Virus record (IMG/VR): IMGVR_UViG_3300010391_000234
Location: 1-28,323 of that record
Length of the DNA: 28,323 bases
Source of the DNA: a virus
Strand: one strand, 5' to 3'
Position 1 is the first letter of the stretch. Every line of letters starts with the position of its first letter. This document shows positions 1 through 28,323 of the stretch, in pieces. A program made the position numbers and the translations under genes. Below the pieces are notes generated by a model. The model saw only the letters and a list, made by a program, of their open reading frames with translations, searched no databases and was not told the DNA's origin.

Positions 1-65
1 CCATAATCATTCTGCGTTGCAATCAGGATCTTCGTCGCCTCAATCCGCTCCCGTAGATTTGCCAT
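1..65 (-). CDS. Unknown protein, N-terminal fragment running off the left edge
   Basis: An ATG at 65 opens a reading frame that continues through base 1 with no stop. The visible 21 codons begin MANLRERIEATK. A GGGAGGGAA Shine-Dalgarno lies 2 to 8 bases upstream, which makes this a credible start although only the first residues are visible. It overlaps the end of the DUF5131 gene by 26 bases, as other genes in this strand do. A second ATG sits one codon earlier (68) but is too close to the SD. The charged, helical start resembles nothing I recognise, so no function is offered. Confidence 0.5.
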   Translation of the reverse strand, partial: MANLRERIEATKILIATQNDY

Positions 66-846
66 CATTCCCTCCCGGAAACTCCTTATATTTCCAATAC
101 TGATCCGGTATCCTGCCCTGCTTGCCAGGGAATCGACCCGAATCTTGTTTCACGAAACATTTGACACCTGCAGCCTTGCACTGATTCACGATCGACGTGA
201 GCCAGTCAAGATTCATTGGGCGGAAGTTATTTCCACTTTCGCCGCCTACAATTAACCAATCAATTCCGCGTGGTGGTGTGCAATCCACTGGAACAAGGAA
301 CGGATAAGGTGCCGGTAATCGCTTACCTAAATAACGGCTGATATCTATTTCGGCAAGAGCTGGTTCGTAAGAAACAAACATAGTTCTGATCTGAAATTGC
401 AGGAGCAACAACTTGACGATTCTTTCATCCGCTGTTTTCTGATCTTCAATCGAGACACCGATTTGAACGTTTGGATATCCCCCGAAATTCCAATCTACAG
501 GCAAATGTCCTATGATTCGTTGTGGACGTTTCGTTAAAATCTGATATGTGATTTGTGGCGTTCTGCGGATGATATCCCATGCCTCATTGCGCCACGGGTC
601 AGCTTCCTCAATAAAGAAATCAGACCATGAGCAAGTGAAGCAAAGTTTCGGCGGATTGCCTTTCTTGACCCATTTCAGTGGATCATTGAATTTTGTTTTC
701 GAACGGACAACGATATTCCCGTCTTGCCCGTACTGTTCTTTATCGCGGAACATATAACAATTTTTACAACCAGCGGAGACCTTGTGGCAGCCGTGCCACG
801 GATTCCAAGTGGAACCGGTCCAGCTAATTCCGGTCTGTTCGCTCAT
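40..846 (-). CDS. DUF5131 (phage Gp37/Gp68 family) protein
   Basis: The 268-residue product opens with the hallmark of the DUF5131/phage Gp37-Gp68 family: an aromatic TWNPWHGC stretch, then C20, C27 and C30 in a C-x6-C-x2-C arrangement like the iron-sulfur cysteine cluster of radical-SAM-like proteins. Further family signatures follow: SWSDFF near residue 73, TKRPQR near 106, IGVSIEDQ near 129 and VGGESG near 201. The length is normal for the family. Its biochemical role is not established; an iron-sulfur enzyme acting on nucleic acid or a base is a family-level guess. The start ATG overlaps the stop of the upstream methyltransferase fragment (ATGA), and AGGAAGGA is the SD, so the two are probably translated together. 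Confidence 0.88.
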   Translation of the reverse strand: MSEQTGISWTGSTWNPWHGCHKVSAGCKNCYMFRDKEQYGQDGNIVVRSKTKFNDPLKWVKKGNPPKLCFTCSWSDFFIEEADPWRNEAWDIIRRTPQITYQILTKRPQRIIGHLPVDWNFGGYPNVQIGVSIEDQKTADERIVKLLLLQFQIRTMFVSYEPALAEIDISRYLGKRLPAPYPFLVPVDCTPPRGIDWLIVGGESGNNFRPMNLDWLTSIVNQCKAAGVKCFVKQDSGRFPGKQGRIPDQYWKYKEFPGGNDGKSTGAD

Positions 847-1274
847 TCCTTCCTACCCTCCGCGATCAATTGTTTGCCGATAAATTCCGTGTAGGCGGGA
901 GGAATGGCTTGTGATAATTCTGCGCCTGTCATCCAATCGATGCCCATTGCCTCGGCGCGTTCGCTGGTAGAGAATTGCTGGCAACCGTCGCGGGTAGATG
1001 AACCTCCCGCCTTTCCCCAAACACCTACGGTCGCGGGCTTGATGCGCCTGCGATCCCGGCCATGTCCACCGTAGACTCCAATAACTTTTTGTCTATCATA
1101 GTGTTGGCATAGTGGTATCAATTCGCGGAACCACGGCATTTCGAAAAGTCTATGCCGTCTCAATTCTGCTTCGTTCGTTCCAAGATTGAACATGGAACCG
1201 CAAAGCAGGATTGGAAATTTCAGCGGTGCACCCGGAACATTTTCAATCACGTAAGGCTTACCGGATTCAATCAA
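843..1274 (-). CDS. C-terminal half of a C5 cytosine DNA methyltransferase (N-terminal half missing)
   Basis: The 143-residue product begins almost exactly at motif VI of C5 cytosine methyltransferases (PYVIENVPGAPL). It continues through an RHRLFE stretch, a target-recognition-like region with a GVYGGHGRDRR segment, and ends with motifs resembling IX and X (AEAMGIDWM, QAIPPAYTEFIG). The SAM-binding motif I (FxGxG) and the catalytic PCQ motif IV are absent: the frame is closed by a TGA not far upstream and the intervening residues do not resemble the family. As it stands the protein should not methylate DNA unless an N-terminal half is supplied in trans. The start is a TTG overlapping the stop of the preceding small gene; an alternative start is not visible. 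It may be a decaying remnant or a domain kept for DNA binding. Confidence 0.7.
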   Translation of the reverse strand: MIESGKPYVIENVPGAPLKFPILLCGSMFNLGTNEAELRRHRLFEMPWFRELIPLCQHYDRQKVIGVYGGHGRDRRRIKPATVGVWGKAGGSSTRDGCQQFSTSERAEAMGIDWMTGAELSQAIPPAYTEFIGKQLIAEGRKE

Positions 1275-1441
1275 AAGGTTTCGGCAAGGCTCGCAATCGT
1301 GATCTGCCGGATGATCTGCTCGTATTCTTCCAAAGAGTAATGTCGCGGCGGTGGATCAAACAAAAGATTCGCCTTGTGTTTATCCCGCTCCTCGTACAGT
1401 TCCGTCAAGGTCATTTCGGCGATAGGCTTGGTGGTGATCAT
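1271..1441 (-). CDS. Small hypothetical protein (56 aa)
   Basis: A frame of 56 codons starts at the ATG at 1441 (MITTKPIAEMTLTELYEER) and stops at TGA 1273. The start overlaps the stop of the upstream gene as ATGA, and the stop overlaps the TTG start of the methyltransferase fragment, so it fills the gap exactly. The sequence is acidic and helical at first, with an unusual FDPPPRHYSLEEYE segment in the middle. I do not recognise a family. The tight coupling on both sides and protein-like composition are the reasons to call it a gene. Confidence 0.65.
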   Translation of the reverse strand: MITTKPIAEMTLTELYEERDKHKANLLFDPPPRHYSLEEYEQIIRQITIASLAETF

Positions 1442-1656
1442 GATTCGATTTCCGCTTTTTCGGGATGCGCGAATACTCGCGTTCGCAATTCACCTTCAAT
1501 CCAGAGTAAGCTATCCTGCAAGAGTTCCCCAAGGTCTGCGTCAGCTTCACGGTCATATAGTCTATGGTGATGGCTCCGGATTTCTTTCAGCAAATAAATT
1601 ATTTGTGAAAGATCAGAATCGGAAAATTTCAAATCATCATTCAGGCTTACTTTCAT
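1438..1656 (-). CDS. Hypothetical protein (72 aa)
   Basis: The ATG at 1656 is preceded by GAGGTG five bases away, which is preferred over the GTG one codon earlier. The product starts MKVSLNDDLKFSDSDLSQI and is predicted largely helical, with a histidine run (HHHR) near residue 30 and an acidic C-terminus. It lies 9 bases downstream of the preceding gene and overlaps the next by ATGA. No family is recognised. It belongs to a run of four to five small genes of unknown function at the end of the leftward transcription unit. Confidence 0.65.
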   Translation of the reverse strand: MKVSLNDDLKFSDSDLSQIIYLLKEIRSHHHRLYDREADADLGELLQDSLLWIEGELRTRVFAHPEKAEIES

Positions 1657-1665
1657 CACTACACC

Positions 1666-1917
1666 TCACATTCCGTGTTGTAGTTTAATTTTCTTCATAC
1701 GGAATCCGCCTTTTGCAGGGTGCCCTTCCAGCCGTTCATTTTCCGCCGCCCATTCTTGCGTACTATTCGCGAACTGCGTAGTGATTTTATTTATGTCCGC
1801 CTTCGCCTCGGCAAGTTCGCCTTCTAAGGCTACCTTTTCGGAAATAAGCATATCAATTTGCTCCAGTGCACCTGCATAGATACCTGCCAGGTAGGCGAGT
1901 TCAGTCTTCTCGCTCAT
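1666..1917 (-). CDS. Hypothetical coiled-coil protein (83 aa)
   Basis: The product of 83 residues starts MSEKTELAYLAGIYAG behind a strong GGAGGAAAG SD. Residues 18 to 65 form a probable coiled coil (leucine, isoleucine and alanine at heptad spacing in a stretch rich in glutamate and lysine), and the C-terminal 15 residues are basic (FRMKKIKLQHGM). Small phage proteins of this kind are common and have no assigned function. It is separated by 16 bases from the upstream zinc-binding protein gene. Confidence 0.7.
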   Translation of the reverse strand: MSEKTELAYLAGIYAGALEQIDMLISEKVALEGELAEAKADINKITTQFANSTQEWAAENERLEGHPAKGGFRMKKIKLQHGM

Positions 1918-1933
1918 CTTTCCTCCAATTTAC

Positions 1934-2167
1934 TCATCTGCTTTCACTTTGTTCTCTTTTAATTCTGCGTGCTTTAATTTTCTCGACACCACGTATTCTT
2001 TTTTTAAGATCACGAATTAGGGCATCTTCATAATTCTTTTTTCCCCAGATCACTTCACATCTATCACAACAAGTAAATGTTCCGTCTATCGAATATGTTT
2101 TCCGTTCCTTCCAGCTTGATCCGCAAGCAAGACAAAACACTCTATTCATGTAATATCTACGCTTCAA
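1934..2167 (-). CDS. Small zinc-ribbon protein (77 aa, TTG start)
   Basis: The start chosen is the TTG at 2167 because a full GGAGGT SD lies six bases upstream; the ATG at 2149 (six codons in) lacks one, and the frame upstream of 2167 does not look coding. The product has two cysteine pairs, FCLACGSSW and FTCCDRC, forming a likely zinc ribbon in the first 40 residues. A highly basic helical tail follows (LKKRIRGVEKIKARRIKRE), which suggests nucleic-acid binding. No named family is recognised. The start choice changes only the N-terminal six residues. Confidence 0.6.
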   Translation of the reverse strand: MKRRYYMNRVFCLACGSSWKERKTYSIDGTFTCCDRCEVIWGKKNYEDALIRDLKKRIRGVEKIKARRIKREQSESR

Positions 2168-2204
2168 AATCCACCTCCGGTTTTTGCCATTCTTGTGCTC
2201 ATCA

Positions 2205-2408
2205 TTAAAGACCCCCCTTCTTCGCCTTGCTCCGTGCGGCCTGTCCAGCTGCGTACATGAGAAGCGCGTTCTCAGCATCATATAAATCCAAAGAGCTCAA
2301 ACTGCCTGGCGGTTTACAAAATATAAATTTAAGGAACACCGCCTTGATCTTTCGTACCATCAAAACTCTTTCAATATTTGCACCATATCTTGCTGATTTT
2401 GCTTTCAT
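2205..2408 (-). CDS. Hypothetical basic protein (67 aa)
   Basis: The ATG at 2408 follows the stop of the upstream 108-codon frame by 4 bases. The product starts MKAKSARYGANIERVLMVRK and ends in a lysine- and alanine-rich tail. The middle contains a proline-glycine turn and an acidic helix (SLSSLDLYDAENALLMYAAGQAA). No clear SD is visible, so translation may depend on coupling. I recognise no family; retention of an open frame at gene-like spacing is the main evidence. Confidence 0.5.
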   Translation of the reverse strand: MKAKSARYGANIERVLMVRKIKAVFLKFIFCKPPGSLSSLDLYDAENALLMYAAGQAARSKAKKGGL

Positions 2409-2412
2409 AATT

Positions 2413-2739
2413 TTACCACTTCATTCCTTTTTTGATCGCGCCCCACATATCGCGCCACGTTTTGTTATTGTCATCGTGTAAATTCGGCGACGGGAATGGC
2501 CCGTCCGCAAAAATCATCTCGAATCGCGGAAGTTTCAGTGCGATCAAGGCTTTGGTGTCTTTGAAAAATGACGTGGTTAGATGAATTCCATCTTGGCTCC
2601 ACATCATCTGGGCCCCAGGCTTCGGATATCCGTGAGCGCGGAATAGATTGATTATGTTGACCGATGACACGCGATGGATTTCATGTACCGCCTTTTGCTT
2701 TTCATTAATCCATTGCGAATCCATCCACGGCCAGTACAA
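2413..2739 (-). CDS. C-terminal piece of a split TIM-barrel-like glycosidase, or separate 108-aa protein
   Basis: This frame is in the same reading frame as the 264-codon frame upstream and is separated from it by one TAA and one CTC codon. It can start at the TTG at 2739 or the ATG at 2724; neither has a good SD. The content fits the last strands of a beta/alpha barrel: an HRVSSVNIINLFRAHGY helix, then MMWSQDGIHL, which resembles the final strand with its tryptophan and small-D-G motif in many glycoside hydrolases. Read with its neighbour it would complete one protein of about 375 residues. Whether it is made by re-initiation, by stop-codon readthrough or not at all cannot be told from sequence. 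Confidence 0.55.
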   Translation of the reverse strand: MYWPWMDSQWINEKQKAVHEIHRVSSVNIINLFRAHGYPKPGAQMMWSQDGIHLTTSFFKDTKALIALKLPRFEMIFADGPFPSPNLHDDNNKTWRDMWGAIKKGMKW

Positions 2740-2742
2740 GAG

Positions 2743-3537
2743 TTAGCCGTATTCAGTGTTCTTGTCATACCCCGTGGAAACCAGATTGTCGACGGTCTCA
2801 ACAAAAAATTCGTTCTTTCGCAATTTTGCCGGTATCATGATTTCCCGGTAAATCCAGTTCTTTATTTTGTCTTCTGCACCAATTGATTTTCCAGCATCCT
2901 CATGACCGGTGGCCGGATCATAAACAATGCGCTCTTCGTTGAAAACGGTGTATACGATATGCCAGTCGGGGTATTTTTTCTGCGTCGCTTTAAGGATCTT
3001 AGCCACCCGCTCCATGTATCTCTTCATATGTTTCCCGATCGGCTGCGGGCGGTACACGGAAGTCGGTTCTTTGCCGGCTGTGAAGATCAACCATGCGAAA
3101 TCTTTGTCGGTAAGTCCTGAGCGATCCCAGGATTCATAGAGCTCCTGCGGCATCAACCGCACACCCATCGTGTTATGAATCAACGGATGGAATTGACCTT
3201 TGGGAAGATACTTTTCATCGCCGTACTGATCGAATAATTTGATGTGAATTCCGATACTGTACCATGCAAGCCGGTCGCACATCAACGTGAACTGCGTGTA
3301 CCATTCCTCGTTATCTTTCGACAAATCAAATTTCTTCTTCGCCGGGACAAACGGAAACGGATAAAAATTTGTGGCCGGCTGCCAAGGACTCATCAAATGC
3401 AGCCCCGCAGAGTTGATCGCGGGCGTTTCGTACAGATCCTTTGCAAATTGCTCGCAATCGAATCCGGGTTGCGAAACAGCTTCCCAAAAGCCGAGTTGTA
3501 ATACTGGTGTTGCTGGTTTAGCCGATGGACGAGACAT
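2743..3537 (-). CDS. Probable TIM-barrel glycoside hydrolase, N-terminal piece (possible lysin)
   Basis: The 264-residue product starts at the ATG at 3537 behind an ideal AAGGAGG SD. Its pattern suits a beta/alpha barrel: LQLGFWEAV at 13 to 21, GLHLMSPW near 45, GIHIKLFDQYG near 96, and WHIVYTVFNEE at 192 to 202, where the strand ending in N-E is typical of the acid/base glutamate (E201) of clan-A-type glycosidases. The frame stops with TAA after NTEYG, before the last strands expected of a barrel, and the missing part appears to be the next frame downstream. Nearby membrane-peptide and lipoprotein genes would suit a lysis or host-surface function. The glycosidase assignment is an inference from motifs, not a family match I can name. 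Confidence 0.5.
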   Translation of the reverse strand: MSRPSAKPATPVLQLGFWEAVSQPGFDCEQFAKDLYETPAINSAGLHLMSPWQPATNFYPFPFVPAKKKFDLSKDNEEWYTQFTLMCDRLAWYSIGIHIKLFDQYGDEKYLPKGQFHPLIHNTMGVRLMPQELYESWDRSGLTDKDFAWLIFTAGKEPTSVYRPQPIGKHMKRYMERVAKILKATQKKYPDWHIVYTVFNEERIVYDPATGHEDAGKSIGAEDKIKNWIYREIMIPAKLRKNEFFVETVDNLVSTGYDKNTEYG

Positions 3538-3690
3538 TCATTCCTCCTTAAAAATTCCGAAGCCCGCCAGCAATCGCCGCAAATCTGGACGGGCTTTCAT
3601 GCTATTGCCGCGCCTGAGAACGCGGGGGATAGGCCACATCCGGTAGGGACTCGGCGTATGTTTACCAGAAGGGACTGTGACAAAAGTCAT
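3538..3690 (-). CDS. Small basic hypothetical protein (50 aa)
   Basis: The ATG at 3690 overlaps the stop of the small membrane-protein gene as ATGA, and the stop abuts the ATG of the barrel gene. The product (MTFVTVPSGKHTPSPYRMW ...) is proline-rich at first and basic at the end, and its last codons form the SD of the next gene. A longer frame continues upstream to 3792, but that part is the shadow of the 54-codon gene. No family is recognised. Confidence 0.5.
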   Translation of the reverse strand: MTFVTVPSGKHTPSPYRMWPIPRVLRRGNSMKARPDLRRLLAGFGIFKEE

Positions 3691-3851
3691 TTTGGATTCA
3701 CCAGAATCATGACGAGGGCAATCAGCATCGCAGCGAGGGCAACAATAACAATCGTCCATACGCGCCTTTCGTGCTTCTGCGCGCGCTCCCATTCCTGATA
3801 TTCAAACAGGTTAAATTTTCGTTCTCGCGGAGGAATGTTTAGCGTGGTCAT
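3687..3851 (-). CDS. Small single-span membrane protein (54 aa)
   Basis: A frame of 54 codons starts at the ATG at 3851, overlapping the upstream stop as ATGA. Residues 1 to 30 are charged and soluble (FNLFEYQEWERAQKHERRV). Residues 31 to 51 form one strongly hydrophobic span (WTIVIVALAAMLIALVMIL) followed by VNPK. The charge pattern predicts an N-terminus in the cytoplasm with a very short outside tail. Such proteins occur in phage lysis regions (holin or spanin partners), and a lipoprotein gene lies 370 bases away, but no diagnostic motif is present, so the role is open. Confidence 0.7.
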   Translation of the reverse strand: MTTLNIPPRERKFNLFEYQEWERAQKHERRVWTIVIVALAAMLIALVMILVNPK

Positions 3852-4036
3852 TCTTCACCGTCACGGTTGATCATGGCAAGAAACGGATCGGGAATATTCT
3901 TTTGCTTGAGCCGAGCCTGAACCAGGTTTTTCCATGGAAATACAGGCGGTTCGAATCCGTTCTTCCATTGTTCACCACTTTCCGCTACGGCCTGAATTTC
4001 TTCAAAAGTTAGACCGTCCGATAATCTTTCACACAT
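3848..4036 (-). CDS. Hypothetical protein (62 aa)
   Basis: The product starts MCERLSDGLTFEEIQAVAESG and is acidic, with a central proline- and tryptophan-containing segment (FEPPVFPWKNL) and a helical end. Both ends are coupled: the start shares a base with the upstream stop (TGATG) and the stop overlaps the next ATG. It is entirely soluble in appearance. No family is recognised. Confidence 0.65.
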   Translation of the reverse strand: MCERLSDGLTFEEIQAVAESGEQWKNGFEPPVFPWKNLVQARLKQKNIPDPFLAMINRDGEE

Positions 4037-4221
4037 CAGACTTCCTCATCATCTGCCGGAAGCGGCTCTTTCCGTTCCGGTCGCGGGTGAAGTAGCGCAC
4101 GAGATGCCTGGATGCTTTCTTCCGTGATCGGGATATTGTTAATCGCGAGGTGCTGCAGGTAAACAATCAGCGCGGGTAGGCCTTGTTCTGCGAGTAATTT
4201 GAGCAGCAAGGCGGCGATCAT
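4036..4221 (-). CDS. Hypothetical protein (61 aa)
   Basis: The ATG at 4221 overlaps the lipoprotein gene stop as ATGA, with AAAGG just upstream. Residues 1 to 30 are hydrophobic and leucine-rich (MIAALLLKLLAEQGLPALIVY). They are interrupted by charged and polar residues, so it is more likely an amphipathic or peripheral segment than a clean membrane span. The second half is polar, with a PRPERKEPLPADDEEV tail. The neighbours are a lipoprotein and a membrane peptide, so an envelope-related role is possible but unproven. Confidence 0.65.
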   Translation of the reverse strand: MIAALLLKLLAEQGLPALIVYLQHLAINNIPITEESIQASRALLHPRPERKEPLPADDEEV

Positions 4222-4571
4222 CCTTTTATCCTTTGCAGCTGCGTAATCAGGTCCAGCACATCTGTAATCAGCTTGTCCACGGTAGCAAGATCGAGTGGAC
4301 TCTGCGAAGCATGGTAAATCGCTAAAGCCGCGTATCCTGCGTCAATGCTGTCGTGAGCCTTGGTGAGGACCGGCAGAATCTTGGTGTTGTAGTCTTCCGT
4401 GGTGATGGCGCCGGACGCTACCTGGGTGTCCAGAAAGCTATCTATCGCGTTATAAATTTGTGCGCTTGCGTTCAGGATCTTGTTTGCTTGTTGTTCGGAT
4501 GTTCCCATGCTACCGGCACAGCCGATAAGCACGAGTACGAGAATGAGCGAAAGTGTAATTCGTGTTTTCAT
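4218..4571 (-). CDS. Small secreted lipoprotein
   Basis: The 117-residue product has a complete lipoprotein signal: MKTR, a hydrophobic core (ITLSLILVLVL), then the lipobox LIGC with the modifiable cysteine at 18. The mature part is alanine-rich and helical, with no second membrane span. An AGGAGGGAATCC SD precedes the ATG at 4571. Phage lipoproteins act in lysis (outer-membrane spanins), in lysis timing or in superinfection exclusion. The mature length of about 100 residues exceeds the usual Rz1-type spanin, and it lacks that family's proline richness, so superinfection exclusion or a non-classical spanin are both open. Confidence 0.75.
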   Translation of the reverse strand: MKTRITLSLILVLVLIGCAGSMGTSEQQANKILNASAQIYNAIDSFLDTQVASGAITTEDYNTKILPVLTKAHDSIDAGYAALAIYHASQSPLDLATVDKLITDVLDLITQLQRIKG

Positions 4572-4795
4572 GGATTCCCTCCTGAGAAATATGGCACTTT
4601 TTTATAATCTGGTTGTGGAGATTCTTCCTCTGTGGTTGCACAAAAAGTGCAATCCGCATGATGTTCGGCGCACATAAAAGCATACCTTAAGCCCGCCGCC
4701 TTCCGTGGGACACGGCAGCCGCAATTGTGAATGACAAGAATCACAACGCTATTTAGGCTGACCTGGCCTACCGGAAGCGGAAGCAATTGTTTCAT
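4568..4795 (-). CDS. Cysteine-rich hypothetical protein (75 aa)
   Basis: The ATG at 4795 is chosen because it overlaps the stop of the 37-codon membrane-peptide gene as ATGA; the frame further upstream is that gene's shadow. The product begins MKQLLPLPVGQVSLNSVVI and has cysteine and histidine clusters NCGC (near 30) and CAEHHADCTFC (near 48 to 58) that could bind zinc. The stop overlaps the start of the lipoprotein gene. No family is recognised. Confidence 0.55.
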   Translation of the reverse strand: MKQLLPLPVGQVSLNSVVILVIHNCGCRVPRKAAGLRYAFMCAEHHADCTFCATTEEESPQPDYKKVPYFSGGNP

Positions 4796-4905
4796 GCTAT
4801 CCAGTCTCGATAATCCCCGTGATCGTCTTTCTTGGGAAGTGGCCACGTCACAAAAAACCACAGAATGATCGTTCCCGCGCACAGGACTATGAATTTCCAA
4901 GTCAT
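4792..4905 (-). CDS. 37-residue membrane peptide
   Basis: A short frame starts at the ATG at 4905, overlapping the exonuclease stop as ATGA, with AAGGAG seven bases upstream. Residues 4 to 23 are hydrophobic (KFIVLCAGTIILWFFVTWPL) and the remainder is charged (KKDDHGDYRDW). A cytoplasmic C-terminus is likely. The strong SD and the tight overlaps on both sides support it as a gene despite its size. No function can be assigned. Confidence 0.65.
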   Translation of the reverse strand: MTWKFIVLCAGTIILWFFVTWPLPKKDDHGDYRDWIA

Positions 4906-5669
4906 ACTTTCTCCTTCATTTGCTTGAGCCATCGGGAGATTTTCAAAGCTCCAAGCCACGCGCCCTCTCCTTCTTTCGTGATTTTGACAGGAATCAATTC
5001 AGGCTTGCCAGTTTCACGGTCAAACAGAAATATCCACGGAGATGTATGAATTCCTTCCAACTCCAGCATCTTGCCGTAAGCGACCTGTTGAAGGGTATAC
5101 TCCACGTACATTCCTGACGACACCTTGAAGTCGAACCGAACAGGCATTCCCAACATTTCGCCTAAGGCATCTACGGTTCCGGCGCAATCTTCTTTGCGAT
5201 CGTAGACGGGCCGTTCGGAATCGGAAATGGTGATTTTTCGCTCTTTGCAGATTTTCACGAATTCCTGGCAGCAAGAAGCAGCCACAGAATCCACAGGAAG
5301 GGCGTTTTCTGCCTCTGGGGCTTTGAATCCGGCCTCGATCCATGAATGGACAAGCTGGCCGCGATTCATGCCCGCCCGGGAGCGTTTCCGGTGCGCTCCC
5401 TTTGCTTCCTCAAACATCTCCGCGAGGGCAATTTCAGAGTAGCTTTTTCCCGGTTTGATTTTCTCTTTCATGGCCTCGACAGCCATATTTGCTGCCCAAT
5501 ACATCAGAACAGGTTTGTTCAGAACATCGAGGACAGACGTAACATTAAAGGCCACCGGCGCCCATGGATCTCCAAAAGCAGGAGCACCATTAAGGGCCAC
5601 AAAATACTTGTGCTTGTCGTCCCGTTTTATCATGAACTTCCCGCCGTAAATTTCGACTGGAGCTATCAT
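4902..5669 (-). CDS. PD-(D/E)XK exonuclease (RecB/Cas4-like fold)
   Basis: The 255-residue product carries the recognisable core of RecB/Cas4-type phage exonucleases: H108 in GQLVHSW, a glutamate in ERPVYD (152), the GTVDAL aspartate (D167), the paired FDFK (D180 and K182) and the QQVAYGKML helix (Q195, Y198). These are the metal-binding and motif-IV residues of the fold. Proteins of this kind resect double-stranded ends or process phage DNA during recombination and replication. The gene is adjacent to the SSB-like gene, as in many phage recombination modules. No annealase is seen in the window. The start ATG lies in a TAATG junction. Confidence 0.8.
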   Translation of the reverse strand: MIAPVEIYGGKFMIKRDDKHKYFVALNGAPAFGDPWAPVAFNVTSVLDVLNKPVLMYWAANMAVEAMKEKIKPGKSYSEIALAEMFEEAKGAHRKRSRAGMNRGQLVHSWIEAGFKAPEAENALPVDSVAASCCQEFVKICKERKITISDSERPVYDRKEDCAGTVDALGEMLGMPVRFDFKVSSGMYVEYTLQQVAYGKMLELEGIHTSPWIFLFDRETGKPELIPVKITKEGEGAWLGALKISRWLKQMKEKV

Positions 5670-5746
5670 TAAAATTCCTTAGCACAAGAGCGGTAGCCTT
5701 TCCGTCTGGCTAATCTCCGGTACTCGCGGGGGCGTGGCCCTCTCAA
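5669..5746 (-). CDS. Possible arginine-rich micropeptide (25 aa)
   Basis: In the 70-base gap before the exonuclease a TTG-initiated frame encodes MRGPRPREYRRLARRKGYRS and five more residues. Its TAA overlaps the exonuclease ATG, and AAGG lies about ten bases before the TTG. The arginine-rich composition could come from GC-rich sequence on a chance frame. The terminal overlap follows the pattern of the operon. Low confidence. Confidence 0.3.
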   Translation of the reverse strand: MRGPRPREYRRLARRKGYRSCAKEF

Positions 5747-5991
5747 AATCTCATCGCCTTTTCGGCGGTCTCGGGATAATCCCGCATGACCTGTTCCATT
5801 TCCTTTCCGGCTTCACGCTCAAGAATCACTTTAACTTCTTCAAGCATGGCAATAATCTCACGGATGGAGCCCGGGTCAACTTCGTCATGCAGGAAGTTGA
5901 TGACCATGATCCTTGCCGTTGATTTGCCTTCCTCTACAATGATGCGCAACGGGGAAACTTCAAAGATTTTTTGACTTTTAGAAAGGAACAT
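5743..5991 (-). CDS. Hypothetical protein (82 aa)
   Basis: The ATG at 5991 has an AGGAGGT SD five bases upstream, inside the end of the SSB-like gene, which it overlaps by 14 bases. The product starts MFLSKSQKIFEVSPLRIIVEEG. It looks like a small mixed fold: beta in the first half (KSTARIMVINFL) followed by a long acidic helix (REIIAMLEEVKVILERE). It sits between an SSB-like gene and an exonuclease, so a replication or recombination role is plausible by location only. Confidence 0.7.
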   Translation of the reverse strand: MFLSKSQKIFEVSPLRIIVEEGKSTARIMVINFLHDEVDPGSIREIIAMLEEVKVILEREAGKEMEQVMRDYPETAEKAMRF

Positions 5992-6580
5992 TTTCGACCT
6001 CCTCTTGGGTTAGCCCATGTTGTTCTTCTTCTTCGGGTGGATTCTGTTCTTCGGCCATATCGATCTTCTTCCTGATCCACTCAGGCAGCAATCTATAATC
6101 CTCCTGATACCCGCCGATTTCAAAGTACAGCGGTTTATTGACTGGCTCAGGAACCGTCATTCCCCGGGGGACCGTTCCTACTGACGCGATATTAGCAAAG
6201 ATCCGCCCTTTGTCGGCCTTGTGAATGATGTTTACCATGCAGGGCTTCCCAAGTAATTGCTTGAGATCGAAGCCCTCTTTTCGTTCTTCGTCGGTTATTG
6301 GCCGGCCCAACCATGAATCCAGAATCTTGCGAAGGTTTGCTTTCTCACCGAGGGCCAAAGTGTATGTTTCAGGGCGGGCAAATGGGCGACCATCTTTCAT
6401 GAGTTCAGCGGGAAACTCCCATGCAATAACTACTTGGTGCTGTTTTACGGGCAATCCCGTGGTTTCGTGAGTGAATTTAGTTACCTGAGTGCCACAGTCG
6501 GCTACCATATAGCATCGCGCTACCATGTTTCCTGCCGGAATAAGCTCCCGGTCTAGTGAATTGTCTTTTGCGAGTAACAT
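5978..6580 (-). CDS. NGO0469-family / SSB-like replication protein
   Basis: The ATG at 6580 is chosen because AAAGGAG precedes it by about eight bases; an upstream in-frame start at 6628 lies inside the zinc-protein gene. The 200-residue product resembles the phage proteins annotated as replication initiation NGO0469 family or single-stranded-DNA-binding-like: AGNMVARCYMVADCGTQ near 17, HQVVIAWEFP near 53, LGKPCMVNIIH near 119, and a PLYFEI strand near 155. It ends in an acidic tail with hydrophobic tip (EEEEQH ... ENVPF), the arrangement SSB proteins use for partner binding. It probably binds single-stranded DNA at replication forks and lies next to an exonuclease. The exact family is a judgement from motif memory. 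Confidence 0.7.
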   Translation of the reverse strand: MLLAKDNSLDRELIPAGNMVARCYMVADCGTQVTKFTHETTGLPVKQHQVVIAWEFPAELMKDGRPFARPETYTLALGEKANLRKILDSWLGRPITDEERKEGFDLKQLLGKPCMVNIIHKADKGRIFANIASVGTVPRGMTVPEPVNKPLYFEIGGYQEDYRLLPEWIRKKIDMAEEQNPPEEEEQHGLTQEEVENVPF

Positions 6581-6581
6581 T

Positions 6582-6749
6582 CTATTTTCTCCTTTTAGTA
6601 CGGCGATACCATTTTTGGGTTGATGCACTGGCGATCTTCGCGCATTTTCGGCAACGCGATTTTGTTTTTAGTTTTCGTTTTCCGCATGTGATACACAATC
6701 CTTGCGCCGCTTTCCCAATCTGCCATTTGATTTGCCGATTAACTTTCAT
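6582..6749 (-). CDS. Small basic zinc-finger protein (55 aa)
   Basis: The 55-codon frame starts MKVNRQIKWQIGKAA and contains two cysteine pairs, LCITCGKRK and CRKCAK, spaced as in a small zinc ribbon. A very basic end follows (WYRRTKRRK). Its last codons supply the AAGGAG SD of the SSB-like gene, and it lies directly downstream of an excellent promoter whose predicted start site is at or within a base or two of the ATG. It would therefore be read from an almost leaderless transcript. Proteins of this type bind nucleic acid; a more exact role cannot be given. Confidence 0.75.
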   Translation of the reverse strand: MKVNRQIKWQIGKAAQGLCITCGKRKLKTKSRCRKCAKIASASTQKWYRRTKRRK

Positions 6750-6755
6750 GCTGGA

Positions 6756-6784
6756 ATTCTACAAGAAAGTAAACTCATTGTCAA
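6756..6784 (-). promoter_or_regulatory. Sigma-70-type promoter of the SSB/exonuclease operon
   Basis: On the minus strand TTGACA (6784..6779) is separated by exactly 17 bases from TAGAAT (6761..6756). This is a near-consensus housekeeping promoter. The expected start lies near 6749 to 6750, that is at the ATG of the 55-residue zinc protein. It gives the SSB-like, exonuclease and downstream genes their own transcription start within the leftward gene array. Confidence 0.75.
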
Positions 6785-6915
6785 TACCTATCTTTCCTCG
6801 ACGATGAAAAAAACGAAATAGTGGGCCTGGCCTTGTTTCTTTTCCTGATCGCCTCACACGTGGAGCGAGCCGAAAAAGTTACCATTAATAATCCATCGGA
6901 TAATATGAAGTTCAT
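6781..6915 (-). CDS. Possible small protein (44 aa) after the helicase loader
   Basis: The ATG at 6915 overlaps the stop of the DnaC-like gene (ATGA) and has AGGAATAAGA upstream. The frame (MNFILSDGLLMVTFSARST ...) runs 44 codons and its stop lies within the -35 box of the next promoter. The serine- and arginine-rich composition is not strongly protein-like. An alternative frame on the other strand encodes a signal-peptide-like segment, so at most one of the two is likely real. The ATGA overlap typical of this strand tips the balance here. Confidence 0.35.
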   Translation of the reverse strand: MNFILSDGLLMVTFSARSTCEAIRKRNKARPTISFFSSSRKDRY

Positions 6916-7796
6916 TTCTTATTCCTAGGAAAACTGCGCGACCTGTAGTCCGATCCCTGTAGTACTATGGCGTCTGCATTTTCAAATAATCGGCTTGTGA
7001 TTTTTTCGTGGTATCTTTTCTCGATAGCTTCTGAGTCCATATTCGTTGTGACGACAAGCGCGCCTTTGAGGTTTTCCAAAAAGATTTTGAATTGTTCGGG
7101 AAATAAATCTGAGTCCGTTATGATTCGTTCGCTGCCAAGATCGTCCAGGAAAACACACTGCGCCTCAATTGCGTAATCGTAATCTCTTTGTGCTAAATCT
7201 CTCGCGGCGAAATCGTGATACGACTGACATCGCCGGAACAAATCTGCAAGATCCGGCGCCTTCAGCCATTTGCAAGTTTGGAAGGCTTTCAGTTTGTAAA
7301 CGAGGATTCCCCGGGCAAGGTGAGTCTTTCCGAGTCCGGTTTTACCGCACAGGATCAGCTTTTTCTTTTCATCGGAAGCGGCAAAATTGATGCACTTACG
7401 TGCGGCCGAGAGTTGGACTTGTGAATCAAACGTATCGAAAGTCATTATCTGGCCTGTTACGGTCGTGTATTCTTCTGCGATTTTCTGAATCTTTTCTATG
7501 TGCTTCTTTTGTAATTTCGCCGGGCAAGGCTTCAATGAAGACAAGACAAGTACTTTCTGATCATAGGTGTGTGAATCATGCTCCATCGTGTAAGTCCTGG
7601 GCTTCGCTGATAGGATCAACCAATAACCTTTGTGACAATAGATCGTATCCGGCTCCATAGTTGAAACATCAGAGACGCCAGGCTTTCCGCATTCACAATT
7701 TGGTTCCTCGTATGCTTCCCCGCGTTCTTCTTCTATTTCCTTTTTTGTTGTTTCGTACAGGCCCTGAAAGTCGCGTGATGTTCCTATTTTTTGCAT
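6912..7796 (-). CDS. DnaC/IstB-type AAA+ helicase loader
   Basis: From the ATG at 7796 the product is 294 residues. It has an N-terminal cysteine-containing region (ECG near 36, YCHKG near 53, CPAK near 91) that may bind zinc. The AAA+ ATPase follows with Walker A GKTGLGKTH (151 to 159), Walker B CVFLDDLG (214 to 221), sensor-1 VVTTNM (248 to 253) and an arginine-finger region KITSRLFE. This is the pattern of DnaC and phage helicase-loader proteins, which deliver the replicative helicase to origin DNA. Another in-frame ATG at 7823 would add nine residues; the choice is uncertain. The gene overlaps the methyltransferase and follows the initiator, a typical replication cluster. No helicase gene is seen in the window, so the host helicase is the probable target. 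Confidence 0.85.
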   Translation of the reverse strand: MQKIGTSRDFQGLYETTKKEIEEERGEAYEEPNCECGKPGVSDVSTMEPDTIYCHKGYWLILSAKPRTYTMEHDSHTYDQKVLVLSSLKPCPAKLQKKHIEKIQKIAEEYTTVTGQIMTFDTFDSQVQLSAARKCINFAASDEKKKLILCGKTGLGKTHLARGILVYKLKAFQTCKWLKAPDLADLFRRCQSYHDFAARDLAQRDYDYAIEAQCVFLDDLGSERIITDSDLFPEQFKIFLENLKGALVVTTNMDSEAIEKRYHEKITSRLFENADAIVLQGSDYRSRSFPRNKK

Positions 7797-9205
7797 TGCA
7801 TTAACCCCATGCCCATTGGGCATTCATTATAAATCCTGCGTTCCGCCATCTTCACATATTCTGGATTCAATTCGATTCCGACAAACTGCCTTCCCGATTT
7901 CAACGCTACTATTCCGGTAGTACCTGATCCGCAAAACGGATCCAGGACAATTCCGCCATGCGGACAACCGGCAAAGATGCAAGGCTCTACTAGCTTTTCG
8001 GGGAATACTGCAAAGTGAGCCTCGGAGAAAGGCTGCGGGCCGATCCGCCACACCGAACGCTTGTTCCGCATTGCGCTGCATTGTTCTTCTTTTTCCATGT
8101 TGTCCCAGCGATCATTGAATCCGGCATGACGGCGGGAATGTCCGCGTTGCGGCTCTGCAATTGCGGCCGCGTCGTAAAAGTACTTTTTGGATTTTGTCAA
8201 CATGAAAATGTATTCATGTGATCGGGTGCAGCGATCTGTAACTGATTCCGGCATACATGCTGTCTTTGACCAGATGATGTCCTGGCGCAAATACCAGCCG
8301 GGCTCATACATTGATGGTGGTTCCGCAATCCAATCGGGAATGTCGATGGATTCAAGATGATTCAGTTTCGACAAGAAAGACACGATCCATGCGCTCTTCT
8401 CTCTATTCTCGTCTCCCTCAATTCCCTTATTCCTTCCTCTGGTATTACTGTTTATCTGCAAAAAATTCCAAGCTAAAAGCGCTTGCTTCTTTTTGCAAAC
8501 AAAATACGGATAAAGCTCAGCCAATAATTGCGCCTTCTCTCTCATTCCGTGCGCTATCCAGCGAAATGTATCTAGTTTCCCGAAGTGTCCGCGGCCATGC
8601 GTGTTGTGTTGCTGTCGTGATGTTTTCCAAATCCTGAAACATTCGTCCAACATTAAGGTATTACTATTTGTTACGGTTAAATGAATGCCGCGCCGAACTT
8701 GGCCGTTATCTTTTCTCTGGTGAGTGAAACCGCAAATACTGCCTTCACCGTCCATGATTGCAGCGAGCCATACTCTGTCGCGCTCTACAGCGATTCTGCC
8801 AATGTATCGCGGTGCCTGTAACGCTTTTGCTGTAATCCAGGGAATGCCAATCAGGTCTTTCTCTTTGAATCCTAAGGGAGGCTTTCTGGACTTTCCTTTA
8901 TGCCCTGATATTTCATGCTGCGACCTAGCTTCTGAAATGGAACCGCCACCCCACCCCCGGCCGCTGGCAGCATACGTGTCTCCCAAATTCAGCCATAACG
9001 TTCCATCCTTCCGCAGCACCCTCCGCACTTCCGCAAACACGACAACCATTTTGTCAACGTATTCTTGTGGTGTGGATTCGAGACCGAGTTGGCCCACAAT
9101 GCCGTAATCACGCAAGCCGAAATAGGGCGGGGAAGTCACGCAGCAATGAATAGATTCAGATTCCATGTTTTGCAGGATTGTGATGGCATCGCCGCACTGG
9201 ATCAA
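7784..9205 (-). CDS. Beta-class N4-cytosine/N6-adenine DNA methyltransferase with an internal LAGLIDADG-like domain
   Basis: The 473-residue product starts at a TTG that overlaps the stop of the initiator gene; AAGGA lies upstream. The methyltransferase has the beta-class order: catalytic TSPPY (24 to 28) first, then a GWYLRQDIIWSK segment (303 to 314), and the SAM-binding DPFCGSGTT (422 to 430) near the end. The expected run LIGIPW..ALQA-DGWYLRQD is interrupted by about 170 residues (132 to 302). That insert contains RVWLAAIMDGEGSI (145 to 158), matching the single LAGLIDADG motif of homing endonucleases. The insert has neither the first cysteine or serine nor the last His-Asn of inteins. 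Without it the protein would be about 300 residues, the usual length. The enzyme probably modifies phage DNA against host restriction. Confidence 0.85.
   Translation of the reverse strand: MIQCGDAITILQNMESESIHCCVTSPPYFGLRDYGIVGQLGLESTPQEYVDKMVVVFAEVRRVLRKDGTLWLNLGDTYAASGRGWGGGSISEARSQHEISGHKGKSRKPPLGFKEKDLIGIPWITAKALQAPRYIGRIAVERDRVWLAAIMDGEGSICGFTHQRKDNGQVRRGIHLTVTNSNTLMLDECFRIWKTSRQQHNTHGRGHFGKLDTFRWIAHGMREKAQLLAELYPYFVCKKKQALLAWNFLQINSNTRGRNKGIEGDENREKSAWIVSFLSKLNHLESIDIPDWIAEPPSMYEPGWYLRQDIIWSKTACMPESVTDRCTRSHEYIFMLTKSKKYFYDAAAIAEPQRGHSRRHAGFNDRWDNMEKEEQCSAMRNKRSVWRIGPQPFSEAHFAVFPEKLVEPCIFAGCPHGGIVLDPFCGSGTTGIVALKSGRQFVGIELNPEYVKMAERRIYNECPMGMGLMQCKK
8300..8812 (-). mobile_element. In-frame LAGLIDADG homing-endonuclease-like insertion within the methyltransferase
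   Basis: Residues of about 132 to 302 of the methyltransferase replace the short linker between ALQA and GWYLRQD. The segment has one LAGLIDADG-type helix (LAAIMDGEG), a basic strand region and a C-terminal helix bundle typical of single-motif enzymes that work as dimers. The boundaries are estimated from the normal methyltransferase sequence and could shift by several residues. It stays in frame with both halves, so the host protein can be made as one chain. I cannot tell whether it still cleaves DNA. Confidence 0.65.
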
Positions 9206-10050
9206 AATTTACCATCCTTGAAGTCAGACACGTGGTTGACTCCGATCTTTTGTTGTTTGCGTTCCGGGTCCGGGATCCGCTTCTCCCTGAACCATACAAA
9301 GAGCCAAGTGAGATTGGTAGGGGAGTATCCCCGGATCATCCACTCGGTAGCATATGGGCGCAGATCCTCTGCGGTAGACTCTCCGATGGCGGCTATAACT
9401 GAATCGTACAGGAGTTTTTTGGGGTAGGTGCTCATTACTTCGCGGTAGGTCTGGATCTGGGGGCTATCTGATCTGGGGTCTTTTTTTTTCGGATGATGCC
9501 CATTGCCACCCGAACGAAGTGAGGGTGTAAGTTCTTCTTCTTTCTTTCTTATATTCTTTCTTTCTTCTATTGTTGCCCTTGCTCTGCCCTCCGTCTGCCC
9601 TTGCTCTGCCCTTACTCTGCCCTCATTCAAACTTGCTTCGTTATTCCATGTGAGGCAAGTCACATATTCACATATATTTACGTGAGTATACGGTCTAGCG
9701 TCTACTCTGCCTATATTTAGCACGGTTATGTACCCTGAATCGATCAGATGTTGGACGGCTATTCTTACTTGTTTATAAGTAAGTCTTTTGATGTGATCTG
9801 AAAGGAGGCGGTAAGAAGTTATGGTTTCTCCGATTCCAATCGTCACATTTTCGTGGTGGTGGTGATCGTACCAGATAGCAGGCTTCCAATTCGCTTTAAT
9901 GATTAGATGAATCAGAACACGGAGAGCATTTGGGGGAAGGTGACTGATACGTTCTAGGTAGTCGCGGCGGAAAGGAATGAATCCGGCGTATGGGCCGTTT
10001 TCGTTTACTTGTGCAGGGTCAAATGAGGGTTCTTCGTAATCTTTTCCCAA
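9202..10050 (-). CDS. Winged-helix phage replication initiator (phage O / DnaD-like)
   Basis: The 282-residue product starts with TTG at 10050, preceded by GGAGA about 10 bases away. Residues 25 to 135 are a winged-helix DNA-binding domain in the style of phage replication-organizer proteins: PFRRDYLERISHLPPNALRV, then TSYRLLSDHIKRLTYKQV and a VQHLIDSGYITVL wing. A low-complexity linker rich in E, R and K follows. A C-terminal helical part (YPKKLLYDSVIAAIGE, then RGYSPTNLTWLFVWFREKR) resembles the partner-binding end of DnaD- or O-like proteins. It should bind the phage origin and recruit the helicase loader encoded two genes downstream. The 5' leader upstream is unusually structured (see the separate entry). 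Confidence 0.75.
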   Translation of the reverse strand: MGKDYEEPSFDPAQVNENGPYAGFIPFRRDYLERISHLPPNALRVLIHLIIKANWKPAIWYDHHHHENVTIGIGETITSYRLLSDHIKRLTYKQVRIAVQHLIDSGYITVLNIGRVDARPYTHVNICEYVTCLTWNNEASLNEGRVRAEQGQTEGRARATIEERKNIRKKEEELTPSLRSGGNGHHPKKKDPRSDSPQIQTYREVMSTYPKKLLYDSVIAAIGESTAEDLRPYATEWMIRGYSPTNLTWLFVWFREKRIPDPERKQQKIGVNHVSDFKDGKF

Positions 10051-10059
10051 CTACTATTC

Positions 10060-10170
10060 TCTCCTGCCCAACGGTCAAGCTTATAAGTGCTTGAGGGATA
10101 CGGACGGAGAATAAGCCGTTGGGACAAGCTTGCCTTTCGGGAGCTACCCGATCTGCAATCCGATCCCTCG
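10060..10170 (-). ncRNA. Pseudoknotted leader RNA upstream of the replication initiator
   Basis: Four helices are visible. Stem A pairs 10067..10074 (CCCAACGG) with 10116..10123 (CCGTTGGG). Hairpin D pairs 10075..10080 (TCAAGC) with 10089..10094 (GCTTGA) around an 8-base loop. Hairpin C pairs 10137..10141 (TCGGG) with 10147..10151 (CCCGA). Stem B pairs 10095..10103 (GGGATaCGG, one bulged base) with 10160..10167 (CCGATCCC) and crosses stem A, making a pseudoknot. Stem B can be longer by two pairs if hairpin D opens. In the minus-strand RNA the final strand of A ends 2 to 3 bases before the GGAG of the initiator gene, as in translational riboswitches. No known family is recognised, and a plus-strand RNA remains possible because every pair is Watson-Crick. 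Confidence 0.5.
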
Positions 10171-10180
10171 TTACGAAAAT

Positions 10181-10204
10181 AGCCTACAATATTTTTAGGC
10201 TTTT
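10181..10204 (+). terminator. Weak bidirectional hairpin with U-tract
   Basis: AGCCTA (10181..10186) and TAGGCT (10196..10201) can pair around a 9-base A/T loop, followed by TTTTG on the plus strand and preceded by AAAAT. It resembles a weak intrinsic terminator in either direction. If the pseudoknot RNA is made from the plus strand, this would end it. It overlaps the minus-strand -10 candidate, so both roles cannot be assumed. Confidence 0.3.
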
Positions 10205-10209
10205 GTCAA
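10181..10209 (-). promoter_or_regulatory. Candidate promoter of the replication operon
   Basis: Minus-strand TTGACA (10209..10204) is followed after 17 bases by TAGGCT (10186..10181). The -35 is perfect; the -10 has three matches of six. Start would be near 10174, giving a leader of about 124 bases that contains the pseudoknot. The weak -10 suggests a need for an activator, or that this is instead part of the terminator-like hairpin at the same place. Confidence 0.4.
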
Positions 10210-10232
10210 TAGCGGTCTTTTCGTGTTAGAAT
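10203..10232 (+). promoter_or_regulatory. Promoter of the plus-strand nuclease island
   Basis: TTGTCA (10203..10208) is followed after 18 bases by TAGAAT (10227..10232), a good sigma-70 pair. Transcription would start near 10239, and the SD GGAGG at 10256..10260 serves the ATG at 10267 or the first at 10264. The -35 shares five bases with the oppositely directed -35 of the replication operon. Confidence 0.6.
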
Positions 10233-10263
10233 GTTAACCAAAAATGAATGATCTTGGAGGTTT

Positions 10264-10488
10264 TTGATGACGTTAATTGATGATGGTACTGAAAATTGGA
10301 AACAATTTTCCGATACGGTAACTATTCGTGAATGGGCGAAGTATTCAGGACGCGATATGTATCGTGGGGAATTTAGCCCCTGGCGCGGGTTCCGGTCTTT
10401 TGGCGTTACTGCCCCTACGGATCTTTTGGAATTGTTCGAGCAAAAACTGCTTGAAATGAAGCAATCAGCCATCGAAGCTTTCAAATGA
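10264..10488 (+). CDS. Hypothetical protein (74 aa)
   Basis: The product starts MTLIDDGTENWKQFSDTVT after a GGAGG SD and a convincing promoter. It contains TIREWAKYSGRDMYRGEF and ends with an amphipathic helix (LLELFEQKLLEMKQSAIEAF). The stop overlaps the start of the nuclease gene as ATGA, so the two form a two-gene operon on the strand opposite to all other early genes. The segment TIREWAKYSG might be a small DNA-binding helix, but no family is recognised. It could be a regulator or a partner of the nuclease. Confidence 0.7.
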   Translation: MMTLIDDGTENWKQFSDTVTIREWAKYSGRDMYRGEFSPWRGFRSFGVTAPTDLLELFEQKLLEMKQSAIEAFK

Positions 10489-10880
10489 TCCGTCTCCCAT
10501 TCGCTCCCGCCGGCGCGGTTCAGACCAGTGGCAAGCGCAAAAAAGTTGCCGGTCTTTTGTCGTTAGATAAAAAGCGGCTGTTTTGGATAGCCTGGCAGCG
10601 TTTCGCCCCAGATTTGCCCCCTCCGATTCCCGAATACGAGTTTCACCCAGAGCGCAAGTGGAAATTTGACTACGCCTGGGAACTGCAAAAAGTCGCTGTG
10701 GAAATCGAGGGTGGGATCTGGATACGGAAGGGCGCGCACAACACGGGGATTGCAATTGTGCGGGATATCGAGAAATACAATCAAGCCACTGTCCGGGGCT
10801 GGCGTCTTTTACGCTTTACCCCGGATCAGCTTACGAAAGATCCTACTGCGTGCGTTGATTTAGTTCGCGGTCTTGTCTGA
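10485..10880 (+). CDS. Vsr/VRR-like PD-(D/E)XK endonuclease
   Basis: The 131-residue product has the short nuclease core typical of Vsr-like or phage PD-(D/E)XK endonucleases: YEFHPERKWKFDYAW (residues 50 to 64), where the FD provides the catalytic aspartate, then VAVEIEGG (70 to 77) with E-x-E/G, then a helix DIEKYNQATVRGW and a strand RLLRFT. The first 40 residues are basic and probably contact DNA. Small enzymes of this group repair mismatches or resolve branched DNA; the phage role is likely recombination or replication-fork processing. It is separated from the converging gene at 10921 by 40 bases containing a GC-rich stem-loop. Confidence 0.75.
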   Translation: MIRLPFAPAGAVQTSGKRKKVAGLLSLDKKRLFWIAWQRFAPDLPPPIPEYEFHPERKWKFDYAWELQKVAVEIEGGIWIRKGAHNTGIAIVRDIEKYNQATVRGWRLLRFTPDQLTKDPTACVDLVRGLV

Positions 10881-10882
10881 AT

Positions 10883-10916
10883 CTCCCGTTTGCCGGGGCG
10901 GAGCGGGGAAGACAGG
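10883..10916 (-). repeat. GC-rich stem-loop repeat, copy 1
   Basis: On the minus strand CCTGTCTTCCCC is followed by a C-rich segment and a small CCCG/CGGG hairpin. It lies between the converging gene ends at 10880 and 10921. The 12-base start is identical to copy 2 at 11136..11179 and similar to copy 3. It may act as a transcription terminator or RNA stabiliser, although no long U-tract follows. Confidence 0.5.
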
Positions 10917-10920
10917 AAAA

Positions 10921-11127
10921 CTACATCCAGAGCTTCGGATATTTGGCAAGACTCCTTGCCATTTTTTCGCAGAATTCTGTAGACTCCTCGGCGAAAATCT
11001 CATTAATTATATGAGGCAATGTTTCCTGAGTTGTTTGCGTCTGTCGTAATTCTCTGAACAGTTCCTGCAGCATCGATTCCGTTAATCCTGGCGAACTTAT
11101 TTCGACTTTCTGAAACAACATTTTCAT
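10921..11127 (-). CDS. Hypothetical helical protein (68 aa)
   Basis: The ATG at 11127 lies eight bases from the GGAGG SD; the ATG two codons earlier is too close to it. The product (MKMLFQKVEISSPGLTESML ...) is rich in glutamate and glutamine, and its middle (LQELFRELRQ ... IINEIFAEES) is helical. It is the last gene before the island on the other strand. No family is recognised. Confidence 0.65.
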   Translation of the reverse strand: MKMLFQKVEISSPGLTESMLQELFRELRQTQTTQETLPHIINEIFAEESTEFCEKMARSLAKYPKLWM

Positions 11128-11135
11128 TTTCATAT

Positions 11136-11179
11136 CCTCCCCCCTGGCCCCGATTGCGCGGGGTGCAGGGGAAGACAGG
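11136..11179 (-). repeat. GC-rich stem-loop repeat, copy 2, abutting an SD
   Basis: Read on the minus strand, CCTGTCTT leads into CCCCTG, CA, CCCCG, a 6-base loop, CGGGG, C and CAGGGG. The two stems (6 and 5 pairs) make a strong hairpin that ends directly at the GGGAGGAT SD of the next gene. Formation could limit ribosome access, or the hairpin could protect mRNA ends. Confidence 0.6.
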
Positions 11180-11207
11180 AACTATGCGGACTCGTAGGTG
11201 TAGTGTG

Positions 11208-11393
11208 TCACTGGGCTTTCCGGAGTTCGACGCGGACGTCCGAGTAGCGCGCCTGGGTTTTGAGGCCGGCGATGCGCTGCGAATCGGTAGCGCAAGCGTA
11301 ACCAAGAATCACCCCCGCCCAGTCTGTACAAGTACACTCATCTACGTCGCAGTATTCTACGATTTTGACATCTTCGCCATCATTCGTTTCCAT
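11208..11393 (-). CDS. Small cysteine-rich acidic protein (61 aa)
   Basis: The ATG at 11393 is chosen because AGGGG lies five bases upstream; an upstream in-frame TTG would place the SD inside the gene. The product starts METNDGEDVKIVEYCDVDEC and contains four cysteines in CDVDECTC and YAC, followed by an amphipathic tail. It might bind a metal. No family is recognised. It starts 9 bases after the previous gene's stop and precedes stem-loop copy 2. Confidence 0.65.
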   Translation of the reverse strand: METNDGEDVKIVEYCDVDECTCTDWAGVILGYACATDSQRIAGLKTQARYSDVRVELRKAQ

Positions 11394-11401
11394 ATATCCC
11401 C

Positions 11402-11620
11402 TCACCAATCCGGAAATTCATTCAGTGATACTTCGCGGCTATGGTTGCCGTCCAGTACGTGTGCGCTGCTGACCTCTGGATGGTCGACAATATAGCCAGT
11501 AGTCGGAAACCCATGTTTGTTTTTGCAGCGCGTGGCTGCGGCAAGCGATACGTGCAGGTGTCCACACGTTCTGTATCCATATTCGCGTTCGTTAGACACG
11601 GCGAAATATTTATTTTTCAT
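11402..11620 (-). CDS. Hypothetical protein (72 aa)
   Basis: The start is the ATG at 11620, eight bases after GGAGG; a TTG two codons upstream is less likely. The product reads MKNKYFAVSNEREYGYRTC and contains CGHLHVSLAAATRCKNKHG, a cysteine- and histidine-containing segment that resembles short phage proteins said to bind metal, then a VDHPEVSSAHVLDGNH stretch. Its translation start is close to the long hairpin of copy 3. No named family is recognised. Confidence 0.7.
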   Translation of the reverse strand: MKNKYFAVSNEREYGYRTCGHLHVSLAAATRCKNKHGFPTTGYIVDHPEVSSAHVLDGNHSREVSLNEFPDW

Positions 11621-11632
11621 TTTCAAATCCTC

Positions 11633-11671
11633 CCTGCCACTCCCCCTGATAAGCAGGGGGATAAAGGCAGG
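11633..11671 (-). repeat. Stem-loop repeat, copy 3, overlapping an SD
   Basis: An outer stem (CCTGCC with GGCAGG, 11666..11671 and 11633..11638) encloses a perfect 8-pair inner stem (TCCCCCTG with CAGGGGGA, 11641..11648 and 11654..11661) with a 5-base loop. The 3' strand of the outer stem, AGG, is also part of the GGGAGGA SD of the next gene. It shares CCTGYCTT with copies 1 and 2 but has its own stem sequence, so the shape is kept more than the sequence. Confidence 0.6.
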
Positions 11672-11680
11672 ACGTGAAAA

Positions 11681-12085
11681 TCATTTGGCGTCAGGCAGGG
11701 AATCAATAAATTTTTCCGTGGCATCGGCTTCCTCAAGGTACTCGTCTTCATCGACATCCTCAAGCATTGCTGTCACAATCTCATGGTAATCGACTTCGGA
11801 AAGTGCGAGGAAGCCGATGCCAGCGTTCATCATATCGCGGAAAAAGCACGCGTCCGGAATTCCGAGTTGATATGATTCTTTCTCAATTTGATCCTTGAGA
11901 ATATCGCGCAGCGCGAAAGCTGCATTCTCTTTGCGGGTGAAATTGCTGTCAGCTTCGGCATTATTGTACGCTTCCTGTGCTTTTTCCTGCCAGTAGCTGC
12001 TAAAGCCTTCGTCGTTGTCAATCCAAAGCTTTAGATTCCACGTTTCGTAATTCGACCGTCCGTTGTATGTTTTGTCTTCGCTCAT
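11681..12085 (-). CDS. DUF7249-like phage protein
   Basis: The 134-residue product has the SNYETWNLKLWIDNDEG signature near its N-terminus that marks a widespread phage family (annotated DUF7249 in recent sets). Downstream are an acidic helical part and ALSEVDYHEIVTAMLED, also typical. The family has no experimentally fixed role that I know of; it is common in early regions and is often near antirestriction or other host-takeover genes, as it is here. A GGGAGG SD precedes the ATG at 12085. Confidence 0.75.
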   Translation of the reverse strand: MSEDKTYNGRSNYETWNLKLWIDNDEGFSSYWQEKAQEAYNNAEADSNFTRKENAAFALRDILKDQIEKESYQLGIPDACFFRDMMNAGIGFLALSEVDYHEIVTAMLEDVDEDEYLEEADATEKFIDSLPDAK

Positions 12086-12122
12086 TTTTTTTGATCCTCC
12101 CAGATCGTTTTTTTGATTTTGT

Positions 12123-12404
12123 TTAATCTTTGTCGCCTTTGATTTCTTTCAGTTCGAAATTCGGATCATCGCTCATGCTCAGCTGCCCGTGGGCGCGGGA
12201 TATGTCTTTGATTCCCGTCCGGGTGTTTGTCCCTCGGAACAAGTCCTGGATTGTCGCATGATCCTCAAATAGTTTCCGGTTTGTAACGTAACAGCTTGCA
12301 CACATTTTGTTGGTCAAGATATGTCCCTCTGATTTTTTGCATTTTGGGCACTGTATTTTCGTTTTCCCCAGGTTGGGAAATCCGCTAATTCCAAAATCAG
12401 ACAT
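12123..12404 (-). CDS. Zinc-ribbon protein (93 aa)
   Basis: The ATG at 12404 follows GGAGGT by six bases, which fixes the start; the frame upstream is a shadow of the next gene. The product starts MSDFGISGFPNLGKTKIQC and has paired cysteines CPKC and CASC about 20 residues apart, making a zinc ribbon. A helical RKLFEDHATIQDLFRG segment and a polar tail follow. A DNA- or RNA-binding or adaptor role fits, but nothing more specific. The start overlaps the end of the upstream gene by 8 bases. Confidence 0.7.
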   Translation of the reverse strand: MSDFGISGFPNLGKTKIQCPKCKKSEGHILTNKMCASCYVTNRKLFEDHATIQDLFRGTNTRTGIKDISRAHGQLSMSDDPNFELKEIKGDKD

Positions 12405-12591
12405 AGAAAACCTCCGTGTACCGATTCCATGTAACTGTGATTTTGGATGGTCGCGCAATGGGAACCACGATATTGACGAGGATCCCATCTAACCATAGCT
12501 CCGCATATCCTTCCTTCCAAGCGGGGATTCCGGAGACAAGCTCCAGAATCCGGGGGCGAATGCGGTTTAGGTGTGTGCGGAATTTATTCAT
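12397..12591 (-). CDS. Hypothetical protein (64 aa)
   Basis: The ATG at 12591 overlaps the stop of the ArdC-like gene as ATGA, with GAGG upstream. The product is basic and aromatic: MNKFRTHLNRIRPRILELV, then an AELWLDGILVNIVV strand pair. It might be a small beta-rich partner of its neighbours. No family is recognised. Confidence 0.6.
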   Translation of the reverse strand: MNKFRTHLNRIRPRILELVSGIPAWKEGYAELWLDGILVNIVVPIARPSKITVTWNRYTEVFYV

Positions 12592-12959
12592 AGCGCCTCT
12601 GTTTGCGAAATGTCAAAGACGGTAGTTAAGCCGAACCCGCCGGTTGATTCTGTTTCCGTGTTTCCGTCCTCATCTTTGGTTTTTGATCCGAACGGAAACC
12701 AGATTGTAAAACCATGCTCGCCAGCTCGTACCGTTCGGCCGGCGGACTTCCATTGATTGAAGCCTGCAACGACGGTAGGGTTAACAGCGCCCTGGAAGCA
12801 GAGTAACATGGTGTTAACCATGCTATACTGATGTCCTTCCGGGTTGCATGGCGCAACGAGGGAATCAGATAGCGTCTTTCGTTCTTCATCGGACAGAGAC
12901 GCTATTTTTTTGATCATGCCTTTGATCGCTTCTCTTTTTGCTTTGTGTTTTTCGGTCAT
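12588..12959 (-). CDS. ArdC N-terminal-domain-like antirestriction protein
   Basis: The ATG at 12959 has GAGGATAAAA in front of it; the frame further upstream is a shadow of the membrane peptide. Residues 46 to 90 (SMVNTMLLCFQGAVNPTVV, then NQWKSAGRTVRAGEHGFTIW) match the N-terminal single-stranded-DNA-binding domain of ArdC. In plasmids this domain is joined to a metallopeptidase and helps DNA evade restriction on entry. Here the chain is 123 residues and ends with FDISQTEAL, right after the N-domain, so the peptidase part is absent. Stand-alone N-domains may simply bind single-stranded DNA. It sits in a cluster of small early genes where antirestriction is expected. Confidence 0.75.
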   Translation of the reverse strand: MTEKHKAKREAIKGMIKKIASLSDEERKTLSDSLVAPCNPEGHQYSMVNTMLLCFQGAVNPTVVAGFNQWKSAGRTVRAGEHGFTIWFPFGSKTKDEDGNTETESTGGFGLTTVFDISQTEAL

Positions 12960-12967
12960 TTTTATCC

Positions 12968-13069
12968 TCAAATTGTAAGGCTGGAAGCCACGCAAATCAA
13001 AACCAGAACGATCATGGTGATAGCTAGGACCATCAATAATTCCCACCCATCAAAAAAGTGTGTTTTCAT
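12968..13069 (-). CDS. 33-residue membrane peptide
   Basis: The ATG at 13069 has GGAGG five bases upstream. The product is MKTHFFDGWELLMVLAITMI and thirteen more mostly hydrophobic residues, giving one transmembrane span (about 11 to 32) with a short soluble N-terminus. It is the first gene of the leftward small-gene series, directly after the operator-rich gap. The strong SD argues that it is translated. Function unknown; small phage membrane peptides often disturb host envelope proteins. Confidence 0.65.
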   Translation of the reverse strand: MKTHFFDGWELLMVLAITMIVLVLICVASSLTI

Positions 13070-13198
13070 CTTGTCCTCCATGCCACTACCTTAAGCAATC
13101 GCCATGCCAACATTATCAGCGACGGGAGATTTAGTAAAAGTGACAATAATAGTCGCCAGCCAAAGCAAATAAATGTCACTCTCGAGCCTGAACTAAAC

Positions 13199-13213
13199 TG
13201 ACATTTAATGTCA
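13199..13213. promoter_or_regulatory. Perfect palindromic operator TGACATT-T-AATGTCA
   Basis: Seven-base arms are complementary around a single central base. It lies inside a candidate minus-strand promoter, so a bound dimer would block it. The same half-site (AATGTCA) recurs at 13172..13178. Confidence 0.6.
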
Positions 13214-13332
13214 AATCAAAAAACGTGCCAAAAAGGTAAATCTAATATCTTAGTACTACACTCGTAGGAAACAGCTATTAGTAAAGGTAGGACGGAAAAT
13301 CTCGAGGAGCACTTGACAACCAAAAAAATCTA

Positions 13333-13344
13333 TGACATATGTCA
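13333..13344. promoter_or_regulatory. Second palindromic operator TGACATATGTCA
   Basis: A perfect 12-base palindrome with the TGACAT half of the first operator and no central spacer base. It lies 16 to 27 bases after a plus-strand TTGACA at 13312..13317, where a -10 element would be. Confidence 0.55.
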
Positions 13345-13371
13345 GGACGCGCAGTTCCAGTAAACTCCATA

Positions 13372-13869
13372 TTAAATACGTTTTCCCCATCGCTTCTCAT
13401 TTAATCGCTTCATCCATTTACTGCGCTGAGCTCTGGTAGATTCAGTGATCCGTCGGCATGGCACTGGAATAAACGGAAACTCCTTTAGTGGAAATTCAGC
13501 GTAAAACGAGGATCTTCCGGAAGTGTACTTGATCCCTAAGTGAATCGCCCACGATAAAAAAAAGGGGATCCGGCCAGGCGATGTACTCCAAACAGTGAAT
13601 GAATCCCGCACCAGAATAATGATTGTGCGGTATGGATCGTGTCCCCAACGTTTAGATGTGATTAAATTTTGCGCCTTATTCGCGTTCTTCTTACGTGTCA
13701 TAACACTGTGAATTGTATCAAACTTGGGCACCACCGCGCAATACGTGGATATGTATAAGTTTGATACACTGATTACTAACGTATTAGATGTACGTTGATA
13801 GTATGACACTATTAGATTGTGTTGATCCGGCGATACCACAATGACCCGAAAGCCTAAGACCCGGCCCAC
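13372..13869 (-). CDS. Unrecognised protein (165 aa, GTG start)
   Basis: The GTG at 13869 lies eight bases after a strong GGGGGGAGG SD, the same SD context used by other genes of this phage. An internal ATG at 13701 gives 109 residues but has no SD. The first 40 residues contain a loose duplication (SPDQHNLIVS / YYQRTSNTLVIS). The remaining part (RTIIILVRDSFTVW, a PLKEFPFIPVPCRR segment, and a basic end KWMKRLNEKRWGKRI) is more protein-like. It lies at the divergence between early and late regions, so a regulator or DNA-binding role would fit. I do not recognise any family. Base composition is more AT-rich than the neighbours. Confidence 0.5.
   Translation of the reverse strand: MGRVLGFRVIVVSPDQHNLIVSYYQRTSNTLVISVSNLYISTYCAVVPKFDTIHSVMTRKKNANKAQNLITSKRWGHDPYRTIIILVRDSFTVWSTSPGRIPFFLSWAIHLGIKYTSGRSSFYAEFPLKEFPFIPVPCRRITESTRAQRSKWMKRLNEKRWGKRI
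13714..13768. repeat. 12-bp inverted repeat TGTATCAAACTT
   Basis: TGTATCAAACTT at 13714..13725 is repeated as its exact complement AAGTTTGATACA at 13757..13768, with 31 bases between. Both arms fall inside the unrecognised reading frame if it starts at the GTG, or just upstream of it if it starts at 13701. It may be a split operator or a replication-related site. Confidence 0.5.
13782..13826. repeat. Two imperfect 17-18 bp direct repeats
   Basis: TATTAGATGTACGTTGAT (13782..13799) and TATTAGATTGTGTTGAT (13810..13826) are spaced by 28 bases, which is slightly under three helical turns. They adjoin the inverted repeat above. Iterons of this kind are bound by initiators or repressors; alternatively they reflect the peptide duplication encoded on the other strand. 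Confidence 0.4.
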
Positions 13870-13953
13870 TTTCCCATCCTCCCCCCCATGTATAAGTAAT
13901 CTAGTTTTCCTCCCACAACCCAAAAAATTTGTGAATATTTAAGAGATTGAGGA

Positions 13954-13982
13954 TTGCTTCAGGTTGACACATGGAATAGGAT
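13954..13982 (+). promoter_or_regulatory. Weak candidate late promoter
   Basis: TTGCTT (13954..13959) with TAGGAT (13977..13982) at 17 bases, and an overlapping TTGACA (13964..13969) without a good -10, lie just upstream of the late genes. Neither is strong alone. Late phage promoters commonly need an activator. Confidence 0.3.
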
Positions 13983-14009
13983 AAGAAGTGATGGGTACAA
14001 CGGTTGGAG

Positions 14010-14540
14010 ATGTGGCACGTGGAACAATTGGAACCTGAAGTACTGCCTATAGAAGTGCAACCAGTGCGGAGACGTGGTAAAGATCGTTCACCGCTGTCTC
14101 GTGCGGCGCGTCAGGGATTGAAGTTACTCACGCGTGGGGAATCGTATGCGGCGCGTCGGATGTCGAAGGACATGGGGATATCGTATGATGATGCGATTCG
14201 GATGATCTGTACGACGCGGTTTGCGGAACGTGCGCATCAGATTTTAAAGAACAAGGCGCGGGTAGACTTCGATCTGATTGTATATGAGAAGATGATGGAG
14301 ATTATTACCGATAAGATCACTGACGAAAACGGCATTGAGGATTACAGGTATGCTGCAAAGGACCGGTTGACTGCGGCTGCAACGCTCCAAAACATGCTGC
14401 CCATGAAGTCAGATGCCTCGGCAAAAGGGGGCAAAGGGGCTACGGTGAATCTAACTTTTTTTCACGATTTGATATCGTCTATCTCTCCCAAAGAGTTAAA
14501 TCGCGCAGCAAAGACGCATTTCCCGGGTATTGATGATTGA
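14010..14540 (+). CDS. Probable small terminase subunit
   Basis: The start ATG at 14010 gives a 176-residue product (MWHVEQLEPEVLPIEVQPV ...). A TTG two codons earlier and an ATG at 13991 in another frame are less suitable; no clear SD is seen. The central part (ESYAARRMSKDMGISYDDAIRM and following) looks like a helix-turn-helix DNA-binding domain, followed by helical oligomerisation segments and a GGKGATVNL tail. It directly precedes the large terminase, with an 8-base overlap, which is the position of the small subunit that recognises the packaging site. The assignment depends on context as much as on sequence. Confidence 0.65.
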   Translation: MWHVEQLEPEVLPIEVQPVRRRGKDRSPLSRAARQGLKLLTRGESYAARRMSKDMGISYDDAIRMICTTRFAERAHQILKNKARVDFDLIVYEKMMEIITDKITDENGIEDYRYAAKDRLTAAATLQNMLPMKSDASAKGGKGATVNLTFFHDLISSISPKELNRAAKTHFPGIDD

Positions 14541-16374
14541 CGTAGATAAGGCGGGCAAAGCTCTTGCTCACGATTTTGCAATTTACGCTCCCAAGGTTTT
14601 ACGCACTCACAAAGACGGGAAAAAGGTTCCGCTAGAACTGTATCGTTTTCAAGTATGGCTCTGGGGAAAGATTCTCGCTTCGCTTCTTGCCGGAAAGCCA
14701 ATCCGTGTGATGGTTTTAAAGGCCCGTCAAATCGGGATATCTACATTCTTTTTGGGTCTGATCTACTGGTTTATCACGATGAACCGCTACCGCGGGGCGT
14801 TCATTGTGGCTCAAAGGATCAAGGAATCGAACCAGTTATTCGAGCGGCTAAAGACGTTCTATAACTCTTGTCCGGCACAGTTCCGACCGGACAAGAAGAT
14901 ATTCAACCGCGAGTTGATTCACTTTGCTGCCGATAAGGACGACTCTGGACTGGAATCTAAGGCTACGGTAGATTCGGCTGAGAATCAGGATCTTGGGGCG
15001 TCTTTCTCGATTCAATACGCGCTTCTTGACGAATTCGCCCGGTGGGAGCGTTATTGTCCAGACGTGAAGACGGCGCTCACCTCGATATCAAACGCGATTG
15101 GCAGGAAGCCGGGAACAGGCATCTTTATAGTTTCTACCGGCCAACCGGGAAGCTACTTCCAGGAAATGTGGGAAGATCCCGACAATAACTACGAGAAGTT
15201 GTTCATACCGTTTGTAGCGGAGGAGACGTACCGTATTACACTCGAAATGGGAGCGTATTTTGAGCTTCACATTTCGGAGAAGCAGCAATTCGGAAACGAG
15301 CCGGAGGCTGCAGATATCATGCGGGCACTGCTTTTAGAGTGGTATCCAGAACTGGATTTCGAGCATAATCCGATCGCTTTAGAGCATCGGATCTTCGAAT
15401 GCCTGGCGTGGCGTCGTGAGACGATCAAGTCAGAATGCGGAAACGATTGGCGCATATTCCATCAGGAATTTCCACTCACTGCGGCTCAAGCTTTTCTGAA
15501 GGCCGGAGAGGCAATGTTTGATCAACACAAGTTAGCCTCACAGGATGAACGGATCAAGAAGGCCGCAATTGTTCCCATTACTTGCGGTTTTGACCGGGAC
15601 GCTTATCACGAAAACGCCCCCAAGGACTGGTGGCGATCTGCTTTTTTTGAAGATGCGCTTGGGCATTTCACGATTTATGAGGATCCGATTCTGGGAGCAG
15701 AATACGTGATTGGCGCTGATCCATCGGAAGGCTACGAGGATAGCGATTGCGCTGCTGCTGAAATCATGAAGGTGGAATTCTCCGACTCCGGATTACAGCA
15801 TCTCACTGAAGTAGGTGTATGGGATGAACCGATTGAACCGGACTATTTTGCTGATCTGCTGGTAGCTGCCGGTACGATCTACAATAATGCGCTTTTGATA
15901 TGGGAAGTAAATGGCCCTGGCAAAGCTACTACATTGCGTCTAATACGTTCCCATTATTACAGTAATCTGTATTGGCGCAAAGTTTTTGACGACAAGGTAA
16001 CAGACAAGCGGGACAAGCGTTGGGGTTGGCATTCCAACATCGACACGAAAGAGCGAGCGCTCTTGAATCATCGCGCTTTGATACGGGATAACCTGATTCA
16101 TTTTAATCATCTTGGCACAATCAAGCAGCATCGCGGTTATAAGCGAGCGGTCAACCGCAACGATCTATTGAAAAGCGGGTCCAGGAATGATAACATCGTG
16201 GTCGCTTCGGCTTTGGCAGGTATGGGCGCAAAAGAGATATATCGATTCAGGCCACAAAAGAAAGTGGTAAACGAGTATACTTATTCGTGGGTGCTTGAAA
16301 TGGATCGACGTGCAAAGGAGCAAAAAGCGAATCCATTTGCAAATCGTAGCTATCCGCAGCATAATCGGTATTAA
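14533..16374 (+). CDS. Terminase large subunit (ATPase/nuclease)
   Basis: The ATG at 14533 overlaps the upstream stop by 8 bases. The 613-residue product has the packaging ATPase with Walker A-like KARQIGIST (63 to 71), Walker B YALLDEF (162 to 168), and coupling motif IVSTGQPGS (199 to 207). The RNase-H-like nuclease follows with IGADPSEGYEDSD (D396), WEVNGPG (E458) and a later aspartate-rich SRNDNIVVASAL. It cuts concatemeric DNA and pumps it into proheads through the portal encoded next. The length is typical of the family. No inserted domain is seen. Confidence 0.95.
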   Translation: MIDVDKAGKALAHDFAIYAPKVLRTHKDGKKVPLELYRFQVWLWGKILASLLAGKPIRVMVLKARQIGISTFFLGLIYWFITMNRYRGAFIVAQRIKESNQLFERLKTFYNSCPAQFRPDKKIFNRELIHFAADKDDSGLESKATVDSAENQDLGASFSIQYALLDEFARWERYCPDVKTALTSISNAIGRKPGTGIFIVSTGQPGSYFQEMWEDPDNNYEKLFIPFVAEETYRITLEMGAYFELHISEKQQFGNEPEAADIMRALLLEWYPELDFEHNPIALEHRIFECLAWRRETIKSECGNDWRIFHQEFPLTAAQAFLKAGEAMFDQHKLASQDERIKKAAIVPITCGFDRDAYHENAPKDWWRSAFFEDALGHFTIYEDPILGAEYVIGADPSEGYEDSDCAAAEIMKVEFSDSGLQHLTEVGVWDEPIEPDYFADLLVAAGTIYNNALLIWEVNGPGKATTLRLIRSHYYSNLYWRKVFDDKVTDKRDKRWGWHSNIDTKERALLNHRALIRDNLIHFNHLGTIKQHRGYKRAVNRNDLLKSGSRNDNIVVASALAGMGAKEIYRFRPQKKVVNEYTYSWVLEMDRRAKEQKANPFANRSYPQHNRY

Positions 16375-16377
16375 GCA

Positions 16378-18174
16378 ATGAGCCAAAAAGATCCGGATTA
16401 TAATTCTGAACCTGTAAAGACAGACGATGAATTTGTTCCGTTTTGGCTTGACAAGATTCACGCCACAGAAAGGGCCCTCAAAAAATATTGGGATCAGTGG
16501 GATTCGGATTATGAACGATACGCTGGCAAACACTGGAAAAACGAGCCGGACGCCCCGCCTTCATCGAATAATCCGCGATTAAAATGCACGGTCAATTTAA
16601 CCGGCTCCCGCATTGCGGATCAAATAGCCTACCTGTTTTATAACGAAGTCACTTGGAAGATGAGTGCAAAGCCGAAAGGCGAAATGCTTGCTTTAGAAAA
16701 TCTTGTGATAAAGAGCAGGCAGGCGCAGGCATTGATGAATCAGTTTTGGTCTGACGGCGATATGGACGATCAGTGCATTTTATGTTTAATGGATGCTGCA
16801 ATTTGCGGGACTGGTGTAAAGTTTACCGGCTACAATCTGGATTACGACAAAACACACACGCCGGCAAAACAGGGCGAAATCGTCCCGCCTGATTTTGTAA
16901 AAGAAGATGCTCCGTGGGTTGAGTGCATTTCTCCATATTTGTTTTTACCGGATCTCGATGCCAGGCAAAAAAATCTCGCTACTTCGCGTTGGTGTGGGTT
17001 GATTTATTACGTGAGCTATCACGATCTGGTCACCAACGACAGATATATCAAGTCAGTGCAGGACAAGATTGGATCCGGCGAAGTCAGTCTTACTTATGGC
17101 AAAAGTTATCTTGATGGGTGCGACCGCGAAGATGAAATGAAGGGTTCAAAGATGGTTAAATGCTATCGCGTCTTTGATCGCCAGCACGACAATTATTTTG
17201 AGTTTGCCGACAGATGCGAAGACTATCTATTTCACCAATCGTACAAAGAACGCTATGGGCATCTAGACGGATTTCCACTTGAAATTTTGACGCTTTCGCC
17301 GCTTCGTAATCAGTGGTTTGGAATGTCTGATGTGAAGTTCCTAGAAGATTTGCAGGATCAAATCAACTTTGAGCGCACGTTTGAAATTCAACATGCGCGG
17401 CGAATGGCTAGTCGAAAATACATGTACAGAGAAGGTGCGTTTGATGATACACAAATGTCCATTTTGATGAACGGTGACGATGGCGCTTCGGTGGGAACCA
17501 AAGATATTCAGAATGCCCTTGCAATAGTCCAGGATCTTCCTATTTCGGGCGACCTATACACACTGGGAAACATCATCAAGAACGATATGAATGAGCTTCT
17601 GGGCGACAAAGTGCAGCCCCTTCCGTCACGGGCATCAGCAACCGAAGCGCAGATTCAATCAGCGCAAGTGGGAGCAAAGATTAACGCAAAGCGCAAACGG
17701 GTCAAGAAGTTCATCAAACGAGTCGGGCGCCAAGTTTGGCAACATACGCAATTTTTCCTGTCTTCCGAAAAGGCAGTCCTTGTTTCCGGCGGCCAATGGG
17801 TGAAGTTGAATCCGGAAGATATCAAAGGCGAATACGATCTGGATCTGGAACCGCTTGAAAAGCCTGAATCTGACGCGCAAACAGAATCACGAAATGCTCT
17901 CCAGGTTCTTCAGATTACAGTTCCTTCAATCCCTGTGATTCAGCAAGCTTTGCAAGCGGAAGGAAAGACCCTGCGTCTCGCTAAAATGTTTGAATGGGTT
18001 TTCTCCAAGCTCGGCGCTACCGATATTGGTGAATGGTTTAGCGTGGCGATGCCGCAACTTATGCAGCCAGTCGGTCAGACAGCCCCACCTCCGGCACCGA
18101 CAAACGGTAGCGCTGTATCGCAAAATGCAGTCAATCCAGTATCTGAACTCCAAGGAGCGGGGCTGAATCAATGA
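16378..18174 (+). CDS. Portal protein (P22-like)
   Basis: The 598-residue product begins with acidic residues and a FWLDKIHATERALKKYWDQWD helix. It has the fold pattern of P22-type portals: a YEVTWKM-like clip region (NEVTWKMSAKP near 96), CLMDAAICGTGVKF (139 to 152), YISPYLFLPDLDA-type wing strands, and the long RASATEAQIQSAQVGAKIN crown helix near 420. The C-terminal part is proline- and alanine-rich. Twelve copies form the ring at the capsid vertex through which DNA passes. It is 3 bases after the terminase stop. This P22-like portal is one reason to suspect a short-tailed phage. Confidence 0.88.
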   Translation: MSQKDPDYNSEPVKTDDEFVPFWLDKIHATERALKKYWDQWDSDYERYAGKHWKNEPDAPPSSNNPRLKCTVNLTGSRIADQIAYLFYNEVTWKMSAKPKGEMLALENLVIKSRQAQALMNQFWSDGDMDDQCILCLMDAAICGTGVKFTGYNLDYDKTHTPAKQGEIVPPDFVKEDAPWVECISPYLFLPDLDARQKNLATSRWCGLIYYVSYHDLVTNDRYIKSVQDKIGSGEVSLTYGKSYLDGCDREDEMKGSKMVKCYRVFDRQHDNYFEFADRCEDYLFHQSYKERYGHLDGFPLEILTLSPLRNQWFGMSDVKFLEDLQDQINFERTFEIQHARRMASRKYMYREGAFDDTQMSILMNGDDGASVGTKDIQNALAIVQDLPISGDLYTLGNIIKNDMNELLGDKVQPLPSRASATEAQIQSAQVGAKINAKRKRVKKFIKRVGRQVWQHTQFFLSSEKAVLVSGGQWVKLNPEDIKGEYDLDLEPLEKPESDAQTESRNALQVLQITVPSIPVIQQALQAEGKTLRLAKMFEWVFSKLGATDIGEWFSVAMPQLMQPVGQTAPPPAPTNGSAVSQNAVNPVSELQGAGLNQ

Positions 18175-18593
18175 AGCGGTTAGATTATCAGTGTGATCGT
18201 TGCAGTCATATTTTCACCGTGTCTTTTTTGTCTGTTCACGATTCTACTGATGGCGTCGTCTGTATAGTTTGTGGCGGTCCTACCAAGATCATTTATCTTG
18301 AGGGGTTCCAGGTCCAAACTGACGATTACTGGTCTGGAAACAATCCGATGCAAAAACGGATTCAGAAACTGGTCGGCGTTCCAGTCTACGACAAAAAGAA
18401 AGCGGAAGCGTTACTTGCTGCCTCTGGTCACGGAGTCAGGGAAGCTGGGATGGATCGGGACGCGAAACGGAACAAACAGTACATCCAGGAAAAAGAAGAT
18501 AAGGAGCGTTCTGAATTTGTCGGCGAAACTGTTCACAAACTTTCAACGGGAATGCTCCCGCTTGACAAACAAGAAATTAAAGGAGTAGATTAG
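18171..18593 (+). CDS. FmdB-like zinc-ribbon protein
   Basis: The 140-residue product starts MKRLDYQCDRCSHIFTV, and a CIVCGGPTKIIY segment completes a CxxC...CxxC zinc ribbon in the first 45 residues, as in FmdB-type proteins found next to many phage portals. A QTDDYWSGNNPMQ loop follows, then a helical, lysine- and glutamate-rich half (DRDAKRNKQYIQEKEDKERSEF). It overlaps the portal gene by ATGA. The function is not established; possibly a capsid-assembly or regulatory factor. Confidence 0.75.
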   Translation: MKRLDYQCDRCSHIFTVSFLSVHDSTDGVVCIVCGGPTKIIYLEGFQVQTDDYWSGNNPMQKRIQKLVGVPVYDKKKAEALLAASGHGVREAGMDRDAKRNKQYIQEKEDKERSEFVGETVHKLSTGMLPLDKQEIKGVD

Positions 18594-18600
18594 TAGCAAG

Positions 18601-18768
18601 ATGTACCATACGGCGCGTCCGCTTACGATCAAGGAAATGGAGCGCATTATCGCTATGCTTCTTACCGCTGATCGTGGAAATGTGCGACGCACAAAGCGGG
18701 ACAATTTTCAGATGTATGAATATCTTTTCAAAGATTATGGCAAGGTGATGGATGCCTTACGGAGTTGA
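18601..18768 (+). CDS. Small hypothetical protein (55 aa)
   Basis: An ATG at 18601 opens 55 codons (MYHTARPLTIKEMERIIAM ...) between the zinc-ribbon gene and the next small gene, which it overlaps by 17 bases. It is helical and basic in the middle (ADRGNVRRTKRDN), with LFKDYGKVMDAL at the end. No SD is strong, so coupling to the upstream gene (7 bases away) is probable. No family recognised. Confidence 0.7.
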   Translation: MYHTARPLTIKEMERIIAMLLTADRGNVRRTKRDNFQMYEYLFKDYGKVMDALRS

Positions 18769-18925
18769 TAAAAAACTTGGCGGCGATTCCCACGAGAATG
18801 ATTCATGGATGGAAAAGTGTGTGGATAAAGTAATGGCAACTGGAAAAAGCAAAGAGAGCGCAATCAAGATTTGCAAGTTCACTATGAAGAAATCTAAAAT
18901 GTTAGAAGGAATGGAGAAGAAGTAA
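18752..18925 (+). CDS. Small protein with XkdF-like motif (57 aa)
   Basis: From the ATG at 18752 the product reads MPYGVDKKLGGDSHENDSW, then MEKCVDKVMATGKSKESAIK and ICKFTMKK. The segment W-x-x-CV-x-x-VM-x-x-G-x-S-x-x-x-AI-x-IC recalls the helix-loop motif present in XkdF- or ClpP-protease-associated capsid-assembly proteins (where cysteine spacing is kept). AAGGTG lies a few bases upstream. It is one base from the scaffold gene start region (stop 18925, next ATG 18927). Possible assembly factor; no certain function. Confidence 0.7.
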   Translation: MPYGVDKKLGGDSHENDSWMEKCVDKVMATGKSKESAIKICKFTMKKSKMLEGMEKK

Positions 18926-18926
18926 T

Positions 18927-19754
18927 ATGTCAGAAGAAAGTAGTAGCGGCGACGTTCAGATGATCGATGGCGAACTGCAATATGTTCCTGATGAATCCAC
19001 GATAACGGATCAGCCAGCAGCAGAAGCCACAGGAGCGCCTGCCGAAACCCCTGTCACCGAAGACGCCTCGCCTCCCGCAGTAGATCAAACTGTTCCAATG
19101 GAACGATTTAAAGGCTTGGAAAAGGCCATGACCCGTCAGGCCAATGATATGAGTCAACTGAAACAACAAAATCAGTTTCTCACGTCCGCATTGGAAAAGT
19201 TTGTTACTGCGCGAGCGAACCCCTCAAACAACGGGGGCGGGGAAGCACCCGCTCTCGATTTGCAGGACATTCTCTCCGATCAAACAAAAGCGATCCCATT
19301 TCTAGCGGCTGTCTCGAAACAAGTTTTCGAAAATCATCCCGCATGGAAACAGATGCAAGACTTCATGGCACAATCAGGACCTCAAACTCAGGCTAATACG
19401 TTGTGGCGTGAAGCATCGGAACTAGCGGCTGAAAATAAAGAATTTGTTCCATTGATTCCGCAAATGAGAAAAATCATTGAAGCGTTACCCGAAAGGAGTC
19501 TGACTTACAAAGAGGCATTTGAACTTGCCAAAATTGCGAGTCCTGCCGGTGTTTCGGGAGAGGCGGTCAATGGTAGATCGCAAACCACTACCCCACAATC
19601 AACCCGACAAGGTGTTTCTGCAGATGATGTACTTAAAAAGGTAGCAGCCGCTTCGATCAATAGAGGCGGTTCTCCCTCCGGTACAGGCATCCCGCAGATC
19701 AACAACCCCAAGGATGCGGTTTTGGCGGCAATGGCTGAACACGGCTGGAAGTAG
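18927..19754 (+). CDS. Scaffolding protein (probable)
   Basis: The 275-residue product is highly polar and begins with an acidic, alanine- and proline-rich disordered region (residues 1 to 55). A coiled-coil segment follows (ERFKGLEKAMTRQANDMSQL and LKQQNQFLTSALEKFV, 58 to 92). The next helical part contains a NHPAWKQMQDFM stretch, and the end is rich in glycine and serine with a charged tip (AVLAAMAEHGWK). This architecture and the position directly before the major capsid gene fit an internal scaffold that guides prohead assembly and leaves afterwards. No protease motif is visible, so cleavage would be by another factor. Confidence 0.75.
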   Translation: MSEESSSGDVQMIDGELQYVPDESTITDQPAAEATGAPAETPVTEDASPPAVDQTVPMERFKGLEKAMTRQANDMSQLKQQNQFLTSALEKFVTARANPSNNGGGEAPALDLQDILSDQTKAIPFLAAVSKQVFENHPAWKQMQDFMAQSGPQTQANTLWREASELAAENKEFVPLIPQMRKIIEALPERSLTYKEAFELAKIASPAGVSGEAVNGRSQTTTPQSTRQGVSADDVLKKVAAASINRGGSPSGTGIPQINNPKDAVLAAMAEHGWK

Positions 19755-19828
19755 TTTCAGTTAGTGTATTTTTAGCGACCGGCCTGAAAATTTAAGGTGC
19801 TCTTTACGTTTGTTTGTGGAGGGACTTC

Positions 19829-20782
19829 ATGTCCGCCAATCCTGATTTTGATCAAGTAGCGGCTACTACGCTAAAACTTTACATTCCAAAACTTCAAGAC
19901 AACCTGACACGTAACCAGGCTCTCGTATATTCCATCAAAAAGGAAGGGATGTATGAGGAAAAGGAAGGAGGCGAAACAATCGTTGTTCCGTTGCTTTCTT
20001 CTGAAAATGATACGGTTGAATCTTTCGCAGGTGATGATCAGTTCTCAATCGATCCGCAAGATGGGATCGATGCAGCAGAAACGAACTGGGCGCAGATGGT
20101 TGGAACAGTCCGCATCAACGGCTTCCAGCAATTTGTAAATCAGGGCCGCCAGAAGGTAATCGATCTTCTGGATTCCAAGCTCCAGCAACTTGAACTGTCC
20201 ATGAAATTTGAGGAGAACCGCCAAATGTACGGAGACGGATCCGGAAATGGCGGAAAAGATATGGACGGTCTGGCTGCTGCGGTTGAAGACGGCACAGCAT
20301 GGTCTACCTATGGCGGAATCGATTCAAACGCGAACGTTTTCTGGAGAAACGTGTTTATTCCTGATGTGGGCGACTTCCAACTGAACGGCCACGCGGCGAT
20401 GGTAAACGGCTACAATTCGGCTTCCATCGGCACCGATCATCCGAAACTCATCACCACGACTCAGGCGATTTTCCAGGCTTTTGAAATAAAGCATGAAAAC
20501 CAGAAGGTCTTCTACAACGACGATATGTTGAAGGCTGGGTTTGACAATTTTATGTTCAAACGCGCAACCATCGTCTTTGATGATGATATGGATACAGGTG
20601 AAATGTTGCTGCTTAATACCACGAAGATCAAGTATATCGTGGGCAAGGGGCGCAACTTCACTATGACTGACTGGAGACGGATGTTTGACCGAGACGTGCG
20701 TTTGGCTCAAATGTTCGTTCACCGGAATATCGTTGTCTTTAACCGCCACGCGCAAGCGCGGCTGACCGATATCACTACATAG
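19829..20782 (+). CDS. Major capsid protein (HK97 fold)
   Basis: The ATG at 19829 lies behind a GGAGGG SD; a longer frame from 19814 would take in the SD. The product has 317 residues. It begins MSANPDFDQVAATTLKLYIP, has an ETIVVPLLSSENDTVESF loop, a long spine-helix-like segment (KVIDLLDSKLQQLELSMKFE), repeated YGDGSGNGGKDMDGL, and ends with an IKYIVGKGRNFTMTDWRRM beta-region and NIVVFNRHAQARL. The pattern matches the shorter HK97-type coat proteins often annotated in phages with P22- or T7-like tails. It should form the icosahedral shell. It follows the scaffold gene after a 74-base gap. Confidence 0.85.
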   Translation: MSANPDFDQVAATTLKLYIPKLQDNLTRNQALVYSIKKEGMYEEKEGGETIVVPLLSSENDTVESFAGDDQFSIDPQDGIDAAETNWAQMVGTVRINGFQQFVNQGRQKVIDLLDSKLQQLELSMKFEENRQMYGDGSGNGGKDMDGLAAAVEDGTAWSTYGGIDSNANVFWRNVFIPDVGDFQLNGHAAMVNGYNSASIGTDHPKLITTTQAIFQAFEIKHENQKVFYNDDMLKAGFDNFMFKRATIVFDDDMDTGEMLLLNTTKIKYIVGKGRNFTMTDWRRMFDRDVRLAQMFVHRNIVVFNRHAQARLTDITT

Positions 20783-20799
20783 TTAGTGGAGGAGATTTC

Positions 20800-21282
20800 A
20801 TGCCGGAAGTGCAAAGCTATGACGATGAAGGCGATGTTTCCATTGAGGTAACTGCCGGACAACCAGAAAGTGAGAATTTTGATGCGGGGATTAAGGGGGG
20901 CGTAGTTGCCTCTAGAATCCAACTCACAGAAGAAAACACAAATGATAAGGATGGACTTTACACCGTTACAGGTATATCTGCTAATCCACCCGGGAAGAAG
21001 CCTCTCAACATTGTTAGAAGGCTTCGAAATCATCCAGCCTTGTGTAAAATTTGCAAACCGGCAAAGGATTTCTTTGCTGAGTATGTGGCGCAAAAACAAT
21101 TTCGTAGACGCTGGCCTAAAGGACTGCGTGATAAGTCTGTGACTTTTGCGAGTATCGATGAGGATGAAAAGATATTGATCCTCAAAGATTTAGAGAAGCA
21201 CAAAAAGAAGCATACCCTTTCGGATCTAGGTCCTGTGCGTTATTCAGATGCGCACAAAGCATGGACTGGTCAGCGAAAATAG
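20800..21282 (+). CDS. Hypothetical protein between capsid and decoration genes (160 aa)
   Basis: The ATG at 20800 has a GGAGGAG SD. The first 55 residues are acidic and rich in beta-forming residues (GDVSIEVTAGQPESENFDAG). The latter 100 are basic and helical, with an HPALCKICKPAKDFF patch. The gene stands between coat and putative decoration genes, a place used for small structural or assembly proteins. The C-K-I-C pair and basic end might bind nucleic acid. No family is recognised. Confidence 0.7.
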   Translation: MPEVQSYDDEGDVSIEVTAGQPESENFDAGIKGGVVASRIQLTEENTNDKDGLYTVTGISANPPGKKPLNIVRRLRNHPALCKICKPAKDFFAEYVAQKQFRRRWPKGLRDKSVTFASIDEDEKILILKDLEKHKKKHTLSDLGPVRYSDAHKAWTGQRK

Positions 21283-21294
21283 GAGAGGTTCGTA

Positions 21295-21795
21295 ATGGCA
21301 TTAACGAAAGCAGAAAGAATTGTTCACGATGCGCTTCCGCAATCGGAGCAAACCACGGCGAGTGTGACTTCGGTCATTGAAGGCGGAAGAAGGGAAGTCA
21401 CCATTGCAGCAGCAGCGGTTGCCACACTTCGTGGAACACCGGTTGAATTGGTTCCAGCTCCTGGTGTGGGCCGGGTCTTGGAGTTTGTTTCGGCTCAGGT
21501 CTTCCTGGATTACACGGCTCCGGCATTCACCGAGTCTGCCGACAATCTGGTTGTCAGATATACAAACGGTTCGGGTGTTGCGGTATCGCAGGTAATCGAA
21601 ATGACCGGCTTCATCACCTTGACTGCTGACTCAAAAACAAATGGTCAGCCCACGATTGACGCTATCGTTTCTGGCGCGGGAAGCACGAATCAGGCACTGG
21701 TGCTTCACAACAATGGCGATGGTGAGTTCGGAGGTGGCGGCGGCGCTATTCTTCGCGTACACACCGTTTATCGTGTCCATGACACTGATTTCTAG
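21295..21795 (+). CDS. Putative capsid decoration / head-stabilising protein
   Basis: The 166-residue product is beta-rich with alternating small and hydrophobic residues: REVTIAAAAVATLRGTPVEL, then FLDYTAPAFTESADNLVVRY, and LVLHNNGDGEFGGGGGAI near the end. Similar proteins with a conserved ATLRGTPVELVPAPG segment follow coat genes in uncultured phages. They are thought to sit on or in the head. The acidic, glycine-rich loop is typical of surface exposure. SD GGAGAGG precedes the ATG. The function is inferred from position and composition. Confidence 0.6.
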   Translation: MALTKAERIVHDALPQSEQTTASVTSVIEGGRREVTIAAAAVATLRGTPVELVPAPGVGRVLEFVSAQVFLDYTAPAFTESADNLVVRYTNGSGVAVSQVIEMTGFITLTADSKTNGQPTIDAIVSGAGSTNQALVLHNNGDGEFGGGGGAILRVHTVYRVHDTDF

Positions 21796-21803
21796 GAGGA
21801 TAG

Positions 21804-22037
21804 ATGGCACGAAAAGCAGTCAGTATCAAAGAGGCTGTCGGTAGTCGGTGTGTGAAAATCAACTTGTCGCTCAAAGAACAGAGTGGCGGAACAGGCAGGA
21901 TTCACGATGTAGGTTACATTTATTTGAATCCAGTATATTTTGCCTTGGTCGCCGGAGATAAGACTTTGATTGATAATTTAACAATCGGAGCGACAACTGC
22001 AGCGGATTACGACGTAGAAACACCGGCAAACACGTAG
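21804..22037 (+). CDS. Hypothetical protein (77 aa)
   Basis: A strong AGGAGGATAG precedes the ATG at 21804. The product starts MARKAVSIKEAVGSRCVKIN, has a beta-like IHDVGYIYLNPVYFALVAGD core and a polar end. It lies between decoration and adaptor genes. Structural or assembly role by context only. Confidence 0.7.
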   Translation: MARKAVSIKEAVGSRCVKINLSLKEQSGGTGRIHDVGYIYLNPVYFALVAGDKTLIDNLTIGATTAADYDVETPANT

Positions 22038-22061
22038 TGGGCGTCTGCTTGAGGTCAAAAT

Positions 22062-22745
22062 ATGACTGTGCGGGAGCTTGCTACCAAACTGGCGGTCGAT
22101 GTCGCTGGAACTTCGCGCGTCGATATTAAGACGATTCGGAAGATCGAAGAGCATATCCGCGATGTGTTTAAGATCGTCGTAATCGCAGCAGAATGGCCCT
22201 TTCGCAAAGGCGTGGAGCCTGCTTTCAATACGGTTGCATCTCAGGCGGAGTATGACCTGTCGTCGGCGGCGCTCTACCCGATCTCTGTCCGGATTGATCA
22301 ACGGCCCATTAAGTTCATTCCATTGACCGAAGCTCAAGAGAAAATCTGGCAATTGGATATAACGCAAGGGACTCCCGTAGCGTGGTCGGTAGCTTCTTAC
22401 GATGAGGCGATTTCGGCGTATCAGATTCGGCTAATTCCCATTCCTTCGGGCGTTCTTCCGGTCACAGTTGCAACTCAACTCATGCCGGTCGATCTTGCTT
22501 CGAACGACACGATTCCGCTTCCATCCGATATCCTGGCCGTCGTAAAACAGGGTGCAATACAGCGTATACACGCTGACGATGGAGCTACCGAAAAGGCGAC
22601 CGCAAGCGGGCAAATTTTTGCAGATTTGATGCGGCTTGCAATCTCACGTTTCAATCCGACAAAGGGGAATCGTCCGGTTCGGCAAGTTTCATCAATTCTG
22701 GATGGTGAGTCCGGGTGGCCGTATCCTGATCCGAGGTTCTCGTAA
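22062..22745 (+). CDS. Head-tail adaptor-like protein
   Basis: The 227-residue product begins with MTVRELATKLAVDVAGTSR. Its helices (KTIRKIEEHIRDVFKIVVIA, WPFRK) are followed by a beta insertion with tandem strands (EYDLSSAALYPISVRIDQRP, AYQIRLIPIPSGV, PLPSDILAVVKQGAIQRIHA). This helix-sheet-helix pattern is the one of connector proteins of the P22 gp4 / T7 gp11 type, which attach to the portal ring and continue the DNA channel. A DNA end of ATG at 22745 is shared with the next gene (TAATG). The neighbouring gene product has a related layout, so the pair probably forms successive rings. Confidence 0.65.
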   Translation: MTVRELATKLAVDVAGTSRVDIKTIRKIEEHIRDVFKIVVIAAEWPFRKGVEPAFNTVASQAEYDLSSAALYPISVRIDQRPIKFIPLTEAQEKIWQLDITQGTPVAWSVASYDEAISAYQIRLIPIPSGVLPVTVATQLMPVDLASNDTIPLPSDILAVVKQGAIQRIHADDGATEKATASGQIFADLMRLAISRFNPTKGNRPVRQVSSILDGESGWPYPDPRFS

Positions 22746-23506
22746 TGGCGCTTCCGACCTATGGTGACATTGCCGAACAAATCGCGGTGGAACTTGGAAA
22801 AGATCCGGATGAGCCGGACTACAATGCCATGCTAGTGGTTTTTCTGGCTGAAGGAATCACTTATATATGGAATCAGTTGTGTTGGTACTTCGGTCGAGAG
22901 AATGAGGAAATTGTAGTAGAAGACGGAGTATCAGAATATCCGTTGACATTTTACCATTCGGACGTTATCTGTATGCAAATTTTGGAAACAGGACAGGAAG
23001 TGATTTACAAACCGATCGAGGCGATCATTTCTGATAACGATCCTTTGACGCGAGCGGCTGATCTTGAAATCTTGGAAGGTGAAGATCCGGAAGTCATTGA
23101 TCCGCATATTGGCTATCCGACTACATGGCACATGAAAGGATTAGATTTGAGTACTCCCTCAACGAGTCCGATGGTATCGGTGTTTCGTCTTCATCCCGTT
23201 CCGGTTCTGGGTGATGATGATGTAATGACGCTGCTTGTGGTTTGTAACAAACGTCTCGCAGTGCAGCCTATTGCAGGAAACAATCTGCCTGTCAGTTTTG
23301 AATTCTTTGCTCCCTTACGTTACTACGGACTCATGCGGGCTTATTCTGCCGATCAGGATCAGGCAAATGCGGATCGCTACGGAAAGCTGCTCTCTGATAC
23401 TCTTGCAGGCATGATTCCGCGGTATGCGCTTGAAAATCCTGAGCGGATCAGGACGCGCAAAACACAGAACCAGGGTGTGGGCAAAGAAGTTGAGGTTGGA
23501 ACATAA
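22745..23506 (+). CDS. Second head-tail adaptor / tail-hub-like protein
   Basis: The 253-residue product opens with MALPTYGDIAEQIAVELGKD and helices around an aromatic core (EGITYIWNQLCWYFGR). A beta-part follows with YPLTFYHSDVICMQIL and PMVSVFRLHPVPVLG, and then a helical C-terminus (YYGLMRAYSADQDQANADRYGKLLSD shape). It resembles T7 gp11-like tail-tube protein A and P22 gp4-like adaptors. Its start overlaps the previous stop and its stop overlaps the next start, so the three tail-hub genes are coupled. Confidence 0.65.
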   Translation: MALPTYGDIAEQIAVELGKDPDEPDYNAMLVVFLAEGITYIWNQLCWYFGRENEEIVVEDGVSEYPLTFYHSDVICMQILETGQEVIYKPIEAIISDNDPLTRAADLEILEGEDPEVIDPHIGYPTTWHMKGLDLSTPSTSPMVSVFRLHPVPVLGDDDVMTLLVVCNKRLAVQPIAGNNLPVSFEFFAPLRYYGLMRAYSADQDQANADRYGKLLSDTLAGMIPRYALENPERIRTRKTQNQGVGKEVEVGT

Positions 23507-23853
23507 TGCCGTATCAAACACTCGATGTTCCGGATTTCAACGGTGGATGGAACAACAAATCTCCACAGAGTAAAATCCCCGAAAATTCCGTATTCAACAT
23601 TCTCAATTTTGAGTACGATGAACAAGGGAATTCGGTATCTTCGCGGCTCGGCTCTCAAGAATTGGGACGGGGAACTGGCAGAATCAGTTCTACTTACGGA
23701 CTTAAATTGTCAGCGGGTGGAGATAGCAAAAATGCGATTACAGATTTCGATAATGGAAGAATTTACTCATTAGATCCGGTAACCTTCGGACTTTCTGCTA
23801 TTGATGGTGGGGCTTTGGTCGGATCTTCCGCTACCGTCCAGTGGAAACAATGA
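23506..23853 (+). CDS. N-terminal part of the tail-hub protein (P22 gp10 / T7 gp12-like), first reading frame
   Basis: The 115-residue product starts MPYQTLDVPDFNGGWNNKS. Its pattern (an early G-G-W-N-N-K-SPQ-K-IPENSVFNILNFEYDEQGN, then SSRLGSQ, then an IYSLDPVTF strand) is that of the first blade of a beta-propeller hub protein, as in P22 gp10 and T7 gp12-type tail proteins. It ends with TGG AAA CAA TGA, just when the next frame (-1 relative to it) opens and continues the same kind of fold. A canonical slippery heptamer is absent, and an ATG overlaps the stop (ATGA), so coupled translation into two chains is possible. Confidence 0.7.
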   Translation: MPYQTLDVPDFNGGWNNKSPQSKIPENSVFNILNFEYDEQGNSVSSRLGSQELGRGTGRISSTYGLKLSAGGDSKNAITDFDNGRIYSLDPVTFGLSAIDGGALVGSSATVQWKQ

Positions 23854-25379
23854 ATAATTTGGCGATTGCGGGATTAGGAACGGCCTCAGTTAAAAATCCG
23901 TTCAAGTGGACGGGCACAGGAAACGGCGCGGTTCTGGGGGGTAGTCCTCCAAAAGCAAAATGGCTCGAAGTCTGGAATCAGCGCTTATTCCTTGTTCCCT
24001 ACGACAACCGAAATCGAATTTATTGGTCGAAACTTGGCGATTCGGAAGATCACACAACTACAGGTGTAGCTGGTTCTGGATTCTTGGAGATAGGCTACAA
24101 CTCCGGCGATTTGATCACGGGGATTTGGGCGCACAGAGAACGGCTATTCATCTTCATGCGAAATAGAATCTACGTTGTCATCACGGCAAATCCAAACACT
24201 GACCCTACTTTGTGGAGATTGGAACTTCTGGAAAAGGAAGGTGGTTGTCTTTCAGGACTCTCAATTCAGACGTTTAATAACGATGTGATTTTTATGTCTG
24301 ATCATGGTTTTGTCAGCCTGAACATTTTGGCAGGTGGTTTTGCCGATTTTTCTCATGCGATTATCAGTAAAGGAATGAAAGTCAAAGGAGAAGTAGAAGC
24401 CAGTTCAGATTTTGAGGCGATTCCTTTTGCGTCGGTTGTGCGACAAGATCGACATCAATACTGGTGTGTTGGAAATTCAGGTGTAGACGAACGTTACGCT
24501 GGCGCCGTATTCAATGATATTTTTGTTTTAGATTTTACGCCGGATAACAATCCACGCTGGACTCGATTTAGAATTAGCATGGGGATAGATCTTCCAGTAG
24601 CGCAGTACTCCGGATACGACCCGGAATATCAGCAATGGATTGCTCCACTTTCATTTGGTTTAATTGAAGTTTCTGGACTGCAACGAATTTTGATAGGCTC
24701 TCAATTTTATGACGTTAAAAAATTTAACGATACAGGCCAAGCAGAATTTCCATATCATCTTTTCCCAAATTTGGCGATAAGCGCCCGCGAGAAGTATATG
24801 GACGCATGGATTCCTGGTACTCGGTTAACTGGGAAGATTGTACGACGGGTTGAAAGTCGCGCATTCGATCAGGGATTACCGATGCAAGAAAAGCGGTATC
24901 GACAAATCGGATTGTCTATCGGTCTTGCCGATGATACACAAACCGCAGCAATGGACGTTCGTTGGAAATTTGATGAAGACGCGGACAAAACAGGTGCCGT
25001 GACCGTTGTATTTAATGGAGACGATGAGCAAAATCAAAAAACGCAAATCGCTGTGGGTGGATACGGTTCCGGTACAGGGCAGCGCGGGACGTCGATGTCG
25101 ATTGAGATTGTGGATCTCACAGTTGGTGATGGTGTTACAATCAAAGACATAACGGTAGACGCAATGCCGTTGACTCAGAAATTTATTGAACGGAATGGAA
25201 CGATTTCACAATATGGTTTCGTGGCCCCGGCTCCTGGTGATACTGGCACCAGTACGCTACCGGTCACTTGGAATTGGTCAAATGTGCTGCAATCGTTACA
25301 GGAAACTCGGAAGATCAGAAGGCTGATCGCTTCCGATACAAAACGTGGAAACAAATCGCAAATATTTACAGGAGCTTAA
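23850..25379 (+). CDS. Main part of the tail-hub protein (P22 gp10 / T7 gp12-like), second reading frame
   Basis: From the ATG at 23850, which overlaps the previous stop, the product is 509 residues. It has repeated beta-propeller blades: KAKWLEVWNQRLFLVPYDN (about 35 to 53) followed by NRIYWSKLGDSED, then a GIWAHRERLFIFMRNRIYVV segment near 90, and FNNDVIFMSDHGFVSLN near 140. The C-terminal 200 residues have beta-sandwich-like sequences. In related phages these blades follow the first one in a single chain of about 620 residues, so this phage either has a split gene or a small deletion. GTG at 23841 would be an alternative start. Confidence 0.7.
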   Translation: MNNLAIAGLGTASVKNPFKWTGTGNGAVLGGSPPKAKWLEVWNQRLFLVPYDNRNRIYWSKLGDSEDHTTTGVAGSGFLEIGYNSGDLITGIWAHRERLFIFMRNRIYVVITANPNTDPTLWRLELLEKEGGCLSGLSIQTFNNDVIFMSDHGFVSLNILAGGFADFSHAIISKGMKVKGEVEASSDFEAIPFASVVRQDRHQYWCVGNSGVDERYAGAVFNDIFVLDFTPDNNPRWTRFRISMGIDLPVAQYSGYDPEYQQWIAPLSFGLIEVSGLQRILIGSQFYDVKKFNDTGQAEFPYHLFPNLAISAREKYMDAWIPGTRLTGKIVRRVESRAFDQGLPMQEKRYRQIGLSIGLADDTQTAAMDVRWKFDEDADKTGAVTVVFNGDDEQNQKTQIAVGGYGSGTGQRGTSMSIEIVDLTVGDGVTIKDITVDAMPLTQKFIERNGTISQYGFVAPAPGDTGTSTLPVTWNWSNVLQSLQETRKIRRLIASDTKRGNKSQIFTGA

Positions 25380-25382
25380 ATC

Positions 25383-25835
25383 ATGGGAAGATACGCAATA
25401 AGTGGACGTTCAACAGCAACAGCGGCTACCGCAAATCATGCGGGTGCGGCTGTATGGAACGCTTCGGCGGTGCGGCAAATCAAAGTAGTAGAGATCTGGT
25501 GGTTCAAACGCGTTGCCACTGCCGACAACATCGCATTGCAGCGAATCACGGTAAGAGGTACGCCTGCAAGTACAGTGACTCCGGATATTGATAACGATCT
25601 GGAAAAAGTCGTTGCTCCTGTTTCCGGATTCGTGCTTGATCTTGGCGTGTACTCAGCAGAACCGACGTTTTCTACTCCACCGCTTGCACAAACGAATCTT
25701 CCTGCAAGTCTGGGAGCGGGATTTATCTGGGTATTTTCAGGCATCTGGATTCCTGCCGGCACAGGACTTGCGCTCTACACTCCTGATGCGGTGGTATTGC
25801 AGCCGGGTGATGTGACGTTCATTGTGGATGACTAA
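25383..25835 (+). CDS. Virion beta-protein, unknown (150 aa)
   Basis: The product starts MGRYAISGRSTATAATANHA and is a beta-rich, low-charge sequence: VVEIWWFKRVATADNIALQR, FVLDLGVYSAEPTF, IWVFSGIWIPAGTGLALYTP. The repeated strand and proline-glycine turns resemble a jelly-roll domain such as those of decoration or tail-appendage proteins. It lies directly after the hub protein, within the tail genes. GGAGC is a modest SD. No named family can be given. Confidence 0.6.
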   Translation: MGRYAISGRSTATAATANHAGAAVWNASAVRQIKVVEIWWFKRVATADNIALQRITVRGTPASTVTPDIDNDLEKVVAPVSGFVLDLGVYSAEPTFSTPPLAQTNLPASLGAGFIWVFSGIWIPAGTGLALYTPDAVVLQPGDVTFIVDD

Positions 25836-25837
25836 AA

Positions 25838-26068
25838 ATGATGCTGAAATGTTCTGTGTGCGGAAGTAATTTCGAAGTTCACGCACACGATAACCGTGAC
25901 GGTGAAATTCAGAGAATCTACTTTTCGAAGGCGAATTCTTCGAAACACGGCGGGACATTTGTCACTAGTGGCGTAAAATATAATGGTTCAGACTGGTGCG
26001 GTCGATGTTTTGAAAATGAGAAAGAAAATTTGAAAAATGCAGGAGGTGCTCCATGGCTGGCAGTATAG
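25838..26068 (+). CDS. Small zinc-binding protein (76 aa)
   Basis: The ATG at 25838 begins MMLKCSVCGSNFEVHAHDNR. CSVC at 5 to 8 and CGRC near 54 give a four-cysteine zinc site; the histidine pair HAH may add to it. The C-terminal residues overlap the next gene by 16 bases and encode its SD (GGAGGTGCTCC). The function is not known. Confidence 0.7.
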   Translation: MMLKCSVCGSNFEVHAHDNRDGEIQRIYFSKANSSKHGGTFVTSGVKYNGSDWCGRCFENEKENLKNAGGAPWLAV

Positions 26069-27243
26069 GCGGAACGAGTATTTATCAACAACCCCACATA
26101 AATCCTTACATTGCTCCAACCACGTTTCCTTCTGTGTCTGGCGGCAATTACACGCCTTCGCCATATGTGGCGCCTGCACTTCCTCCGCCACCGGCTGGCA
26201 GTTACACGCCACCAGCATATATCCCGCCTTCGTTTCCACCGCTTCCACCGCCTCCAGTTGCGCCAACGTATCAGGTGCCACGATTGGGGGCGCTTCCGAC
26301 ACTTCCTAATAATCAGTATTTACCGAAGTTGGATGAGATCCTTGCGGCGTTCGCAAATTTTCAACCCTACGGCAATCTGCCTCCTGAACTGGCGGCACTT
26401 CTAGAAACCCAAAAAAGCTCAGCGCTTGCAGGCTTCAACGCCGAACGCGCCGATACCTTGGGAAGTCTTGTTACCGATTTGTGGGGTAGAGGTGTTGAGC
26501 GTTCCAGTATCTCGGAAGAGGCCGCAAGTCGCACGTCGTTACAAGAAGCAGCTGCTCGTGGTGGACTCGAAAACGATGCGGCTATGCGCGAATTGATGCT
26601 GCGAGGCGGTATTTCCGGGCAATTACTTCAAGCACTGGGTGGGCAAGCGGGCGTAGCGGGCCAAGAGGCAGGGATCTCCGGAAACACCGATATGGCGCGG
26701 TATCAGGCTGCGATCCAAGCCGTGATGTCACAATTTGGGGCAGATGTGGGTGGCGCAAACGCTCAGTTCAACGTCAACTCTCAGTATGGCTTATTGCCCT
26801 ATGAAAGCGCAATTCAAGCGGCAATGGCGCAATACGGAGCTGCAACTTCTGGAAGTTTGGCCGGGTACGGAGCGCAACTACAGAGTGGTCAATCTGCCCA
26901 AGATTGGCTCCGCAGTATGGTGTCGCAACAGTACGGCGCTCAGACTTCCGGAAGTTTGGCCGGCTACGGGGCGCAACTACAAAACGATCAATCTGTACAG
27001 GATTGGATCCGTAATTTCATTTCGCAGATTCTTGGTGGCGGCATGGGCGGGACGAACTTTGGAAACGCCTTCACTGGCACAGGCGGATCGAACACGGGAT
27101 CTACATCGAGTGGGATTGGTGGTCCCCCTCCGGCTCCTAGTTCTAACATTGACATTCAGTCATTGATTAAACAGTTCATCGCCAATCTGCTCAGGCAGTA
27201 CGGTGGAATGAATTTTAGCGGAAATCAGACGAGCTTTTTGTAA
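26053..27243 (+). CDS. Proline-rich, repeat-containing virion / ejection-type protein
   Basis: The 396-residue product begins with a proline- and tyrosine-rich region (1 to 78) that resembles internal or tail-fibre-attachment linkers. The central part is helical and alanine-rich (PPELAALLETQKSSALAGFN, then DRLGSLVTDLWG-like helices). It has two 33-residue tandem repeats (QYGAxTSGSLAGYGAQLQ...QDW; residues 260 to 325) and a glycine- and serine-rich tail with an amphipathic end (QSLIKQFIANLLRQYGG). The layout, with alanine-rich helices and a glutamine- and glycine-rich end, suits DNA-ejection proteins carried in the head of P22- and T7-like phages. No catalytic motif is seen. Confidence 0.6.
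   Translation: MAGSIGGTSIYQQPHINPYIAPTTFPSVSGGNYTPSPYVAPALPPPPAGSYTPPAYIPPSFPPLPPPPVAPTYQVPRLGALPTLPNNQYLPKLDEILAAFANFQPYGNLPPELAALLETQKSSALAGFNAERADTLGSLVTDLWGRGVERSSISEEAASRTSLQEAAARGGLENDAAMRELMLRGGISGQLLQALGGQAGVAGQEAGISGNTDMARYQAAIQAVMSQFGADVGGANAQFNVNSQYGLLPYESAIQAAMAQYGAATSGSLAGYGAQLQSGQSAQDWLRSMVSQQYGAQTSGSLAGYGAQLQNDQSVQDWIRNFISQILGGGMGGTNFGNAFTGTGGSNTGSTSSGIGGPPPAPSSNIDIQSLIKQFIANLLRQYGGMNFSGNQTSFL
26830..27027 (+). repeat. Tandem 99-bp in-gene duplication
   Basis: Units 26830..26928 and 26929..27027 encode two 33-residue repeats that share QYGAxTSGSLAGYGAQL and QDW; differences are scattered, so the copy is not recent. A weaker relative precedes them (26701 to 26830, QxAIQAxMxQ). 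Recombination between units would change the length of the protein by 33 residues. Confidence 0.7.
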
Positions 27244-27665
27244 TGATTAACCCACGGCCACCTTTTGGTGGAGCAGGCACTTCATCAGGGCCTGATGATC
27301 AAATTGCGGGAGCTTTGTACAAATTTGGCCTGACGCCCTACAATCCACTTTCCGATGTGTACAAGTTGAGTTTTCCGCATTATGGTTACATCCGTATTGG
27401 TAATCAGGTTTACACATACGACGCTTCAAAAACGTCTGTGGCTGCGATCCAAGCGGTTCTTGGGCCGCTCCGGCAAGGTGAAGTGGACTATGAGTCGCTT
27501 TCTCCACGTAGGAATCCTGCTACAGTTCTAGGCCATGGAATGTATGATTCTCAAAAGACGCCGATTAGAATAAATACAGAAGAAAAGGATGCACAATCCG
27601 AAAAACTTCGGCAATTAGGACTCCAACAATTGTACTATCAAGCATTTGGGACGCCACAGGAGTAA
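27243..27665 (+). CDS. Hypothetical virion-region protein (140 aa)
   Basis: The start overlaps the previous stop (TAATG). The product starts MINPRPPFGGAGTSSGPDD. It has a beta-rich core (YKLSFPHYGYIRIGNQVYTY) and a polar, basic end (RINTEEKDAQSEKLRQLGLQ). It is encoded with two low-complexity neighbours that share its proline- and glycine-rich start. Function unknown; structural role by context. Confidence 0.65.
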   Translation: MINPRPPFGGAGTSSGPDDQIAGALYKFGLTPYNPLSDVYKLSFPHYGYIRIGNQVYTYDASKTSVAAIQAVLGPLRQGEVDYESLSPRRNPATVLGHGMYDSQKTPIRINTEEKDAQSEKLRQLGLQQLYYQAFGTPQE

Positions 27666-27666
27666 A

Positions 27667-28056
27667 ATGATGCCTTTTCCGTATACGCCTCAACTCGCAA
27701 CTGCATCGGCGCCGCTGCGATCATCCATTCTTGGTCAAGTAGGCACTGGCTGGAATCAGGGAATCATGCCGAACATTCCAGCCATGCCGACACTTCCCGC
27801 CCAAGCGCATTTTACGCAGCCCCAAGGGATGCCGTGGAGGCAGCAGCCTTCTCCAGTGCAGTATCTTGGGCCTCCAGTGCAACAACAGTCACAACAGATG
27901 GGCTATCAACCAACCTGGGGACAGCAAGGCGGAATGGCGCAGAACCAGCAAATGGCCGCTAATCCCAATGATATTTTGATGCGGCTTCAAGAAGAATTTC
28001 GGCGTAGACAACAAATTGGCATGTTTCCACAAATGCCAGGAGTACTAATCCGATGA
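27667..28056 (+). CDS. Glutamine- and proline-rich virion-region protein (129 aa)
   Basis: The ATG at 27667 has GGAG five bases upstream; a frame opening at 27646 would lie in the previous gene. The product is rich in glutamine, proline and methionine (PVQQQSQQMGYQPTWGQQGG), with a small ordered end (DILMRLQEEFRRRQQIGMFP). It contains SSILGQVGTGW near residue 20, nearly repeated in the next gene. It probably acts as a flexible virion component; no family recognised. Confidence 0.6.
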   Translation: MMPFPYTPQLATASAPLRSSILGQVGTGWNQGIMPNIPAMPTLPAQAHFTQPQGMPWRQQPSPVQYLGPPVQQQSQQMGYQPTWGQQGGMAQNQQMAANPNDILMRLQEEFRRRQQIGMFPQMPGVLIR

Positions 28057-28065
28057 GGGGAATAG

Positions 28066-28323
28066 ATGCTTTTATATTATAATCCCGACACGCAAGAATG
28101 GTCGAATTTCCCGAAGCCAGGATTTGTGATCGCGGATCCTGATTATCTTTTCGGTAATCAAAGCTCAAAGCCTGGAAGTCTCGGTTCAGCGTCCAAATCT
28201 GCAATACTTGGTCAAGTAGGCGCTGGCTCACCGTACGTTCCCCCCGTGGCGTTGGGCCAAGCGCCCTCGTTATCCTCCAATCCACAGCCGGGAGCCACAT
28301 TTCCTGCATTTGAGGTTCCCGGC
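28066..28323 (+). CDS. Partial protein, N-terminus only, runs off the right edge
   Basis: The ATG at 28066 follows AGGGG by five bases, and 86 codons are open to the edge. The product starts MLLYYNPDTQEWSNFPKPGF and then has SKSAILGQVGAGSPYVPPVA, with an ILGQVGxG module shared with the previous gene. The rest is proline-, serine- and glycine-rich. It may be an extended virion protein of the same family; its end is outside the window. Confidence 0.6.
   Translation, partial: MLLYYNPDTQEWSNFPKPGFVIADPDYLFGNQSSKPGSLGSASKSAILGQVGAGSPYVPPVALGQAPSLSSNPQPGATFPAFEVPG

Follow-up and report, generated by a model that had tools for sequence, protein, structure and literature searches.

A phage replication initiator gene is preceded by a predicted mRNA leader with two mutually exclusive folds: a candidate translational timing element

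The predicted structured 5' leader of a phage replication initiator mRNA (positions 10051..10174, minus strand, ~124 nt) holds complementary strands for two alternative folds. One is a pseudoknot, which would leave the ribosome site open, and the other is a long nested hairpin, which would close both the ribosome site and the start codon. We tentatively favor the reading that this is a bistable leader that times translation in the manner of MS2 or repZ. We give this reading slightly less than an even chance, and since it is drawn from one sequence we present the leader as a plausible candidate. The main rival, itself a serious possibility, is that structure in the leader arose by chance or from unrelated causes, such as mRNA stability or weak basal translation, and that the pseudoknot is irrelevant. 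The stretch analyzed here (the window, 28,323 bases) is a lone virus record in which the replication module runs leftward on the minus strand, while the terminase, portal and head genes run rightward.

The initiator gene and its ribosome site

The gene that follows the leader (9202..10050, minus strand, TTG start at 10050) encodes a DnaD-like replication initiator of 282 amino acids. Its product matches PHROG_2514, 'DnaD-like helicase loader' (E 2.5e-5), and this match bears out the claim of an earlier note on this DNA that a structured element precedes a replication gene. Searches of Pfam and NCBIfam with the initiator protein gave no match. The TTG at 10050 is plausibly the sole start of the gene, because an in-frame TAG immediately precedes it and the next 48 codons contain no ATG, GTG or TTG; among the relatives of the initiator, the conserved region starts near residue 22. 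A Shine-Dalgarno (SD) sequence, AGGAG (10061..10065, minus strand), is located 10 nt upstream of the TTG.

With the initiator gene immediately downstream and its ribosome site at the end of the leader, translation of the initiator might be repressed or opened by a phage protein, the initiator itself or another, that binds the pseudoknot or the hairpin. Autoregulatory translation control has precedents among phage and ribosomal-protein genes, as in T4 gp32 and S4 of the alpha operon. However, family searches (PHROG, Pfam and NCBIfam) for an RNA-binding domain in the initiator found none, and we consider autoregulation unlikely.

Promoters and the predicted transcript

A promoter scan of 10150-10300 on the minus strand returned, as its best match, TTGACA (10209-10204) and TAGGCT (10186-10181) separated by a 17-nt spacer, with a score of 9/12. 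This candidate promoter (10181..10209) was absent from a stricter scan because its -10 box is weak, with 3/6 consensus bases; the count of promoter-like sites that the stricter scan found in the region was near chance. From the candidate promoter we infer transcription of the leader from ~10174. The predicted start is five bases ahead of stem B, the first stem, which would make the element an initiator mRNA leader; it is best read as such, and as part of the minus transcript only. A divergent candidate promoter on the plus strand (10203..10232; TTGTCA, 18-nt spacer, TAGAAT with a TG extension, 10/12) faces away from the element. Its -35 box and that of the minus promoter overlap at 10203-10209, which places the element downstream of one promoter and not, as had been claimed, between divergent promoters.

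An inverted repeat, GAAAATAGCCTACAA and TTTTAGGCTTTTGTC (10175..10207, 80% complementary, 3-nt gap), spans the minus promoter from its -35 to its -10 box and is possibly an operator. This operator-like dyad over the minus promoter, together with overlapping divergent -35 boxes that suggest a shared control point, would be in line with the view that inverted repeats here act as DNA, either as an operator or as part of a replication origin. Against that view, the loops of the leader helices are long and of unequal size and their strands have alternative partners, which sets them apart from operator dyads, and a better origin candidate lies within the initiator gene, where the repeats at 9574-9623 stand beside 9538-9571. 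A role as a DNA element is in our judgment quite improbable. The repeats inside the initiator gene are 4.5 copies of an 11-bp direct repeat, GGGCAGAGCAA (minus strand), and the adjoining stretch at 9538-9571 is A/G-rich; as a whole, 9538-9623 looks like a lambda-O-type origin, with iterons and an unwinding element.

Two competing folds of the leader

In the minus-strand RNA, stem A (CCCAACGG, 10123-10116, with CCGTTGGG, 10074-10067; span 10067..10123) consists of 8 perfect pairs and is the strongest uninterrupted helix of the leader. Its 3' strand stops 2 nt (C, A) short of the GGAG at 10064-10061. Stem B, the second strongest (GAGGGATCGG, 10169-10160, with CCGTATCCCTC, 10103-10093, read as CCG-T-ATCCCTC; span 10093..10169), has 10 bp, made up of a 7-pair core (GAGGGAT 10169-10163 / ATCCCTC 10099-10093) and of CGG/CCG past one bulged U. 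Stem B crosses stem A. Both helices are as the earlier note had described them, with A at 8 pairs ending 2 to 3 bases from the GGAG and B at 8 to 10 pairs with one bulge, whereas its two hairpins had to be corrected. Hairpin D, given as 6 pairs, has 5 (TCGGG 10151-10147 / CCCGA 10141-10137), with a 4-bp stem below them (TTGC 10158-10155 / GCAA 10133-10130; 10130..10158 overall); together with this lower stem, it fits both alternative folds. Hairpin C (TCAAGC 10094-10089 / GCTTGA 10080-10075; 10075..10094) overlaps stem B through its outer pairs. The 5 pairs attributed to it (CAAGC 10093-10089 / GCTTG 10080-10076) are present, but only 4 of them coexist with stem B, because C10093 is also used there.

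The RNA had been called a pseudoknot. The crossing helices that this implies are present and abut the SD, but they are not the predicted stable fold: among nested folds, the RNAfold minimum of the leader is a long hairpin at -50.9 kcal/mol. This nested hairpin (10041..10128, minus strand) covers the SD and the TTG start and carries hairpin C at its apex. It comprises a start-codon helix (TCCCAAC 10124-10118 / GTTGGGA 10051-10045), an inner helix (GCT 10116-10114 / AGT 10055-10053), an SD helix that covers most of the SD (TTCTCC 10111-10106 / GGAGAG 10064-10059) and an upper helix (GTCCG 10105-10101 / TGGGC 10070-10066). The alternative is possible because GTTGGG occurs twice, at 10072-10067 and at 10051-10046, and the two copies are rivals for the CCCAAC strand at 10123-10118. 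The 5' strand of stem A is needed in both folds, and pseudoknot and nested hairpin are therefore mutually exclusive. The earlier reading lacked the competing hairpin; with the hairpin included, the predicted picture becomes one of two mutually exclusive folds of a single leader.

Two TTG frames also begin within the leader on the minus strand. The first (10158-10144) has 4 codons, with an SD-like GAGG upstream. The second (10127-10005) has 40 codons, with an SD-like AAGG upstream, and overlaps the initiator start; were it translated, the closing hairpin would melt.

Leader structure compared with chance

The folding energy of the leader has a z of -3.4 to -3.9. Among 2000 dinucleotide shuffles of it, 3 attained this energy, as did 5 of 2000 in a second set, in which shuffling was confined to the sequence ahead of the SD. 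The start codon was occluded equally completely in 24 of 2000 shuffles. When 563 windows on the gene strand were ranked by folding energy, the leader had the third lowest value, and it was the only one of the top three located outside annotated-size reading frames. This overall stability and rank argue against a leader structured by chance or for unrelated causes, as does the placement of stem A, which ends at the SD and whose 5' strand also fits the start codon.

Other comparisons favor the chance explanation. Two coding windows in the same scan, 11686-11825 and 12636-12775, are more structured than the leader. Crossing helices that match A plus B in strength appeared in 78 of 2000 dinucleotide shuffles of the leader and in 47 of 2000 in which the SD and start were held fixed, that is, in 2-4% of shuffles; judged on strength alone, such a pair is only slightly out of the ordinary, and stronger ones occur on the plus strand in several other parts of the window. 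Occlusion of the SD is by itself unremarkable, since 533 of 2000 shuffles reached the same level and the prediction gives greater occlusion for three other starts of the phage.

A stable fold and a strong crossing pair were found jointly in 1 of 2000 leader shuffles and in 0 of 2000 with the SD and start fixed, although this combination was chosen post hoc.

Order of folding and proposed mechanism

RNAfold is blind to pseudoknots, so the comparison of pseudoknot and hairpin relies on an energy sum made by hand. The helices of the pseudoknot sum to -41.5 with a 9.6 kcal penalty, or to ~-38 after ~3 for loops, as a rough hand estimate. For a growing transcript whose 3' end lies at 10064, the nested minimum was -35.5 kcal/mol, falling to -42.3 at 10060, -46.3 at 10048 and -50.9 at 10040. 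In addition, nascent prefixes with 3' ends from 10091 to 10071 contain stem B in their minimum-energy fold. By this rough estimate, the pseudoknot would be favored until the SD is transcribed, and the hairpin would win once the start codon is out. The predicted energies of the growing transcript lend support either to a short translation window or to a switch set by a factor.

We propose that the 5' leader of the initiator mRNA could switch translation between two states. With RNA polymerase not yet past the leader, the pseudoknot would be the first fold to form in the cell, with CCCAACGG paired to CCGTTGGG upstream of the SD and the ribosome site open. After the start region has emerged, the long hairpin would be the more stable state; the CCCAAC strand of CCCAACGG would then pair with the GTTGGG over the start codon, and ribosome site and start would be closed. 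A newly made transcript would be open to translation only briefly before it is shut. Alternatively, which fold persists might be decided by a factor, either a protein or a ribosome engaged on a short frame upstream. If the proposal is true, a DNA phage would set the onset of replication through translation of its initiator, by strand exchange in the leader, and a plasmid-like and MS2-like trick would operate in a tailed phage. It is doubtful that the leader represents a new class of phage translational timer, in which pseudoknot and start-codon hairpin alternate during transcription without antisense RNA or ligand.

Comparison with known systems

In repZ/repA leaders, a competing structure hides the ribosome site, and the stem that hides it is opened by translation of a leader peptide. 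The phage leader is similar in that its predicted nested minimum hides the SD and the start codon; its upstream frames, in which such a peptide might be encoded, are TTG frames only, the longest of 40 codons. In the published account (PMC8383071), translation of the repZ initiator of IncI-alpha plasmids depends on a pseudoknot ahead of the ribosome site and is blocked by an antisense RNA, and the pseudoknot of repZ/repA leaders (IncI-alpha, IncB, IncL/M) ends just upstream of the ribosome site. A comparable arrangement may exist in the phage, also in an initiator leader, where the 3' strand of stem A in the potential pseudoknot lies 2 nt before the GGAG. Whereas antisense RNA decides in the plasmids, the plus strand of 9000-10202 holds weak promoter matches only, with no promoter-like site in the stricter scan and weaker matches of 8-9/12. 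The initiators also differ in type, the phage protein being DnaD-like (PHROG_2514) and not RepZ/RepA, and on this point the phage leader would fall outside the repZ group.

In the 5' leader of MS2, translation is made possible by a transient structure that precedes the final fold (PMC6733600). The phage leader would resemble it if its site is open to translation in a transient fold and is later closed by a more stable one. MS2 is an RNA phage with a cloverleaf as its final fold, whereas the leader described here belongs to the mRNA of a DNA phage and would have a pseudoknot as its transient fold.

The earlier note had likened the layout to that of translational riboswitches. In the direct-occlusion riboswitches of H-type (SAM-II, preQ1-I and preQ1-II), the ribosome-binding site (RBS) is in the 3' helix or borders it; preQ1-II has a stem-loop within a pseudoknot loop, and some preQ1-I switches act on the RBS at a distance (PMC10907184). 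The leader resembles this group in its H-type topology, which abuts the ribosome site, and in having a hairpin in two loops. A ligand-sensing translational riboswitch of an H-type class is nevertheless highly improbable here. The 3' strand of stem A stops 2 nt short of the RBS, and closure would come from a different hairpin, where another helix hides the SD. The location of the SD outside stem A weakens the riboswitch reading rather than defeating it, because some preQ1-I switches act at a distance. Nor was there a sign of a ligand: no biosynthetic or transport gene that would hint at one was identified downstream, and Rfam gave no match above chance. At gathering score there was none, and at E up to 10 there were two chance-level matches, which agrees with the earlier statement that no known family fits.

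Crossing helices and a hairpin at the place of P4 are also reminiscent of HDV-like ribozymes, which require C as the first base of J4/2, and of the theta ribozymes of phages, which are often tRNA-associated (PMC10879173). Unlike in these ribozymes, the 8-bp stem A comes without a P3, the P1-like strand is not followed by a P1.1 partner, and J4/2 opens with A on the minus strand (after GCTTG) and with T on the plus strand (after CCCGA). An HDV-type ribozyme is ruled out by the absence of P3, P1.1 and the catalytic C from the sequence; for these three features, the catalytic elements are missing as the earlier note had stated.

Search for relatives

Searches of phages, plasmids, IMG/VR and GTDB genomes found no homologous leader, and the phage appears to be without known close relatives. 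Searches of phages and plasmids with the leader DNA turned up nothing beyond short matches of 22-42 nt, at chance level, and a pattern search with the 14-mer CCGTTGGGCAGGAG gave chance matches only. A gapped-stem pattern, for which we estimated ~1 match by chance, had a single match; it was rejected, as it is located inside an unrelated 141-aa frame and has no first strand of stem B.

The initiator protein had no relative among phages and two distant relatives in IMG/VR. An initiator profile recovered 41 relatives from IMG/VR, all at <=35% identity, and by a crude measure most of these have little or no gap to the upstream frame. Among GTDB genomes, searches with the initiator and the terminase revealed no homologous leader, and the initiator had no relative there. 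Searches of IMG/VR with the terminase, the DnaC-like loader and the major head protein yielded no relative. A small gene on the plus strand, 10485-10880 (PHROG_503, unknown function), has 21 relatives in IMG/VR at 37-55% identity. The loci of these relatives are otherwise unlike this phage, several have a methyltransferase-like match nearby, and the initiator was absent from all 21 within ~3 kb on each side.

Other features of the record

A second replication-initiation gene may be present beside the DnaD-like one, because 5978-6628 (minus strand) strongly matches NCBIfam NF046043, phage replication initiation protein, NGO0469 family (E 4.8e-52). The gene at 7784-9205 (minus strand) encodes an N6/N4 DNA methyltransferase with an in-frame endonuclease-like domain at about residues 142-261. 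This insert corresponds to PHROG_5046, named HNH endonuclease, and contains the sequence LAAIMDGEG, which looks LAGLIDADG-like. Finally, a perfect 16-bp inverted repeat, TGGCATCGGCTTCCTC (11719-11734 / 11807-11822, 72-nt gap), sits in the reading frame 11681-12085 (PHROG_871), in the most structured window of the record.
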